DNA of 64,000 bases from Chloroflexota bacterium. GTDB taxonomy: Bacteria > Chloroflexota > Anaerolineae > Anaerolineales > Anaerolineaceae. The stretch is taken from the NCBI GenBank assembly GCA_021372725.1, contig JAJFTV010000033.1, positions 1 through 64,000 of the forward strand. Reading direction: 5' to 3'. The notes beneath the pieces were generated by a model. That model was not told the DNA's origin and made no database searches. It saw only the letters and a program-made list of their open reading frames with translations. This document shows positions 1 through 64,000 of this stretch, one piece after another (within the stretch, counting starts at the first letter, position 1; each line of letters opens with the position of its first letter). The position numbers and the translations under genes were made by a program.

Positions 1-599
1 GGTTGTTTGACAAATAGAAACAAAACTATTATTACTGGTGGAAAAAGAGCAAGGCCAACATATCTCGTTGCTAAAGCTAATCCTATTGAGACGGAAGAGA
101 GAATTAGATAAACCCATCTATTAGATGAAATATATAAAGAAAATAGTAAATATGCAAGTAACGAAAACATCAAAAATGGGGATTCGGAAAAGGCATATGA
201 ATGGATTGTTAGAACAGCTTTTGAGGAGAGAAAAATTAGAAAACCCAAAATCATAGCCACCAGATTGCGGTGTGTGCTTATGTAAATAGATACCCCAAAA
301 AGAACAACATTCACACCATAAAGCAGGGCATGCAACCATCGAGCGGAATCTGCAACATTGGAATTGAAGCTGCCACTTATAGCCAGAATTATCGGATAAA
401 GAGGGGGATAATGAGTCATTGGCTCTCCCCTTAAATAAAAACCGTTTCCCTTTAAAATATTGATTGCTGTGCCAATATAGGTTGTCGAATCAGGATGAAT
501 TCCTACCCCATTTTCAGTAACCCAGAGATTAATAGCAATTGCGATGACGAAAACTATAATACAGGGAATAATAATGACGATTGACTTAGAGCTTTTCAT
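1..599 (-). CDS. Membrane glycosyltransferase, GT39/ArnT-like, N-terminal part (runs off window)
   Basis: The frame starts at ATG 599 and stays open for 199 codons to the window edge, so only the N-terminus is visible and no stop is seen. An in-frame TAA lies a few codons upstream, which fixes this as the first ATG; GGATGG precedes it. Residues about 6-24 form a membrane segment. They are followed by HPDSTTYIGTA and the THYPPLYPIIL motif, then further hydrophobic segments and ALATRYVGLA. This is the layout of polytopic lipid-linked-sugar transferases of the GT39/PMT/ArnT type, with the acidic Asp after the first membrane helix. The donor and acceptor cannot be told. The DNA is clearly more AT-rich than the rest of the window, which may mean transfer. 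The gene is transcribed away from selD. The family call is inferred from motif style, not from a full-length match. Confidence 0.7.
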   Translation of the reverse strand, partial: MKSSKSIVIIIPCIIVFVIAIAINLWVTENGVGIHPDSTTYIGTAINILKGNGFYLRGEPMTHYPPLYPIILAISGSFNSNVADSARWLHALLYGVNVVLFGVSIYISTHRNLVAMILGFLIFLSSKAVLTIHSYAFSESPFLMFSLLAYLLFSLYISSNRWVYLILSSVSIGLALATRYVGLALFPPVIIVLFLFVKQ

Positions 600-1029
600 A
601 ATCCATCCATATTCCAGGTGGAATTAAAATATATTTAGCAGCCATAAAACTGGTTATGAATACCAATAATAAACAAGAGGAAAATATATAAAATCCAATT
701 CCAGAACAAAATCATCAATAAATAATGTTATCGCTTAATAACCACTTGAAAGGGAAGGAGTAGTAATAAGTATATTTTACCTCAATCCGAATGGCCAATC
801 ATGTGAGGTGTGTAAAAAACCACCAAATTGTTCACGTCCTTTGATCAAACAACTGGGGCATAAAATATAATCCCATACTATAATTATACGCAAGGAACCA
901 GTTTCAACCAACCAGGAAGAAAAACCTCGTGATCTACAATTTCTGGTCGAAAATTCTGGATATGAAGAGGATCGATTTTTCTTTGCCCGGTAGAGGTTGA
1001 ACTGTAACCCAAACTGGTGAGGTAACCGC
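600..1029. other. AT-rich intergenic region between divergent genes
   Basis: This divergent spacer separates the glycosyltransferase gene and selD. It contains several TATAAT-like hexamers on the plus strand, at 866-871 and 879-884. A TTGATC at 841-846 stands 19 bases from the first of these, so a selD promoter is possible but weak. Short open stretches exist on both strands, but none has a convincing start and ribosome site. No tRNA fold was recognised. Confidence 0.5.
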
Positions 1030-2097
1030 TTGACAGAATTATTTTCTCCTTCCGGCAAACAGATTCGGTTGACCAGCCTGTCAAATTGTGCAGGTTGAGC
1101 AGCCAAACTGAATGCGGAAACGCTGGCGCAGGTACTGCGCCCGATTAATCAAATATTCAAAGCCGAAGATTATCCGAATTTGCTGGTGGGATTGAGCGAT
1201 CCGGATGATGCCGCAGTCTGGAAACTGGATGAGCGGTCTGCGTTGGTCATCACTACCGATTTTTTCACCCCGGTAGTCGATGACCCCTATGCCTACGGTG
1301 CCATCGCGGCGGCCAACAGCCTGTCGGATGTGTATGCAATGGGTGGCCGGCCATTTCTGGCGCTGAACATCTCCGCGTTTCCTCCTGATCTGCCGGTGGA
1401 GATTCTGCAGGAAATTGTACGTGGAGCGGCGGAAAAAGCCCGGCAGGCAGGTGTTGTAATCGCCGGCGGGCACACTGTCCAGGACAAGGAACCCAAATTC
1501 GGCCTGGTGGTAATTGGGATGGTTGGATTGGATGAAATTCTTACCAAACGCGGGGCCGAACCCGGTGACCGGTTGTTTCTATCCAAGCCGATTGGGTATG
1601 GGGTGACCACAACAGCCATCAAACAGCAAAAAGCATCTCCTGAGGATATTGCAGAAGTGATAAGCTGGATGACAATATTAAACGATCAGGCCAGCAGTCT
1701 GGCGGTAGAAATGGGGTTGAAAGGCGGCACGGATGTCACCGGCTTCAGCTTGCTGGGTCACGCCCTGGAAATGGCCCGCGCCAGCCGGGGGCGTTTCAGG
1801 CTTGATTCTCATCGCATACCTGTCCTGGATTGCGCCTGGCGTTATGCGGAAATGGGAACCTTCCCGGGCGGAGCATTCGATAACAAATATTATTACCAGG
1901 CCGACATTCGTTTCCCCGAGGGGTTTCATGAGCTGCAGGAGATGCTGCTTTTCGATCCACAAACCAGCGGCGGCTTGCTGTTATGTGTACCTGAAACAAA
2001 AGCAGACGAATTCATGCATAAAGCGCATGATCGCAAGATACCATTCTGGGAGATCGGCGAGGTCATCGAAGGACAAGGGATTGAGGTCATAGCATGA
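1030..2097 (+). CDS. selD: Selenide, water dikinase SelD, selenocysteine-containing
   Basis: SelD makes selenophosphate from selenide and ATP, the selenium donor for Sec-tRNA and selenouridine. The obvious open frame begins only near 1180 and lacks the N-terminal catalytic loop. Reading through an in-frame TGA at 1096-1098 restores it: start TTG 1030, preceded by GGTGAGG at about 8 bases, gives 355 residues, the usual family length. The loop reads NCAGUAAKL. Sec23 and Lys26 have the same spacing as the catalytic Cys17 and Lys20 of E. coli SelD. Downstream are the ATP-binding elements ITTDFFTPVVDD, SDVYAMGG, GGTDVTGFSLLGH and DPQTSGGLL. The stop overlaps the ggt start (ATGA), so the two are translationally coupled. 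Sec at this position is known in other SelD proteins. An automatic annotation would report a truncated gene here. SelA, SelB and tRNA-Sec are not in the window. Confidence 0.9.
1096..1140 (+). promoter_or_regulatory. Candidate bacterial SECIS element in selD
   Basis: After the UGA at 1096-1098, a perfect six-base-pair stem GCGCAG (1126-1131) / CTGCGC (1135-1140) encloses a GTA loop. The loop starts 33 bases past the UGA. This fits the known bacterial SECIS layout: a stem-loop inside the coding region about 16-37 bases after UGA, with a G early in the apical loop. It is the expected SelB binding site. The fold was drawn by eye; no energy was calculated. Confidence 0.6.
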
Positions 2098-3725
2098 TTT
2101 ATCGGTATTCTTTTTCATCCTATCGTTCACCCGTATTGGGCCGAAAAGGTGCGGTGGGTTCGTCACAGCCATTGGCTACAGCCGCCGGAATTGAAATTCT
2201 ATCCAAAGGGGGTACTGCGGCCGATGCAGCAGTGGCCGTTGCGGCTGCTCTGAATGTGACCGAACCGGGTTCCACCGGCCTGGGAGGGGATGCTTTTGCG
2301 CTTTATTATGATGCCGGGGAGCACAAGGTATTTTCCTTGAATGGCTCCGGCCGCGCTCCCAAAGCCCTGACGCTTGAAAGGGTCAGGAAGGAAGGATTTG
2401 AAACAGAGCTGCCACCCCAGCATCCATACTGCATTACCGTGCCCGGGGCATGTGCCATGTGGTGTGACCTTACAAAACGCTTTGGACGCCTGCCGCTTTC
2501 TGAAACACTGGCTCCGGCCATTCGCCTGGCAGATGAAGGCTTTCCGGTGGCTCCACTGACGGCCCTTGCGTGGCAGAATGCGGCAAAACACTGGTTGAGC
2601 AAGGCGTTGAACGGTTCAGAACTGACCATTGACGGGCGCGGCCCGGCAGCAGGTGAGATTTTCAGAAACCCCGGTTTGGCCCGCACCCTGCGGATAATCA
2701 CCGAGGGAGGTAAAAAAGCGTATTACGAAGGTGAAATCGCCGAATCGATAGTTTCCATCATCCGCGAAGCCGGCGGCTGCATGGAGCTGGATGATCTGGC
2801 TGCTCATCAATCCACCTGGGTGGAGCCGATCTCCATTGAATATCGCGGGCTACGCATTTGGGAATGCCCGCCCAACGGGCAGGGGCTGGCCGCGCTGCTG
2901 GCGTTGAACATCCTGGAAGGATTTGACATCGCCGACCTGCCGGCCAACTCGACCCAAAGGCTGCATCTCACCATAGAAGCCATGCGTTTGGCATTTGCGG
3001 ATGCTTTTCACTACATTGCTGACCCCGATTTCAGTCCCGTTCCGCTGCAGGATCTACTCAGCCGTTCCTATGCAGACGACCGGCGCAGATGGATCAACCC
3101 GAACGCGGCAAACTTAAGTTATCCGTACGGTTCCCCCATTCCTTCGAGCGATACGGTTTATCTGAGCGTAGCCGACCAATACGGGAATGCCTGCTCATTC
3201 ATCAACAGCAATTACATGGGCTTTGGTACGGGCATCGTGCCGCGTGGGCGAGGGTTCAGCCTGCAAAACAGGGGACACAATTTCAGTTTGCAGGAAGGCC
3301 ATGCCAACCAGTTGATGCCCGGAAAACGACCTTACCATACCATTATCCCGGCCATGGCAACCTGCTCCACAGATGACAGTCTGTACGCCAGCTATGGCGT
3401 GATGGGTGGGTTTATGCAGCCCCAGGGTCATCTGCAGGTCACAGTGGCCATGCTGGATGACGAACTGGATCCACAGGCGGCGCTTGACCGGCCGCGCTTC
3501 TGTTTGCAGGGGCAGAGATCAGGCGGTAAAGTAGCCCTTGAAGAGGGCATTCCGTTCGAGGTGTTGTCTGAGCTGGCTGCGATGGGTCACCCGGTCATTC
3601 CGGTCAGTGGTACTGCACGATCGGTCTTCGGGCGCGGCCAGATCATACGCCGCGATCCGGAAAATGGTGTTCTGTGGGCGGGCAGCGACCCGCGCGCCGA
3701 TGGCTGTGCCATGACGCTGGTATAA
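2094..3725 (+). CDS. ggt: Gamma-glutamyltransferase family protein
   Basis: This is an Ntn hydrolase that cleaves gamma-glutamyl bonds in glutathione or related acyl amides. The 543 residues match the family length. The N-terminal half carries GGTAADAAVAVAAALNV and GSTGLGGDAFALYY; the autoprocessing site is the Thr in SDTVYLSVAD (Thr354), which would become the N-terminal nucleophile of the small subunit. FGTGIVPRGRGFSLQNRG follows as the substrate loop. I see no signal peptide, so a cytoplasmic location is likely, unlike the periplasmic enzyme of E. coli. The start ATG overlaps the selD stop by four bases, with GAGGT inside the end of selD as ribosome site. The true substrate is open: related proteins include cephalosporin acylases. 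Confidence 0.88.
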   Translation: MIYRYSFSSYRSPVLGRKGAVGSSQPLATAAGIEILSKGGTAADAAVAVAAALNVTEPGSTGLGGDAFALYYDAGEHKVFSLNGSGRAPKALTLERVRKEGFETELPPQHPYCITVPGACAMWCDLTKRFGRLPLSETLAPAIRLADEGFPVAPLTALAWQNAAKHWLSKALNGSELTIDGRGPAAGEIFRNPGLARTLRIITEGGKKAYYEGEIAESIVSIIREAGGCMELDDLAAHQSTWVEPISIEYRGLRIWECPPNGQGLAALLALNILEGFDIADLPANSTQRLHLTIEAMRLAFADAFHYIADPDFSPVPLQDLLSRSYADDRRRWINPNAANLSYPYGSPIPSSDTVYLSVADQYGNACSFINSNYMGFGTGIVPRGRGFSLQNRGHNFSLQEGHANQLMPGKRPYHTIIPAMATCSTDDSLYASYGVMGGFMQPQGHLQVTVAMLDDELDPQAALDRPRFCLQGQRSGGKVALEEGIPFEVLSELAAMGHPVIPVSGTARSVFGRGQIIRRDPENGVLWAGSDPRADGCAMTLV

Positions 3726-3749
3726 AAATAAGATAAAATCGATTTCAAG

Positions 3750-5609
3750 ATGGTGATATCGGATCATATCAGGGGTATTTTGGACACGCTCCCGGATAAG
3801 CCCGGCTGCTATTTGATGAAAAATAGTGCCGGTGTGGTCATCTATGTGGGTAAAGCGGTCAATCTTAAAAATCGTGTGCGCTCTTATTTCCATGAGAGCA
3901 CTTTGGGCGATTTTAAGACCCATCAACTGGTAAAACATATCGAGCATATTGAGTGGGTAGTCGTCGGATCAGAGCTGGAAGCTTTGATCCTCGAGATGAA
4001 CCTGATCAAAAAATACCGTCCAATTTATAACATCCGTTTGAAGGATGATAAACGTTATCCATATATAAAAGTTCATTGGGCCGATCCTTTTCCGACCGTC
4101 TCTGTCACCCGACTGATGGTCAAAGACGGTTCACGTTATTTTGGCCCGTACACCAGCGTATGGGCTGTACATCAAACCCTGGATGTGTTGCGCAGGATTT
4201 TCCCATATCTCACTTGTGACCGTGTGATCACCGGCAAGGATTCGCGCGCCTGTCTTTATTACGATATCAAGCTTTGCACTGCTCCCTGCATAGGAGCCAT
4301 AGACCAGGTGAATTATCGTCAGGTGATCGAGGACCTCTGCCAATTTCTGGATGGCCGTACGCAGCCTATTGTCAGCCGGCTGCAGCAGGAAATGGAAGCC
4401 GCGGCAGAAGATCTTCGTTTTGAAAAAGCGGCTGCCCTGCGGGACCGCATCCAGGCGATTGAAAAGGTTGTCGAAAAGCAAAAGGTCGTTTCAGCGGATC
4501 AAATGGATTCGGATGTGGTAGCCATGGCGCGTGCGGATGGCGAGGCCTGCGTTCAGATTTTCTTCATTCGCAGCGGTAAATTGATTGGCAGGGAATACTT
4601 CATCCTGGAAGGTACTGAGGATGCCGCCGATGGTGAGATCATCTCGCAGTTCATCAAGCAGTTTTACAACGAAGCAGCCAGCGTTCCTCCTGAGGTGCTG
4701 CTCCCCAGGGAGATCGATGAAGCCAACATTATCAAGCAATGGCTGCAAAGCCGGCGCAACGAGCAAAAAGTCGAGCTGCATGTTCCCGGTCATGGCAAGG
4801 ATCAGGAACTGGTTGAAATGGCCACCGAAAACGCAGTCGAGACGCTGCGGGCTTTACGTGCCCAGTGGCAGATGGATACCAACCGCCAAGCCGATGCCCT
4901 GGCAGAACTGCAGAAGGCATTAAACCTTAAAAATCCACCCAACCGGATCGAGTGTTACGATATTTCCAACATCCAGGGAACTGCCTCGGTGGGTAGTATG
5001 GTGGTATTTGAACAGGGCGTTCCACACAAGCAGCATTACAGACGCTTTAATATCAAAACGGTCACCGGCCCGGATGACTTTGCCAGTATGGAAGAAGTAC
5101 TGCGCCGCAGGTTCCGGCGCTGGCAGGCGGCCAGGGAAGAAATTCAATTGGGCAAGAAGGTGGATCAGGCCTTTGCGCTGCTTCCCGATCTTGTCATCGT
5201 GGATGGCGGGAAAGGCCAGCTTGGCCGGGCTATGGAAGTACTAAAAATGTATGGCCTGGAAGATTTAGTACCGGTGACCGGTCTGGCGAAACAGAATGAA
5301 GAACTGTTTTTACCCGGCAGAAGCAGCCCCGTGGTTCTGCCGCGCAGCTCACAGGGGCTGTACATGGTGCAGCGCATCCGCGATGAGGCGCACCGTTTTG
5401 CCATCACATCCCACCGCAACCGGCGTGACAAGATTGGTCTGGCCTCGCGGCTGGATTCCATCCCGGGTATTGGCCCGGCCAGGCGGAAAGCATTGTTGAA
5501 GCAGTTTGGTTCTTTGGAGGGTATCCGTAATGCTGAAATGGAGGCTTTGCAAGCCGTTCCCGGCATTACTGAACAGATTGCTGCGGCTCTAAAATCGGAG
5601 CTGGATTGA
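3750..5609 (+). CDS. uvrC: Excinuclease ABC subunit C
   Basis: UvrC makes both incisions around a UvrB-bound DNA lesion in nucleotide excision repair. All parts are present in 619 residues: the GIY-YIG nuclease (about 15-95, PGCYLMKN and IYVGKAVNLKNR), four cysteines C156, C168, C176 and C180 with the same spacing as the iron-sulfur ligands of E. coli UvrC, a UVR UvrB-binding segment (about 205-240), the RNase H-like 5' nuclease around DLVIVDGGKGQLG, and a C-terminal helix-hairpin-helix pair (SIPGIGPARR, AVPGITEQIA). The gene follows ggt by 24 bases. No good Shine-Dalgarno sequence precedes the ATG; a GTG is the next codon. Confidence 0.97.
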   Translation: MVISDHIRGILDTLPDKPGCYLMKNSAGVVIYVGKAVNLKNRVRSYFHESTLGDFKTHQLVKHIEHIEWVVVGSELEALILEMNLIKKYRPIYNIRLKDDKRYPYIKVHWADPFPTVSVTRLMVKDGSRYFGPYTSVWAVHQTLDVLRRIFPYLTCDRVITGKDSRACLYYDIKLCTAPCIGAIDQVNYRQVIEDLCQFLDGRTQPIVSRLQQEMEAAAEDLRFEKAAALRDRIQAIEKVVEKQKVVSADQMDSDVVAMARADGEACVQIFFIRSGKLIGREYFILEGTEDAADGEIISQFIKQFYNEAASVPPEVLLPREIDEANIIKQWLQSRRNEQKVELHVPGHGKDQELVEMATENAVETLRALRAQWQMDTNRQADALAELQKALNLKNPPNRIECYDISNIQGTASVGSMVVFEQGVPHKQHYRRFNIKTVTGPDDFASMEEVLRRRFRRWQAAREEIQLGKKVDQAFALLPDLVIVDGGKGQLGRAMEVLKMYGLEDLVPVTGLAKQNEELFLPGRSSPVVLPRSSQGLYMVQRIRDEAHRFAITSHRNRRDKIGLASRLDSIPGIGPARRKALLKQFGSLEGIRNAEMEALQAVPGITEQIAAALKSELD

Positions 5610-5668
5610 TACGGTTTTGGGGTGTGCTGAAAGATTTCATTTTTTCCAATAAAGATCGCAAAAATGCC

Positions 5669-5697
5669 TTGTAGATGGCCGATGTGCATGGTATAAT
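5669..5697 (+). promoter_or_regulatory. Sigma-70-type promoter for rplS
   Basis: TTGTAG (5669-5674), a 17-base spacer and a perfect TATAAT (5692-5697) lie 94 bases upstream of the rplS start, after the end of uvrC. This gives rplS its own promoter and a leader of roughly 85 bases. Confidence 0.75.
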
Positions 5698-5790
5698 CAC
5701 CCGTCGCGTTAGAGAAGACTATCATGGTATACAGGGTATGCTCCCGGGCCATGTTGTGGTAATTATGTTTATTGCGAGAGGATTTTTACG

Positions 5791-6138
5791 ATGAGCGATA
5801 TATTGAAATCAATCGAATCACCTGTGAACCCCAATATCCCGGAACTGCACCCCGGGGATATTGTAAGTGTACACGTGAAGATTACCGAAGGAAACCGGGA
5901 ACGCATCCAGGAATTCAAAGGCACCGTACTGCTTGTTCATAACAATGGAAACACCTCAACCTTCACGGTTCGGCGGGTTGCCAGTAACGGTATTGGTGTG
6001 GAGCGTGTTTTCTTGACCCGTTCTCCACGTATCGACAAGGTTGTGGTAGAGCGACACAGCAGGATTCGACAGGCACGCCTGTATTATTTGCGTGATTTGC
6101 GCGGCAAGAAAGCTCGTTTGAAAGAGAAATTCAACTAG
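5791..6138 (+). CDS. rplS: 50S ribosomal protein L19
   Basis: L19 sits at the interface of the 30S and 50S subunits and contributes to bridges between them. The 115 residues match the family. The sequence shows the L19 hallmarks: HPGDIVSVHVKI near the start, ERIQEFKGTVLL, FTVRRVASNGIGVERVF, and the basic tail RQARLYYLRDLRGKKARL. GAGAGGA about 8 bases before the ATG is a good ribosome site, and a strong promoter lies upstream. The usual neighbours trmD, rimM and rpsP are absent here, so the gene stands as its own transcription unit. Confidence 0.98.
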   Translation: MSDILKSIESPVNPNIPELHPGDIVSVHVKITEGNRERIQEFKGTVLLVHNNGNTSTFTVRRVASNGIGVERVFLTRSPRIDKVVVERHSRIRQARLYYLRDLRGKKARLKEKFN

Positions 6139-6520
6139 ATTTCTGTTGCTTCCTGACAAAAGGCAAAGCCCTTGTCATCTGGCCGTTTGGCGTAACCGTC
6201 CTGAGCAGCGTGGTTTACAGTTATGTCCTGGGACACGGTATCAACTATATCATTGCCCTGGCGGGTGGTTCGCTATGCTCACCATGACAACGGCGTGGAT
6301 ATCTCCCTCCCGATTGTCATCCCGAACGCAGTGAGGGATCGTACAAGGGCACGCCTCCACTACCCCCCAAATATGCAGTTGTTTTGCGGAACTATGGAGT
6401 GGATTGCGAGGTGGAGCAAGATGTCATTTCAATGGAGTAGACGTTCACAGCCCCTCAATCATCTTGCCGAACTTACACTGTAATACCGGGATAAATACAC
6501 TAATCAGAAATTTTTGCCCC
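6139..6520. other. Intergenic region with a broken membrane-protein reading frame and repeats
   Basis: From 6156 to 6287 one plus frame reads like a membrane segment (VIWPFGVTVLSSVVYSYVLG, then INYIIALAGG) but lacks any start codon and stops inside a dispersed repeat. It may be the remnant of a lost gene. Two copies of the repeat lie at 6262-6290 and 6313-6340. The rest, to 6520, shows nothing I can name. It separates rplS (+) from the deacylase gene (-), and no clear terminator is visible. Confidence 0.4.
6262..6340. repeat. Two copies of a dispersed intergenic repeat, inverted to each other
   Basis: Copy one (6262-6290) runs CGGGTGG then TTCGCT and CATGACAA. Copy two (6313-6340) runs ATTGTCAT, CCGAACGCAGTGAGGGATC. 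They are divergent arms of the same element, with the TGACAA/TTGTCA ends facing each other. Three further copies are at 56606-56637, 61584-61617 and 61658-61691, all outside genes. Confidence 0.65.
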
Positions 6521-6991
6521 TCATTCCCAGCCTTTACAGACATCCACCCACTTCACGGCATTCCCATATCGGAACAATTCGTCACAGGTTAATTCAATGG
6601 CGCTGTTGCTGCTCCCACAGGCCGGAAATACGGTTTCAAATCTTTGCAGGGAAATATCCAGATAAACAGAAACATCAGCCGGAACAGCAAATGGGCAGAT
6701 CCCGCCGATTTTATACCCGGTCAACGTGAAAGCCTCTTCCGGAGACAGCATTGTGGCCTTCATGCCAAATTCGGCTTTGAACTTCTGATTGTCAATTTTT
6801 GTATCGCCTGCCGTGACCACCAAAAAACAACCATCACCTTTTTTGAAAGAAAGTGTTTTGGCAATCCGCTCCGGTTTCGTCTGCAAAGCCTCGGCGGCCA
6901 GCTCCACCGTGGCGCTGGATGTCTCAAATTCCATCACCTGCTGACGGACTCCCAGTTTCGCGAAATATTTTTTTACTGTTTCAACAGACAT
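6521..6991 (-). CDS. YbaK/ProX-type aminoacyl-tRNA deacylase
   Basis: Proteins of this fold hydrolyse mischarged aminoacyl-tRNA such as Cys- or Ala-tRNA(Pro). The 156-residue protein has the typical elements: IAKTLSFK with the conserved lysine (Lys45), VTAGDTKIDNQK, and GYKIGGICPFAVP (about 92-104), then CGSSNSAIELT. The start at 6991 is chosen because the MSVETVKKYF N-terminus matches family length; a start 16 codons further upstream would add a non-conserved leader. AAGGAA precedes it at a rather long distance. It lies just downstream of secA on the same strand, 69 bases away. Which tRNA it edits cannot be told. Confidence 0.88.
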   Translation of the reverse strand: MSVETVKKYFAKLGVRQQVMEFETSSATVELAAEALQTKPERIAKTLSFKKGDGCFLVVTAGDTKIDNQKFKAEFGMKATMLSPEEAFTLTGYKIGGICPFAVPADVSVYLDISLQRFETVFPACGSSNSAIELTCDELFRYGNAVKWVDVCKGWE

Positions 6992-7060
6992 GCGTTTATG
7001 ATTCCTTTTTTCTATTATGTTCAGTCCAGACATGCCCAAACAGACCCGAATTTGTCTCTC

Positions 7061-10000
7061 TTAATGCCGCCGCCGTTTTTTCCTGGAGCGCTGATCATCC
7101 TGAACTTTTTCCTCAATGGAAACTTCACCGGAAACCACTTGCCCGGCCGGTTCAGACATACGTTCGCGATCAATTGCCACACCGGCCTCTTTACGCGGCT
7201 GATAGGTAAACAGCCTGGTAATTACACCCATGCGGATCTCCCCTAACAGTTCCTGGAACATTTCAGAGGCTTTCAGCTTGTACTGCACCAGCGGGTCGCG
7301 TTGGGCATAGGCTTCCATGCCGATCGAAATACGCAGCGCTTCAATCTGGGTCAGGTATTCCACCCACTGGTTGGAAATGACTCTCACCAGGATCTCGCGG
7401 TATGCCTCGTTCTGTAAACGCTTGCCCAGCAGCATACGCAAATCAGTCTGTTCCTGGGGATTAAGCACCTTTAGAGGCTGGTTACCCAACTCTTCGAACC
7501 GCTCCAGACCCCACTTTTCGATCAAATGGGCACGTGCGTCTTCCTCCAGTTGGTTGACACTAGTCTCGGTTGCCGACAATCGCTGCCATTCCATGACGCC
7601 TCGCAGCAGCTCCAGCACCTGCAATCCCCGTTCAAGATGCTGCAGGATGTTGGTCCTGGCTTCTTCTACAGACATTCCTTCCACCAACTGTGCCACCAGA
7701 TCGGTATAACTCAACCGCGTATAACGGTGCGACCGGCGTTCATGCGTCTTCCGGTCGAACCCTGACCGGACCCCCTGGGTGAGCAGCATCAGCACGGTGA
7801 CCAGGTTGCGTTCGTCCATCAAATTGTTTTCAATGCGCGGAAGGATCGAATCCACATCGGCAGTGATTTGTCCACTGTCTCCCAACAGGCGATTATGTTC
7901 CTCCTCAAACCGGTTTTCGATGGTATCCAGAATTTGGTTATAAGCTTCATCCCATGAAAGGCCTTGCATATCAGGGAATTGCAGCTCCAGTTCATCGCCA
8001 AACCGTCGTTCCAATGATCCGATTACCCGTTTGAGGGAAATACTGAGCAGATGGTTGGTGATTTGTTCCCGTAACGAAGCGATGAATTCTTCATCGCCTT
8101 CCTGCAGCATGCGGATCTCACTCCCGCCCAGCTTCAAGGGGATGCGTATGCTTTCGGTCAATTGACTGGCCAGTTCCGCCGGCGTTAATGGGGCGGCATC
8201 CTCATCGGTATCATTGATGCCTTGCAGAAAGGTATCCAATGTATCCAGGCGTTCTTCGGTCTGGATTTTCAGGCTCGTCTCGGTGTTATCCAGTAATGTC
8301 TGTGTGCCATGAATGAGATGCTCAAGCCGGGCCTGATGGGCACGGCTGGCTACATCCAGGATCACTGAACGCAGATTCTGTACGGTGACATCCTTACCCT
8401 TCATGTTGGCATTGATTTCGTCAATCAGGACACGGATCGGATAGGATGGATACACAATCCCCTCATAGTTCATGGACGGCTGGACCTGTTCAAGGAATGC
8501 CATCAACCGCCACGGGCCCTCTTGATCTGCCATGCCGGTTTTGATGCGCTCCTGTAATTCGGTGCGCAGAATATCCAGTATGTCCTCGCTGAGGTCATCT
8601 TTTTCAAATGCCATATCGCGTTCGCCATAGATGCGCTTTCGTTGATCATTCAAAACATCATCATATTCCAGCACATGCTTGCGGGCGTCAAAGTTGGCTC
8701 CCTCCACGCGCTCCTGTGATTGCTCGACGATCCTGCCCAGCAATCTGAGTTCCATGGGCTGCGTGTCGTCAGAGAAGACGCGCCCCCACAAATTTTCCAC
8801 CTGCTGCCCACCGAAAATACGCATCAGGTCATCTTCGAGCGACAGATAATAGCGCGACGATCCCGGATCTCCCTGGCGGGCGGCGCGGCCGCGCAACTGG
8901 TTATCGATACGCCGCGCCTCATAGCGCTCGGAGCCGATCACATGCAATCCGCCCAGCATTTTTACTTTTTCCATGTTGCTGACATATTCCAGGAAGGATT
9001 TAACGGAATCGGAACGAACAACGCTGAGCTGGTCTTGTGGGATGCTCTCCAGGATCTGGTAACGGTCTTCGGTGCTCATTTCGTAAGGGTCATGTCCCAG
9101 GTTGACCAGAATGCGATTGACATCGTTCAAAACCGCTTCAGGCAGCTCGCCGCCCAGTTTGATATCGACACCACGACCGGCCATGTTGGTGGCGATGGTG
9201 ACCGCACCAAACGCCCCGGCCCGTTCGATCATTTTGGATTCTTCGTCGTGTTTGCGTGCATTCAACACCATGTGCTGGATACCGCCTTTAAGGATTTCCA
9301 GCAAACGCTCGCGGGCGATTTCATTCAGCTTCAGGATCTTCATCAACCGGTCGACATTTTCTTTATCTTCCAGGTTCAACGAGAAATCAATCCCAAGATC
9401 ACGTACGGCAGTTCGGAGTTTGGCGGGGTTCAGGTCATCCAGCGGTTCGTTCAGCACTTCCAGAGCAGGGTTAGATTTGTCGACGAATACCTTGTTGTTT
9501 TTCTCCATCCAGATATCACGGATCAAAACAACCTGCGCCAGTATGCGGATGGATTTGGCTTGCAGCCGCCGGGAGAGAATTTCAGAATTTTCCACAGAAG
9601 TCGTGCCTACCAGCAGCGGCCTGCCCGCTGCATGAAAAGCCATAACCTCCTGCGCAATCGCCCGCAGCTTGGCTTCGTTTGTACGGTAGACCACGTCGGT
9701 ATAGTCTTTTCGCTTCCAGAAAACAGGCTCTTTTACCGGATCCGTCCTGTGAGCATAAAAATGATATTCGTAGCCTTCATTATCACGCGCTTTTTGCTCT
9801 TCCAGGTTCGACTCTGGTTTGGAGATCGCGTATTCCAGGTTGGTGGGTATCGGTTGAACCTCCAGCTTGTAGATTTTGAAAAATTCTTCCGATTCGGTCA
9901 AGGCTGTACCGGTCATCCCGGACAGTTTTTTGTACATGCGGTAATAGTTTTGCAGGGTGATGGTGGCATAAGTCATATTTTCCGGGTTCACCCTGACACC

Positions 10001-11125
10001 CTCTTTGGCCTCCACCGCCTGGTGCAAACCTTCTGACCAGCGCCGTCCCGGCATCATGCGGCCGGTGGACGGATCGATGATGATCACCTTTCCGGACTGG
10101 ATCAGATAATCTTTATTACGTTTAAACAGGTGTTTGGCTCGCAGTGATTGTTCAAGGTAGCCCAGGATGCGTGCCTGTTCAGGTGTGATATCTTCAGGAC
10201 GCTCTGGATCCCGTAAAGGCACTTCAAGCAGTTCTTCCACATGCGTCTCGCCTACTTCTGTCAACGATACACTGTGGTCGCGCTCGGAGACCTCGTAATC
10301 TTCCGGGCGCAGTTTGTCCACCACCTGAGCCATCCGCACATACCATTCGGTATCGTCTGAAGCCGGGCCTGAAATAATCAAAGGCGTGCGTGCTTCGTCA
10401 ATCAGGATATTGTCGACCTCATCGATGATCACGTAATGATGACCGCGCTGCACCTGGTCTTCCTTGCGGATGACCTGGTTGTCCCGCAGATAATCAAAGC
10501 CGAATTCGCTGTTGGTACCGTAGGTGATATCAGCGTCGTAGGCTGTTTTTCGATCAACGATCAGCAGTTTGTCGCGGTCTTCGTGGGGTGAAGGGCGATC
10601 CAGGTCAATCAAAAACGCTTTCTTGGCACCATCGGTGCGCGAAGCCATTTGCAGAACCCCCACGCTCATCCCCAGCCCGATGAAAATGGGCGCCATCCAG
10701 CGCGCGTCGCGGCGCGCCAGGTAGTCATTGACAGTCACCAGATGAACACCTTTGCCAGCCAGTGCATTGAGGTAGAGGGGCAGGGTGGCAGCCAGGGTTT
10801 TGCCCTCGCCGGTGCGCATTTCAGCAATCTTGCCGCTGTGAAGTACCGCTCCGCCGATCAACTGTACATCAAAATGGCGCTGCCCCAGGGTACGTTTGCT
10901 GATCTCCCGTACTGCGGCAAAAGCCTCGGGTAACAGGTCGTCCAGGGTTTCCCCATCGGCCAGCCGTTGGCGGAATTCGTCTGTTTTTGCTTTGAGCTGT
11001 TCTCCGTTTAGTTTTTCATACGCCTCTTCCAGCGCGTTGACGGGTTCAACGACTGTCTGTTTGAGGCGTTCGATTTCTTTTTTATGTGGGTCACCGCCTA
11101 TTGTGCGGAGGATATTTTTAAACAT
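7061..11125 (-). CDS. secA: Preprotein translocase ATPase SecA, unusually long with insertions
   Basis: SecA is the cytoplasmic motor that drives preproteins through SecYEG. At 1354 residues it is about 450-550 longer than most. Conserved blocks are intact: GEGKT (106-110), TVNDYLARRDA (131-141), IIDEVDNILIDEARTPLI (233-250), LSGMTGTA (401-408), TIATNMAGRGVDI (643-655), RGRAARQGDPGSS (745-757) and the C-terminal scaffold YAQRDPLVQYK (1273-1283). Extra blocks relative to a standard SecA are at about 161-190, 435-472, 527-616 and 660-718, with the largest within the helical scaffold, roughly 860-1245, predicted rich in charged helices. The cysteine zinc tail that binds SecB is missing; the chain ends in a basic KKRRRH run. 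An extended -10 (11178-11183) and AGGA ribosome site lie upstream. The frame is continuous, so the size is not an assembly artefact visible here. Confidence 0.96.
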   Translation of the reverse strand: MFKNILRTIGGDPHKKEIERLKQTVVEPVNALEEAYEKLNGEQLKAKTDEFRQRLADGETLDDLLPEAFAAVREISKRTLGQRHFDVQLIGGAVLHSGKIAEMRTGEGKTLAATLPLYLNALAGKGVHLVTVNDYLARRDARWMAPIFIGLGMSVGVLQMASRTDGAKKAFLIDLDRPSPHEDRDKLLIVDRKTAYDADITYGTNSEFGFDYLRDNQVIRKEDQVQRGHHYVIIDEVDNILIDEARTPLIISGPASDDTEWYVRMAQVVDKLRPEDYEVSERDHSVSLTEVGETHVEELLEVPLRDPERPEDITPEQARILGYLEQSLRAKHLFKRNKDYLIQSGKVIIIDPSTGRMMPGRRWSEGLHQAVEAKEGVRVNPENMTYATITLQNYYRMYKKLSGMTGTALTESEEFFKIYKLEVQPIPTNLEYAISKPESNLEEQKARDNEGYEYHFYAHRTDPVKEPVFWKRKDYTDVVYRTNEAKLRAIAQEVMAFHAAGRPLLVGTTSVENSEILSRRLQAKSIRILAQVVLIRDIWMEKNNKVFVDKSNPALEVLNEPLDDLNPAKLRTAVRDLGIDFSLNLEDKENVDRLMKILKLNEIARERLLEILKGGIQHMVLNARKHDEESKMIERAGAFGAVTIATNMAGRGVDIKLGGELPEAVLNDVNRILVNLGHDPYEMSTEDRYQILESIPQDQLSVVRSDSVKSFLEYVSNMEKVKMLGGLHVIGSERYEARRIDNQLRGRAARQGDPGSSRYYLSLEDDLMRIFGGQQVENLWGRVFSDDTQPMELRLLGRIVEQSQERVEGANFDARKHVLEYDDVLNDQRKRIYGERDMAFEKDDLSEDILDILRTELQERIKTGMADQEGPWRLMAFLEQVQPSMNYEGIVYPSYPIRVLIDEINANMKGKDVTVQNLRSVILDVASRAHQARLEHLIHGTQTLLDNTETSLKIQTEERLDTLDTFLQGINDTDEDAAPLTPAELASQLTESIRIPLKLGGSEIRMLQEGDEEFIASLREQITNHLLSISLKRVIGSLERRFGDELELQFPDMQGLSWDEAYNQILDTIENRFEEEHNRLLGDSGQITADVDSILPRIENNLMDERNLVTVLMLLTQGVRSGFDRKTHERRSHRYTRLSYTDLVAQLVEGMSVEEARTNILQHLERGLQVLELLRGVMEWQRLSATETSVNQLEEDARAHLIEKWGLERFEELGNQPLKVLNPQEQTDLRMLLGKRLQNEAYREILVRVISNQWVEYLTQIEALRISIGMEAYAQRDPLVQYKLKASEMFQELLGEIRMGVITRLFTYQPRKEAGVAIDRERMSEPAGQVVSGEVSIEEKVQDDQRSRKKRRRH

Positions 11126-11177
11126 GTGATTTCCTGTACTCTCCAGTTCACGGATTATTCTTCAATCAAGCAACAAA

Positions 11178-11183
11178 ATTATA
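11178..11183 (-). promoter_or_regulatory. Extended -10 promoter element for secA
   Basis: On the minus strand the sequence reads TGCTATAAT, a perfect -10 with an upstream TG, 53 bases before the secA start. No good -35 hexamer is visible at 16-18 bases, as is common for extended -10 promoters. Confidence 0.55.
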
Positions 11184-11270
11184 GCATACGGAACAGTATG
11201 GTTCGGTTGAACCTATCCCCTGCCCTTCCCTCCGTCTCCCTTCCGTGTTCGGAAGTGGGCGATAACAAAC

Positions 11271-11314
11271 TTTCTGGTTTTTTTGAGCCGAAAACGGCTC
11301 AAAAAAACCAGAAA
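11271..11314. terminator. Bidirectional rho-independent terminator, 20-bp perfect stem
   Basis: Left arm 11271-11290 and right arm 11295-11314 are exact reverse complements around an AAAA loop. The stem has an AGCCG/CGGCT core flanked by A and T runs, so it can end transcription either way. It lies downstream of lpdA and upstream of the secA promoter. A closely similar structure is at 33284-33328. Confidence 0.88.
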
Positions 11315-11356
11315 AGAACTTTTTCATTATTGGGTAAAAGGATTTTTCAAAAATCC

Positions 11357-12763
11357 TTATATATGGATGGCGTGTCCTTCCAGCGCGTGAGCGGCTTCCA
11401 TCAACGCTTCGCTTAAGGTTGGATGGGTATGTACATTGCGGGCCAGATCCGCAAAGGTCAGTCCGTTATCTGCCGCCAATGTCAGTTCCGGCAGCAGTTC
11501 CGATACCTCCGGCCCGATCATGTGAGCACCAATGATCTTTCCGGTTGCGGCTTCGGCAATAATTTTTACAAAGCCGACATTTTCGCCCATCCCCAATGCT
11601 TTACCGTTGGGCAGGAACGGGAAACGCCCGACCTTGACTTCGATGCCTTCCTGTGCAGCATCCTTTTCGGTCCAGCCAAACGAGGCCACCTGCGGATGGG
11701 AAAATACGGCGCTGGGGATCATTCGATAATCCAGTTTACGGGTTTGCAGGCCCGCCATGCTTTCGGCACAGATCATGGCCTGTGTCGAGGCCGCATGAGC
11801 CAGCAGCAGTTTGCCGGTCACGTCACCGATGGCATAAATACCGGGAACATTGGTGGCCATTTTATCGTCAATAGTGATAAAACCACGTTTATCTATTTCC
11901 ACGCCCAATTCTTCCAGGCCAAGCCGGGCACTGTTGGGGCGGAAACCAATCGCAACCAGAGCCTGCTCGGCTTGCAGGGTCTTTTCCTCGTTTCCGTCGG
12001 TAACCAGCACCTCAACGCCCGTGTCGATTTTTTTCACCGACAGTACGCGATGACCGGCCAGGGTTTTGATCTTACGGCGGCGATAATGTTTGACCAGTTC
12101 GGCGCTGATTTCTTCATCCTGCAGCGGCAGGATGGAAGGCAGCATTTCCACCAGCGTGACCTGGCTGCCATACGAATTCCAGACTGTGGCAAACTCGACC
12201 CCGATGGCTCCCGCCCCGATAATGATTACAGAAGCCGGCAGACGTTCCTGGAGAATGGCATTGTTAAAGTCGATCACCTTTTCGCCGTCAATTTCCCAAC
12301 CGGGCGGAACCATGGAGTGTGCTCCGGTGGCAATGACGATACGTCCAGCTTTTACCTGCTGGACATGCCCGTCACCATCCGTTACATCGATCAGATTCTT
12401 CGCAGCCAGCCGGGCGGATCCCATGAATACCTGTATATTGTTGTTTTTCATCAGGACAGCCACGCCTTTGGTCAACCGGTCAGAGACCTTGCGGCTGCGC
12501 TGTACTGCGGCGCTGTAATCAAGCACAAGATTATCGAATGAAAAGCCAAATTCCTTGCCGCGTTCGCGCAGCGTGTATGCCACTTCAGCATTTTTCAGAA
12601 GGGCCTTGGTAGGGATGCAGCCCACATTCAAACAAACTCCACCCAGCCATTGTTTGTCGATAATCGCTGTTTTAAAACCCAACTGGGCGGCGCGAATGGC
12701 GCAAACGTATCCGCCGGGGCCTGCACCGATAACAACCACATCAAAGTTATTTTCTTCTGTCAT
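11357..12763 (-). CDS. lpdA: Dihydrolipoyl dehydrogenase
   Basis: This flavoprotein reoxidises the lipoyl group of 2-oxoacid dehydrogenase complexes or the glycine cleavage system with NAD. The 468 residues show the FAD Rossmann motif VIGAGPGG (11-18), the redox disulfide GGVCLNVGCIPTK (C44, C49), the NAD motif IIGAGAIGVEFA, the second FAD motif GIYAIGDVTG, and the C-terminal active-site HTHPTLSE. The start at 12763 is preceded by AGGAAAGG. No E1, E2 or lipoyl protein gene is adjacent, so its complex cannot be assigned. A strong terminator follows the gene. Confidence 0.95.
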   Translation of the reverse strand: MTEENNFDVVVIGAGPGGYVCAIRAAQLGFKTAIIDKQWLGGVCLNVGCIPTKALLKNAEVAYTLRERGKEFGFSFDNLVLDYSAAVQRSRKVSDRLTKGVAVLMKNNNIQVFMGSARLAAKNLIDVTDGDGHVQQVKAGRIVIATGAHSMVPPGWEIDGEKVIDFNNAILQERLPASVIIIGAGAIGVEFATVWNSYGSQVTLVEMLPSILPLQDEEISAELVKHYRRRKIKTLAGHRVLSVKKIDTGVEVLVTDGNEEKTLQAEQALVAIGFRPNSARLGLEELGVEIDKRGFITIDDKMATNVPGIYAIGDVTGKLLLAHAASTQAMICAESMAGLQTRKLDYRMIPSAVFSHPQVASFGWTEKDAAQEGIEVKVGRFPFLPNGKALGMGENVGFVKIIAEAATGKIIGAHMIGPEVSELLPELTLAADNGLTFADLARNVHTHPTLSEALMEAAHALEGHAIHI

Positions 12764-12868
12764 GATTACCCTTTCCTGTAGCCTGGGCCGTGGATCCCAG
12801 GTTTGCATCTAATTTGTTATTCTTGTCTTTGACAGACAGTAATACATTCTCGGTTATTATATTCGTAA

Positions 12869-14269
12869 TTATACGCTCTCACTGCGATCAACCTTTACAG
12901 TCTGTAACTCAAAATCATCCATATGAATTGTCATTTCCTGGATACCGTTTTGGTTAGAAAAATTGAACTGGTACCCGATTTCAGTGTCGAAAAAGCTGTC
13001 AGCCGTTACGGGATGGATGGGGAATTCTGGTGGGAAGGAGATGGGTGACTTGAGTACCAAACCCCCATCCCGTGTCAACAATTCAAACTTAACCTCCATA
13101 TTATCCTTGTCTACATACAACCCAACATACTCCTCGAGCTTGCAAGCAGGGATGTCGAGCACCTTTTTTCTGGCCGGCAGGAAGTCGTCCCACCCGAATG
13201 CCAAAGCGGCAGCCCGGATGATCTCCTGGCACAACCCGTCACCATTATCCGAGTTGGTCATGACGGCCAGTCCTTGACCGGTATGCAGAAAGCCCATCAT
13301 CTCGCAGCGGAAACCTTCGTTGGAGCCGCCGTGTGAGAAACGCACTGCCTGTCCGCTACCGCTGATTCTTGGGCCAATGCCCCAATTTTTGAACTGTATT
13401 TGCAGCATCTGGCGGGTGTATTCCGTGGAGAGTATCTTGTTCGATTGCCCATGCCATGATTTTTGCAGCTCGATAATATACCGGCATAGATCCTCGGGCG
13501 TTGTCCACAAACCGGCGGCGGCCTGCTCGGGGTAGGTATGCCATTTCCCGGCAATGGCTTTGCCGGTTGGATCATGAGCTATAGCGGCTTCAGCCCGGCG
13601 CTGCAGGGGAAGCGGTTGCTCATAGGTGCTTCTGTTCATTCCTGCCGGCTGCAGGACGTATTGCTGCATCAGCCCGGCATAGGACAAACCGGTGGTCTCC
13701 ATCATCAACAACTGGGCGACGGTGGTTCCCCCGCCGGAATAACGCCAGATGCTGCCCGGCAGTACATCCACAACCACCGGCTCGCTGTTAGCGGGCGGCT
13801 GCCCGAGAAGAACCTGCTGGATGGTGGGTATATCCTCGCCCTGAGCATAGCCACGGAAACCGTGCACGGTCAGACCGGCATTGTGAGAAAGCAGCCTGCG
13901 CAGGGTCACTTTCTCCTGCCGGGTGAACTCATTTTCGGGAACATGCCACGATTTGAGCAAGCTGTTGACGTCGCAATCCAGATCCAGTTTGCCGGCCTGC
14001 ACCAGAGCCATGGCAGCCAGCGCCGAAACCGGTTTGCTGATGGAGGCAGCCTGAAAGAGCGTGTTATGGGCAACCGGCTGCCCGCTTTCCACGTCCGCCA
14101 GGCCGTAACACTTTGAATACGTAATCTCTCCATGATCAATGATTGCCAGGCTGACGCCCGGAACCTTGTAATGAGTCATTCGTTCTGACAATTTCATAGC
14201 CGGCTGATCCTGCCCTTCGATCCATATAGCCGGGAGCAGGTTGTTTTCGATGAATTCCATTTTGTCCAT
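12869..14269 (-). CDS. Serine hydrolase of the class C beta-lactamase family
   Basis: The fold is that of penicillin-binding proteins, AmpC and esterases such as EstB. In 466 residues I see the SxxK nucleophile motif SISK (Ser76, Lys79), WRYSGGGTTVAQ as the YxN-like motif (Tyr-Ser-Gly here, as in several esterase members), and FSHGGSNEGF near the expected HxG/KTG position. A C-terminal beta domain of about 100 residues follows, as in many uncharacterised members. No signal peptide is present, so it appears cytoplasmic and a role in antibiotic resistance is unlikely. AAAGGA precedes the ATG by about 8 bases. It is the last gene of a four-gene operon. The substrate is unknown; a peptidase or esterase role fits the neighbours. 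Confidence 0.85.
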   Translation of the reverse strand: MDKMEFIENNLLPAIWIEGQDQPAMKLSERMTHYKVPGVSLAIIDHGEITYSKCYGLADVESGQPVAHNTLFQAASISKPVSALAAMALVQAGKLDLDCDVNSLLKSWHVPENEFTRQEKVTLRRLLSHNAGLTVHGFRGYAQGEDIPTIQQVLLGQPPANSEPVVVDVLPGSIWRYSGGGTTVAQLLMMETTGLSYAGLMQQYVLQPAGMNRSTYEQPLPLQRRAEAAIAHDPTGKAIAGKWHTYPEQAAAGLWTTPEDLCRYIIELQKSWHGQSNKILSTEYTRQMLQIQFKNWGIGPRISGSGQAVRFSHGGSNEGFRCEMMGFLHTGQGLAVMTNSDNGDGLCQEIIRAAALAFGWDDFLPARKKVLDIPACKLEEYVGLYVDKDNMEVKFELLTRDGGLVLKSPISFPPEFPIHPVTADSFFDTEIGYQFNFSNQNGIQEMTIHMDDFELQTVKVDRSESV

Positions 14270-14274
14270 GTGAC

Positions 14275-14907
14275 TTATCCTTTGAAGAAAAATGCCGTAT
14301 CCGATACGCCGTTGCTGGTCCAGATTTTACGCCAGTCTTTTGTTTGCAGGATGAATTGCCCCCACAACCGGGAAGCGGGCCCGTCCTGTTCGGTGCGCGA
14401 ATTGGGTGAACAGGATCGGCATGGCAGGTACAGATTGGCATTATCGATGATCAGAAAGCCGCCCGGTTTGAGCTTTTCCAATGCCAGCAGAGCGCAGGCA
14501 TCGCGAAATATTCCATCGATCAGCACGAACTCCAGCGAATTGCCCGGCAGATCCTTAACAACCTGCACATACTCCGGCAAATCATCCATATTCATCGCAT
14601 GATCCTTGCCGGGGCACAACCGGTAATCCACATTTTGATATGATTTTTCCGCCAGCCAGGCATTGACTCGGGCATGCCACTCCGGGTTGTGCTCCACACT
14701 GGTGAGATGACGGACACGATTGGCGAACCACAATGTGCTGCGGCCCGAACCAAATTCCAGCCCCTGATCCCGCGGCAGGATGAGTGTATCCAGCATCTGG
14801 TTGGCAGTCTGTGTCAGCCAGGGCAGGTCGGGGTGGATACGGCGATATTGTTTTTCAACGATGCGGGAGATGAGATAACGGGGTGTCCAGTGACGGAATG
14901 TGCGCAT
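14275..14907 (-). CDS. Class I SAM-dependent methyltransferase-like protein
   Basis: The 210-residue protein has a glycine-rich loop GLEFGSGRSTLWFA (about 49-62), an acidic residue at the end of the next strand (TSVEHNPEW), and LKPGGFLIIDNANLY, the usual post-II/post-III motif of small-molecule methyltransferases. It resembles proteins that contain a Rossmann methyltransferase domain of the type found near sugar- or lipid-modifying enzymes. The start at 14907 is supported by AAGGAA upstream and by a 4-base gap after the preceding gene. It ends 5 bases before the serine hydrolase. The substrate is unknown. Confidence 0.7.
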   Translation of the reverse strand: MRTFRHWTPRYLISRIVEKQYRRIHPDLPWLTQTANQMLDTLILPRDQGLEFGSGRSTLWFANRVRHLTSVEHNPEWHARVNAWLAEKSYQNVDYRLCPGKDHAMNMDDLPEYVQVVKDLPGNSLEFVLIDGIFRDACALLALEKLKPGGFLIIDNANLYLPCRSCSPNSRTEQDGPASRLWGQFILQTKDWRKIWTSNGVSDTAFFFKG

Positions 14908-14911
14908 TGGG

Positions 14912-15532
14912 TTATTCCTTTCCATCCAGGTAGTCAAACCAGAACAGGCGTGCTGCAATCGCCCGCCACGGCCTCCAGGCGCCCGACATTTCTTCCAGGC
15001 AGGATGTATCAGGTAATTCCGTCAGGTTCAAACCCTTTTGAACAGCCTTGGCCAACGCCAGGTCACCGCGCGGCCAGACATCGGCGTGCAGCAAAACCAT
15101 CAACAGATAAATATCCGCCGTCCAGACCCCAATCCCTTTAACGGATGTCAGCATGTGTTGGACATCCGCAGGTTCCATCGTGTTCAGCGCATCCAGATCC
15201 AGTTTTTTGTCGAGTACTGCCGCAGCCAGGCATCTGCCATAAGTTGTTTTCTGGCGGCTGAAACCGATGGCTTTCAGGGTGGCGTCATCCAGCTCCAGAA
15301 AGCCTTGCGGCGTAAGTGGCACCACCTGCTCTTGCAGCTTCCGAAAAGCGGCCGCCGCCGAAGCCAGTGAGACCTGCTGCTCGAGGATGATATGGATCAG
15401 CGTCGGAAAACCTTCCGGCCGGTCCCAAAGGGGCGGAGAACCATATTGCTGCAAAATTCGCACAAAAACAGGTTCGCGGGCAGCGAGTTCTTGCAGACCG
15501 AGTCGATAACTTTCAGGTGTCAGTCTGCGCAT
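14912..15532 (-). CDS. DNA-3-methyladenine glycosylase, HhH-GPD (AlkA-like)
   Basis: This base-excision enzyme removes alkylated purines. The 206 residues cover the HhH-GPD core without the N-terminal domain of E. coli AlkA. The helix-hairpin-helix LTSVKGIGVWTADIYLLMVL spans 128-147, followed by DVWPRGDLAL, in which Asp157 is the catalytic aspartate. The conserved segment LIHIILEQQVSLASAAAAF is near 45-63. The ATG is one base after the stop of the peptidase gene, so it depends on translational coupling. Why a repair glycosylase sits in a peptidase operon is not clear. Confidence 0.9.
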   Translation of the reverse strand: MRRLTPESYRLGLQELAAREPVFVRILQQYGSPPLWDRPEGFPTLIHIILEQQVSLASAAAAFRKLQEQVVPLTPQGFLELDDATLKAIGFSRQKTTYGRCLAAAVLDKKLDLDALNTMEPADVQHMLTSVKGIGVWTADIYLLMVLLHADVWPRGDLALAKAVQKGLNLTELPDTSCLEEMSGAWRPWRAIAARLFWFDYLDGKE

Positions 15533-15533
15533 G

Positions 15534-17735
15534 TCATTCTCCGCACAGGTATTTGATGAAATGCTCTGCGTTACGTTTGAACATATAACGGATGTCCTGG
15601 GGTTTGCGGGTAAGATGCCGCGAGTCGGGCAGCAGCAGCAGCTCGTAGGGTTTATCGGCGGCGATCAGGGCATTGATCAGGCGGGCGGTATGGCGAAAAT
15701 GGACATTTTCATCAATCAGGCCATGGATGATCAGCAGATTCCCCTTCAGGTTAGCCACATAGTGCTGGGCACTGCCCAGTTCATATCCTTGCGGATTGAG
15801 CTGGGGTGTGCTCATATATCGCTCGGTATAGTGGGTGTCGTATCCGTCATAATTTGTCACCGGAGCGCCTGCCACGGCAGCCCGGAATACATGCGGAGCC
15901 TGCATCAGGCACATCAGCGACATATAGCCGCCATAGCTCCAGCCGTATACCCCCACCCGTTTTGGATCGGCCAGGCCGCGTTGGACAAGGTAACCTACCC
16001 CATCCACCTGGTCTTCCACCTCGGTGATGCCCATGCGGTGTTTGATGACACCCTCAAATGCCAGGCCGCGGCGGGCGCTGCCCTGATTATCCAGCCGGAA
16101 GACCAGGAATCCCTGGCTGGCCAGGTATTGATCCTGCATGCTGGCCGTCAGGCTCCAGTGATCGATCACCCGCTGGGCGTGCGGCCCGCCATAGACGCTG
16201 ACGATCGTGGGGAAAGGCCCCTTGCCATACGAAGCCGGCGGGTAATAGATGGCGCCGTGCAACAGAATGCCTTTTCGATTGTGGAGGGTGACAAACTCCG
16301 GCTGCGGAAGATCCAGTTCCGCCAGGCGCGGGTCCTGGTTGGTGAAAAGATTTTGCAGTAGGCTGCCGTCTTTGAGGGAATGCAGATTGACGGTGACGGG
16401 CTGCGACAGGCTGGCGAAGGTATCCACATAGAGGGTTTTGGCGTTGTTCAGGACGATCTGGTGCATTCCTCTTTCGGCACTGATCTGCTTTGTTTCAGGG
16501 TTGAGAAGGGAAGCCTGATAAAAATGTTTTTCGCGCACATCCGCTTTGGTGGCAGTGAAATATACCATTCCGGTTTCTTCATCCACTCCGCAAAGTTCAT
16601 CGACCATCCAGTCTCCGGCGGTCACCTGGCGGATGAGTTTTCCGGTCATATCGTACAGGTACAGGTGCCGGAAACCGCTCCGCTCGGAAGCCCACAAGAA
16701 ACCGGCTTGATCTTTTTCGTTAATTTTTTTCAAGGGATGGAACATGTTGTGCAAATTAATCCAGACCGGGCTGATCTCTTTTAATAATCGGGATTGTACG
16801 CCGGTTTGCGGGTTAAATTGCACCAGCTCCAGTGTGTCCTGCAAACGGTTCTCCAACTGCGCGGCCAGGCTGCCGTTGGGAAGCCATTGCACACGCGCCA
16901 GGTATTCATATTCCCGGGAGTCAATTTGCATCCAGACGGGTTCACCGCCCCGGGCGGGTATGACAGCCAGGCGGACGATAGCATTGGCAGCTCCGGCGAA
17001 GGGATAGCGGTGGTCTTCCTGCGCAATTTCACCGGGCGTATCCTTACCCTGATGGACGATCCTGTAGACCGGGATATGCGTTTCATCCACCTCGGTAAAG
17101 GCAATCCAGTTACTATCCTTTGACCACCAGTAGCCGCACATCCGCCCCATTTCTTCCTGGGCGATATACTCCGCCAGACCGTGGGTCTTGCCGGTGCCGC
17201 GCGCTCCGTGTGTGATCTGTTGAGCCTGCCCGCCTTCAACCGGGATGACGTAAATTTCTGCATCCTGTACAAAGGAAACCCGGTTGCCGTCCGGCGAGAA
17301 CTGCGGGTCCAGTGCCGGCGTCCCTGCACAATCAAACAGCAGGCGCAGCGGGGTATCCGGCTGATCCAACAGGTAAAGACTGCCCTGAAAAGGGACAAGA
17401 ATTCTGTTTTGCTTGTCATTCCAGATGTACTGTGTAATGCCCAGGGATACCTGGCGCATCCGTTCCCGCAGCAGTTCTTCCTCAGGTGAAAGCTGGCCTT
17501 CCTGCATATTGGCATCCGGTGGAGTGGCGAGCAATCTGGTTTGCCCGTTTTCTGTATCAAAGGCATAAAGGGTTTGGGTAAGACCGCCTTCAGCAGCAAA
17601 AAGGTATGTAACCAGTTTTCCATCCGGGCTGAACTGAATGGATGCCGGAGCATTCAAACCCGGCGCAGGCCGCTGAATGGCATCTTCAAGGGTAACATGC
17701 CGTTTGGGATTTGGATGGATAGCAGTGGTATTCAT
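15534..17735 (-). CDS. S9 family peptidase, dipeptidyl peptidase IV type
   Basis: The enzyme removes N-terminal dipeptides, usually X-Pro. The 733 residues form an N-terminal beta-propeller (about 30-480) and an alpha/beta hydrolase domain. The catalytic triad is Ser600 in GWSYGGYMS, Asp675 in GLIDENVH and His707 in DSRHLTR; the oxyanion segment is SVYGGPHAQRV. QEEMGR...GYWWS supplies the paired Glu residues that bind the free N-terminus in DPP-IV, which supports the dipeptidyl rather than the oligopeptidase subtype. No signal peptide is seen, so it probably acts on imported or internal peptides. CAGGAG precedes the ATG. It leads an operon with alkA-like, methyltransferase and serine-hydrolase genes. 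Confidence 0.93.
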   Translation of the reverse strand: MNTTAIHPNPKRHVTLEDAIQRPAPGLNAPASIQFSPDGKLVTYLFAAEGGLTQTLYAFDTENGQTRLLATPPDANMQEGQLSPEEELLRERMRQVSLGITQYIWNDKQNRILVPFQGSLYLLDQPDTPLRLLFDCAGTPALDPQFSPDGNRVSFVQDAEIYVIPVEGGQAQQITHGARGTGKTHGLAEYIAQEEMGRMCGYWWSKDSNWIAFTEVDETHIPVYRIVHQGKDTPGEIAQEDHRYPFAGAANAIVRLAVIPARGGEPVWMQIDSREYEYLARVQWLPNGSLAAQLENRLQDTLELVQFNPQTGVQSRLLKEISPVWINLHNMFHPLKKINEKDQAGFLWASERSGFRHLYLYDMTGKLIRQVTAGDWMVDELCGVDEETGMVYFTATKADVREKHFYQASLLNPETKQISAERGMHQIVLNNAKTLYVDTFASLSQPVTVNLHSLKDGSLLQNLFTNQDPRLAELDLPQPEFVTLHNRKGILLHGAIYYPPASYGKGPFPTIVSVYGGPHAQRVIDHWSLTASMQDQYLASQGFLVFRLDNQGSARRGLAFEGVIKHRMGITEVEDQVDGVGYLVQRGLADPKRVGVYGWSYGGYMSLMCLMQAPHVFRAAVAGAPVTNYDGYDTHYTERYMSTPQLNPQGYELGSAQHYVANLKGNLLIIHGLIDENVHFRHTARLINALIAADKPYELLLLPDSRHLTRKPQDIRYMFKRNAEHFIKYLCGE

Positions 17736-18281
17736 AAAATCTCCTGATTGGACGGTCTAATTCATAAGATTTGCATTCCGAATGCAGATTTCAGCTCATC
17801 ATGCAACAAGATTGCATATTGCAGCCCCATTTCATGGTGTGACCCTGCACTTCCAGCATGGATACCATCGCGGGGTAGCAGTACAAAAAGTCATTTGAGA
17901 GGTTCATTTCACGCTTTCACTGTGAATTTCATCCAGCAATGGATGCGGTTGAATACTTCCATTTATCTCGCAGATTATTTTCCATGTTGTGTTTTTACTC
18001 CGATCATTGCTTTTTCCATGATTTTTAAGCCCATCCCCCTTCCCAAAAATGGAAAGGGGTGAAAAAACGTTGATTTGTGGGGTGACAAAGTTGAATCGTA
18101 ATAAAATTCTTCACAAGCTGTGAGGCGGAATTAACACCTCTTTCCTGTCCAGGGAAGGAGAACGCGGGGGTGGGTAACAGCATGGAAACTAGCAAATAAC
18201 CGGGTTTATGCATGTAATTGAACTCTTCATTTTATGAAATGAAATTCTTCAACACCCTCAAGCAGGATGGTTGACAGAGAA
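17736..18281. other. Intergenic region between folP and the DPP-IV operon
   Basis: About 550 bases without a convincing gene. The left end holds the leader of the DPP-IV gene, including a perfect inverted repeat at 17772-17786. The middle has low-complexity, palindromic pieces (CCCTTCCC and AAAGGGG around 18038-18060) that could be worn repeat sequence. The short open stretches have no ribosome site. I see no tRNA or obvious terminator. Confidence 0.5.
17772..17786. promoter_or_regulatory. Operator-like inverted repeat before the DPP-IV gene
   Basis: TGCATTC and GAATGCA are exact reverse complements separated by one base, 36 bases upstream of the DPP-IV start. The size and place suit a repressor site, but no regulator gene is nearby. 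Confidence 0.35.
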
Positions 18282-19163
18282 TCAACCGTGAAACGGTAAA
18301 GGTCGAACGATGGCATCGGTCATGCGGGCGACGCGCACCATGTATTCGACATCGTGCACCCGAATGATATCTGCCCCACGTGCAATTCCCACTGCAATGG
18401 CCGCAGCCGTTCCTTCAACGCGTTGGTCGGGCGGCAGGTTAAGTGTATAGCCGATAAACGATTTGCGCGATGGGCCAAGCAATACCGGATAGCCAAGCGC
18501 ACAGATTTCATTCAATCGGTTCAGCAATTCCAGGTTTTGTTCACGTGTTTTTCCAAAGCCAATGCCGGGATCCACAATGATTCTGTCAGTTTTCACACCC
18601 GCCCGCATGGCAAGGATGACACTCTGCATGAGACCATCCTTCACATCCTCAAGCAGATTTTTATACTCCACGTTGGTATAACGGCCACCCAGCCGTTTTT
18701 GCAGGCTGACGTCAGACGGGCGGCTGCGATTATGCATCAAAATCAGGGGTGCGCCGGTATGGGCAGCCAGATCGGCAATGGCCGGGTCTGCCTGAAGGCC
18801 CCAAATATCGTTAATCCAGTCTGCGCCGGCTTCGATTGCCGCGCGGGCTGTTTCGGATTTGTAGGTATCCACAGACAACCAGGTGTCCGGCAGGTTCTCA
18901 GCCAGGCATTGGATGACCGGAACCAGCCTGCTTGTTTCAACTTCAACACTGACAGCCTGCGCCCCGGGACGCGTACTTTCAGCCCCGATATCCAAAATAT
19001 CTGCTCCGGCTGCCACAAAAGCTTGCGCCTGCTTCAATGCGTCTGCTACGGGATCTTCACCTTGCAGCAGCCCGTCACCGGAAAAGCTGTCGGGTGTGAT
19101 GTTGATGATCCCCATGATATAGGTGCGTTTACCCCATTCAGGCAAAATCACCTTGCCTGTCAT
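18282..19163 (-). CDS. folP: Dihydropteroate synthase
   Basis: FolP joins 4-aminobenzoate to the pterin pyrophosphate made by FolK. The 293-residue TIM barrel shows NITPDSFSGDG (21-31), ADILDIGAESTRPGA, the VDTYKSE strand, DWINDIWGL, LMHNRS, VDPGIGFGKT, VLLGPSRKSF, and IRVHDVEYM near the end: all of the family's pterin and phosphate ligands. The start at 19163 is chosen because it overlaps the folK stop by four bases (ATGA). It is the last gene of a six-gene minus-strand operon that begins at 22747. Confidence 0.96.
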   Translation of the reverse strand: MTGKVILPEWGKRTYIMGIINITPDSFSGDGLLQGEDPVADALKQAQAFVAAGADILDIGAESTRPGAQAVSVEVETSRLVPVIQCLAENLPDTWLSVDTYKSETARAAIEAGADWINDIWGLQADPAIADLAAHTGAPLILMHNRSRPSDVSLQKRLGGRYTNVEYKNLLEDVKDGLMQSVILAMRAGVKTDRIIVDPGIGFGKTREQNLELLNRLNEICALGYPVLLGPSRKSFIGYTLNLPPDQRVEGTAAAIAVGIARGADIIRVHDVEYMVRVARMTDAIVRPLPFHG

Positions 19164-19660
19164 TCTTTTTCTCCCGATTCGGTATAACGGGTGACACCGG
19201 AGCAATCGATCTCCGCCATCAGTTGTTGGATGGTCTTGCCCAATACAGGGTGGATAAAGTCCGGGATCAAGTCAGCCAGCGGCACCAGAACAAAGGCACG
19301 TTCGGGGAAAAACGGGTGCGGGATGGTAATACCCTCCTGCTCAATGATCCGGCTGCCGTATAATACGATATCCATGTCAATAACCCGCGGCCCGTTCTTA
19401 AAGTTGGGTGTCCGCCCCATTTCTTTTTCAAGGTGTTTCATTACCGAAACGAGCTCAACGGGGGCGATTTCGGTTTCGATTTCGACAACCTGGTTGAGAA
19501 AACGAGGTTGGTTCAGATAACCCCACGGCTCGGTTTCGTAAACCGGAGAAACCCGCAGCACCGAAATACCCGCATAATCATTCAGCTTGTTGATGGCAAC
19601 TTGAAGTTTTGATTGTCGGTCTCCAAGATTACTGCCTGTCGATAGATATACCTTTGTCAC
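19160..19660 (-). CDS. folK: 6-hydroxymethyl-7,8-dihydropterin pyrophosphokinase
   Basis: FolK transfers pyrophosphate from ATP to hydroxymethyl-dihydropterin, the step before FolP. The 166 residues have the family signature: STGSNLGDR near the N-terminus, SPVYETEPWGY, FLNQVVEIET, and the metal-binding stretch GPRVIDMDIVLYG, then IPHPFFPERAFVLVPLADL. It overlaps hom upstream and folP downstream by four bases each, so the three are translationally coupled. No folB or folE is visible in the window. Confidence 0.96.
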   Translation of the reverse strand: MTKVYLSTGSNLGDRQSKLQVAINKLNDYAGISVLRVSPVYETEPWGYLNQPRFLNQVVEIETEIAPVELVSVMKHLEKEMGRTPNFKNGPRVIDMDIVLYGSRIIEQEGITIPHPFFPERAFVLVPLADLIPDFIHPVLGKTIQQLMAEIDCSGVTRYTESGEKE

Positions 19661-20688
19661 TGTATCACCCCTTTTCCACGCACAGCGTTGATTAAATCGG
19701 CCAACAAACCATAGGCGGTGGTCTCCGGTCCAGGGTCACTTTCGACGATACCCAGACCCGGCAGCATATCGGTATCAAACTGGATGTAAGAGCTGGTGCC
19801 GTTTATGTTAAACATTGGTGAAGAAGATTTTACTCGCTCCGGCCTCACCGTTGCAATGATCGTTTCTGCGCTGCACCGGGCGCTGCAAACCAGTTTCCAT
19901 CGCTCGCCTGCGGCTGTTGCTTCTTCGATCATCCGGGACGATATGCCGCGTATGCCGGTGCGCTCTACCATATATGGTGTCATCGGGCGATCCATCAACA
20001 CAGTTGTCAGGGCAGCAACTTTTACCGCTGCGTCCCAACCATCCACATCCGCATCGGGGTCAGTCTCGGTGATACCAATGGATTGAGCAAATCGTACAGC
20101 CTGGTCGAGGGTTTCACCATTTCTCATTCTTTCCAGTATCAAATTGGTGCATGAATTAAGAATGCCGGTGAAACCATTCAGTTCTGCAACGGGCAGTGCT
20201 TCGCGGAATAATGAGAAGATGGGTGCGCCGTCCATGACCGCCGATTCAAACATAAATTTCGAATGATGCTGCAAAGCCAACGCAGATAATTCCCTGTATC
20301 CGTACACAACAGGCCCCTTGTTGGCAGTGATGCCAAGCATGCCGCGCTTCAAGGCTGTTTTTAGATAATCTATTGCCGGTTGTCCGGTTTCATGATTGGT
20401 GGGTGAATTTTCAAATAGCACATTAGCAGGACATGTTTGAACGAATTCGATGATCGAGGAAGGTACCGGCATTTTTGACAATGCACTGATGTCAGAGGTA
20501 TGCAGAATCTGATCAAGATCAAACCCGTCTGGATCGATTGCAATGCCATGATGACCGGTAGCAATTCCAGTGATCCTGAACCGTATCCCGTGCTGCTCCA
20601 ACAGGACATCCCGTTTTTCTTGGAGTAAACAGATCAGAGACCTTCCCACATTACCAAATCCGACAAGTGCAAATGACAGATCGACCAT
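19657..20688 (-). CDS. hom: Homoserine dehydrogenase
   Basis: This enzyme reduces aspartate semialdehyde to homoserine, the branch to threonine and methionine. The 343-residue single-domain form lacks the ACT regulatory domain of the longer enzymes, so it may not be inhibited by threonine. It shows ALVGFGNVGRSL for NAD(P), PANVLFENSPT, ITANKGPV with the conserved Lys124, MDGAPIFSLFR, LNGFTGILNSCTNLIL and the catalytic ETDPDADVDGWDAAVK. It lies 21 bases after the kinase-like gene and overlaps folK by four bases. The pairing of threonine and folate genes is unusual and may reflect only shared transcription. Confidence 0.93.
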   Translation of the reverse strand: MVDLSFALVGFGNVGRSLICLLQEKRDVLLEQHGIRFRITGIATGHHGIAIDPDGFDLDQILHTSDISALSKMPVPSSIIEFVQTCPANVLFENSPTNHETGQPAIDYLKTALKRGMLGITANKGPVVYGYRELSALALQHHSKFMFESAVMDGAPIFSLFREALPVAELNGFTGILNSCTNLILERMRNGETLDQAVRFAQSIGITETDPDADVDGWDAAVKVAALTTVLMDRPMTPYMVERTGIRGISSRMIEEATAAGERWKLVCSARCSAETIIATVRPERVKSSSPMFNINGTSSYIQFDTDMLPGLGIVESDPGPETTAYGLLADLINAVRGKGVIQ

Positions 20689-20709
20689 ATCGACTCCAGG
20701 AACAGTATT

Positions 20710-21465
20710 TTATACCGGCGGCCAGGGAAATTGGCGTTGCTTTTCATCCGGCTTGGGGAAAACCCGACTTTTCAACAAGTTCATTCCGCGTTGACGCAGG
20801 GCATCGATTTCTTCCGGTAATATCAGCCGTCCCAGATTTTGTTGCAATGGTTCATCATTCGTCAGTTTGTGCAGGAACTCTTCCACATCCGCCAGCAGAT
20901 TATCCGGGATGGGTGTGCCGGAGAAGTCCCACACTACGGTACGCAATTTGTCCTGTTTATGAAAACACAAACCGTGATCGATCAACCAGATATGCCTGTT
21001 GTTATCGATCAAAAAATGACCACCTTTCCGGTCGGCATTATTAATCAGCAGATCAAAAACGACAACCGGCCGTGTTCTTTCAATATCTGCCGGGCTGAAA
21101 TTGAAATAATGATAGTTGGGGTCATGCTCGATGTAGACTTGCACCGAGCCCGGCCCCAGCGGGCCGTCCATCCGGAAAACCACCGGGGGTACCAACTCCC
21201 ACCCCAGGGCTTCCGAAACCAGATATGCGGCAGCTTCCCGTTTTTCAAGGCTTCCATAGGGGAAATCCCACAGCGGGCGTTCTCCACGCACAGGTTTGTA
21301 GACGGCAATGAACCGGCCAGGCGGTGAAATCACCTCCACCAGCAGAGTGTAATTGGAACCGGGAATAAATTGACCTTGCAGTTCCAGCTTGCCTGTTTGC
21401 AGGCAGTCAAGGAGGATATCTTTAGGAAACACATCCACAGAAAGTCCGCCAATACAGCAGATCAA
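20710..21465 (-). CDS. SCO1664-family protein, PI-kinase-like fold
   Basis: This family (TIGR03843 type) is known mainly from Actinobacteria, where it occurs with DUF3090, and is reported in Chloroflexi; weak similarity to phosphatidylinositol 3-/4-kinases has been noted. In the 251 residues kinase-like positions are visible: Lys57 in AVYKPVRG (ATP lysine), Glu77 in the following helix, NNADRKGGH with Asp145 as a likely catalytic loop, and LIDHG (Asp163) in the place of a DFG metal motif. The start TTG at 21465 overlaps the DUF3090 stop; it has no strong ribosome site of its own, so translational coupling is likely, and a GTG further in remains possible. The substrate is unknown. Confidence 0.85.
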   Translation of the reverse strand: MICCIGGLSVDVFPKDILLDCLQTGKLELQGQFIPGSNYTLLVEVISPPGRFIAVYKPVRGERPLWDFPYGSLEKREAAAYLVSEALGWELVPPVVFRMDGPLGPGSVQVYIEHDPNYHYFNFSPADIERTRPVVVFDLLINNADRKGGHFLIDNNRHIWLIDHGLCFHKQDKLRTVVWDFSGTPIPDNLLADVEEFLHKLTNDEPLQQNLGRLILPEEIDALRQRGMNLLKSRVFPKPDEKQRQFPWPPV

Positions 21466-21989
21466 CCATTTTTCCCATTTTTCTTGGGGCAGATGTGACC
21501 GGAAGGATCTTCGGGTTCACCGCAATATGGGCAAATACGTCGTCCACGGTCTGCAACGACCAATCCCCAACTCACCAATGCTTTAATCTGTGCTCGCGTG
21601 CAGTACAATCGGGCGGAAGCGGCTTCTTCAGGCTGTTTGTTGCTGGAAAGCATTTCACGAATGATCAAACTCACCATGTCGTTATCCATATCATAAGACA
21701 AACCCAAATCTCCAACCCGGAATAACGGGTCTACCGGAGGGTGAATATGCATCGTATTTTCATTGTAGTCTGCTGATGCATCCGGCAGGTCAGGATACCG
21801 TTCGGCCAGTTCATTCAGAAACTGTTCCACACCTGCCGCCATCGATTGAATCTGAAATTTCTCAATCAGAAGGGTTAGAGTACGTTCTCCTTTCCAGGCC
21901 TGCAAATAAAATACACGTTTTCCAGGAGCACCGATGGCGTCAGTGGTGATGTGATCGACCGGATTAAAAATGATCTCTTTTTCCGACAT
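21462..21989 (-). CDS. DUF3090 family protein
   Basis: A 175-residue protein of unknown function, family TIGR03847. It has the typical opening EIIFNPVDHITTDAIGAPGKR, here seen as FNPVDHITTDAIG, then FYLQAWKGERTLTLLIEKFQ, and ends in a small zinc-ribbon-like motif with C153, C156, H165 and C167. The C-terminal cysteines suggest metal or nucleic-acid/protein contact. It is coupled to the SCO1664-like gene by a TTGA overlap. In Actinobacteria the two are usually joined by a third, phosphomutase-like protein; here a glutamine amidotransferase stands 38 bases upstream instead. ATG 21989 is preferred over a TTG six codons earlier. Confidence 0.87.
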   Translation of the reverse strand: MSEKEIIFNPVDHITTDAIGAPGKRVFYLQAWKGERTLTLLIEKFQIQSMAAGVEQFLNELAERYPDLPDASADYNENTMHIHPPVDPLFRVGDLGLSYDMDNDMVSLIIREMLSSNKQPEEAASARLYCTRAQIKALVSWGLVVADRGRRICPYCGEPEDPSGHICPKKNGKNG

Positions 21990-22027
21990 TTTATCTACAC
22001 TTTCCAATCCAGTGGTTTTTTATAAGG

Positions 22028-22747
22028 TCAGTTCGAAGATGCGTTGATGAAGGTACGGAACAGGTTGAGCATCGGTTCAATATCGACAAGTTCTTCAGGA
22101 TGCCATTGAACGGCGATACCAAATGGATGATCGGTAAGTTCAATTCCTTCGACAAGTCCGTCGGAGGAGTGCGCAGTTGCCCGCAGATTGCTCCCCAGCT
22201 TGCGCACGCCTTGATGATGAAGGCTGTTTACCCATACATCCTTCTCTCCCAGCACCCGTTGCAGTTTGCTGGAAGATTCTGTTCGAATGGTGTGTGCTAA
22301 AAAGTTACGCGGCAGGTCCGGATAACAGGTATGAAAGAGGACATCCGGAAACTGGTCATAAAGATGCGTATACAGGGTCCCTCCAAGCGCGACATTGACC
22401 AATTCGATCCCGCGGCAGATACCCATAAATGGTTTGTTATTCTTGACCGCCCAGTTGAGCATGGCGATTTCCATTTCATCACGCTCCGGATCCACCTCGG
22501 TAACCTGGGGGTGCATGGGAGTTCCATAACAAGCCGGATTGATATCGACACCGCCGGTGAACAAAATACCACCAAGGGAACCGAGCAGATTGTTGAAGAG
22601 GTCCGGGGCAATGCCGGAGGGTATGATAACCGGTATTCCTCCGGCCCTGAGTACTGCGTGGATATATGAATTATTGATTGCCGTACGGGCCAGTGAATGT
22701 CCCTGCACAAATTGATTCGCTGTGATACCGATGAGAGGGTTAGTCAT
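22028..22747 (-). CDS. Class I glutamine amidotransferase, PuuD-type gamma-glutamyl hydrolase
   Basis: The family hydrolyses gamma-glutamyl amides such as gamma-glutamyl-GABA, or acts as a free-standing amidotransferase. The 239 residues carry the nucleophile elbow MGICRGIELVNVALGG (Cys111), the strand motif GGILFTGGVDINPACYG, VNSLHHQGV, and the His-Glu pair in VQWHPEE. It is the first gene of the operon with DUF3090, the SCO1664-like protein, hom, folK and folP. An extended -10 promoter lies about 60 bases upstream. No putrescine-utilisation genes are near, so the PuuD substrate should not be assumed. Confidence 0.87.
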   Translation of the reverse strand: MTNPLIGITANQFVQGHSLARTAINNSYIHAVLRAGGIPVIIPSGIAPDLFNNLLGSLGGILFTGGVDINPACYGTPMHPQVTEVDPERDEMEIAMLNWAVKNNKPFMGICRGIELVNVALGGTLYTHLYDQFPDVLFHTCYPDLPRNFLAHTIRTESSSKLQRVLGEKDVWVNSLHHQGVRKLGSNLRATAHSSDGLVEGIELTDHPFGIAVQWHPEELVDIEPMLNLFRTFINASSN

Positions 22748-22801
22748 CTTCTATCCTCGAAGTAATGGATCATCACAGGCCTTTACCTGTAATGTCCATA
22801 A

Positions 22802-22828
22802 AGTATACCAGAGAATGATTTTTGACAA
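22802..22828 (-). promoter_or_regulatory. Extended -10 promoter of the amidotransferase-hom-fol operon
   Basis: The minus strand shows TTGTCA (22823-22828), a short 15-base spacer and TGGTATACT, an extended -10 (TATACT at 22802-22807), about 55 bases before the first ATG of the operon. Confidence 0.55.
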
Positions 22829-22983
22829 GTTTGAAACCAGACCGGATAGAGCACACTATAAATAACAGGGGTAAACTTACCTAATATAGCGGAACTGATC
22901 AAGTGAATATGTCTATTCAAGGATGGCTTCTTCCTTTACCAGTATTCTCTTGGTCTTGACTAAAACAACACACAGAGTTAGGG

Positions 22984-23012
22984 TTGTCAGGATTATGAAT
23001 CACCGCTATAAT
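22984..23012 (+). promoter_or_regulatory. Sigma-70-type promoter for the S1 protein gene
   Basis: TTGTCA (22984-22989), exactly 17 bases, then a perfect TATAAT (23007-23012), 37 bases before the start codon. It is one of the best promoter matches in the window. Confidence 0.8.
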
Positions 23013-23049
23013 GTGATGTGACTTTAACGAACCCGGAGAATTTGAAAGC

Positions 23050-24495
23050 ATGGATCAAAACGCCGCCCAACTCGGGATGGGGGTTAATCCCGAGACCGAG
23101 AAAAACGCCAATAAAAATGGCGAAATATATAACAACATGGCCTCATTGCTGGCACAAGAGGGTGTTGACATTGATTTCCCCCAACAAGGTGAAACACGAA
23201 CAGGCGTGGTTGCCAGTATCAGTCAGGGACAGATTCTGGTTAGCGTGGGGACTAAATCGGAAGGCGTCATCAGCGGGAAGGAATTCGATATCATTCCCCA
23301 GGAAGAACTGGAAAAACTACATGTTGGCGATGAATTACCGGTCTTTGTCATCAACCCGGAAGACCAGAATGGTAATCTCGTCCTTTCCTATGTGCGCGCC
23401 CTTGAGGAATCGGCCTGGCAAAAAGCGGAAGCAATGCTGGAGTCAAAAGAATCCTATTCCAGCAAGGTGGAAAGCTATAACAAAGGTGGTTTGATCGTTC
23501 CAATGGGCAGCTTGCGTGGTTTTGTGCCTGCGTCGCAGATCAGTCTGACACGACGCATGAGCCTGAGCAATGGCAACCCGGAGGAGCGGTGGGGCAAGTT
23601 TGTTGGCGAAGACATTGTCGTTTCTGTGATTGAAGTTGATCGTGAGCGCCGGCGTCTCATTCTCTCGGAACGCGCAGCCAGTACCGAAACTCGTGAAACG
23701 ATTAAAGAAAAAGTCATCGAGGATCTTAAGGAAGGTGATATCAAAACCGGCCGTGTGACCAGCCTGGCCGATTTCGGTGCTTTTGTTAATATCAGTGGCG
23801 CTGACGGTTTGGTTCATCTCTCCGAGATTTCGTGGGAACGGATTTCAAATCCCAGCGAGGTTCTTAAGGTTGGTCAGGAAGTTAAAGTAAAGATCATCAG
23901 TGTGGATCGTGAAAAGAAACGCATCGGGTTATCCATCCGCCAGCTTCTTGAAGATCCGCTGGTAAAAAAGCTGGAAACCTACAAAAAGGGCCAGCTCGTG
24001 GAAGGTAAAATCACCCGTCTCACCAAGTTTGGGGCATTCGCCCGCCTTGATGACGATGTGGAAGGATTGATCCATATCTCCGAAATCAGCGAAAAACGCA
24101 TTGAGCACCCCAAAGAAATTCTCAATGAAGGGGATGTGTTGACACTGCGTGTGATTAAAGTTGACCCTGCCAATCACCGGGTCGGTTTGAGCTTGCGGCG
24201 TGTCGATTCTTTGGCCTATGCCGATATGGATTGGCAATCTCTGTTGGATCAGGAATTGCTTGCCGATGAAGGTGATAATGTTTCCACAGCGGCACAACCA
24301 GAATCTGAAACCGAAACCCCGGCCGAAACATCCAGCGAAGAAGGATCGTCGCAGGCAGAAGCATCGGTTGCAGAAGTGTCGGTTACAGAAGAATCACCTC
24401 TAGAAGTATCACCTGCTGAGACAATGCCCACTGAAACACCCGGGGAAGAAGGATCTTTACCTGCTGCATCGGAACAAAACGAAAACGAAGGGTAA
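23050..24495 (+). CDS. rpsA: S1 RNA-binding domain protein, ribosomal protein S1-like
   Basis: S1 proteins bind mRNA and bring it to the 30S subunit. The 481 residues contain four S1 domains: about 47-115, 132-206, 230-297 and 314-384. The third and fourth carry the best motif matches (SLADFGAFVNISGADGLVHLSE, seen as DFGAFVNI...GLVHLSE; KFGAFARLDDDVEGLIHISE). This is a four-domain S1 as in many Gram-positive and Chloroflexota genomes, not the six-domain form of E. coli. The last 75 residues are acidic, Glu/Ser/Thr/Pro-rich and disordered. GGAG sits 11 bases before ATG 23050. A strong promoter is directly upstream. Whether it is a true ribosomal S1 or a related factor is inferred. Confidence 0.88.
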   Translation: MDQNAAQLGMGVNPETEKNANKNGEIYNNMASLLAQEGVDIDFPQQGETRTGVVASISQGQILVSVGTKSEGVISGKEFDIIPQEELEKLHVGDELPVFVINPEDQNGNLVLSYVRALEESAWQKAEAMLESKESYSSKVESYNKGGLIVPMGSLRGFVPASQISLTRRMSLSNGNPEERWGKFVGEDIVVSVIEVDRERRRLILSERAASTETRETIKEKVIEDLKEGDIKTGRVTSLADFGAFVNISGADGLVHLSEISWERISNPSEVLKVGQEVKVKIISVDREKKRIGLSIRQLLEDPLVKKLETYKKGQLVEGKITRLTKFGAFARLDDDVEGLIHISEISEKRIEHPKEILNEGDVLTLRVIKVDPANHRVGLSLRRVDSLAYADMDWQSLLDQELLADEGDNVSTAAQPESETETPAETSSEEGSSQAEASVAEVSVTEESPLEVSPAETMPTETPGEEGSLPAASEQNENEG

Positions 24496-24656
24496 TTTGG
24501 TGGCAGCCCACAAACGTTGTCAGTCTGCCCTTTATCTAAAGTGATAATTTTCTTTCTCGCTGCCCCCTGGTCAATGGATCGGCGGGCAGTGTCTTATCGC
24601 TAAACCATAATGGCGTACTTTTTTGGATAAACCGGGCTGTGTGTTGAAAACAAGGA

Positions 24657-25265
24657 ATGTTCTTGAAAAGCGCTTTGCGGATGACCCCTCAAAATACTAA
24701 CCTGCAAAATAACGGAAATGGTCAAACCGATTCCACCCAAAACGGTGTCCGGCTTTTTCCAATGACCCGCATCAGGATCGGGTTAACCCTGACTTTGATC
24801 GGGTTCATGATGTTTTTACTCGGTGCCCGCCCGGCATTATTTGGATTGGACCGCAGCCCGGTAATTGGTTTTGTACAAATAGCCGTCTTTACAGTGGGGC
24901 TTGGAGGTATTTGTATCGGCGGTTATATCAGTCTGATGGCATTGTGGAAAAATGAATCGCCCAGCATTGCGGCAGATTTTGGGTTGCGGTTTGTTGCCAC
25001 CGGTTTTGTGGTTGCAGTCTTTTCAGGAATGGCAGATATATTTGGTTTTGGAAGTCACCCGTTACCGGGCATCCCTTATTTTGGGATATGGCAGGCACGC
25101 GGGGTGCTGGTTGGTGAGATGATCATCGGTTTTGGTTTCCTCTTATTAATCCCGTATCGCTACATCTTTCCTTCAAAACCCACTGCCAGTGAAAAAACTG
25201 AATCCAGTTCGAAAACAGCGAATGAAACAGACGATGAAACCGGAGCCAAAACACCAGGGGAATAA
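24657..25265 (+). CDS. Hypothetical integral membrane protein
   Basis: I do not recognise the family. The 202-residue protein has a polar N-terminal stretch rich in Asn and Gln, four predicted membrane helices (about 40-60, 70-93, 106-126, 144-165) and a charged Ser/Thr/Glu/Lys tail. ATG 24657 is the first start after an in-frame stop, but the AAGGA touches it; TTG 24663, seven bases after AAGGA, or an ATG at 24681 may be the real start. It sits between the S1 gene and two M16 peptidases on the same strand, 31 bases before the first peptidase, so it may be cotranscribed with them. Confidence 0.65.
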   Translation: MFLKSALRMTPQNTNLQNNGNGQTDSTQNGVRLFPMTRIRIGLTLTLIGFMMFLLGARPALFGLDRSPVIGFVQIAVFTVGLGGICIGGYISLMALWKNESPSIAADFGLRFVATGFVVAVFSGMADIFGFGSHPLPGIPYFGIWQARGVLVGEMIIGFGFLLLIPYRYIFPSKPTASEKTESSSKTANETDDETGAKTPGE

Positions 25266-25296
25266 GCAGAAGAAAATTTTATCCAACGGGAAATTT

Positions 25297-26580
25297 ATGA
25301 ACGCATTTGAAAAACTGAACAATGGTCTTTCTATCTATTTAAAAGAGATTCATACTGCCCCCATCATCAGTCACTGGGTATGGTATCGGGTAGGTTCAAG
25401 AAATGAAAAACCGGGGAAGACGGGTATTTCCCATTGGGTGGAACACATGCAGTTTAAAGGTACCAAACGCTTCCCCACCGGTACTCTGGATCGGGCAATT
25501 TCACGCGATGGTGGAATGTGGAACGCCTTTACCAATCTCGACTGGACAGCCTATTTTCAGGTTATGCCCTCCGACAAGATCGATATTGCCCTCGAATTGG
25601 AAGCAGACCGGATGAAGAACAGTCTCTACGAACCCGATGAGGTGGAGTCCGAAAGAACTGTCATCCTTTCGGAACTGGAGGGCAGTGAAAACGAACCCCT
25701 CTTCCGGCTGGGTACTGCCATGCAAATGGCAGCCTTTGACCACCATCCATACCGTTATGAAATCATCGGCGAAAAGAAAGATTTGTTGGCGATCACCCGT
25801 GATGATCTGTATTCGCATTATCAAAAAAATTACTCCCCTGAAAATGCCCTTGTTTGTGCGGCGGGTGATTTCGACAGCCAGGAAATGTTGGACAAACTAA
25901 AACGGCTGTACCAGGATATTCCGATGGGCAACAGCCAATCCCAGCCTGTTGAACAGGAGAATTTTATAGGTTCCGAACGCCGGGTGGAAATCGAAGGGGC
26001 GGGCGGAACCACCTACCTGCAATTGGCTTATCGAGCCCCGGCTGCAAACACTACTGATTTCTTTGCCCTGACCGTTTTGGACAGTCTGCTGACCGGACCG
26101 AGCAGTTTGAGCATGTTTGGAGGTGGAGGGGTATCGAACCGGACCAGCCGGCTGTATCGGGCTCTGGTGGAACGAGATTATGCTGTCGCTGTCAATGGCA
26201 GCCTTCAGTCAACGATCGATCCCTTTCTGTACAATATTCTGATTGTGGTGCATCCGGGCCAGGATGTGGAGAATGTTCTGTCTGAGACCGATGCCCAGAT
26301 TGCCAGGGTGCTAAATGACAAGGTGAGCGGGCAGGAAATCGAACGCTCTATTAAACAGGCTAAAGCCTTGTTTGCCTACAGTACCGAGAGTGTAACCAAC
26401 CAGGCATTCTGGCTGGGCTATTCGGAAATGTTCGCCAGCTATGACTGGTTCCTGCATTACATCGCTATGTTGGAAGAAGTTAATCCCGACCAGGTGCTTG
26501 AAACCGCCCGTTTGTATCTCGATCCTGGAAAAAGGGTGACAGGGATTTATCGACCGGTGGATGAAGGAGGTGCTGCATGA
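25297..26580 (+). CDS. M16 family zinc peptidase, catalytic subunit
   Basis: M16 (pitrilysin/processing-peptidase) proteins cut short peptides inside a clamshell chamber. This 427-residue protein has the inverted zinc motif HWVEH (His46, Glu49, His50) and a downstream glutamate in TVILSELEGSE (Glu126) as third ligand, so it is the active half. The start ATG 25297 is chosen because NAFEKLNNGLSIYLKE aligns with the family N-terminus; upstream in-frame codons overlap the previous gene in another frame. GGGAAA is a weak ribosome site. No signal peptide is present. The stop overlaps the next gene by four bases, which encodes the partner half. Confidence 0.92.
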   Translation: MNAFEKLNNGLSIYLKEIHTAPIISHWVWYRVGSRNEKPGKTGISHWVEHMQFKGTKRFPTGTLDRAISRDGGMWNAFTNLDWTAYFQVMPSDKIDIALELEADRMKNSLYEPDEVESERTVILSELEGSENEPLFRLGTAMQMAAFDHHPYRYEIIGEKKDLLAITRDDLYSHYQKNYSPENALVCAAGDFDSQEMLDKLKRLYQDIPMGNSQSQPVEQENFIGSERRVEIEGAGGTTYLQLAYRAPAANTTDFFALTVLDSLLTGPSSLSMFGGGGVSNRTSRLYRALVERDYAVAVNGSLQSTIDPFLYNILIVVHPGQDVENVLSETDAQIARVLNDKVSGQEIERSIKQAKALFAYSTESVTNQAFWLGYSEMFASYDWFLHYIAMLEEVNPDQVLETARLYLDPGKRVTGIYRPVDEGGAA

Positions 26581-27854
26581 CGCCGATTAATCATTGGGCC
26601 AGTATCCCCGGCCCTGAAAATATCACCCGCCGGGAAACAGAAAATGGAATTATCGTCCTTTCCAGGGAAAACTTTGACAGCCCTTCGGTTGTGTTTAATG
26701 GTTACCTGGGTGGGGGAAGTCTGTTTGATCCGGATGACCGTTTGGGTTTGGCTTTGTTTACCACGCAGGCTCTCATGCGCGGCACGGCAAAGCGTTCCCA
26801 GCAGGAAATCTACGAGGCACTCGAGAGCATGGGTGCAAGTGTTGGGTTTGGGATCGGTGCACACAGTGTGACTTTTGGCGGAAGAGCACTTGCCGAGGAT
26901 TTTCCTGTCATACTGGACACGCTGGCTGAGGTACTGCAAAACCCCATATTTCCAGATGTTGAATTGGAACGCCTGCGGGCCCAAATGTTAACCTCGCTGG
27001 CTTTGCGCGATCAAGACACCGAGCAGCGTGCTTCCATGGCATTTGAAGAGATCGTCTACGCCGGGCATCCGTATTCACGCCCGGAGGATGGCAACCCGGA
27101 AACCATTCAGGCCATCCAGCGTGCCGACCTGGTTGATTTTCATCACCGCTACTATGGCCCGCAGGGAATGGTCATTGCGGTGGTAGGCGCTTTGAACAGG
27201 GAAAGCGTGACGGATGAGGTGGAAAAACGTTTTGGTTGCTGGGAAAATTCTTTTGATCCACAGCAGCCCGTTTTGCCAGATCCTCAACCTGTGACTGCCG
27301 AGGTGAGAAAACATATCCCACTCCAGGATAAATTCCAAACCGATGTCATCATGGGCACTCTGGGGCCAAAGCGCACATCAGCGGATTATCTCACTGCAAA
27401 TCTGGGCAATCATATACTGGGTCAATTTGGTATGATGGGCCGGATCGGTGAAAGCGTGCGGGAAAAAGCGGGTCTTGCATACAACGTCACCTCCAGTATC
27501 AATGCAGGTTTGTTAAGTGGCACCTGGGAAGTTTCGGCGGGTGTGGCTCCGGAAAATGTCGCTCAGGCAGTTGAATTGATAAAAAAGGAAATTGCCCGTT
27601 TTACAGCCGAGCCGGTCACCGCAGAAGAGATTTCGGACAGTACATCCAATTTAATTGGGCAGGTACCGCTCTGGCTTGAGTCGAATAACGGTGTAGCGAG
27701 TGCATTGGTACGTTTGGAGCGTTTCCAGCTTGGTCTCGACTATTATCACCGATTTCCTGACATGCTGAAAGCGATTACCGCGGCCGATATTCTGGAATGT
27801 GCCCGGCGTTATCTGGATGCGGATAAACTGATTATTGCCAGCTCAGGCCAATAG
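26577..27854 (+). CDS. M16 family peptidase, non-catalytic partner
   Basis: The 425 residues share the M16 fold but lack HxxEH: the corresponding segment reads LALFTTQALMRGTAKRS. The C-terminal substrate-holding region is kept, with REKAGLAYNVTSS. Such Arg/Tyr-bearing, zinc-less subunits pair with a catalytic subunit to form a heterodimer like Sphingomonas-type or mitochondrial processing peptidases. The ATGA overlap with the catalytic gene supports a 1:1 complex. The gene ends 25 bases before a convergent small gene, without a clear terminator between. Confidence 0.9.
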   Translation: MTPINHWASIPGPENITRRETENGIIVLSRENFDSPSVVFNGYLGGGSLFDPDDRLGLALFTTQALMRGTAKRSQQEIYEALESMGASVGFGIGAHSVTFGGRALAEDFPVILDTLAEVLQNPIFPDVELERLRAQMLTSLALRDQDTEQRASMAFEEIVYAGHPYSRPEDGNPETIQAIQRADLVDFHHRYYGPQGMVIAVVGALNRESVTDEVEKRFGCWENSFDPQQPVLPDPQPVTAEVRKHIPLQDKFQTDVIMGTLGPKRTSADYLTANLGNHILGQFGMMGRIGESVREKAGLAYNVTSSINAGLLSGTWEVSAGVAPENVAQAVELIKKEIARFTAEPVTAEEISDSTSNLIGQVPLWLESNNGVASALVRLERFQLGLDYYHRFPDMLKAITAADILECARRYLDADKLIIASSGQ

Positions 27855-27879
27855 TCTTATTGATGCCAGCATTTGAAGT

Positions 27880-28140
27880 TCAGACGTTGGCAAGTTTTTT
27901 CACCGCGGCTGGTGACTGGCTGCTGATCCCCAACCAGAGGTGATCGGGCAATATTTTGGTTGATGATCGAATTTCAAATCCGGCCGGTGGCTGCTTTTTT
28001 TGATCCAGCATACTGGGGTGGACAAAGCATAAGTTGGGGTGCTGCCCGTATTTATTCTGATAATATTTGGCCGCCTTGATGATCTTCGTTTCAAGATCGG
28101 TTTTTGGGTTATTATCGAACCATAACATACCGGTATTCAT
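27880..28140 (-). CDS. Small hypothetical protein with regulated-looking promoter
   Basis: An 86-residue protein of unknown function, sequence opening MNTGMLWFDNNPKTDLETKI (20 shown). It has no membrane segment. A helix is likely at about 15-30 (DLETKIIKAAKYYQNKYG), followed by PNLCFVHPSML and a short beta-rich C-terminal half. A strong GGAGGAAAC ribosome site precedes the ATG. A promoter overlapped by a LexA-box-like dyad and a second dyad sit immediately upstream, which suggests a tightly controlled gene. It is convergent with the M16 pair and divergent from the GltD-like gene. Confidence 0.75.
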   Translation of the reverse strand: MNTGMLWFDNNPKTDLETKIIKAAKYYQNKYGQHPNLCFVHPSMLDQKKQPPAGFEIRSSTKILPDHLWLGISSQSPAAVKKLANV

Positions 28141-28158
28141 GTTTCCTCCAGTTATAAA

Positions 28159-28198
28159 ATAGAAAATATATTCTATGATTATTATTGTACAAATGTTC
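28159..28198 (-). promoter_or_regulatory. Promoter with two operator-like dyads, one LexA-box-like
   Basis: On the minus strand GAACATTTGTAC (28187-28198) matches the Gram-positive LexA pattern GAAC-N4-GTTC with one change. It overlaps TTGTAC, a possible -35, which stands 16 bases from TATATT. A second dyad, ATAGAA-N6-TTCTAT (28159-28176), covers the -10 and start region. Both sit 18-58 bases before the small gene's ATG. This is motif reading only. Confidence 0.45.
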
Positions 28199-28221
28199 TA
28201 ATTAAATGTCAAGAGGTATGT

Positions 28222-28249
28222 TTGATATTCCATGCCGCGTTCATAAAAT
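28222..28249 (+). promoter_or_regulatory. Candidate promoter of the GltD-like gene
   Basis: TTGATA (28222-28227), 16 bases, TAAAAT (28244-28249). It leaves a leader of roughly 180 bases before the start at 28437, in which I see no riboswitch-like structure. Confidence 0.4.
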
Positions 28250-28436
28250 TTGAATTATGGGGTAAAATTAATCTGTCGTAAAACTTTCATTCTCATGTGA
28301 ATCAAACCTGTAATTTGTTGAATCCACGTTGCTATCGGTTGAAATTACCCCTGGGATGAAAAAATGGGATCACATTTTATGAATAGGAAAACACAATCGA
28401 TTACAGGAATCCAAAATTCTTTTCTGAGAGGAGAAT

Positions 28437-29879
28437 ATGCAATCAATACCCGGTGAGTTTCTGGAGATTAACCGAAAGAAAAGAGTTTATCAGCCTTTTA
28501 AGGGGTTGAGTTACCGTTCACCTACGGAGCGGGTATGCGATTTCAGCGAAGTGGTGCTGCCGTTTGATGAAAACCGGGCCCGTTTCGAAGCCTCGCGTTG
28601 TATTCATTGCCCGGATCCGGCGCCATGTGTTTTGGCTTGCCCGGTGCACAATGATATTCCCTCGGCCATGTGGCTGATTGAACACGGCGAATTCGACGAG
28701 GCTTTGCGTTTATATTTACAAACCAGCTCTTTCCCGTGCTTCTGTGGCCGGGTCTGCCCTCACGAGCAGCTTTGTCAGGGTTCCTGCGTATTAAGTAAGG
28801 ATGGAGCCCCGGTATTGACCGGTCATTTGGAAGCGTTTGTGGCTGATTATGGTACCTGCCGCTGGTTGTCAGAAGGTGGTCTGATGACATCCCCTCCCAA
28901 AACCGGAAAAAAGGTTGCCGTAGTAGGAGCAGGCCCTTCCGGCCTGGGCTGTGCGCAAGTATTGGCTTCGTACGGTCATTCTGTGACCGTGTTTGATGCC
29001 ATGCCATTTCCCGGCGGGCTTTTGATGTACGGCATTCCGAATTTCAAGCTTCCACGCAACGTTATTTACCCTCAAATTGACCGTCTAAAATCCCTCGGAA
29101 TCACCTTTGTCCCCAATACCCGCATTGGGAAAGATAAAACAGTTGATGATCTTTTCGACCAGGGGTTTAATGCGGTTTTTATTGGGATTGGTACCTGGAT
29201 TGACGCATTAATGGAAATACCGGGTGAGGATTTACCGGGTGTTTACAAAGGTTCCCATTTCTTGATCCTGGCCAATTCTGATCCGGATCATTTACCCGCC
29301 GGGATGGAGAAAGATTTCAAAATCGGAAAGAAAGTGGTTGTGGTTGGCGGGGGCGATACTGCTTCAGATTGTCTGCGCACTGCAGTTCGCCTGGATACCG
29401 AAGAAGTCACCTGTATCTACCGGCGTACCGAAGCTGAAATGCCGGGCAGTAAGAAAGACCGCCAGCTTGCTCGCGAGGAGGGCGCTGAATACAAGTTTCT
29501 CACACAGCCGGTACGTTTCATTGCAGGAGAGGATGGAAAGCTGGCTGCCATTGAGTGCCTCCAGAATCGTCTGGGTGAACCCGACGAAAAAGGACGCCGC
29601 AGACCTGTACCAATTGAAGGTTCCAATTTCATCATCGAGGCCGATATGGCTGTTCTGGCAATTGGATATTGGCCGGATACAACACTCGGAAAATCAACCC
29701 CGGGGCTTCAACTGAAAAAATGGGGGGAGATTATCGCTGATCCTGAAACAGGGGCAACCTCACGACCGGGTGTCTTTGCCGGCGGTGACGCTGTAACCGG
29801 CCCAGATCTGGTGGTTACGGCAATGGCAGCCGGAAGGCACGCCGCGGTGGCAATCGACAAGTATTTACAGGAAAAATAG
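28437..29879 (+). CDS. GltD-like FAD/NAD(P) oxidoreductase with N-terminal iron-sulfur domain
   Basis: The 480-residue protein belongs to the family of the glutamate synthase small subunit, NfnB and PreT. It has an N-terminal [4Fe-4S] domain with CIHCPDPAPCVLACP and CFCGRVCPHEQLCQGSC, an FAD motif VAVVGAGPSGLGCA (about 160-173), the NADPH motif VVVVGGGDTASDC, and the C-terminal FAD contact GVFAGGDAVTGPDLVVTA. GAGAGGAG precedes the ATG. No large subunit (gltB) or NfnA/PreA partner is next to it, so it could be the small subunit of a remote glutamate synthase or a stand-alone electron-transfer partner. Confidence 0.87.
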   Translation: MQSIPGEFLEINRKKRVYQPFKGLSYRSPTERVCDFSEVVLPFDENRARFEASRCIHCPDPAPCVLACPVHNDIPSAMWLIEHGEFDEALRLYLQTSSFPCFCGRVCPHEQLCQGSCVLSKDGAPVLTGHLEAFVADYGTCRWLSEGGLMTSPPKTGKKVAVVGAGPSGLGCAQVLASYGHSVTVFDAMPFPGGLLMYGIPNFKLPRNVIYPQIDRLKSLGITFVPNTRIGKDKTVDDLFDQGFNAVFIGIGTWIDALMEIPGEDLPGVYKGSHFLILANSDPDHLPAGMEKDFKIGKKVVVVGGGDTASDCLRTAVRLDTEEVTCIYRRTEAEMPGSKKDRQLAREEGAEYKFLTQPVRFIAGEDGKLAAIECLQNRLGEPDEKGRRRPVPIEGSNFIIEADMAVLAIGYWPDTTLGKSTPGLQLKKWGEIIADPETGATSRPGVFAGGDAVTGPDLVVTAMAAGRHAAVAIDKYLQEK

Positions 29880-30006
29880 CTCTCCATCAATTTCTGATTT
29901 TGAGGTATGCTTAAGGTCACAGCCATAATCATCCGCGTCATATTCCGTTTGTCCGGGATAAAACCCGCTCATTTTTCATGGAAAAATTACTTCGAAGGAG
30001 GATGGT

Positions 30007-30564
30007 GTGATTAAAGAGACGCTCAAGGAAGCTGAAATTCGAATGAAGGGCGCAGTGGATACCCTGGAACTGGATCTGTCAGGTATTCGCACAGGCCGGG
30101 CGTCACCAGCACTTGTTGAACGCCTTCCAATAGATTACTACGGTGCATCTATACCATTGATTCAATTAGCCACCATCAGTGTTCCTGAAGCCCGTTCGTT
30201 ATTAATCCGACCCTTTGATGCCAGTACCCTTAAGACAATCGAACGAGCCATCCTCGCTTCTGATTTGGGATTAACCCCCATGAACGATGGAAAATCGATC
30301 CGCCTTAATCTGCCGCCGCTCACAGAAGAACGTCGTCGTGATTTGGTAAAACTGGTTCATAACCGTCTTGAAGATGCACGGGTTGCTGTTCGAAATGTGC
30401 GTCGTGATTTGATTCGTGATTTACGCGAGTTCGAGGGCGAAAAACTGATCACCGAAGATGATTTGAAAAAGGGAGAAGAAGAACTTCAAAAACTGACCGA
30501 GAAGATGACGGATCTTGTGGATGAGGTTGGAGAAAGAAAAGAAAAAGAAATTTTGGAAGTGTAG
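30007..30564 (+). CDS. frr: Ribosome recycling factor
   Basis: RRF, with EF-G, splits the ribosome after termination. The 185-residue protein is of normal length with the GIRTGRASPALVERL segment, PLIQLATISVPEARSLLI, and the long helix at the C-terminus (RRDLIRDLREFEG). The start is GTG 30007, seven bases after GGAGGA; the nearby ATG is followed at once by a stop. The usual pyrH and tsf are not upstream here, but the standard downstream order frr-uppS-cdsA is kept. Confidence 0.97.
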   Translation: MIKETLKEAEIRMKGAVDTLELDLSGIRTGRASPALVERLPIDYYGASIPLIQLATISVPEARSLLIRPFDASTLKTIERAILASDLGLTPMNDGKSIRLNLPPLTEERRRDLVKLVHNRLEDARVAVRNVRRDLIRDLREFEGEKLITEDDLKKGEEELQKLTEKMTDLVDEVGERKEKEILEV

Positions 30565-30577
30565 ATCAATCTTTTCC

Positions 30578-31300
30578 ATGAATCCAGAAACCGATTTACC
30601 TAATCAAATTCCAAATCATATCGCCATTATCATGGATGGGAATGGACGCTGGGCTGCAAAACGCAGCTTACCGCGTCTGGCAGGTCATCGTGCAGGAACT
30701 GAGAATATTCGCCCCATCATTCGCGCCAGCATCGATCAGGGTATCAAATATTTGACCTTGTACGCCTTTTCCACCGAAAACTGGAGCCGACCCAGGGAAG
30801 AGGTGGATGGCTTGATGAATCTCATGGGCAATGTCATTGAGCGTGAATTAAATGCACTGCATGCTGAGGGAGTTCAACTGCGCCATATTGGCCACCTGGA
30901 AGGATTGGGCGATGATCTCCATCAAAAAGTAAAAAACGCGATCGATACTACCAGGAATAACAATTGTTTGATATTGACTCTTGCCTTTAATTACGGCGGA
31001 CGGGATGAAATTATTTGTGCCTTCAAGCGCATGATCCAGGATCATATCAAACCGGAAGATATCGATGAGGAACTGGTCGGAAAATATTTATTTACGGCGA
31101 ATACCCCTGATCCGGATTTGGTGATTCGTACATCAGGTGAGATGCGCACCAGCAATTTTCTCATCTGGCAGACCACTTATGCCGAGTGGTATTTCACCCC
31201 CACCTTGTGGCCTGATTTCAGTCAAACTGAATTAATCGAAGCGATAAAAGTTTACAGTCACCGCGAAAGACGTTTCGGTCGAGTAAATTTAGTTCTCTGA
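30578..31300 (+). CDS. uppS: Undecaprenyl diphosphate synthase
   Basis: This cis-prenyltransferase makes the C55 lipid carrier for cell-wall and glycan precursors. In 240 residues: IAIIMDGNGRWA with the catalytic Asp20, GHRAGTENI, YAFSTENWSRP, and the substrate loop RTSGEMRTSNFLIWQ...YAEWYF, followed by FGRV at the end. ATG 30578 lies 13 bases after the frr stop without a good ribosome site, so coupling to frr is likely; upstream in-frame codons overlap frr and are not conserved. Confidence 0.97.
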   Translation: MNPETDLPNQIPNHIAIIMDGNGRWAAKRSLPRLAGHRAGTENIRPIIRASIDQGIKYLTLYAFSTENWSRPREEVDGLMNLMGNVIERELNALHAEGVQLRHIGHLEGLGDDLHQKVKNAIDTTRNNNCLILTLAFNYGGRDEIICAFKRMIQDHIKPEDIDEELVGKYLFTANTPDPDLVIRTSGEMRTSNFLIWQTTYAEWYFTPTLWPDFSQTELIEAIKVYSHRERRFGRVNLVL

Positions 31301-31305
31301 CCATC

Positions 31306-32157
31306 ATGTTGAAACAACGGCTCATCGTCATCATTATCATGCTTCCGGTGTTGGTATATTTTGCCGCATTGGGAGGATTACCTTATACCCTGCTCATATC
31401 CTTGTTCATCGGTCTGGCTGCCTGGGAATTCTGGCGAATGTTCTACCGGGGGGGATATGCTCCTTCAGCGATACTCACCATAGGAGGAGCGGTTCTTTTT
31501 TGTTTGCAAGGCTATTTCACACAAATTCCCCTGGAAGCCCTGATGGTGGGTCTGGCTATGCTCACAGCCCTGGTTCAACTGGTAAAGTATGAACGCGGAC
31601 CTCAGAATGGAACACCAAATAGCACGCCATCTGGCACAGCGTATGGCGCGCAGAACGCCGCGTTAGGTTTTTGTATCACGTTGGCTGGAAGCCTGTATTG
31701 GGGTATGCTGGGATCATACCTGATACGTCTTCGCATGCTGCCGGATGGATTTTGGTGGCTCATGTTAACCCTGCCGGCAGTTTGGGCTTCAGATTCCGGG
31801 GGTTATTTGATCGGCCGTACGTTCGGTCAACATTTTATGACACCGCGGTTAAGCCCCAAGAAGACCTGGGAAGGCTTTGCAGGAGGAATTGTGTTTTCCC
31901 TCCTGTTGACTGCTACATTGGGCGCCTTATGGCATATAAAAGCTGAACAGGTGACATGGCAAAGCGGTTTATTTTTAGGGGCAATTATTGCTGTCCTGGT
32001 TCCTTTGGGCGATTTCACGGGTAGTTTGTTTAAAAGGTTTTTTTCCCTTAAGGATTCCAGCAAACTCATTCCGGGACATGGGGGTGTAATCGATCGGATT
32101 GACACATGGGTTTGGGCTGCTGTATTGGGGTATTATTTCGTGATTTTTCTTCAATGA
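31306..32157 (+). CDS. cdsA: Phosphatidate cytidylyltransferase
   Basis: CdsA activates phosphatidic acid to CDP-diacylglycerol, the branch point for phospholipids. The 283 residues form several membrane helices and end with the family signature SLFKRFFSLKDSSKLIPGHG followed by GVIDRIDT. SDSGGYLIGRTFGQH supplies the conserved acidic pair earlier. The gene begins 5 bases after uppS. It is the last of the frr-uppS-cdsA unit; dxr, which often follows, is absent. Confidence 0.96.
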   Translation: MLKQRLIVIIIMLPVLVYFAALGGLPYTLLISLFIGLAAWEFWRMFYRGGYAPSAILTIGGAVLFCLQGYFTQIPLEALMVGLAMLTALVQLVKYERGPQNGTPNSTPSGTAYGAQNAALGFCITLAGSLYWGMLGSYLIRLRMLPDGFWWLMLTLPAVWASDSGGYLIGRTFGQHFMTPRLSPKKTWEGFAGGIVFSLLLTATLGALWHIKAEQVTWQSGLFLGAIIAVLVPLGDFTGSLFKRFFSLKDSSKLIPGHGGVIDRIDTWVWAAVLGYYFVIFLQ

Positions 32158-32205
32158 TTCAATCTCGCGTTCGTTCATTACCTGCAATCCCAAAGGAGGC
32201 ATTTT

Positions 32206-33237
32206 ATGGATAAGAGCGTACCAACTCGAAACCTGGCACTGGAATTGGTGCGGGTAACGGAAGCTGCTGCACTGGCCGCAGGGCGTTATGTCGGTTCAGG
32301 TGACAAAAAACTCGCAGACAAGGCTGCGGTGGACGCCATGCGGCTGGTTTTAAACAGTATTGAAATGGATGGCGTGATCGTCATTGGAGAAGGCGAGAAA
32401 GACGAAGCCCCCATGCTCTACAATGGCGAGAGGATTGGCAATGGTGAACCTCCCATGGTGGATATTGCAGTGGATCCAATCGACGGTACCCGCCCGGCTG
32501 CATACGGTTTGCCCAATTCCATTACGACTGTTGCGCTGGCTCCGCGTGGCACCATGTTCAACCCTGGCCCCTTTGTTTATATGAACAAGATTGCGGTAGG
32601 GCCAGCGGCACGCGATGTGATCGATATCGAAGCACCTGTGGAAGAAAATCTGCGAAAAATTGCAAAAGCAAAGGGCGAAAATGTCAATGACCTGACGGCA
32701 GTCATTTTAGATCGCCCACGTCATAAAGAATTGATCACTCAGGTGCGTAAAATGGGCGTCCGTATCCGCATGATTCCTGATGGAGATGTGTCCGGTGCCA
32801 TCATGACCTCCTGGCCAAATTCCGGCGTGGATGTGTTGTTGGGGATTGGGGGGACCCCCGAAGGGGTTCTGGCTGCCTGCGCCATGCGGTGTTTAGGCGG
32901 CTGCATCATGGGTAAGATGTATGCCCGCAATGAGAAGGATCTTGAGCGGGCTGCAGAATACGGCTATGATTTTAATAAAGTCTATACCCAGGACGATCTG
33001 ATTTCATCCGAGGATACATTCTTTGCTGCAACCGGTTTGACCAACGGGGATTTGTTGAAAGGGCTCGATTATTCATCCGATGGCGCCCAAACCCACAGTC
33101 TGGTGATGCGCGGTCTGACCGGTACGGTACGGGAAATTACTGCCTATCACCGTATGAGCAAGCTCAATCGCATCAGTTCCATCTCTTACTCCGGCAGTGA
33201 ACAATTGAGTGCCGAGGAAGTTCAGAAGATCGACTGA
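32206..33237 (+). CDS. glpX: Fructose-1,6-bisphosphatase, class II
   Basis: GlpX dephosphorylates fructose-1,6-bisphosphate in gluconeogenesis; some members also act on sedoheptulose bisphosphate. The 343 residues show the metal site VIGEGEKDEAPMLYNGE, the DPIDGTRPAAYG motif, AVILDRPRH, and GIGGTPEGVLAACAMRCLGG. A strong AAAGGAGG precedes the ATG. It stands alone, closed by two terminators downstream. No class I FBPase is in the window. Confidence 0.96.
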   Translation: MDKSVPTRNLALELVRVTEAAALAAGRYVGSGDKKLADKAAVDAMRLVLNSIEMDGVIVIGEGEKDEAPMLYNGERIGNGEPPMVDIAVDPIDGTRPAAYGLPNSITTVALAPRGTMFNPGPFVYMNKIAVGPAARDVIDIEAPVEENLRKIAKAKGENVNDLTAVILDRPRHKELITQVRKMGVRIRMIPDGDVSGAIMTSWPNSGVDVLLGIGGTPEGVLAACAMRCLGGCIMGKMYARNEKDLERAAEYGYDFNKVYTQDDLISSEDTFFAATGLTNGDLLKGLDYSSDGAQTHSLVMRGLTGTVREITAYHRMSKLNRISSISYSGSEQLSAEEVQKID

Positions 33238-33283
33238 TAAAAGAAGGAAATCGTGATTCAATAAAGCTAAAACCAACCGACAT

Positions 33284-33328
33284 TTTGTTGGATTTTTTAG
33301 CCGTAAGACGGCTAAAAAATCCAACAAA
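33284..33328. terminator. Bidirectional terminator, 20-bp perfect stem
   Basis: Arms 33284-33303 and 33309-33328 are exact reverse complements around a TAAGA loop. The stem has the same AGCCG/CGGCT core and flanking A/T runs as the terminator at 11271-11314. It closes glpX. Confidence 0.88.
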
Positions 33329-33334
33329 GATAAA

Positions 33335-33377
33335 AATTAGACAGCCCCATTCATTCGTATCTTGGGGCTGTCTAATT
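33335..33377. terminator. Second terminator, 15-bp stem, between convergent glpX and SIMPL genes
   Basis: Arms 33335-33349 and 33363-33377 are perfect complements (AATTAGACAGCCCCA on the left) with a 13-base loop. It ends 10 bases before the stop codon of the SIMPL lipoprotein gene and would terminate that gene; with the stem at 33284 it forms a tandem barrier. Confidence 0.82.
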
Positions 33378-33387
33378 ACTTGATGGT

Positions 33388-34101
33388 TTACTTGATTGCG
33401 TAGCTCATTGAAGCATCCACGCTGATCACAATTTGACCGGCTGCGACCGGTACGGTCCCGTTTCCGCCCACGCCTGAATAGGATTTCACGTCATATAAAG
33501 TCTGGGGGCCGCTGTTGTAGGAACTGACACTGATCAGGTTTCCCAATTCCACACCGGATGCTGCAGCGAGTTCTTCGGCCTGCAACTTGCCGTTTTCCAC
33601 TGCCAATTTCCGGGCTTCAGTATAGGCTCCCGCTTTATCGGTGGCATCGAAGGAGATCGAATTGATCGTGTTGGCCCCGGATTTCACGGTGCTATCCAAC
33701 AGCGAACCAAGATTGGTCAGATCGCGCACGGTTACCACAACCGTGTTCTCAACCACGTACTTTGTTCCCTGCATCTCTCCGGTGGGGCTGTATTCCTGGG
33801 TGGGATACACGTTAAAGGCAGTGGTTTGGATATCTTTATCATCAACACCCATACCTGTTAAAGTCGTTCGAATGGCCTGTGCCTGGAGATTGTTGTCTTC
33901 CAATGCTGCCGCTACTTCGGGAGCTTCACTGTGTACACCAATATTGACGTACGCCAAATCGGGAACAATATACACCTGTCCATTTCCAGTAACACTGATT
34001 TGCGGAATCATAGCATTGTTTGAGTTTGCGGCGGTACCGCAGGCGGTCAAAGCAGTTACCAGCATCAGACCAATCGCTGCGACTAAAATTTTGTTTTTCA
34101 T
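33388..34101 (-). CDS. SIMPL (DUF541) domain lipoprotein
   Basis: A 237-residue exported protein. The N-terminal signal peptide ends in the lipobox LTAC (Cys21), so it is probably lipid-anchored outside the membrane. ISVTGNGQVYIVPDLAYVNIGV opens the SIMPL domain (seen as VTGNGQVYIVPDLA), followed by VYPTQEYSPTGEM, NTVVVTVRDLTNLGSLLDS and a C-terminal YDVKSYSG...ASMSYAI. Family members are oligomeric periplasmic or cell-wall proteins such as BP26, with unknown or stress-related roles. GGAGGAAATAA precedes the ATG. It is monocistronic, bounded by terminators. Confidence 0.9.
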   Translation of the reverse strand: MKNKILVAAIGLMLVTALTACGTAANSNNAMIPQISVTGNGQVYIVPDLAYVNIGVHSEAPEVAAALEDNNLQAQAIRTTLTGMGVDDKDIQTTAFNVYPTQEYSPTGEMQGTKYVVENTVVVTVRDLTNLGSLLDSTVKSGANTINSISFDATDKAGAYTEARKLAVENGKLQAEELAAASGVELGNLISVSSYNSGPQTLYDVKSYSGVGGNGTVPVAAGQIVISVDASMSYAIK

Positions 34102-34295
34102 TTATTTCCTCCAAATTTTTATTTTAATCGTTCTACCGATTATGGGTGTAAGACGAACATCCAGGGGAAAAGGTTCCGCTTTTATTTTCTTTTCAGATGA
34201 TCGCTTTTCGCTCACTTTCTTCTTTAATTCCGGAGTTTGCTCATCGAAATAGTGAATATTGCAACGAGTTTCGTTTTGGATGATACGGGGAATGA

Positions 34296-35597
34296 CTATC
34301 CCCCCAGCAATTCCGCTATCTCGGCAGGTTCCAGCGCCATGCGGGCTTGTTCGCGTACTTTATCCATGCTGGAGAAAAATTCCCGCATCATTACCACCAG
34401 CAGATATCTTCCTTTCGGCGATAAGGTTATTTTTTCATGATTGTTGATGGCAAAACCATTGAAAAAAAACATGAAGGCCATTTCAACAGGCAGTCCCAGT
34501 TCAATTGGAATGCCGAAACTTTCTCTGAACCTGGTTTTGTCCAGCTCACCACCAAATAAATCCATGAGGAAGCGGTAACGCATTCTTTCGCGGCTTGAAA
34601 ATTGACGATATTTCAAAGCAGAAAACCTGCCGGATGCAATGCGCTGCGCATATTCCTTGAGGGAAAAAGTATTGACATACAGATTGCCGTTCAGATAGCT
34701 GAAAGAGCCTGACCCAAGGCCAACATATTCTTCATGATCCACAATATATTCATCGATCATTCCTTCGCCGTCGCGTGCATAACACCAGGCAGAAACCGGA
34801 TGAAATTGAGGGCGCAGACCCTCATCGATCAGGTGGTAAAACAAATGCTCCTGATTGTGGGTCACCTGGCCGATCGATGAGGAAAGTGAACGGGTCACGC
34901 TGGGAGCGGTCATCAGCGGATAAAATGTCACCTGGTTGACGCCGCTCGCCAGAATGGTTTCGATGTCTCTCTTTACCATGTCAGCAGTCTGCCGGGGGAA
35001 ATTAAAGATCATATCCACGTTCAGCGTGGGAAACATACCGGCAATCCTTTGCAAACGTGCCAGGTTTTCTTCTCCTGAACCATATTTGTCGAGGCGATTC
35101 ATCTGCTTCAAAAGGCTGTCGTCAAAGCTCTGCATTCCGACGGAAAGGCGCTGTACCCGGCCCTGCAGTTTCTCAAGCAGGTCAGGCTTCAGATGATCCG
35201 GGTTGGTTTCGCAGGACACGTCTTGAATGTGAAACAACCGGCGGGCCAGATCGATTGTCTCACAGACTTCATCGACCATCACTGTCGGGGTTCCACCTCC
35301 CAGATACAAGGACGAAAAATCATAACCTGCGTCTGAGATCATCCTCATTTCCTGACGTAAATTCTGATAATAATCCGCTGTACGTTTCTGTTGAAAAATA
35401 AAGCGGTTGAAAGAACAATAGGGGCATAGTCGCTCACAAAATGGCACATGCAGGTACAACATATATTGCCGGCCCGGTTTGGGTTCAGGTATATGGAGTT
35501 GGTCGACTACTTTAAGGTCAAGCGAATGACCGATTACACCGGGTAATACCAGTGAAAGCAATCGCTCGGATAACAATGCGCCTTTTATCTGTTTCAT
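34296..35597 (-). CDS. HemN/HemW-like radical SAM protein
   Basis: The family includes oxygen-independent coproporphyrinogen oxidases, the heme chaperone HemW and heme-degrading ChuW/HutW. The 433 residues carry the radical SAM cysteines C54, C58 and C61 in PFCERLCPYCSF, the SAM-binding YLGGGTPTV, LSVGMQSFDDSLLKQMNR, and a HemN-type C-terminal domain (YVGLGSGSFSYL). The last two-thirds differ from plain HemW, with LFGGELDKTRF, so the exact activity is open. ATG 35597 matches the family N-terminus; the longer in-frame extension reaches into the previous gene. No strong ribosome site is present. It is the last gene of the PIN/TRAM-rlmB operon. Confidence 0.8.
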   Translation of the reverse strand: MKQIKGALLSERLLSLVLPGVIGHSLDLKVVDQLHIPEPKPGRQYMLYLHVPFCERLCPYCSFNRFIFQQKRTADYYQNLRQEMRMISDAGYDFSSLYLGGGTPTVMVDEVCETIDLARRLFHIQDVSCETNPDHLKPDLLEKLQGRVQRLSVGMQSFDDSLLKQMNRLDKYGSGEENLARLQRIAGMFPTLNVDMIFNFPRQTADMVKRDIETILASGVNQVTFYPLMTAPSVTRSLSSSIGQVTHNQEHLFYHLIDEGLRPQFHPVSAWCYARDGEGMIDEYIVDHEEYVGLGSGSFSYLNGNLYVNTFSLKEYAQRIASGRFSALKYRQFSSRERMRYRFLMDLFGGELDKTRFRESFGIPIELGLPVEMAFMFFFNGFAINNHEKITLSPKGRYLLVVMMREFFSSMDKVREQARMALEPAEIAELLGG

Positions 35598-35626
35598 AGG
35601 AAAAAAATTATAGTCTATTCTGACGA

Positions 35627-36115
35627 TCAGGAAAACCCAGAATTTGACGGAAGAGTTCCTGTTGTCAAACACACCAGCTCTGCGATTTGGATTATTATTT
35701 CGGCCCGATTTGGAAAGGCGCTCAGACCTGCAACCGGTTTTAGGTCCACATGAGCCCCGCCATCCTGGTCGCAAACCCGGCGGATGAAATCACGGATGGG
35801 GATGCAAACGCCGTCAAGGCCGCACAAGGGCAGATTCAGCCATTCCACCAACGGCAAGGAGGCTCCTTTTCCGGGCAGTCCTTTCGATGAGATGGGAGGC
35901 AGTTTACAGTCAGGGAAAATATTGGGTAGAAGCGAAATATCCTCCATCCGGTTATGTCGGTGAACGGTGTCGCACAGCAGCAGACGTAACTGCAAGGCAG
36001 CCACGCGATAATAGAGCTCTTCCCCGTTGCGATAGTGGTGTATGGCAGATTGCAGGATAAAAATGGAGTCCCGAAAGTAAGCGAAAAGGGATTCAGCCTG
36101 AGCTTTTGACTTCAT
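35627..36115 (-). CDS. Hypothetical protein between rlmB and the radical SAM gene
   Basis: I do not recognise this 162-residue protein. It is soluble. An N-terminal helical part contains HYRNGEELYYRVAALQLRLL and ends in HRHNRMEDISLLPN; the C-terminal half has a PLPLCGLDGVCIPIRDFI-like stretch (written here as LCGLDGVCIPIRDFI) and HVDLKP...NRAEIIIQIAEL. The start overlaps the rlmB stop by four bases, which speaks for a real, coupled gene. Confidence 0.65.
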   Translation of the reverse strand: MKSKAQAESLFAYFRDSIFILQSAIHHYRNGEELYYRVAALQLRLLLCDTVHRHNRMEDISLLPNIFPDCKLPPISSKGLPGKGASLPLVEWLNLPLCGLDGVCIPIRDFIRRVCDQDGGAHVDLKPVAGLSAFPNRAEIIIQIAELVCLTTGTLPSNSGFS

Positions 36116-36879
36116 TGCAAATTGATTGGACCATCCGGTGTGCCTGAAATGCGTGTCTGGTAGGCGAGGTATAAGGCAATCGAACCAGCAACGGAAGCGT
36201 TAAGCGATTCAATCTGGCCGCGCATCGGCAGGCGCAGCATCACGTCGCAGGATCTGCGGACGAGATCCCGCAAACCATATCCTTCACTCCCCACCACCAG
36301 AGCGAGCGGGCCGCTTAAATCCACCGATTCGATGGGTCGGGCCGATAGATCTCCTTCCAAACCCATCACCCAGATATTGTGTTCTTTCAAAGCGGTGATC
36401 GCCTGAACCAGGTTAACCTGGGCGATACGGATATGTTCACTGGCTCCGGATGAGGCATGCACAACGGCCGGGGTTACCGCAGCAGCCCGGTGCATGGGTA
36501 TGAATACACCTTGCACGCCCACCACTTCCGCAGTGCGTAGCAGCGTTCCCAGATTTTGAGGATCCTGCAAGGTATCCAATATCAGGAAGAACCCCGGTTC
36601 ATTCAGACTATTTGCATACAAAAGAATGGAAGGCAAATCTGAATAGGGATAGGCGGATGCCTGCAAGGCAACTCCCTGGTGATTTTCGGCAATTGAATCC
36701 AGCCGTTTTCGATCTGCAGTGTGAACGGGGATATTCATTTTCTCGGCCAGTGCCAGAATATCCTTGATCCGTCCTTTTATTTCCACACCCTGGGTAATTT
36801 GTAATTCAAAGAAATGACGGCGGCGTGCTGATAATGATTCAAAAACTGGGTTACGACCGGTGATCCATTCCTTGCTCAT
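36112..36879 (-). CDS. rlmB: 23S rRNA 2'-O-ribose methyltransferase, RlmB/TrmH type
   Basis: SpoU-class enzymes methylate ribose in rRNA or tRNA with a knotted SAM site. The 255 residues hold an L30e-like substrate domain (about 1-90, starting WITGRNPVFESL) and the SpoU domain: LDTLQDPQNLGTLLRTAE (motif 1), LVVGSEGYGL (motif 2) and LPMRGQIESLNASVAGSIAL (motif 3). NPVFESL and the overall length suit RlmB (G2251), though other SpoU members share them. It lies six bases after the PIN/TRAM gene. Confidence 0.9.
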   Translation of the reverse strand: MSKEWITGRNPVFESLSARRRHFFELQITQGVEIKGRIKDILALAEKMNIPVHTADRKRLDSIAENHQGVALQASAYPYSDLPSILLYANSLNEPGFFLILDTLQDPQNLGTLLRTAEVVGVQGVFIPMHRAAAVTPAVVHASSGASEHIRIAQVNLVQAITALKEHNIWVMGLEGDLSARPIESVDLSGPLALVVGSEGYGLRDLVRRSCDVMLRLPMRGQIESLNASVAGSIALYLAYQTRISGTPDGPINLQ

Positions 36880-36885
36880 GGAGGG

Positions 36886-37977
36886 TTAACTTTCATCCTC
36901 CGGACGGGCAAAAATCATTCTGCCGGCGGCTGTTTGCAGCACTTTTGTGACAGAAACATTGATTTCCTGGTTTAGATAATGCCGTCCGTTTTCGACCACC
37001 ACCATGGTACCGTCATCCAGATACCCTACACCTTGCTCAAGCTCCTTGCCTTCCTGAATGATTCGGACGGAAAGGAGTTCACCGGGAAGCAGCACCGATT
37101 TTACGGCATTGGTCAGCTCATTTACGTTCAACACGGTAACCCCTTGCAACTCGGCAATGCGGTTCAAATTGAAATCATTCGTCAGGATCGGGCAGCGCAT
37201 TTGGCGTGCAAGGATGACCAGTTTGTCATCGACGTCCCGAACCCCCTCGACATCGATATCACTCAATCTGACGGTGATGGATGGATCTTTTTGTAATTGT
37301 GAGAGCACTTCCATCCCGCGCCGGCCGCGCTGCCGGCGCAAATTGTCGGCTGAATCGGCGATGTATTGGAGTTCATTAAGTACAAAACGCGGGATGACGA
37401 TGGTCCCTGGCAGAAAGCCGGTCCGGGCGATATCAGCGATCCGCCCATCGATGATCACACTGGTATCCAGCAATATGGTACGGCTGGCGCCCCATCCACT
37501 CCCGTCAGAGGAATCCGGTACATTCTGATTCGTACGGCGGAAAGAGGAAATGATCGTGAAAAGATCATCCTGGCGCATGGTAAAAATTGTCACCCCCAGG
37601 TAGGCAAACAACAGCACACAAAAAAACGGAAGGATATTGTTAAAGGGGGATGGCAGCAGAGAGAGGGGGAATGATAAAAGCGCTGCAATAATCAAGCCGA
37701 CGATGAGGCCAATCATGGCAGCAACAAGACGTTGTGCAGATACGCGTACCAGGTATCTGCGCAAGAGTCGGTAAGGTTTTGTGGTAAACATCGGAGTGAG
37801 AATAAGGCCGAATAACGCGCCGAGTAAACCAAAAACAACTGCATAAAGGTCAACGGAAAGGATGCTGGCCCAAGGGCTGAGACGGGCCATGTTGCCAAGC
37901 GTTACACCAAGGAATACACCTGCAATACAAAATACCACTGCCCCTAAAAGACGAATAATAAAATCAGAAGTAAACAT
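36886..37977 (-). CDS. Membrane-anchored PIN/TRAM domain protein (YacL-like)
   Basis: Four membrane helices (about 5-115) are followed by a PIN nuclease-like domain starting ILLDTSVIIDGRIADI, with acidic residues in LNELQYIADSAD, DVDDKLVILA and ILTNDFNLNRIAEL, then a C-terminal TRAM RNA-binding domain (about 290-355). YacL-type proteins are membrane-bound and of unknown substrate. GGAGG stands 8 bases before ATG 37977, which fixes the start over an upstream TTG. It is followed at once by rlmB; a clear promoter lies upstream. Confidence 0.9.
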   Translation of the reverse strand: MFTSDFIIRLLGAVVFCIAGVFLGVTLGNMARLSPWASILSVDLYAVVFGLLGALFGLILTPMFTTKPYRLLRRYLVRVSAQRLVAAMIGLIVGLIIAALLSFPLSLLPSPFNNILPFFCVLLFAYLGVTIFTMRQDDLFTIISSFRRTNQNVPDSSDGSGWGASRTILLDTSVIIDGRIADIARTGFLPGTIVIPRFVLNELQYIADSADNLRRQRGRRGMEVLSQLQKDPSITVRLSDIDVEGVRDVDDKLVILARQMRCPILTNDFNLNRIAELQGVTVLNVNELTNAVKSVLLPGELLSVRIIQEGKELEQGVGYLDDGTMVVVENGRHYLNQEINVSVTKVLQTAAGRMIFARPEDES

Positions 37978-38043
37978 AAATAATGCCTCCGCTATTTTGT
38001 TATTAAGGAACAAAATAATTAATAAAGATGATTGCTACTTATG

Positions 38044-38072
38044 ATGATAGCATGAGAGTATATTCGCGTCAA
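38044..38072 (-). promoter_or_regulatory. Sigma-70-type promoter of the PIN/TRAM-rlmB operon
   Basis: On the minus strand: TTGACG (38067-38072), 17 bases, TGCTATCAT with the -10 TATCAT at 38044-38049. It is about 65 bases upstream of the PIN/TRAM start, downstream of nuoN. Confidence 0.75.
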
Positions 38073-38235
38073 TTGGTAAGGCCAATTTCACAACTGTTAC
38101 CCAACCCCCTGGCTTACGGCCTAATGACAAGCCCTTTACCAATCTTCATGATGCACGCATGATCACGACATTATGTGCCCATGCATTTCGTAACTTTCGT
38201 GTCTTTCGTGGTTATGAATTAATCAATATTGATGG

Positions 38236-39678
38236 CTATCGTATCAAGGCCTGCAACACCACCTGAAAGAGCGAATTGGGAACCAGGCTCACCACCACCA
38301 CCGCTGCTGCCGATCCGATGGTGACCAGCCTGAGCCAAAAATCACCGGATACTTTTGGCTCTCCCGGCTTCATGTACATCACCACCACCACCCGCAGGTA
38401 ATAATAAGCCGAGATCACCGAGGTCAACAGACCGATGATGGTCATGGTGACGTATCCCCCCATCACCGCACTGCGGAACAGGTAAAATTTTCCCCAGAAA
38501 CCGATCGTAAGCGGCATACCGGTAAACGAGAGCATGGCTATCGTCATCGCCAACGCCAGCCAGGGCTCTTTTTTCCCTAATCCTGCATAATCGTCCAACT
38601 CGAGGCCCTGGCCGTTTTCTTTCTCCATGGCCACCACCACGCCCCAGGCTGCAAAACTGGCGAGTGCGTAGGAACTCAGGAAAAACAGCATGGCCGAAGT
38701 CATTTCGGCCTGCATGCTGCTCTGGCTGAATGAGACAAATGCCATCAGCAGATAACCGCCGTGGGCGATGGATGAATAACCCAGCAGTCGTTTGATGTTC
38801 TTCTGCGAGATGGCCGTCAGATTTCCAACGATCATCGTCAGAATGGACAGCCCCGCCAGAACCGGTGAAATATCGGCCGCCTGGGAGGGGAAGGCGGTGA
38901 CGAAAACCCTCATCAATGCCGCAATCCCGGCCGCTTTGGCGCCGATCGACATAAAACCCGTCACCGGCGTTGGAGCTCCCTGGTAGACATCCGGCGCCCA
39001 ACTGTGGAACGGTACCACCGCCATCTTAAAGGCAAAGCCAACCAGCATCATGCCGCCGCCAATGGCAAACAAAGTGGGATTGACCAGGGTCCCCGCTTCC
39101 GCAGCAGAAAATACCTCGCGCAAGCCCGTTGATCCGGTTGACCCAAAGACCAGGGCCACCCCGTACAGGACGAACGCCCCGGCAAAGGTACCCAGGATGA
39201 AATACTTCAGCGCCGATTCCTCGGATTCCTGGCGCGGAATGGCAAAACCAGCCAGGATATACAATGGGATCGACAGCATCTCGAGCGCCAGAAAGATGAT
39301 GATCAGGTCGTTGGCATTCGTCATCAGCATCATCCCAGCCACCGACAGCATCAACAAGGGATAATACTCGCCTCGTTCGATCCCCATCCGTTTGAGATAA
39401 TCATACGCCAGGCCAATACCCAAAAGACCGCACATCAGAAAAACGGAACTCAGGAAAACGCTGAACCCGTCGACCACCACCATGCCGCCAAAAGCCGAGG
39501 CATTCCAGTTGAGGCGTGGCAGGTTCAAACCCAGGGCAGCAGCCAGACCTAATGCAGCCAAAAACGCCGTCATTCCCTTTTGCCTGGCAGGAATCCAGAG
39601 ATCAACCAGCAGCAGCACGATCGCCGAGCCTATGACGACAACCAGCGGCAAGAGAGTCATCAGATCATCATTTGTCAT
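38236..39678 (-). CDS. nuoN: NADH-quinone oxidoreductase subunit N
   Basis: One of the three antiporter-like proton-pumping subunits of complex I. The 480 residues form about 14 membrane helices. SEESALKYFILGTFAGAFVL and AFKMAVVPFHSWAPDVYQGA, with the buried Lys residues of the proton path, are typical, as is NIKRLLGYSSIAHGGYLLM. AGGAGAA precedes the ATG. It is the last gene of the nuoA-N operon. Confidence 0.96.
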   Translation of the reverse strand: MTNDDLMTLLPLVVVIGSAIVLLLVDLWIPARQKGMTAFLAALGLAAALGLNLPRLNWNASAFGGMVVVDGFSVFLSSVFLMCGLLGIGLAYDYLKRMGIERGEYYPLLMLSVAGMMLMTNANDLIIIFLALEMLSIPLYILAGFAIPRQESEESALKYFILGTFAGAFVLYGVALVFGSTGSTGLREVFSAAEAGTLVNPTLFAIGGGMMLVGFAFKMAVVPFHSWAPDVYQGAPTPVTGFMSIGAKAAGIAALMRVFVTAFPSQAADISPVLAGLSILTMIVGNLTAISQKNIKRLLGYSSIAHGGYLLMAFVSFSQSSMQAEMTSAMLFFLSSYALASFAAWGVVVAMEKENGQGLELDDYAGLGKKEPWLALAMTIAMLSFTGMPLTIGFWGKFYLFRSAVMGGYVTMTIIGLLTSVISAYYYLRVVVVMYMKPGEPKVSGDFWLRLVTIGSAAAVVVVSLVPNSLFQVVLQALIR

Positions 39679-39701
39679 CGAATCATTCTCCTAACAGGCT
39701 G

Positions 39702-41210
39702 CTATTTAATCGCCAGCGCGGTACTCTGCAACATGGATACCAGGTTTTCCACGGCAGGGTTCACCAGATCAAAAAATGGCTTGGGGTATAAACCAATCCA
39801 GAAAATCAAAATCAGAATTGGAGCAAGAACCAGTATCTCGCGCCAGGTCACATCCTTGAGATGTTGATTTTCTTCATGGCGGACAGGGCCCAAAAAGACT
39901 TTTTCAAACATGTGGAAAAGATAGACGGCTGACAAAATCACACCCAGGGTCGCCACACCGGCATACCATGGGCTTCCCAAAACATCAGAATTGAATGCGC
40001 CCAACAGGATGGTAAATTCACCCACGAAACCGTTGAGACCGGGTAACCCCATGGAAGAAAGTGTCACCACGAGTGCTAGGGAGCCCAGAACCGGTACCAC
40101 CTTCCATAAACCGCCAAAGGATTCCAGGGCGCGCGTGTGACGGCGTTCGTACAGCATCCCCACAATCAGGAACAATGCCCCGGTACTGAGACCGTGGTTC
40201 ACCATTTGCAGGATGGCACCTGAAATCCCCTGTGCATTGAGAGAAAAAATGCCCAGCATGACAAAGCCCAGGTGGCTGACCGATGAATAAGCGACCAGTT
40301 TTTTCAAATCCTTTTGGGCATAGGAGACTGCTGCCCCGTACAAGATGCCAATGACGGCCAGAACTGCGATAATGGGGGCTGCCTTGATGGACATCTCCGG
40401 GAACAGCCCCAGGTTGAAACGCAGAAAGCCATAAGTCCCCATCTTCAGCAGCACACCCGCCAATATTACAGAAGCCGGCGCAGGAGCCTGGACGTGGGCA
40501 TCCGGCAGCCAGGTGTGCAGCGGCCACATGGGTACCTTGATGGCAAACGCAATGGTAAACGCCAGGAACAACCACAGTTGGACATCCGCAAAAAGCTGTC
40601 GATTGGCAGCCAGATCCACATACGAGAAAGTCCCGGCTCTTAATCCAATGACAAAGATGGCCACCAGCATAAAGATGGAACCAGCCATGGTATAAAGGAA
40701 AAACTTGACCGCCGCGTAAATCCGGTTTTCACTGCCCCAAATACCGATCAGGAAGTACATGGGAATGAGCGTCAGCTCCCAGAACAGGAAAAACAGCACC
40801 AGATCGAGGGACAGGAAAACTCCGATCAGGGCAGTTTCAAGCAGCATAAAGACCATCATAAAGGTCTTGACCCGTTCATCGATCCCGTTCCAGGAGGAGA
40901 GGATGACGATGGGGGTCAGGAAAGTGGTCAATAACACCATCAGAATGTTCAGGCCATCCACCCCGAGCTGAAAATTGATCTTCAAATCCCCGGCCTGGAT
41001 CCATGCCAGGTTAATACCCATTTGAATGTCTGTATTTTCAGGCTGAAAACCCGTCAACATCCAGATGGATAACCCAAAGGTGATGATGGATGTGACCAGG
41101 GCGGTGATGCGGATGGCATTTTTTTGTTCCTGATGAAGAAAGGCAATCAACACCATCCCGATAAGCGGGAAAAAGGTCACCCATACAAGGGGGTTCAAAA
41201 GGACATTCAT
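39702..41210 (-). CDS. nuoM: NADH-quinone oxidoreductase subunit M
   Basis: Antiporter-like proton-pumping subunit of complex I, 502 residues with about 14 membrane helices. Key features: LFFLFWELTLIPMYFLIG with the conserved Glu, AIKVPMWPLHTWLPDAHVQA and LLKMGTYGFLRF with transmembrane lysines, and LKKLVAYSSVSHLGFVMLG. It lies between nuoL (78 bases upstream) and nuoN (23 bases downstream). Confidence 0.97.
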   Translation of the reverse strand: MNVLLNPLVWVTFFPLIGMVLIAFLHQEQKNAIRITALVTSIITFGLSIWMLTGFQPENTDIQMGINLAWIQAGDLKINFQLGVDGLNILMVLLTTFLTPIVILSSWNGIDERVKTFMMVFMLLETALIGVFLSLDLVLFFLFWELTLIPMYFLIGIWGSENRIYAAVKFFLYTMAGSIFMLVAIFVIGLRAGTFSYVDLAANRQLFADVQLWLFLAFTIAFAIKVPMWPLHTWLPDAHVQAPAPASVILAGVLLKMGTYGFLRFNLGLFPEMSIKAAPIIAVLAVIGILYGAAVSYAQKDLKKLVAYSSVSHLGFVMLGIFSLNAQGISGAILQMVNHGLSTGALFLIVGMLYERRHTRALESFGGLWKVVPVLGSLALVVTLSSMGLPGLNGFVGEFTILLGAFNSDVLGSPWYAGVATLGVILSAVYLFHMFEKVFLGPVRHEENQHLKDVTWREILVLAPILILIFWIGLYPKPFFDLVNPAVENLVSMLQSTALAIK

Positions 41211-41287
41211 AGATTTGCCCCTTCACATTCGATCATGCTGACATCCAGAACTGTTCTCATACCGATGCTCTCTCCCGAAGGAAGCGG

Positions 41288-43270
41288 TTAGTGCAAAATG
41301 ATATAAAAGACAATCGCCACCGCACCCAGCAAGATACCCAGTGCATACGTGCGGATGTATCCGTTTTGAAACTTGCGGGTAAACCCGGACAGGACGCGTG
41401 CCAGGCCGCCCACATCATTGACGGCGCCGTCGATCACCTCCTGGTCTATCCATTCACCCAGAAGAACAGTAGAGACATAGGTGTAAGGTCGAACCACGAT
41501 GGTGTGATAAAACTCATCCACCCACCATTTGTGCTGCAGGGCATTGAACAATCCGCCAAGCCGGGAAGATAAAGGATCAACAAACCCGTTTTTGCCCAGC
41601 GTAACTCTCCCATACAAGGACCACGACAGGATGAGTCCCAGCAGGGCAATCGCCAACGAGATCAGCGCAATGGTGACAGAAAATTCGATTTCCCGACCGG
41701 CTCCCAGGGTGTGTTCCAGCCATGAACCCAGCGTATGCACACCGGGCAGGTTCAGCGCGCCGCCTGTCACCGATAGAACTGCCAGCAGGATTAATGGAAT
41801 GGTGACGATCGGCGAGCTTTCGGTGGCATGTTCGGCGGAAATACTGCGGGGTTTGCCGGAAAATATTAGGAAAATCTGGCGCCCCATATAAAAAGCGGTC
41901 AGGAAAGCCGAAACGGTGAGAATCACATAAACCGGCAAGGATTGGGTACTTGCTGCTCCCAAAATTTCGTCCTTCGAGAAAAAGCCTGACAGCGGAGCAA
42001 TACCGGATATTGCCAGAGCTCCGATCAGGTAAACCCAGAAGGTGAGCTTCATCCTCCGCGAAAGACCACCCATGTTTCGCATGTCCTGCGGATCGATGCT
42101 ATCCTCTTCAGCGGCAGAGTGTCCCACAGCAAGATGCGCGCCGCGCTCCATGCCCTGGATCACCGACCCGGCTGACAGGAAAAGCAGCGCCTTGAAGAAG
42201 GCATGGGTTGCCAGGTGGAAGATGGCGGCTACATAGGCCCCCATACCGGCCGCGGCAACCATGAAACCCAACTGGCTGATGGTGGAATAGGCCAGAACGC
42301 GTTTGATATCATTCTGGGCGACGGCAATCGTGGCGGCGAATATGGCCGTCAAGGCACCCACCCACATGACCACATTCGAAGCGGCCGGGGCTAATGCAAA
42401 GAGTGCCGATGAACGGACCACCAGATAGACACCGGCGGTGACCATCGTCGCGGCATGGATCAATGCAGAAACCGGGGTAGGCCCGGCCATCGCATCGGGA
42501 AGCCATACGTAGAGGGGCAACTGGGCTGATTTGCCGGCCACAGCCAGGAGCATGAACAAGGTCACCGCCAGCAGCAGGCCGGACGAAGCTCCCGAAGCCT
42601 GGCTGAAAACCTGGTCAAACTGGAGAGTTCCAAATGCCCCAAACATGATAAACATGGCAATCAGCAAGCCAAAATCACCAATACGGTTGACGATGAATGC
42701 CTTCTTGCCGGCCTGCGCATTGCCAACGCCGTCAGCCCCTTTTTCGAACCAGAAGCCAATCAGCAAGTATGAACACAATCCCACACCCTCCCAGCCAACG
42801 AATAGCATCAGGTAGTTGTCGGCGGTCACCAGAAGCATCATGGCAACAATAAAGAGGTTGAAGAAAACGAAAAAGCGGCGGTAGCGGCCAATGTCACCAT
42901 GTTGCCGGACATCATCATGCATATACCCCACAGCATAGATGTGGATCAGCGTTCCTACTCCTGAGACAACCAGCATCATAACGGTGGAGAGTGTGTCAAT
43001 CCGGAACGTCCAACTGACATCGAACCCGCCGATGCTGATCCAGTCGGCCAGTTTGAGGCGAATGGCTTCTTCATTTCCGCGCAGCGAAACAAGCAAAGCA
43101 ACAGACAGGATAAAGGAGAGCCCTGTTGCCAGGCAGGCAATAAAGCCCACCATTTTTTCGCTCAGTCTTTTTCCAAACACAAGGTTAATCAGCAGGCCGA
43201 TCAACGGGAAGAAGATCACCCATGGAGTAAAGTTGAATATCGAAAGGGATAATGTTTCACTCAAGGCCAT
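41288..43270 (-). CDS. nuoL: NADH-quinone oxidoreductase subunit L
   Basis: The largest antiporter-like subunit of complex I, 660 residues. It shows VGWEGVGLCSYLLIGFW, AGKSAQLPLYVWLPDAMAGP, ALIHAATMVTAGVYL, DIKRVLAYSTISQLGFMVAA, and the long C-terminal extension that includes the lateral helix spanning NuoM and NuoN. Start ATG 43270 is preceded by GGAGATCGAT; a TTG four codons earlier is less likely. Confidence 0.97.
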   Translation of the reverse strand: MALSETLSLSIFNFTPWVIFFPLIGLLINLVFGKRLSEKMVGFIACLATGLSFILSVALLVSLRGNEEAIRLKLADWISIGGFDVSWTFRIDTLSTVMMLVVSGVGTLIHIYAVGYMHDDVRQHGDIGRYRRFFVFFNLFIVAMMLLVTADNYLMLFVGWEGVGLCSYLLIGFWFEKGADGVGNAQAGKKAFIVNRIGDFGLLIAMFIMFGAFGTLQFDQVFSQASGASSGLLLAVTLFMLLAVAGKSAQLPLYVWLPDAMAGPTPVSALIHAATMVTAGVYLVVRSSALFALAPAASNVVMWVGALTAIFAATIAVAQNDIKRVLAYSTISQLGFMVAAAGMGAYVAAIFHLATHAFFKALLFLSAGSVIQGMERGAHLAVGHSAAEEDSIDPQDMRNMGGLSRRMKLTFWVYLIGALAISGIAPLSGFFSKDEILGAASTQSLPVYVILTVSAFLTAFYMGRQIFLIFSGKPRSISAEHATESSPIVTIPLILLAVLSVTGGALNLPGVHTLGSWLEHTLGAGREIEFSVTIALISLAIALLGLILSWSLYGRVTLGKNGFVDPLSSRLGGLFNALQHKWWVDEFYHTIVVRPYTYVSTVLLGEWIDQEVIDGAVNDVGGLARVLSGFTRKFQNGYIRTYALGILLGAVAIVFYIILH

Positions 43271-43289
43271 ATCGATCTCCAATCACGTT

Positions 43290-43604
43290 TCAGCCCTTCA
43301 GGTTTTTCATCTGATCAATATCAATACTCTTTTTTGTGCGAAAGATTGCCACAATCAAAGCCAACCCAACGGCCACTTCGGCAGCCGCAACCGCCATCAC
43401 AAAGAAAACAAAAACCTGGCCGTTAATATTCTGGTAAAAAGAGGCAAATGAAACGAATGCCAGATTGGCTGCATTGAACATCAATTCCAGTGACATAAAA
43501 ATGATCAGGGCATTTTTGCGTAATGTAACACCCACAATTCCCAGGGCGAACATTACGGCTGACAAGCCCAGAAAATAGGTTATGGGAGGCAATTGTAATT
43601 CCAT
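43290..43604 (-). CDS. nuoK: NADH-quinone oxidoreductase subunit K
   Basis: Small membrane subunit of complex I, 104 residues and three helices. The two conserved membrane glutamates are in IFMSLELMFNAANLAF and VAAAEVAVGLALIVA. GGGAGGCAA precedes the ATG at about 12 bases. One base separates it from nuoJ. Confidence 0.97.
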   Translation of the reverse strand: MELQLPPITYFLGLSAVMFALGIVGVTLRKNALIIFMSLELMFNAANLAFVSFASFYQNINGQVFVFFVMAVAAAEVAVGLALIVAIFRTKKSIDIDQMKNLKG

Positions 43605-43605
43605 G

Positions 43606-44178
43606 TCAATTTCCCTCCGGTTTTATATTGTCGGCAGACGCATTATCTGTGATCGATTGCTGCCGGTTATCCCGGCGGGTTAGGACCACGGCGCCTATGG
43701 TGGCAATCAGGATGATCACCCCGATGATCAAAATAGGCAGGACATATTTATCCATGAGCAGGCCCCCAATGAGCTGTGGTGATCCAAAACCAGATTCAGG
43801 CGCCGGTATCCCAGGCTGCCCACCCAACTGTGTAAATAAAAACACACCGATCAACAGCAGAAAAAGAAATACCAGACTGCCTACCAACCAGGGTTGTCCT
43901 TTAAGCGGCTCGAAGAAAGAAAACTCCTCGCTTCCCAGCATCATCACCACAAACAGGAAAAGGATCATGATGGAACCGGCATACACTGTGACTTGTGCCA
44001 AAGCAATAAAAGGAGCGCCCAATACCAGGTACAGTACAGCAATTGTCATGAAATTAAGCACCAGGAACAGCACTGCAAAAACCGGCTGCCGGGATAACAG
44101 CATTGCGACAGCCGTTGCCACTGCCATCAAAGCCAGAATGCCAAATACAATATAACCGGGCAGCATCGATGTATCCAT
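43606..44178 (-). CDS. nuoJ: NADH-quinone oxidoreductase subunit J
   Basis: Membrane subunit of complex I, 190 residues and five helices. The third helix shows VYAGSIMILFLFVVMMLG, the region with the pi-bulge important for coupling. The C-terminal loop is polar and poorly conserved. It starts one base after nuoI and stops one base before nuoK, so all three are coupled. Confidence 0.95.
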   Translation of the reverse strand: MDTSMLPGYIVFGILALMAVATAVAMLLSRQPVFAVLFLVLNFMTIAVLYLVLGAPFIALAQVTVYAGSIMILFLFVVMMLGSEEFSFFEPLKGQPWLVGSLVFLFLLLIGVFLFTQLGGQPGIPAPESGFGSPQLIGGLLMDKYVLPILIIGVIILIATIGAVVLTRRDNRQQSITDNASADNIKPEGN

Positions 44179-44179
44179 A

Positions 44180-44671
44180 TCAATCCTCAGGATCCTTCAT
44201 TTCAGGCACTGAACGTGTATATCTTCCCGCTTCCGTTTTCTGCGGGGTTGGCTTCCCATTGGGGCTCACCGGTTGGAGCAGCATTTCACGCGTATAGATC
44301 GCTTTTTCACGATCAACAAAATTCAGCTCATAATTATCGCTCAAGGTAATCGCCTCTGTCGGGCAGGCATCTTCACAATAACCACAAAAAATACAGCGCA
44401 GCATGTTGATTTCATAAGTGCTGGCGTAACGTTCTCCCGCAGAATACCGTTCTTCGTCCGTATTTTCAGAAGCCTCAACGAAAATGGCGTCGGCCGGGCA
44501 GGCGGCAGCACACAAGGCGCAGCCAATACATTTTTCAAGGCCGTTCTCATAGCGGTTCAAAACGTGACGACCTTTGAAGCGAAGGGATACCGGTCGTTTT
44601 ACCTCCGGGTAGGGAATGGTCTCCGTTTTTTCAAACATGGATTTGAATGTGGTCCAAAATCCTCGCAGCAT
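44180..44671 (-). CDS. nuoI: NADH-quinone oxidoreductase subunit I
   Basis: Peripheral-arm subunit with two [4Fe-4S] clusters (N6a, N6b) that pass electrons to NuoB. In 163 residues the ligands are C48, C51, C54, with C58 for the other cluster, and C93, C96, C99, with C103. Start ATG 44671 gives the usual N-terminus LRGFWTTFKSMF; it lies two bases after the nuoH stop. The last 30 residues are a non-conserved tail. Confidence 0.96.
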   Translation of the reverse strand: MLRGFWTTFKSMFEKTETIPYPEVKRPVSLRFKGRHVLNRYENGLEKCIGCALCAAACPADAIFVEASENTDEERYSAGERYASTYEINMLRCIFCGYCEDACPTEAITLSDNYELNFVDREKAIYTREMLLQPVSPNGKPTPQKTEAGRYTRSVPEMKDPED

Positions 44672-44673
44672 GG

Positions 44674-45678
44674 TTAACCTCCCACCAGCAGGATGACGAA
44701 TGCAGTGATCAACGTGCTGGCCAAAGCGACCGGAAAGAGTACCTTCCAACCCAATGCCATGAGCCGGTCGTAGCGAAAACGCGGCAGGGTGGCACGAATC
44801 CAGATCATGATACCCAAAGAGATGACGACCTTGATAAGCAGATAAATCGGCCCCAACCAGGGAACTTCATCTACAAAGGGGCCCAGATACCCACCGAAGA
44901 AAAGTGAGGCAGCAATCATCGATACCACAAACATTTTGATGTATTCAGCCATGTAAAACACGGCAAATTTCATTCCGGAATACTCGGCATGATAGCCGGC
45001 TGTCAATTCCTGCTCAGCTTCGGGCATATCGAATGGCGATCGGTTGACCTCAGCCAATGCAGAAATATAGAAGACGATGCAGGCAACCGGTTGGAGAAAA
45101 ACGTACCAGATTTTGGTTTGTGATTCGACGATATCGACCAGGCTGAGAGAGCCGGCCAGCATGACGGGTCCCATGATGGAAAAACCCATGGCAAGTTCGT
45201 AACTGATCATTTGGGCAGCCGAACGCAGCCCGCCCATGGTTGCATATTTATTGTTGGATGACCAACCTGCCAGGGTAATTCCGTATACCGAAATCGAGGT
45301 GATCGAAAGGATATAAAGCATGGCAACATTGACATCGGCAATATACAAATGGATGGTACGGCCAAAAAGCTCAAGATCCCGCCCCCAGGGAATAACACCC
45401 GGGATCAACAGCGCAGGCATGACGGTGATGATGGGGGCCAAAAAGAACAGGCTCTTGATCGCCCCGGCCGGAGTTAATTCCTCCTTGAAGACCAATTTAA
45501 CAGCATCCGCAATGGGCTGCAACAAACCCGCCGGTCCGGTGCGATTAGGACCCATACGGACCTGAATGCGAGCCAGCAGCCTGCGCTCATAGACAGTTGT
45601 ATAAGCAAACGCACCTGTCAAAAAGATCACCAGAATGAGGGATTTGACCACAACTTCAACGATCATTGCTGTATCCAT
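44674..45678 (-). CDS. nuoH: NADH-quinone oxidoreductase subunit H
   Basis: Membrane subunit at the junction of both arms; it forms part of the quinone channel. The 334 residues carry RIQVRMGPNRTGPAGLLQP, GVIPWG, GWSSNNKYATMGGLRSAAQM and the ALAEVNRSPFDMPEAEQELT loop (20 shown) that contacts NuoB and NuoD. AAAAGGA precedes the ATG. Confidence 0.97.
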   Translation of the reverse strand: MDTAMIVEVVVKSLILVIFLTGAFAYTTVYERRLLARIQVRMGPNRTGPAGLLQPIADAVKLVFKEELTPAGAIKSLFFLAPIITVMPALLIPGVIPWGRDLELFGRTIHLYIADVNVAMLYILSITSISVYGITLAGWSSNNKYATMGGLRSAAQMISYELAMGFSIMGPVMLAGSLSLVDIVESQTKIWYVFLQPVACIVFYISALAEVNRSPFDMPEAEQELTAGYHAEYSGMKFAVFYMAEYIKMFVVSMIAASLFFGGYLGPFVDEVPWLGPIYLLIKVVISLGIMIWIRATLPRFRYDRLMALGWKVLFPVALASTLITAFVILLVGG

Positions 45679-45689
45679 ATCCGGTCCTT

Positions 45690-48185
45690 TTAGTCTTCCT
45701 TTTCCCCGGCCAATGGTTTCAGACTTGCCGCGCCAGGCTCATAAACCGGAATTCCTGTATCGCGGGCAGCCAGAGCGGTATTCAGCGGGACATTCTTGTC
45801 CAGTATGATCAGAACTTCAACCTGTTGATTGTTCAAGGTGAGGATTGCTTTTTCGCCTGTCAACCCAAATTTGCCGGCAGTCTCAGGATGTAGACAGACT
45901 GCTGTTTCAGCTTGCCTGTTTTTAAGCAGCGGGGCATACACCATCTCCCGACTGTGGTCATACAGACGGGTTACCGGAACCAACCGTAGAGTGTCGTCAG
46001 GGACAGGCGTTTCTGTTTGCAGTGAGAATTTAACGAAACCAGGGGATTTCGCCTGATCGATATTGGAAAGATGCACACCCAACCCCTGCAAATTTTCGTA
46101 CTGTGTACCGCCGTAATAAACATCTTCCCGCCCGATGATGGGCCACTGCTCCGATACCTGTGAAATCATTGTGTAATTCAGGCCTTCATAACCCGCGACT
46201 TGACCGGCAATTTCCTCCAGTATCAGGGACGCTGCTTTCTCCTCCAGTTGCAGGCCCAAAAGATGAGCGATCCGTGATGTGATCGTAAAATCTGCCTGTG
46301 CTCCGGGTAATGGGCTGACCGCCTGGTAAAAGCGTTGGATGCGCCGCTCCCCGGACGTATACGTTCCTTCACGTTCGGTAAAGGCCAATGCAGGGAAGAC
46401 AACATCTGCCTGGCGGGCAGTATCCGTCAAAAAGAGGTCCTGCACAACCACAAAATCAGCCGTCTCAACGGCCCGGGCAAAATCGGGCTGATCCTTCACC
46501 GGATCAGCACCGGCAACGTACAGACAACCGGCTTTTTTGATGTGGTTGATCAAATCTGTATCCGAATGGAAGCCCATGTCCCAGGCTCCCTGCAAATTAC
46601 CCTCATGCCATACCGGGACAAGCCCGTTATTCATGCGCCCGGTATGTCCTGTATTAATCAATAGTTGAGCACAAGCCTGCGAGAGATTCTGCGAAGTTTC
46701 CAGTCCGATGCCTTCACTTCCATAGAAAACAACCGCATTTTCTGCATTGGCAAAAGCTTCAACTGCTGAACGAACCACTTCATCCACGCCTGTACTTCCG
46801 TACAACAGGGTGTTGATGGCATGATTTTCCTGCCCGTAAGCATAACGGATGATGTGCCTGGCATAATGATCCAGCTTTGTCTTGCGGGGGTTCATGATAA
46901 TCAGGGTTGCACCCCGTTCGGCAGCCAGTTTGACCCGCAGCCACCAAAGCGGCGCTTCTTCGTGCAGATCACAGGCAACAACAAGGATGGCATCCCCTTT
47001 TCCAAGCGCACCCAGGTTGGAGCCCCGGCTCAAACCAAAACGGGCTGTAATATCGCCACCAGCCATATAGGAATGCAGAAGGGTTTTACCGTTCTGGTGA
47101 TGCGTGAGGCGGGCAAGACTGAAATAATCCTCATTGGAAAGCCGGCCCCCTGCCAGAGTCACCAGGCGGGAACCGATTTCTTTCATTCGCATGGCAGTTA
47201 TATCAAGAGCCTCATCCCATGAGCAGGTGACCAGCTTTCCATCCGCACGTTTCAGAGGTGTGGTCAGGCGATCCGGGCTTTCAGGGTAGTGGTACACAAA
47301 CCTGCCTTTGTCGCAGATCCATAATTCGTTTACTTCTTCATTCTGGCGGGGCATGACCCGCTTGACAACGATCTTGCCGCCGGACTTTGCTTCACGCCGT
47401 GTATCCAGTACAATATTGCAGCCCACCGGACACAGGTTGCAGATGGACGCCACCGGGTTCATCTCCCAGGCGCGGGCTCTGAAGCGGAAATCGCGCGAAG
47501 TCAGGGCTCCCACCGGGCAAATATCGGTTGTATTTCCCGAGAAGTAAGAATCAAAGGCGGGATCTGAATAACTGACAATTTCAGTCTGCCTGGCACGATG
47601 GTAAAACTGCAATACAGGATCACCGGCAATTTGATCCTGAAAACGGATACAACGCGCACATTGAATGCACCGCTCCTGATCAAGCACAATCAAATCGCCC
47701 AGTGGATAATTCTTCTCCAGACGCATTTTGTCTTCCAGGGCGATGCGGCTGGACGTTGGCCCGTATGCCATGGTGAGGTTTTGCAAAGGGCATTCACCAC
47801 CTTTATCACAGACCGGGCAGTCCAGCGGATGTGAGGTCAGCAAAAATTCGATGGTGGCACGTTCGGCATCTTTCACCTTGTCAGTGGTCGTCTTCACAAC
47901 CATTCCTTCTGACACCTCGGTGGTGCAGGCGGTTTCCAGTTTCGCCCCAAACGCCACTTTCGGGCTGCCATCTGCCTCGCGTTGTACCTCACCTGTTTGA
48001 CGGTCGATCAAGGGACGGCCAATTTCCACAAGACACATCCGGCACATTCCAACCGGTTCCATTTTGGGATGATAACAAAATACCGGGATGTCGATGCCGA
48101 TTTTACGGGCTGCATTGACAAGCAGTGTACCCTTTGGTACCGATACTTTTTTGCCATCGATGGTGAGATTGATTTCTACCGTCAT
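45690..48185 (-). CDS. nuoG: NADH-quinone oxidoreductase subunit G
   Basis: Iron-sulfur subunit of the NADH module, 831 residues. The N-terminal ferredoxin domain holds the [2Fe-2S] ligands C37, C48, C51 and the Cys in ETACTTEV; HPLDCPVCDKGGECPLQ and QERCIQCARCIRF bind further clusters. CNLCPVGCNIV with the later ICDKGRF gives the C-x2-C-x3-C...C set of the optional N7 cluster, so N7 is expected. The C-terminal molybdopterin-like domain is catalytically empty in this family. nuoF lies four bases downstream of its start side (the nuoF stop precedes it). Confidence 0.95.
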   Translation of the reverse strand: MTVEINLTIDGKKVSVPKGTLLVNAARKIGIDIPVFCYHPKMEPVGMCRMCLVEIGRPLIDRQTGEVQREADGSPKVAFGAKLETACTTEVSEGMVVKTTTDKVKDAERATIEFLLTSHPLDCPVCDKGGECPLQNLTMAYGPTSSRIALEDKMRLEKNYPLGDLIVLDQERCIQCARCIRFQDQIAGDPVLQFYHRARQTEIVSYSDPAFDSYFSGNTTDICPVGALTSRDFRFRARAWEMNPVASICNLCPVGCNIVLDTRREAKSGGKIVVKRVMPRQNEEVNELWICDKGRFVYHYPESPDRLTTPLKRADGKLVTCSWDEALDITAMRMKEIGSRLVTLAGGRLSNEDYFSLARLTHHQNGKTLLHSYMAGGDITARFGLSRGSNLGALGKGDAILVVACDLHEEAPLWWLRVKLAAERGATLIIMNPRKTKLDHYARHIIRYAYGQENHAINTLLYGSTGVDEVVRSAVEAFANAENAVVFYGSEGIGLETSQNLSQACAQLLINTGHTGRMNNGLVPVWHEGNLQGAWDMGFHSDTDLINHIKKAGCLYVAGADPVKDQPDFARAVETADFVVVQDLFLTDTARQADVVFPALAFTEREGTYTSGERRIQRFYQAVSPLPGAQADFTITSRIAHLLGLQLEEKAASLILEEIAGQVAGYEGLNYTMISQVSEQWPIIGREDVYYGGTQYENLQGLGVHLSNIDQAKSPGFVKFSLQTETPVPDDTLRLVPVTRLYDHSREMVYAPLLKNRQAETAVCLHPETAGKFGLTGEKAILTLNNQQVEVLIILDKNVPLNTALAARDTGIPVYEPGAASLKPLAGEKED

Positions 48186-48189
48186 GCAG

Positions 48190-49440
48190 CTAACTCCTTA
48201 CCAGGGCTTCGAAATCAGGGCGAAAACGTTCAATACTGGAGAGAACCGCAGGTATCGCAAAATCACCCAGCGGGCACAACGGTGTCCCCGAGATTTGCCT
48301 GGCGATACTGTACAAGAGGTCAATATCCTCGCGGGATGCCTCACCACGCATCAATTTGGCCATCACCCGATCCATCCAGTAAGTGCCTTCACGGCAGGGA
48401 GTGCATTTGCCGCAGGATTCATGCTGGAAGAAGTGGATGGCTTTGCTGGCCACCCAGGCTGCATTGACGGTCTCATCCAATACAATAACGGATGCTGAAC
48501 CCAGGGCACATCCCAATGCCGGTACCGACTCCCAATCCATGGGGGTATCCAACGCCCGCTCGTCCGCCACAATCAGACAAGATGAAGCCCCGGCAGGCAT
48601 GATCGCCTTGATGCGGGCGTCATCGATGATGCCGCCTCCATGGTTGAAAATAAGCTCACGAAAGGTGGTCCCCAGCGGCAGTTCATAATTGCCGGGTTTT
48701 TTTACACGCCCTGAAAGGGAAAATATCTTGATTCCCGGGCTTTTTTCAGTTCCCATGGAACGAAACCAGTTTGCCCCTTTCTCGATGATGGGGGGAATAT
48801 TGGTCAGCGTCTCGACATTATTGATGACCGTTGGCCGGTTGTACAGCCCATACACGGCCGGGAAAGGTGGTTTTACCCTTGGCTGGCCGCGTTTTCCTTC
48901 GATTGATTCAAGCATGGCGGTTTCCTCGCCGCAAATGTAAGCCCCTGCGCCAAGATGGGTATACAAATGCAGGTTGTAATCCTTGCCAAACAGGTCATCA
49001 CCCAGCAGGTTCTCTTTTTCCAGCTCTTTAATGCAGGCATCCAGGCTATTGGCCAGCTCCCAGAATTCACCGCGCAGGTAAATGTAACCAACCTCGGCCT
49101 GCACGGCATAACAGGCGATCATCAAACCTTCCAGGAACTGGTATGGGTTGCCTTCCAGGATCTCATGATCCTTGAACGTGCCAGGTTCCGACTCATCCGC
49201 ATTGGCAACCACGTAATGAGGCCATAGATCGCCGGGTAAAAAGCTCCATTTTACACCGGTCGGAAAACCGGCGCCGCCACGTCCGCGCAAACCAGAGGTT
49301 TTTACCATATCCAGAACCTCGGCCGGTTTATTGGTGGTGACGACCTTGCGGAAAGATTCCATTCCCCCATGCTCACGATAAACCGCCAGTTGATCCAGAG
49401 CAGGAATATCGCGATGGCGAAGCAGGATATGCTCAGTCAT
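48190..49440 (-). CDS. nuoF: NADH-quinone oxidoreductase subunit F
   Basis: Binds NADH and FMN and holds the N3 [4Fe-4S] cluster. In 416 residues: GRGGAGFPTG (53-62) for NADH, GAGAYICGEETAMLESIEGK for FMN, and the N3 ligands C343, C346, C349 and C389 (ESCGKCTPCREG). The start overlaps the nuoE stop by four bases. Confidence 0.97.
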   Translation of the reverse strand: MTEHILLRHRDIPALDQLAVYREHGGMESFRKVVTTNKPAEVLDMVKTSGLRGRGGAGFPTGVKWSFLPGDLWPHYVVANADESEPGTFKDHEILEGNPYQFLEGLMIACYAVQAEVGYIYLRGEFWELANSLDACIKELEKENLLGDDLFGKDYNLHLYTHLGAGAYICGEETAMLESIEGKRGQPRVKPPFPAVYGLYNRPTVINNVETLTNIPPIIEKGANWFRSMGTEKSPGIKIFSLSGRVKKPGNYELPLGTTFRELIFNHGGGIIDDARIKAIMPAGASSCLIVADERALDTPMDWESVPALGCALGSASVIVLDETVNAAWVASKAIHFFQHESCGKCTPCREGTYWMDRVMAKLMRGEASREDIDLLYSIARQISGTPLCPLGDFAIPAVLSSIERFRPDFEALVRS

Positions 49441-49949
49441 GCCGCCTCCCTGGCCTGATTTTCACGCACGCTTTCAATAAAAGCGATGGCGGTCTCAAGC
49501 GTTTGATGATCATGGTAGCGGATGGCACCATCCCCCTGCACCTGGAATAGGGGTGCATTAAGGCAGCTTGCCAGGCACATCACACTTTCCACAGTGAATA
49601 AACCGTCTTCCGTGGTTTCACCAGGTTTTACGCCCAGATAATCGCACACTTGTTGAAGGAATTCATCGGCGCCTCGCAGCGCGCAGGCAATATCATTGCA
49701 GATCTGTATCCGGTATCGTCCACCGGGTTCCTGTTGAAAGAGCGAATAAAACCCTACCAAAGTGGTCACCTCGGTAGTGGATATCTCCAAAATTTCACCT
49801 ATCTCGTGCATCGACTGCAAGGAGATATAACCTTCATCTCTTTGAGCCAGGAACAGCAAGGGCATCAATGCGGAGCGCTGCTGATCGGCAGGATACTTTG
49901 CCCGGATCCGTTCGATTTCTTTTTCGTATTTGCTGAGCAATTGGTTCAC
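49437..49949 (-). CDS. nuoE: NADH-quinone oxidoreductase subunit E
   Basis: Thioredoxin-like [2Fe-2S] subunit (cluster N1a) of the NADH module. The 170 residues have ligands C84 and C89 (ICNDIACALRG) and C125 and C129 (VMCLASCLNAP). It is overlapped by four bases on both sides by nuoD and nuoF. Confidence 0.96.
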   Translation of the reverse strand: MNQLLSKYEKEIERIRAKYPADQQRSALMPLLFLAQRDEGYISLQSMHEIGEILEISTTEVTTLVGFYSLFQQEPGGRYRIQICNDIACALRGADEFLQQVCDYLGVKPGETTEDGLFTVESVMCLASCLNAPLFQVQGDGAIRYHDHQTLETAIAFIESVRENQAREAA

Positions 49950-51175
49950 CGGTCTACATCTCCCAATACGATATCGGTACTGGCAATCGTTGCCACCACA
50001 TCAGCCACAAAAAGACCACGCAACATGAGCGGTAATGCCTGAACGATTGCAAAAGACTGCGTGCGGAAATGCAAGCGGTACGGTTTGTTTCCCCCGCTGC
50101 TCTCCAGATAAACCCCCATTTCACCTTTTGGCGATTCAATGGGCACGTATACTGATCCTTTCGGCAGGCTGAACCCTTCTGTCCACAGTTTGAAGTGATG
50201 GATCAACGCTTCCATGCTGACGCCAATGGAAGATCTGGGCGGCGGAACAAACTTCCGGTTGCTGTTGACAACCGGGCCATAAGGCATTTTATCCAAAGCC
50301 TGCTCAATGATGCGCAGAGACTGCCGCATCTCTGCCACACGCACCTTATAACGGGAGTAGATGTCTCCATCTTTTTGAGTGGGGATTTCAAAATCATATT
50401 GTTCATAACCGCTGTATGGATAAGCCTTGCGCAGGTCATACGCCATACCCGTTGCACGCAGGAAGGGACCCGTCAGACCCCATTCAATACATTGCTGTTG
50501 GTTAATCACCCCAATATGAACAGTACGTTTCTTAAAAATGGGGTTATCGTTCAACAGTGATTCGTATTGCTCAATACGCTTCCACTGCACAGCAACATAA
50601 TCGCGGACGGCCTTTTCAAATTCCACCGGTACATCACGCCAGACGCCACCCGGGCGGATGAAGGTTGTCATCACACGCTGCCCGGAAACCAGTTCCATGA
50701 TATCCAGAATGGTTTCACGTTCCCGCAGGCACAGGAAATACATGGTCATCGCGCCCAAATCCAGGCCGGTACTGGCCACAAACAGCAGGTGGTTGCTGAT
50801 CCTGTTCAGCTCAACCAGGATCACCCGCAGAGCCTGGGCGCGCGGCGGAACGTCAAGCCCGGCAAGTTTTTCCACCGCCATGCAATAAGCCAGATTGGTC
50901 CCCAGGGAATCCATATAATCCGGGCGGTCTGTCATAACCTCTGCCTGCAAATAACGTTTGGATTCCATATCCTTCTCAATACCGGTATGCAAAAAGCCGA
51001 CATCCGGTATGGCATTGACCACAATCTCGCCATCCAGCTCGAGAATTAAACGCAATACACCATGTGTGCTGGGGTGCTGAGGACCCATATTAAGCACCAT
51101 GGTTTCGCCTCGTAAAGCGCGTTCGGAAACCAGGTGTTTGAATTTTTCCAGGTCTACATCATGAAATTCTGTCAT
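49946..51175 (-). CDS. nuoD: NADH-quinone oxidoreductase subunit D
   Basis: The 49-kDa type subunit that forms the quinone pocket with NuoB. The 409 residues show LNMGPQHPSTHGVLRLILEL (20 shown) near the N-terminus with the quinone-site His, VGFLHTGIEKDME, RPDYMDSLGTN, FIRPGGVWRDVP and the DPCFSCTDR-like end here reading DIVLGDVDR. It is separate from nuoC, as in most bacteria other than E. coli. Confidence 0.97.
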   Translation of the reverse strand: MTEFHDVDLEKFKHLVSERALRGETMVLNMGPQHPSTHGVLRLILELDGEIVVNAIPDVGFLHTGIEKDMESKRYLQAEVMTDRPDYMDSLGTNLAYCMAVEKLAGLDVPPRAQALRVILVELNRISNHLLFVASTGLDLGAMTMYFLCLRERETILDIMELVSGQRVMTTFIRPGGVWRDVPVEFEKAVRDYVAVQWKRIEQYESLLNDNPIFKKRTVHIGVINQQQCIEWGLTGPFLRATGMAYDLRKAYPYSGYEQYDFEIPTQKDGDIYSRYKVRVAEMRQSLRIIEQALDKMPYGPVVNSNRKFVPPPRSSIGVSMEALIHHFKLWTEGFSLPKGSVYVPIESPKGEMGVYLESSGGNKPYRLHFRTQSFAIVQALPLMLRGLFVADVVATIASTDIVLGDVDR

Positions 51176-51227
51176 AAATCAACAGTCTCCTGGAACGATC
51201 TGAAAATCAATGATCATTTTGCCTGTT

Positions 51228-51740
51228 TTATCGAGAGGGGACATTTTTACGTAACCCGATCTCTTCAGCATTGAAGGTAAATTGAACTTCTTCATATCCC
51301 AAAGGATAATCTTTACGCAAGGGGTGTCCCTGCCAGGATTCAGGCATCATGATCCGGCGTAAATCTGAATGGCCTTCAAAACGGATCCCCATCAAATCCC
51401 AAAGCTCCCGCTCATACCAGTTCGCGTTTTTGTAGACAACTTCAGCAGTCGGTATGGAAGGGTCATTGCCATCCAAAGGCATCCTGAGCAGCAGGCGAAG
51501 GTTTCTGCTGATGGAGTACAGCCGGTACAGGATATGAAAACGGGGTTTCTCCTGCGGCCAGTAATCTACCGCAGTGATATCCAACAGCATTTCAAACTGG
51601 AATTCGTTTTTTAGTACTGCCAAAGCCTCGATGTTATGTTCGGCAGACAGAAAAAGGGTAACCTCGTCACGGAAGTCCCTTCGTTCGGCATGAAACCGTT
51701 CCTGAATGGCTGCGCAGGCATTTTCCAAAAAATCTTCCAT
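51228..51740 (-). CDS. nuoC: NADH-quinone oxidoreductase subunit C
   Basis: The 30-kDa type structural subunit of the peripheral arm. The 170 residues carry FHILYRLYSISRNLRLLLR, PSIPTAEVVYKNANWYERE (19 shown), the signature DLMGIRFEGHSDLRRIMMPE and GHPLRKDYPLGYEEVQF. The ATG at 51740 is preceded by AAAGGA. It lies 45 bases after nuoB and 52 before nuoD. Confidence 0.96.
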   Translation of the reverse strand: MEDFLENACAAIQERFHAERRDFRDEVTLFLSAEHNIEALAVLKNEFQFEMLLDITAVDYWPQEKPRFHILYRLYSISRNLRLLLRMPLDGNDPSIPTAEVVYKNANWYERELWDLMGIRFEGHSDLRRIMMPESWQGHPLRKDYPLGYEEVQFTFNAEEIGLRKNVPSR

Positions 51741-51785
51741 TGTTAATCCTTTCAAAAAAAGGAGTGCAACCAGAAAATAAATTAA

Positions 51786-52268
51786 TCAGGACCATTCTTT
51801 CAAGCGTTCACGACTTACTTCATCATGAAGCGTGATAATCCCGTGGATCAAGGCTTCCGGCCGGGGTGGGCATCCTGCCACATAAACATCCACTGGAACG
51901 ATCTCATCCACGCCCTGAAGAATAGCGTAATTATTGAAAACTCCGCCGGTGGCTGCACAGTCGCCCATGGCAATCACCCATTTTGGATCCGGCATCTGAT
52001 CATAAAGTCGCCGCAGTACAGGGGCCATTTTATTGGCAACCCGACCCGCAACAATCATCAAATCTGCCTGACGCGGACTGGCCCGCATCAACTCCATTCC
52101 GAAGCGGCTCAGGTCAACCCGTGGTGCCTGAGCCATCATCATTTCAATTGCACAACAAGCCAGCCCAAACAGCATGGGCCACATCGATTTTGTTCGCGCC
52201 CAATTCACTGCGTCTTCAAGTGTTGTTGTAACAATACCGAAATTGTCTGCTTTTTGTTCTATTCCCAT
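51786..52268 (-). CDS. nuoB: NADH-quinone oxidoreductase subunit B
   Basis: Holds the terminal N2 [4Fe-4S] cluster that reduces quinone. In 160 residues the ligands are the tandem C38-C39, C104 and C133 ([29 protein letters not shown]). The start overlaps nuoA by ten bases. Confidence 0.97.
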
Positions 52269-52615
52269 TCCATTGCACCTTTCTTCCAGGCATACACAAA
52301 AGCGACTTCAAGGATGAATGCAAATACGAGCATGACAACGAAACCTTTCATCCCGGCCTCTCGGAAGGCTACTGCCCACGGTAAAAAGATGACCACTTCG
52401 ATATCAAACAAAATAAATAAAACCGCAACCAGGTAATACTTGACTGAAATCCGCCTTCGTCCTGGCCCAAAAGGAACAATACCGCTTTCATAGGGTTCTG
52501 ATTTTATTTTGGTTGGGCGGCGAGGCCCGAACACAACGCCCAAACCGACGGCAATGAATGCTATGGCTAATGCAACGATGAATAAAAGGAATAATGGAAG
52601 ATAATCATTGACCAT
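52259..52615 (-). CDS. nuoA: NADH-quinone oxidoreductase subunit A
   Basis: Small three-helix membrane subunit of complex I, 118 residues from ATG 52615. [20 protein letters not shown] is the conserved first loop, followed by [24 protein letters not shown] stands 7-10 bases before the ATG; a GTG three codons upstream overlaps this ribosome site and is unlikely. It leads the nuo operon behind a strong promoter. Confidence 0.95.
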
Positions 52616-52651
52616 AAAATTCACCCTCTTTATATTGGCCTAATACACTGA

Positions 52652-52681
52652 AATATATCATATTTTCCTGTCAGATGTCAA
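52652..52681 (-). promoter_or_regulatory. Sigma-70-type promoter of the nuo operon
   Basis: On the minus strand: a perfect -35 TTGACA (52676-52681), 18 bases, TATATT (52652-52657), followed by a leader of about 30 bases to nuoA. It lies in the 113-base gap after rpoD, so nuo need not depend on rpoD transcription. Confidence 0.75.
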
Positions 52682-52728
52682 TTCCCGCAAGAGGGTATTT
52701 AATATATTACGGTGATATTGGCAGGGGT

Positions 52729-54456
52729 TTATGGTAAATATTCCCGGAGATTACGGCTCTTGGATGGATGGCGAAGTTTTCGCAAGGCTTTGGCTTCTAT
52801 CTGGCGAATGCGCTCGCGGGTGACGTTAAAATACCGGCTGACTTCCTCCAGGGTGTGATCTTTCCCGTCGATCAACCCAAATCGCAGCTCCAGTACCTGC
52901 CTCTCTCTTTCTGAAAGTACAGCCAGAGCATGCTGAACCTGTTCCCGCAGCATTTCGCGTGCCGCTGCATCCATCGGCTCAAGCGCCTCTTCATCTTCAA
53001 TAAAATCCCCCAACTGGCTGCTGTCTTCATCTCCCACCGGACGTTCAAGAGAGACCGGCTCCTCCGCTGACTGCAAAATGCGCTGGACTTTTGCCGATGC
53101 CCAGCTCCACCGCCGTTGCAGTTCGGGATCAATCGGCAATTTTTCTTCCAATGCTCGCTTGATTCGTGTCACGTCCTCACTCGCCATCAGATCCGATTCT
53201 AGGGCCAGTTCGTCATGGGTGGGCTCACGTCCCAGCGTCTGGATCATGGAACGCTGTATCCTGAGTAGACGTGTAATTGCCTCGAATAAATGGACGGGGA
53301 TCCGAATGGTACGGGCTTGTTCGGCGATATAGCGGCTGATCGACTGGCGTATCCACCAGGTTGCATAGGTGCTGAACTTGAAGCCGCGCGTGGGGTCAAA
53401 TTTTGTCACCGCCCTTAACAGGCCCAGATTGCCTTCCTGGATCAGATCGAGAAAAGAAATCCCTCTTCCAAGATAACGCTTGGCAATGCTGACCACCAGG
53501 CGCAAATTCGCGCGGATGAGCGCCTGGTTTGCTTCTTCAGATCGCCAATCGATCGCTTTTACCTCTTCCTCCAATGAGGTTTCTTTGGCAAGCATCTCGT
53601 CCAGAAATTCCTGGCCTGGAATTTCATTCTTGCTCCGGAAGCAAGTTGATAACGTGGCCGCCGATTTTTGAGGAAGGGCATAAAAGCATAGATAAAGCGA
53701 AAAAGCCTGCCGGGCTACTTTATCCCAGTTTTCATTCTTGCCCCAATATCCATCCAGGCTCAGATAGCTGCGCAGATAAGATGGCTCGCTGGCATTCCAT
53801 TGCAGTTTGAGGTTTTGGGCTTCTGAAAGGATCAGTGAGAGATCCAACACCCGCGATTTGTCTATCTTTTCAATACTTTCATTAAAATTATTCCAATATG
53901 TCAGAATATTCTTGCCAATTTGCTGATACAACAGATGATACTTTTCCTCGCGTGATTCGTCGGGGGGCAGCTTGTTGAGGATATCGCAAACCATTTGCTC
54001 GGCTTCGATCCTTGCTGCCAGGCGGAATTCACTGTCTGCATCCAACAGGTTGATCTGCCCAATTTCCTTCAGGTAGAGGCGGACAGGATCTCCGGATAAT
54101 TCAAGTGCCAGGGTGGGATCCTCAAGAATTTCCAGCGGATCTTCCAACAGCTCGTTTTCATCAGAATCCGATTCAATATCCTTATCCTCATCGTTATCCG
54201 TGTCGGAATCTGTTTCTGTTTCGTTTCCTTTATTATCGGTCCAGCCGGTCAGGAGTACTTCTGTTCCTTCCAACTCTTCATCCGGAACAACCATATCGTC
54301 CATCTCCTTCGGTTCAAAATCAGTCAATGAAGAGTTTTCATTGTCTAACGATTCATTTTCCGGATCATGTCCATCCTGACGAGATTTTTTACCTTTTCCG
54401 GTTTTATTTTCCCCTGCCGGGAAGAGCTGGTGCTTACTGTTCTTTTTCTGCGCCAT
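52729..54456 (-). CDS. rpoD: RNA polymerase primary sigma factor (sigma-70/SigA)
   Basis: Directs RNA polymerase to housekeeping promoters. The 575 residues have a long acidic, low-complexity N-terminus (about 1-105, many Asp/Glu/Ser), region 1.2 from [17 protein letters not shown], regions 2.1-2.4 with [20 protein letters not shown] and [20 protein letters not shown], region 3 [16 protein letters not shown], and region 4 [20 protein letters not shown] with the helix-turn-helix [20 protein letters not shown]. It follows dnaG by 28 bases, the classical macromolecular-synthesis order. Confidence 0.96.
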
Positions 54457-54484
54457 GTCATTAACTATATACTAAAGCTTTTAA

Positions 54485-56404
54485 TTAATCCAGTTGAACA
54501 GAGCGACTTAAAGCCAGGTCAATTCTTTCACGTGTCTTGTAGTAATTAAGGATCATCTCGTGATAAGCCGCCAGGCTGAGAAAATCATCAGGGGCAAGAT
54601 CCTGTTGAAATATGCCGAGCTGTTCAATACCCTGTTCAATCCTGACGTATCTTAAGCGAAGAACAATCCTGACCAACTCCTCCACAAGATGGTCGAAATC
54701 AGGTTCCACCTTTCCCAGAGGTTTTTCCAATTCACCGGTCAATGTCAGTAATGACACAGGCAAATTTTCGTGGATAAACTGGACCGGTTCCAGTTGATCC
54801 TGTTCCAGTGAGGTTTGTATCAATTGCATGATCACCTGATGATCTGTTTTTTCGAAATCCTGTATCGAAAAACTGGGCAGCGTTGCCTTTTGCAAGGTGC
54901 GATCCAGAGTATGAAGTGCTTCAGGCTGGCGGATCAATAATCTCAATGCACAGGTTTCAAGTTCTTCGGCAAGTTTTTCATTCGATCTGGATAACACCTG
55001 CGTCGAACGGCCGCTACCCTGGCTTTTTGATCGCCGGGCAGGGCGGGCGGGCGTCGGGGCAGCCGTCATCAGCGCCCGTTCATCTACGCGAAGCAGCCTT
55101 GCCAGCTTCTGGCGATACGCATCGCGCTCTACGGCACTTGGCACATCTTCAATCAGGGGAAGAACCTGTTCTGCAATTTCCCGTTTAACCTTGGGATCAT
55201 CCATGTTTTTCTGTGAAACCAGCATATTCATGACGTGTTCCACCACCGGTTTGGCATCGGCCAGAATCTTAATCCATTCCTGTGGATCCTCCATCACGAT
55301 CTCATCAGGGTCTTTACCTTCCGGCAGAGTAGTAATCCGCAGATCTGCTTCGAGCCGGGCTTCATATCGAATCAATCCCCGTGAATCAAAGATTCCCTCT
55401 GTACCGGGCACAAAATCAGCACTGTGATCCAGAGACTGGCGCGCCAGTTCCAGGCCACGCAGAGTCGCTTTTTGACCGGCGGCATCCGGGTCCAAGGCCA
55501 GAAATATCCGGCGGGTGTATTTTTTGAGTTGCTTGAACTGATATTCGTTCAAGGCAGTGCCCATCGGGGATACTGCATTGGAAAAACCCGCCTGATGCAG
55601 GCCAATGACATCCATGTACCCTTCTACTATCACCACCTGGTCTTCCTTGCGAATGGCTTTACGAGCCTTGTCCAGACCGTACAGCAGGCGGCTTTTATCA
55701 AACAGCACCGATTGAGGAGAGTTCAGATACTTTGGGTTATCATTTTCAGCAAGTGCCCGCGCCCCAAAACCGGCCACCTCTCCATTTGAATCGCGAATGG
55801 GAAACATGACCCGGTTTCGAAAGCGGTCAAAATAACCGGTTCCATCGCTGCGTTCGGAAAGCATACCCGCATCCAGCAGGTCATTCTGTTTATAACCTTT
55901 TTCCAGGAAATGCTTGTAGGTGGCCTCATAGGAAGAAGGGGCATAACCCAGGCCAAATTGGTTAATCGTATCATCTGTGAGCCCGCGGCGGGTCAAATAT
56001 GCCAACGCCTGCTGACCGGCCGGATTTTGCACCAGGTATTGATGGAAAAATATCACCACTTCCTCTAAAAGCTGATGAAGGCGGTCAAGATGCTGGTCAC
56101 GCTGCGCCACCTCAGGTGTCAGCGGTTCCAGCTCCACGCCGGCGCGCCGCGCAAGCTGCTTCAGCGCCTCCTGAAAATCCCAGCCCTCTTTACGCATGAC
56201 AAAGTTGAAGATATCGCCGCCCTCATTACAGCTAAAACAGCGCCAGGTGCCGGTTTCCGGAAAGACAACAAAGGCCGGGGTGCGGGTATTGCTATGAAAC
56301 GGGCAAAAACCGGTATAGTTTTTACCGGCACGCCGTAAAGTTACCGTTTCAGAAACGATATCGACGATATCCAGGCGTGATTTTATCTCATCTACTGCGG
56401 TCAT
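54485..56404 (-). CDS. dnaG: DNA primase
   Basis: Makes RNA primers at the replication fork. In 639 residues: the CHC2-type zinc finger C34, H37, C56, C59 (FCPFHSNTRTPAF, WRCFSCNEGGD), the catalytic RNA-polymerase domain with FGARAL, and the TOPRIM core VVIVEGYMDVIGLHQAGF followed by LDPDAAGQKA. The C-terminal 200 residues are helical and carry the DnaB-binding part, less conserved. It shares an operon with rpoD. The ATG has no strong ribosome site. Confidence 0.96.
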   Translation of the reverse strand: MTAVDEIKSRLDIVDIVSETVTLRRAGKNYTGFCPFHSNTRTPAFVVFPETGTWRCFSCNEGGDIFNFVMRKEGWDFQEALKQLARRAGVELEPLTPEVAQRDQHLDRLHQLLEEVVIFFHQYLVQNPAGQQALAYLTRRGLTDDTINQFGLGYAPSSYEATYKHFLEKGYKQNDLLDAGMLSERSDGTGYFDRFRNRVMFPIRDSNGEVAGFGARALAENDNPKYLNSPQSVLFDKSRLLYGLDKARKAIRKEDQVVIVEGYMDVIGLHQAGFSNAVSPMGTALNEYQFKQLKKYTRRIFLALDPDAAGQKATLRGLELARQSLDHSADFVPGTEGIFDSRGLIRYEARLEADLRITTLPEGKDPDEIVMEDPQEWIKILADAKPVVEHVMNMLVSQKNMDDPKVKREIAEQVLPLIEDVPSAVERDAYRQKLARLLRVDERALMTAAPTPARPARRSKSQGSGRSTQVLSRSNEKLAEELETCALRLLIRQPEALHTLDRTLQKATLPSFSIQDFEKTDHQVIMQLIQTSLEQDQLEPVQFIHENLPVSLLTLTGELEKPLGKVEPDFDHLVEELVRIVLRLRYVRIEQGIEQLGIFQQDLAPDDFLSLAAYHEMILNYYKTRERIDLALSRSVQLD

Positions 56405-56860
56405 TATTATTTGGCAAGTATCTTCGCCATCCTGTCTGAATTGTGTCGCTGTATTCCAACAATTTTACCCTTTTTTACCCGATCATGCATTCGGTCGCAT
56501 GACCCGGAAGGATCCGCCCAGGGACCCGTCTTCGCATCATTCTTTATTTGCACCGATACGACCATATACTGTTTCCGTATCGAGGTAATTGTGACACAGG
56601 CTCTTGGGCGGACGCTTCGCTGCGTTCAGCCTGACAACAGGGATAGTTACGCCAGGATGATCTCATCCGAACACCACGCCCACCTTGTTCCTGCATATCC
56701 AATTTCAAGTTTCTTTGGAGACAATCTCTAAGGGGGGTGAGGAGAAAGCAATTATGTGCTGATCCTTTTTTAACACCCGCATAGAGTAATTGGCATTACA
56801 ATATTATGAGATCAGTTACCTGCATTCTTTATAAGGAGCATTCTTTTTGAGGAGTATTCC
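56405..56860. other. Divergent intergenic region with one dispersed repeat
   Basis: This spacer separates dnaG (-) and the lipoprotein gene (+). It contains a repeat copy at 56606-56637 and a seven-base-pair dyad CGATACG...CGTATCG near 56553-56583. Promoters for both genes should be here; on the minus strand a TAAAAT at about 56462 is possible, but no clear -35/-10 pair stands out on either strand. No gene is evident. Confidence 0.5.
56606..56637. repeat. Dispersed intergenic repeat, third copy
   Basis: Reads GGGCGGACGCTTCGC then TGCGTTCAGCCTGACAA. It matches the copies at 6262-6340 and 61584-61691 in either orientation. Confidence 0.65.
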
Positions 56861-58315
56861 ATGAAATGGTTGAGGGGCATTTCATTTCTGGCAGTTATTG
56901 CCATGTTGTTTACGGCGTGCAATTCATTCAGGCCTGTCTATCCTGCCACCTATACTCCTCCGGCTCCTTCGCAGACCCATCCTGCCATAACGCTGCGACC
57001 CACCAACACGCCTACTCCAAAACCAGCCCTTATCACACCAACGCCGCGTACATCGGCACTTTCTATCGTTTGGGTGATTAATTCTGCCGATCAAACCATC
57101 ATTGGCATCGATCCATATTCAAAACAAATTGTGGATACCATCCAGATTGACGGAATTCCCAGGGACATCGTCACAGGAGAAGGCGGAATTTGGGTTGTTG
57201 TAAGTATCGACGCCGAACACAGTAATCTGCTGAGAATCGATCCCTATTCACGGCTTGCCAGTTCACATATCCCTACCATGAATGGGGAAGCCACAATTGT
57301 CACCGCCGGTGAAGGGTTTATTTGGCTGAGTGTTGCCAAAGATTATGCGTTCAACCAGGCGGCAGGCGGTGGAGTGGAATATTCACGCAATGGAGCTGTC
57401 ATGCAGATTGATCCCAACCCCAGCAAAATCGCCGAAACTTTTGGAATTACAGCAGCCGCAGCGGATTTGTTCCCGGAAGAGGATACCCTTTGGGTTCTGG
57501 CAAATCGAAACACGTACTCGGTCATCAATAAAGTGGACCTGAAAAAACAGTCGGTGACCACACTTCCGGAGGCAAGTCTGGCCTCCACCGAAACACAACG
57601 GTTTGCCCATTTTACAAAGCTGGGTTCCTGGCTGTGGATGACACCACAGGAAATCGATTCCCATTACATCTACCAGGTCAGCAGCTCAACCGGATTGATC
57701 CATGACAAGATACGGGTGGGAAACAAACTGCTGGATTCCGCGGTTCAAATCACCCAGGACGGTACATTTTTATGGGCAGCCCTGCGCAGCGGAAAGGTTG
57801 TGAAAATGAATCCTGCATCGCTTGAAGTGGTCAAGGTCATCGAAACTGAAGCAACAGGTTTCACGGATCTCTTCTTTTCCTCCGGTTTTCTTTGGGCAAT
57901 TGATGAAGAAGAAGCACGAGTATTTCAAATTGATGCGGAAAAAGGTGAACTTGTCTCCTCTTATTCAACCGGTAGTGTGCCGCCGCCCCGTCCAACACCC
58001 ACAATTACTGAAACACCCAACCCGGATCTGATTTGGGCCTTGTGTAATGAGGCATTTACGACCCAACTGCAAATCGGTGAGCGGGCAGTGGTCAATACTG
58101 ACCCGCCCATCCCCAACCGGATCCGTAAGGAGGCGGGGGGAGATAATGCAATATTGGGCTATATCGAGCCCGGCGAGGTGGTCAAGATACTGGACGGGCC
58201 AATTTGTTTGAGCAAATGGGTTTGGTGGCAAGTCAGCAGCCTGTCCACCGGATTAACCGGTTGGACCTCCGAAGGCGACGGCGTGGATTACTGGCTCCTT
58301 CCCTACGATCGATAA
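56861..58315 (+). CDS. Lipoprotein with beta-propeller and C-terminal SH3-like domain
   Basis: The 484-residue protein begins with a lipoprotein signal ending LFTAC (Cys20). A Pro/Thr-rich spacer (about 26-65) precedes repeated strands such as LSIVWVINSADQTIIGIDPY, GGIWVVVS, GFIWLSVA, DTLWVLAN, SWLWMTPQ, TFLWAALR and GFLWAIDE: a W-based propeller of the NHL/Vgb or PQQ-like type with six or seven blades (about 66-370). After a second Pro-rich linker, residues 390-484 look like an SH3b domain (NRIRKEAGGDNAILGYIEPG, written to 20; WWQVSSLSTGLTGWTSEG). GAGGAG precedes the ATG. It likely acts on the outer face of the membrane; the ligand is unknown. Confidence 0.82.
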   Translation: MKWLRGISFLAVIAMLFTACNSFRPVYPATYTPPAPSQTHPAITLRPTNTPTPKPALITPTPRTSALSIVWVINSADQTIIGIDPYSKQIVDTIQIDGIPRDIVTGEGGIWVVVSIDAEHSNLLRIDPYSRLASSHIPTMNGEATIVTAGEGFIWLSVAKDYAFNQAAGGGVEYSRNGAVMQIDPNPSKIAETFGITAAAADLFPEEDTLWVLANRNTYSVINKVDLKKQSVTTLPEASLASTETQRFAHFTKLGSWLWMTPQEIDSHYIYQVSSSTGLIHDKIRVGNKLLDSAVQITQDGTFLWAALRSGKVVKMNPASLEVVKVIETEATGFTDLFFSSGFLWAIDEEEARVFQIDAEKGELVSSYSTGSVPPPRPTPTITETPNPDLIWALCNEAFTTQLQIGERAVVNTDPPIPNRIRKEAGGDNAILGYIEPGEVVKILDGPICLSKWVWWQVSSLSTGLTGWTSEGDGVDYWLLPYDR

Positions 58316-58333
58316 CGTTCGAATGCACAGGCA

Positions 58334-58354
58334 GGGCGAGGGCAAGTCTCGCCC
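58334..58354. terminator. Hairpin between convergent lipoprotein and glyS genes
   Basis: GGGCGAG (58334-58340), a seven-base loop and CTCGCCC (58348-58354). No U-run follows, so it could be a weak bidirectional terminator or a worn repeat. It lies in the 55-base gap between two convergent genes. Confidence 0.45.
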
Positions 58355-58370
58355 TTACATTCCACACGTA

Positions 58371-61300
58371 CTAAAACCCTTCCAGATACGAAAGATCTGC
58401 GGCGGTTGCGCTGAGTTTTACCAGCCGCTGCAGCAAGCCAAGACGGTTTCTGCGTTCCATTTCCTGATCCGACATCACCATTACTTCGTTGAAGAAGCGG
58501 TTAATCGCCGGGATGACCGGTAAAAAGGCATTCAGAAAATCATCCACCGAACCGGGCTGTCTTGCCAGGGTCTCAGCTTGCAGCAAGGCAGCATATAAAT
58601 CCTTTTCGGCCGGTAGCGAGAGCTCTTCAGGCTGAACCGAAAATACTTCCTGCTTATCCCGTGTAATTCTGACACAGCGGGAAAATGCCGGTAAAATCTC
58701 ACGCCAGTCCGCCCGGTGAGTCCACTCAGATAACTGCTTTACCGCTTCCAGGGTGGAATACGGGTTATGGCTTTGCACTGCCAGAACGGCATCCACCACG
58801 TCGTAAGGATAGCCTCTTTCCAGAAATTCGTTCCGCATCCGGCCTGTGATGAAAGCCAGACAGTCATTCAGCACCTCAGGAGAACATGGAATGGGCAGTT
58901 TTTCTGCTGCAATCTTCAGCACCTGACGCAAATCAATTTCCTGCTTCCAACCGGTTAGCAGTTGGATCACGCCCAACGCCATCCGCCGCTGTGCAAAGGG
59001 ATCTTTGGTACCGGTGGGAGCCATTCCGGCTGCGAATAATCCGATCAACGAGTCCAGCCGGTCGGCAAGGCCAAGGACAAACCCGACGCGGGTTGTGGGA
59101 AGGACATCCCCTGCAAAGGCAGGCAAATAATGCTCGTAAATGGCTTCAGCCGTCAGCGGATCTTCGCCGGATTGTTGAGCATAATATCGGCCCATAATGC
59201 CTTGCAGGGAGGTCATTTCAACCACCATGTGGGTCACCAGATCAGCTTTGGCCAGCCGGGCGGCGCGCAGAAGGTGCTCCAACTCATCCCCCGTTATTCC
59301 GGCTTGGGAACCAAGCTGTTTCGCCAATTCGGTCACCCGGTGAGTTTTATCCAGCATGGATCCGAGATCCTTTTGGAAAACCAGGGTATCCAGTTTGGGC
59401 AGAAAACCTTCGAGCGGCTGTTTACGATCCTCGTGGATGAAAAACGCAGCGTCCGCAAAGCGGGCTTTGATGACCAGCTCATTGCCATCCACAATGGTTT
59501 CAGCAAATTCGCGCCCGCCGTTCCGGACCAAAATGAAATAAGGCAACAGGTTTCCGCTCCGCATACTGTGAACAGGAAAATAACGCTGATACTTTTTCAT
59601 GACAGAAATCAACACCGCTTCAGGCAGCTTGAGATGCTCCTCTTCAAACCGGCCCGCCAGGGCGGTGGGGGCTTCCACCAAATAATTGACTTCGTCGAGC
59701 AGATGTTCATCGATATCAGGACTGCCATGGACCGCTTCGATCACGTCGCAAACCTGTTTTCGGATGACCTCGCGCCTTTGAACAGGATCGAGGATGATGC
59801 CCTGGGCAGCCAGTTTGGCAAAGTAATCGGCGATGCTGCCCACTTCGAATTCTTCGGGGATATGAAAACGCAGCCCGCGCGTCCGGCGGCCTGAATCGAG
59901 CCCGGCATACTGGAATGGAATGATCTCGCCGTCAAACAAGGCCAACAGCCAGCGGATGGGACGCGAGAAACTGAGATCGGCTGAATTCCAGCGCATCCCG
60001 CGTTCAAAATGGATGGATGCGATCAGGCGGGGAAGCGCCTCGGAAAGCACATCCGGGGTGCTGCGTCCCTTTTCCAGAACGGTTGCAGCCACATATTTTC
60101 CGCCGTCCATTTCGACAACTTCGAGCGCTTCCACTGCCACGCCTTTGCCACGCGCGAACCCAATGGCAGCCTGGGTGGGTTTCCCATCGGCATCGAACGC
60201 CCGGCCGGCCGGCGGCCCCTTATGAATGCGTGTGCTGTCTTCTTGTCGACTGGTCAAATCTTTCACATAAATTGCCAATCTGCGAGGCGTGCCCAGAACC
60301 TGAAAGCTTGAAAACGACAGGCGGGTTTCCTCCAGCATTTTGGTCGTCAATTCTTTCATTTGACTCAAGGCTGATTCCTGGTCCCCAGCCGGCAGCTCCT
60401 CGGTTCCAATTTCAAACAGAAAATCAGCCTGATCAGGGAGAACGGCTGTGTTGAGCGCTGCAACGGCGGGTTCAGGTTTTTTCCATGCATCCTTTAAATG
60501 GCTGGCTGGATTTTCCTCTCGCAGCCAGGGAAATTCTAATTTCTGACGCTGTTCGTAATAAGTTTCGGCCACGCGGCGGGAAATATCACGCATTCTCCTG
60601 AAAAGATCCTGACGCTCCGTCACACCCACAGCGCCACGGGTGTCCAGAATATTGAAGGTATGCGAGCATTGCAGAACATAATCATGGGCAGGCAGCACCA
60701 GGCCGTTATCCAGAGCCAGAAGTGCTTCCTTTTCATAGAGGTCAAACAGATTTCGCAGGCGATTAACATCGGCAACTTCAAAAAAATATTTGCTGTATTC
60801 CTGTTCTGAAACCTGGTTCACATCCCCATAAGTTCGTTCGGGCGACCATTGGATGCGTGTAAAATGGCGCACCCGTTGCAGAGGCATGGCAATCCGCTCA
60901 AGCCCGTACGTGATCTCAACGGAGACCGGGTTCATGGGCATTCCACCTGCCTGCTGAAAATAGGTGAACTGCGTGATTTCCTGCCCATCCAGCCAGACTT
61001 CCCAGCCCAGTCCCCAGGCACCCAGCGCAGGTGACTCCCAGTTATCTTCCACGAAACGAATATCATGCTGGTGGGGATCGATGCCCAATGCCATCAGGGA
61101 ACGCAGATACAGTTCCTGCGGGTTTCCTGGATCAGGTTTCATAATCACCTGGAATTGATAGTGCTGCTGCAACCGGTATGGATTTTCACCATAACGGGCG
61201 TCATCCGGCCGGATGGATGGCTCCACGTAGGCGACATTCCAGGGCTCCGGCCCCAAAACCCGCAGTACTGTGGCGGGATTATTGGTTCCCGCTCCCACCT

Positions 61301-61394
61301 GGGTATGGTAAGGTTGCCAGATCAGACAGCCTTGTTCATGCCAGAAATTCTGCAGGTTGAGAATGATCGTTTGGAAATCGTTTGTGGATGCCAT
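58371..61394 (-). CDS. glyS: Glycyl-tRNA synthetase, alpha and beta chains fused
   Basis: Charges tRNA-Gly. Most bacteria with this enzyme type have separate alpha (about 300) and beta (about 690) chains; here both are in one 1007-residue protein. The alpha catalytic part (1 to about 300) shows [20 protein letters not shown] and [20 protein letters not shown], and [12 protein letters not shown] linker of about 20 residues leads to the beta part beginning [13 protein letters not shown] (about 325), with the HD-like and anticodon-binding modules further on. Natural fusions are known in a few lineages such as Chlamydia. ATG 61394 is preceded by GAGGGTTTT; an in-frame upstream extension is not conserved. 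Confidence 0.95.
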
Positions 61395-61430
61395 AAAACC
61401 CTCTGTATGATTTGAAATAACTGGCTTCAA

Positions 61431-61459
61431 ATTATACCCTCTCAAAGAGTTTATGAAAA
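61431..61459 (-). promoter_or_regulatory. Promoter of glyS
   Basis: On the minus strand: TTTTCA (61454-61459), 17 bases, perfect TATAAT (61431-61436), 37 bases before the glyS ATG. The -35 is moderate. Confidence 0.6.
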
Positions 61460-61583
61460 TTTTCAATCCAAAGTCACTTTGCCACACCACCGCTTGGTTT
61501 TTTAGGCTGATTTGATAGTCTGCATGGGGAGAAAAATCAGTAACTTTCTTACATCATTACAGGGATGAAGAAAACCATCCGAA

Positions 61584-61691
61584 ATTGTCATTTTGAGCGC
61601 AGCGAAAAATCCGCCCAAGGCTAATTTTCCAAATCAAACCAATTAATCACCGGCACACGGGCGGATGCTTCGCTATCGCTCAGCATGACAA
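61584..61691. repeat. Two copies of the dispersed repeat, convergent
   Basis: Copy four (61584-61617) starts ATTGTCATTTTGAGCGCAGC and ends ATCCGCCCA. Copy five (61658-61691) starts CGGGCGGATGCTTCGCTATC and ends CATGACAA. They are inverted to each other, so their transcripts could fold into a long hairpin. Confidence 0.7.
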
Positions 61692-61913
61692 AGAAGGAGT
61701 GCTGTATCAAAAGCGGAGGCTGCTCATTTTAATCATCCCATTGGTGATCCATCCTCATACAAAAATGTGGAATCCCCTATTTCTACGCCTAACCCCGTTC
61801 CCAGCTCGGGAAAGGAGCAAAAATACTTTTCTATGGGGTTTTTGGGCCGCATCTTTTCAACAGCCTAAAGTTTGAATTTAACTTTTGCGACAGCTCTAAA
61901 AAGAGGAAATCAC

Positions 61914-62681
61914 TCACTCCGGCTGGCTATCACGGATCTCTTTAATGAATTCCGGCGAATTCAGCTTTCGCTCCAGTAAATAGGTGAGGTAATAATTCAA
62001 CACGGATTCCATTTCAGGGCGAATGGACTCAGGAGGCGAAAGACGAATCGCATCCTGATATTTGCTGCGCTGGTAGTGCCGTAGATAGCGAAGCACCTTG
62101 ACAGAAAGCGGACGGCTTCCTGCAGCCAGCCCGCAATGAGGGCAGCGAACCCCGCCCTGCAGAGCCGAAAAGTATTGATCCAGCGGTTCAATTTCCTTAC
62201 CGCATTCTACACATTGAAAGAAGTTGGGGCGAAAACCCAATACATCCAGCAGGCGAATTTCGTAGTAACGCACAGCCATAAACGGGTCTGCCTCGCCGGC
62301 GACCCGCTGCAGCGTTTCAACCAGCAGCCGGAATAATGCCTGGTTCTGGCCTTCTTCGTAGGAAAACCGGTCAAGCAGCTCAATAATATAGGCTGCATAA
62401 GCGGTTTTTAGAAGATCTTCACGAATGGACTGGTAAGATTCCTGTAATTCAGCCTGGGTGACAATCCACATGTCCCGCCCGCGCGCCAGCAGCAGGTTCA
62501 CGCGTGAAAACGGCTCAACATGCCCGGCTTTTCGGGAACGAAGTTTGCGCACCCCCTTGGCGATTGCCCGGATCTTGCCCATCTCGCGGGTATACAAAAC
62601 CAGCAAACGGTCCGCTTCACCCCAATCGGAATGGCGGAGTACCACCGCTTCCACCCTCTGGCTTCTGAATTCCCTCGCCAT
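61914..62681 (-). CDS. recO: DNA repair protein RecO
   Basis: RecO, with RecF and RecR, loads RecA on gapped DNA. In 255 residues: the N-terminal OB-fold (QRVEAVVLRHSDWGEADRLL, 20 shown; GKIRAIAKGVRKLRSRKAG) and a helical C-terminal domain with a four-cysteine zinc site, CVECGKE and CPHCG. It follows cdd by 23 bases and the CNNM gene, an order often seen with era and ybeY. Confidence 0.95.
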   Translation of the reverse strand: MAREFRSQRVEAVVLRHSDWGEADRLLVLYTREMGKIRAIAKGVRKLRSRKAGHVEPFSRVNLLLARGRDMWIVTQAELQESYQSIREDLLKTAYAAYIIELLDRFSYEEGQNQALFRLLVETLQRVAGEADPFMAVRYYEIRLLDVLGFRPNFFQCVECGKEIEPLDQYFSALQGGVRCPHCGLAAGSRPLSVKVLRYLRHYQRSKYQDAIRLSPPESIRPEMESVLNYYLTYLLERKLNSPEFIKEIRDSQPE

Positions 62682-62704
62682 TCCATTGCCTGTTATTGGA
62701 TTGA

Positions 62705-63136
62705 TTAATAATTGGAGGGATCGATACCCAGGTTGGCAGGGGTGAACGGATCCGGCAGGATATCAGCAACCGTCACTTCCCGCACAACCTTGCCATCCTT
62801 GTTCACTTCCAGGAGCAGAATATCCAAACCAAACTCAGCCAGGACCTGGCGGCACATTCCACAGGGGGCGCCACCCTTATCACCGACGACAGACATGGCA
62901 ATGAATTTTCTCTCGCCGGCAGAAACGGCATTAAAAACAGCTACCCGTTCGGCACAAACTGTTGCACCATACGAAGCATTCTCAATGTTGGCACCCTCAT
63001 AAATTTTACCGGATGCCGCTAACAACGCTGCGCCTACGTAATATTTTGAGTATGGCGCATAGGCCCGCTTTCGGGCATTCAAGCCCGCCTCAACCAATTT
63101 CTGTCGGATTTCATGATCGAGTTTGGTTTTTTCCAT
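62705..63136 (-). CDS. cdd: Cytidine deaminase
   Basis: Deaminates cytidine and deoxycytidine for pyrimidine salvage. The 143-residue tetrameric-type enzyme has YAPYSKYYVGAALL, the zinc motif TVCAERVAVFNA (C61, Glu63 as proton shuttle) and PCGMCRQ (C92, C95). ATG 63136 is chosen because AGGAG stands seven bases upstream; two earlier in-frame ATGs are too close to or ahead of it. The start lies 26 bases inside the end of the CNNM gene. Confidence 0.95.
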   Translation of the reverse strand: MEKTKLDHEIRQKLVEAGLNARKRAYAPYSKYYVGAALLAASGKIYEGANIENASYGATVCAERVAVFNAVSAGERKFIAMSVVGDKGGAPCGMCRQVLAEFGLDILLLEVNKDGKVVREVTVADILPDPFTPANLGIDPSNY

Positions 63137-64000
63137 TTTCATGCTCCTGTTCATTATCCTGCCGGACCGCCCTTACCAGACGGATCCTGCGGCCTATTAC
63201 CTTCTCCACGGTCAACACCCAGCCTTCCAGTTCGACCTTTTCGCCTTCCAGAGGTACTCTTCCCACCTGTCCATAAATATAACCACCCAGGGTATCGGCC
63301 ACATCCCTGGTGAGGTGGGTATCCATCAATTCATTGAAATCGTCGATATCGATGCGGCCATGGAAAAGCATTTCATTATCATTCACGGGCTGGAAAAGTA
63401 GTTCCTCACTTTGGTCATATTCATCGCGAATTTCACCTACAATTTCCTCGACGATGTCTTCCAAAGTGACCAGACCTGCCATGCCGCCATACTCATCCAC
63501 CACCACTGCAATGTGTACCCCGCGCGCCTGCATTTCTTTCAGCAGCTCATCCACCTTTTTTGCTTCCGGGATAAAGTACGCCTCACGCAGCAGATGATTG
63601 ATGGCGATATCATCTTGCTGCTCCAGGCTGGGTTTCAGCATATCTTTTGCATACAGCAGCCCGACAACATTATCGATGACTTCTTCGTAAACAGGAATCC
63701 GTGAGTGCCCGGAGGCGATGACGAGAGGAATTGCTTCTTTGACAGGCGTGCTTGCTTCCAGAGCAAACACATCGATACGGGGAACCATAATTTCACGGCA
63801 CAATGTATCGCTGAACTGGAAGATGGAATAGATCATCTGGCGTTCTTCCTGTTCCAGCGTTCCTTCGGCCTGACCCACCTCAACCCATGTTTTTAACTCT
63901 TCCTCAATATTGGATGAGCGGGTATTGTCGGATCCGGAAGAGGAACGCAACAGAAAACCACCCAGCCAGGCAAATGGTCGGAAGACAAAATAGATCAGCT
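63111..64000 (-). CDS. CNNM/CorC-type CBS-domain membrane protein, C-terminal part (runs off window)
   Basis: The frame enters from the right edge with LIYFVFRPFAWLGGFLLRSS, the last membrane segment of a DUF21/CNNM domain, so only the C-terminal 296 residues are seen. They comprise an acidic helix bundle (EELKTWVEVGQAEGTLEQEE), two CBS domains with IMVPRIDVFALE and VVDEYGGMAGLVTLEDIVEE, and a CorC_HlyC domain (about 225-285 of the seen part). Such proteins are Mg2+ exporters or Mg2+-linked transport regulators; hemolysin is a historical name. It overlaps cdd by 26 bases. Confidence 0.9.
   Translation of the reverse strand, partial: LIYFVFRPFAWLGGFLLRSSSGSDNTRSSNIEEELKTWVEVGQAEGTLEQEERQMIYSIFQFSDTLCREIMVPRIDVFALEASTPVKEAIPLVIASGHSRIPVYEEVIDNVVGLLYAKDMLKPSLEQQDDIAINHLLREAYFIPEAKKVDELLKEMQARGVHIAVVVDEYGGMAGLVTLEDIVEEIVGEIRDEYDQSEELLFQPVNDNEMLFHGRIDIDDFNELMDTHLTRDVADTLGGYIYGQVGRVPLEGEKVELEGWVLTVEKVIGRRIRLVRAVRQDNEQEHENGKNQTRS

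Follow-up and report, generated by a model that had tools for sequence, protein, structure and literature searches.

DUF3090, the SCO1664-family protein and a phosphatase make up a gene set characteristic of Actinobacteria, including mycobacteria. The window analysed here, a stretch of 64,000 nucleotides from a Chloroflexota assembly of the family Anaerolineaceae, carries DUF3090 and SCO1664 in one operon with an amidotransferase, a homoserine dehydrogenase and two folate genes. This raises the question of what has become of the third partner, a phosphomutase-like histidine phosphatase, and whether the amidotransferase has taken its place in an ATP- and glutamine-dependent modification step, as an earlier note on this DNA proposed.

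The operon and its form in Anaerolineaceae

The operon comprises six collinear ORFs, all on the minus strand, given here in gene order with the intervals discussed below:

22028..22747, minus strand: Peptidase_C26 (PuuD-like) gamma-glutamyl hydrolase/glutaminase-type protein, 239 aa, first gene of the operon
21990..22027, minus strand: 38-base gap between the amidotransferase and DUF3090, the site of murI in 33 of 35 amidotransferase-bearing family loci
21462..21989, minus strand: DUF3090 protein (TIGR03847), 175 aa, predicted PUR/Whirly-like fold and C-terminal CxxC..HxC zinc ribbon
20710..21465, minus strand: SCO1664-family atypical kinase (TIGR03843), predicted PI4KII/FAM20-like fold, invariant K57, E77, D145 and D163
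19657..20688, minus strand: homoserine dehydrogenase (hom), profile match
19160..19660, minus strand: folK, HPPK, profile match
18282..19163, minus strand: folP, dihydropteroate synthase, with the ATG at 19163 overlapping the folK stop
22748..23049, no strand: divergent intergenic region upstream of the operon, facing a putatively S1-type gene at 23050 (plus strand)

With the likely starts (ATG at 21989 for DUF3090 and at 19163 for folP), the spacings are +38, -4, +21, -4 and -4 bases, so the tight packing described earlier, in which neighbouring genes overlap or lie no more than 38 bases apart, is borne out. The gene identities were likewise supported by HMM matches to Peptidase_C26 (212.5 bits, cut-off 20.5), PF00742 homoserine dehydrogenase (144 bits), folK (143 bits) and the folP DHPS family (300 bits). 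DUF3090 exceeded both of its curated cut-offs (PF11290, 145.8 bits versus 27; TIGR03847, 136.2 versus 117.25), and the SCO1664 protein exceeded that of TIGR03843 (272.6 bits versus 172.4). The pair therefore passes the cut-offs of the actinobacterial trio TIGR03843/TIGR03847/TIGR03848 (SCO1664, DUF3090 and MSMEG_4193), in the same order and with a 4-base overlap. In contrast to the trio, the window operon contains no phosphomutase-like gene, and it has the C26 hydrolase upstream and hom and the folate genes downstream. Scans for promoters and terminators around the operon gave counts near chance, with a single weak promoter-like match upstream at 22798-22769 on the minus strand.

Neighbouring genes in other genomes were identified through ORF calling and profiles built for this analysis, not from annotation. 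Among 65 Anaerolineaceae loci, 63 have SCO1664 on the same strand as DUF3090 and no more than 6 kb away, and 50 have hom within 6 kb, so the six-gene arrangement is not due to chance; under a stricter gap rule, which some over-long ORFs fail, the fractions were 53/62 and 46/59. Within the same distance, folK was observed in 36 and folP in 33 of the 65 loci. The full form of the operon in this family consists of the C26 gamma-glutamyl hydrolase, murI (glutamate racemase), DUF3090, the SCO1664 kinase, hom, folK and folP, and the window operon is a trimmed version without murI. It is mostly an ordinary Anaerolineaceae housekeeping operon for amino-acid and folate metabolism, and its conserved core is DUF3090 with the SCO1664 kinase, not the amidotransferase. 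In some family loci, an extra, uncharacterised gene was observed in the interval between hom and folK.

Predicted folds of the kinase and DUF3090

The AlphaFold model of the SCO1664 protein (pLDDT 94.4) gave its best structural match with PI4KII-beta (9hhm; Z 18.7, 3.7 A, 224 residues), followed by FAM20, CtkA and HipA. The features common to PI4-kinase type II, FAM20, HipA and the SCO1664 family are the fold, the N-lobe lysine and glutamate, the DR catalytic loop and the metal-binding aspartate; the SCO1664 protein differs in its size, about 250 aa in all, and in its 20% identity. Residues K57, E77, D145 and D163 were 100% conserved in 80 SCO1664 sequences, window included. The protein combines a predicted PI4-kinase type II-like fold with the corresponding catalytic loop, the latter seen in a motif alignment, and phosphotransfer is its predicted activity.

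For DUF3090, the predicted model (pLDDT 91.4) yielded five best structural matches that were all PUR-alpha, with Z of 8.2-8.8 over 109-114 residues. The best of them was moderate (Z 8.8, 3.4 A, 113 residues), and Foldseek returned a best E of only 0.028, with no match below 0.001. Below the PUR rows, the next structural match had a Z of 6.1, and Whirly proteins followed at about 5. SsgB, which is not known to bind nucleic acids, was also listed among the lower matches, so a match in fold is not proof of function. At the sequence level, no PUR protein appeared among the DUF3090 profile matches to PDB sequences up to an E of 10, and PurA was not among the Pfam families listed (25 of 47), although a PUR family could sit among the other 22. 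The likeness to PUR-domain proteins such as PURA and Drosophila Pur-alpha thus appears to be one of predicted fold only, with no detectable sequence match; DUF3090 differs from them in its extra zinc ribbon, and nucleic-acid binding is putative. The PUR-domain group also has a bacterial member, Borrelia Bpur (PMC3764826).

The zinc-ribbon residues C153, C156, H165 and C167 were 90-93% conserved in 84 DUF3090 sequences, and the strict pattern was present in 185 of 244 DUF3090 ORFs; one paper had already noted a CxxC..HxC motif, and another only lists the protein. None of the serine or threonine positions was conserved above 68%, so DUF3090 was set aside as an obvious phosphosubstrate; one tyrosine, Y99, reached 83%. 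A long DUF3090 open frame of 739 aa (L017) was considered as a fusion and was read instead as read-through from an upstream frame in high-GC DNA.

The histidine phosphatase and a possible phosphorylation switch

The phosphomutase-like partner is indeed missing from the window operon, where none of the six genes matched TIGR03848. The suggestion that this member might be encoded elsewhere failed in the window assembly itself, where the best match reached 102 bits versus a cut-off of 203.85; with 200 contigs and a completeness of 92%, this assembly does not prove that the organism lacks the gene. The suggestion stood in many sister genomes, which contain unlinked matches of mostly 147-214 bits, with the curated cut-off passed in 5 of 101 family genomes. 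No TIGR03848 gene was located within 6 kb of DUF3090 in any of the 65 Anaerolineaceae loci. For comparison, trio copies that are linked to DUF3090 score 155-309 bits with the same model.

A match of at least 140 bits was present in 56 of 68 DUF3090-positive and 5 of 33 DUF3090-negative family genomes (12 of the 68, the window genome included, had none), and an unlinked match of at least 165 bits in 52/68 versus 1/33, both score bands having been chosen after seeing the data. Counted by genus at 140 bits, the fractions were 27/33 and 1/7 (p 0.0014), this count, made by hand, being the only correction of the Fisher tests for phylogeny. Assignment of the unlinked copies to the trio type rests on these post hoc bands, since so few family genomes pass the curated cut-off. 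Judging from these matches, the phosphomutase-like partner appears not to have been replaced in the family: a match is encoded elsewhere in many sister genomes and tracks DUF3090.

Across 301 Chloroflexota genomes, 157 contained both DUF3090 and SCO1664, 9 SCO1664 alone and 95 neither; DUF3090 occurred without SCO1664 in 40 of the 197 genomes that carry it. At a loose threshold, no association was detected between SCO1664 and the phosphatase across the phylum (p 0.35). Phylum neighbourhoods were taken from 80 of the 197 DUF3090-positive genomes, picked for spread and not at random, and 18 of the 81 loci examined carry the phosphatase immediately upstream of DUF3090 (a stricter rule gave 16 of 74). 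In a second, named scan, which took the best 80 of 593 loci and therefore leans to window-like sequences, 50 of the 80 loci had the phosphatase upstream of SCO1664, among them 15 of the 16 actinobacterial ones.

Two of the 80 named loci (L231 and L249) encode a fusion of a histidine phosphatase with DUF3090. Both are from metagenome assemblies and have a possible in-frame start at the joint; they were also the only cases in a scan of 250 loci for fusions of DUF3090 with the kinase, phosphatase, puuD, murI, hom or tyrosine-type phosphatase. Furthermore, in a family without SCO1664 (f19), a CX5R tyrosine-type phosphatase follows DUF3090 in 5 of 5 DUF3090-positive genomes. The fusions and this different phosphatase family beside DUF3090 suggest that DUF3090 is the central member. 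In mycobacteria, MSMEG_4192 is the DUF3090 gene and Rv2135c the M. tuberculosis homologue of the trio phosphatase. Consistent with a phosphatase role, Rv2135c is reported to be an acid phosphatase and not a mutase (PMC3866925).

The reading that we prefer, and propose tentatively as a plausible one, is that the trio constitutes a module for reversible phosphorylation and that the window shows a metabolic operon carrying part of this kinase–phosphatase–DUF3090 module. The SCO1664 protein would be an active PI4KII/FAM20-type kinase, and its action would be undone by the histidine phosphatase, whose gene lies at another locus in many sister genomes. DUF3090, with its PUR/Whirly-like domain and zinc ribbon, would be an effector or adaptor whose activity is set by both enzymes, and it may bind RNA or single-stranded DNA, while hom and the folate genes would merely be co-expressed with the module. 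The model starts from observed gene order, family membership, catalytic residues, predicted folds, co-occurrence and the two fusions; from there we infer phosphorylation itself, its substrate, nucleic-acid binding and the co-expression of hom and the folate genes. A more specific form, in which DUF3090 is a zinc-ribbon-bearing nucleic-acid binder with two PUR-fold repeats, under the control of a miniature PI4KII-like kinase and of phosphatases drawn from two unrelated families, is doubtful as it stands. If true, Actinomycetota and Chloroflexota would share a conserved RNA or ssDNA regulator under phosphorylation control. In the open-access literature, we found no paper describing DUF3090 as such a regulator, and none that assigns a function to either DUF3090 or SCO1664. 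With the fold assignments, the fusions and the phosphatase swap, these three little-studied genes can be framed as a specific, testable kinase/phosphatase/effector model.

It is rather unlikely, yet worth weighing, that the kinase and the phosphatase share a soluble metabolite as substrate, in damage repair or salvage; DUF3090 would then serve as a regulator or chaperone, and the operon partners would be uninformative. Eight trio phosphatases also matched the alpha-ribazole phosphatase model (97-121 bits) and PspA (59-108 bits), in every case below the respective cut-off, and the variable neighbour upstream of DUF3090 (murI, a dnaE-like gene or the phosphatase) is also in keeping with such a role; the phosphatase–DUF3090 fusion and the unrelated phosphatase of f19 argue against it, as they place DUF3090 at the centre.

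A role on lipids is improbable. On this view the kinase would resemble PI4KII in phosphorylating a lipid or inositol head group, with the phosphatase reversing the reaction and DUF3090 as an accessory. PI4KII is the nearest fold, and actinobacterial SCO1664 is linked to mshC of mycothiol synthesis (PMC4255298), an inositol-using pathway. However, the same fold class holds the FAM20 protein and sugar kinases as well as HipA. Most Anaerolineae are also not known to make phosphatidylinositol.

We consider it very improbable that the SCO1664 protein serves these bacteria as a homoserine kinase acting on the product of hom. The proximity of hom to the pair in the family, its occurrence directly after the pair in 14 of the 75 usable loci outside the family (every one of them in sister family f2) and a best ThrB match of 25.5 bits versus a cut-off of 168 in the window assembly would fit this role. 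It is disfavoured by genomes G104, G301, G302, G307, G308 and G309, which carry both SCO1664 and a ThrB over the cut-off, and by the actinobacterial loci, where hom was located within 3 kb downstream of SCO1664 in 0 of 16 (a chosen threshold, with some loci being short).

The amidotransferase as a neighbour of the module

Of 60 usable Anaerolineaceae loci, 35 have the amidotransferase gene upstream of DUF3090, so its linkage to the DUF3090/SCO1664 pair in other genomes held within the family; it was missing in the remaining 25, and outside the family it was present near DUF3090 in 0 of 72 usable loci. Where it is present, murI almost always intervenes, which, with its absence outside the family, speaks against its having taken the place of the phosphomutase. 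This replacement was rejected on the basis of 65 of the 68 DUF3090-positive family genomes and 76 outside loci. The amidotransferase is a lineage-specific neighbour, and recognising it as such removes a misleading lead. In the window assembly (searched whole, 92% complete), the best murI match reached 36 bits versus a cut-off of 147.

That the amidotransferase feeds glutamine ammonia to an ATP-dependent modification with the kinase-like protein and DUF3090 is scarcely credible: its adjacency and family linkage, together with a GATase fold bearing a nucleophile motif, are outweighed by the intervening murI, the loci that lack the amidotransferase, its membership of the C26 gamma-glutamyl hydrolase group and, by HMM families, no ATP-dependent amide-forming synthetase among the other five operon genes. 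PuuD is a stand-alone gamma-glutamyl hydrolase and is among the nearest solved relatives of the window protein (141 bits to 6vtv). The window protein shares the C26 family and the catalytic motifs of this gamma-glutamyl-GABA hydrolase, with both the GICRG nucleophile and QWHPE motifs present. It differs in scoring below the PuuD equivalog cut-off (NF008471, 150.6 bits versus 266) and in that its relatives are paired with murI.

The operon in the window and across the family

The families TIGR03843 (SCO1664 kinase), TIGR03847 (DUF3090) and TIGR03848 (phosphomutase-like histidine phosphatase of the MSMEG_4193 type), all named in NCBIfam, are described as a trio. In the window, six genes run in the same direction on the minus strand; their collinear arrangement, as the earlier note had it, was confirmed, and Pfam and NCBIfam assign them as follows:

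22747-18282, minus strand: C26 peptidase/PuuD-like amidotransferase (puuD), DUF3090, SCO1664 family, homoserine dehydrogenase (hom), folK, folP
Start at 23050, divergent from the operon: putative S1-type gene, read from the sequence

If the likely start codons are used, intergenic distances come to 38, -4, 21, -4 and -4 bases, which makes a single transcript plausible. Promoter and terminator scans of the region gave counts close to chance. This is an ordinary metabolic operon with two parts of the trio aboard.

The same-strand neighbourhood of DUF3090 was searched out to 6 kb in a draw of 101 Anaerolineaceae genomes, 68 of them DUF3090-positive; 65 of the 68 loci were fetched, including the window, some being cut by contig edges. 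SCO1664 accompanied DUF3090 in 63 of the 65 loci; the counts were 50 for hom, 36 for folK and 33 for folP. A stricter gap rule, failed by some over-long ORFs, gave 53/62 for SCO1664 and 46/59 for hom. The combination seen in Anaerolineaceae, in which puuD, murI, hom and folate genes share the operon, represents a variant arrangement. In two loci (L126:5909-6607 and L117:10410-11042), a protein of 210-232 aa, matching no Pfam family at E 0.01, lies between hom and folK. In the window, folP, directly after folK (the two together at 18282-19660), scored 392 bits against the Sul4 model (cut-off 600). Excerpts of PMC5732528 propose that Sul4 is Chloroflexi-derived, with a partial folK upstream; together with the folK-folP order observed here, this makes operons of this type a plausible native context for Sul4.

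The amidotransferase, murI and the third partner

The proposed linkage of the amidotransferase to the DUF3090/SCO1664 pair held within the family but not outside it, where the amidotransferase is present in none of the 72 loci of sufficient length. Of the 60 family loci that reach far enough upstream, 35 carry it no more than 2.2 kb before DUF3090. The glutamate racemase gene murI separates it from DUF3090 in 33 of these 35, the exceptions being the window and L130. The murI of locus L035, an Asp/Glu racemase by Pfam, and the amidotransferase gene share a four-base overlap. Five of the 60 loci carried murI without the amidotransferase, and 20 carried neither. A putative dnaE was observed directly upstream of DUF3090 in four of seven inspected loci without puuD and murI (L036, L122, L141 and L144). 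Among the named loci (best 80 of 593), puuD and murI occurred together in three, one from Bellilinea; Bellilinea caldifistulae belongs to the Anaerolineaceae, Chloroflexota. Given these counts, the amidotransferase is a lineage-specific neighbour, tied most closely to murI.

In the window assembly, murI matches peaked at 36 bits (cut-off 147), while all nine other family genomes tested exceeded the cut-off; in the genome of L130 (G320), murI lies on a different contig. Since the window assembly is 92% complete, its murI may be relocated and absent from the assembly, or lost.

A TIGR03848 protein was found directly upstream of DUF3090 in 18/81 loci of the phylum draw (16/74 under the stricter rule); among the named loci (best 80 of 593), 50 had one upstream of SCO1664, including 15 of 16 actinobacterial ones. 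Within 6 kb of DUF3090 in the window's family it occurred in 0/65 loci, and the best match in the window assembly was 102 bits, bearing out the reported lack of this partner here. In many sister genomes, though, a match to it turned up at another site. Using score bands chosen after seeing the data, matches elsewhere in the genome of at least 165 bits were present in 52/68 DUF3090-positive versus 1/33 negative family genomes, and of at least 140 bits in 56/68 versus 5/33; by genus, the latter became 27/33 versus 1/7 (p 0.0014). The remaining 12 of 68, among them the window's genome, had no match of at least 140 bits. Only 5/101 family genomes passed the curated cut-off of 204 bits; a linked trio copy (L051) scored as low as 155. 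Judged by these scores, the third partner looks unlinked in the family, not replaced. The suggestion that the amidotransferase takes its place was therefore set aside, given also the intervening murI and the confinement to the family. A glutamine-dependent modification likewise found no support: the other five genes include no synthetase to drive it, and the amidotransferase lies outside the core.

Phylum-wide, DUF3090 and SCO1664 co-occurred strongly (157 both, 40 DUF3090 alone, 9 SCO1664 alone, 95 neither) and DUF3090 and the phosphatase more weakly (104 both, 93 and 19 alone, 85 neither, at E 1e-30). No association was seen between SCO1664 and the phosphatase (p 0.35). The M. tuberculosis phosphatase Rv2135c is the trio member of that species. 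PMC3866925 reports that it has acid phosphatase activity without mutase activity.

Predicted folds of SCO1664 and DUF3090

The AlphaFold model of SCO1664 (80 sequences, pLDDT 94.4) best matched PI4-kinase type II (9hhm, Z 18.7, 3.7 A, 224 residues, 20% identity), followed by FAM20 (Z 13.8-15.9), CtkA (13-14) and HipA (about 10.7), with Foldseek in agreement (E 1e-8). In profile alignments, the conserved YKP lysine, helix-C glutamate and DR loop correspond to FAM20/PI4K counterparts, with weak sequence scores. As modelled, the protein should be an active atypical kinase. That it serves as the homoserine kinase would suit the window assembly, which lacks ThrB (best 25.5 bits; only this type of homoserine kinase considered), but is unlikely because six family genomes carry both ThrB and SCO1664. 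Excerpts of PMC4255298 link SCO1664 to mshC. In six of the named loci (best 80 of 593), no DUF3090 was recognised in the 3 kb preceding SCO1664 (L232, L241, L243, L245, L251 and L258); three are from Dehalococcoidia, and L258 has a phosphatase match upstream. One genome (G203) carries two DUF3090-SCO1664 pairs on separate contigs (C48 and C125).

For the DUF3090 model (84 sequences, pLDDT 91.4), the best five rows of the VIA second look were PUR-alpha repeats I-II (Z 8.2-8.8, 109-114 residues), with two cyanobacterial proteins of unknown function (Z 6) and Whirly (about 5) lower. Foldseek alone was weak (best E 0.028), and no PUR sequence match appeared among profile hits in PDB sequences or 25 of 47 Pfam families. 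The predicted fold is likely PUR/Whirly-like, and nucleic-acid binding is hypothesised. The zinc-ribbon residues C153, C156, H165 and C167 are 90-93% conserved in the 84 sequences, and 185 of 244 DUF3090 ORFs, duplicates and cut ORFs included, retain the strict pattern. The open-access literature searched yielded no fold or function for DUF3090; the CxxC..HxC motif is noted in excerpts of PMC9425974.

Phosphatases linked to DUF3090

Two of the named loci (best 80 of 593) encode a phosphatase and DUF3090 in one open frame, the only fusions in 250 loci scanned, and a second type of phosphatase follows DUF3090 in f19, another family of the phylum draw:

L231, 5362-6417: histidine phosphatase-DUF3090 fusion, 351 aa, joint without ATG, in-frame GTG; Anaerolineae metagenome assembly
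L249, 5699-6916: histidine phosphatase-DUF3090 fusion, 405 aa, in-frame ATG at the joint; Anaerolineae metagenome assembly
L021, L019, L066, L020, L110 (f19) and L025 (genome G065): DUF3090, then dual-specificity/tyrosine-type phosphatase with VACMGGVGRTGT

Downstream of the L231 fusion come a second DUF3090 gene and SCO1664, in that order. In f19, five genomes are DUF3090-positive; none of them matched SCO1664, and all five carry the phosphatase, with its CX5R motif, directly after DUF3090; the pairing recurs at a second DUF3090 copy in G065 (two proteins checked against Pfam, the rest by similarity). Phosphatases of two unrelated families beside DUF3090, plus the kinase, point to reversible phosphorylation. 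A kinase/phosphatase pair that would act together with DUF3090 is the best-supported mechanism, based on predicted folds, fusions and co-occurrence. Neither DUF3090 copy of L231 keeps the zinc ribbon. In L065, which covers the same place as L021, a LigD-type DNA ligase lies three called ORFs upstream.
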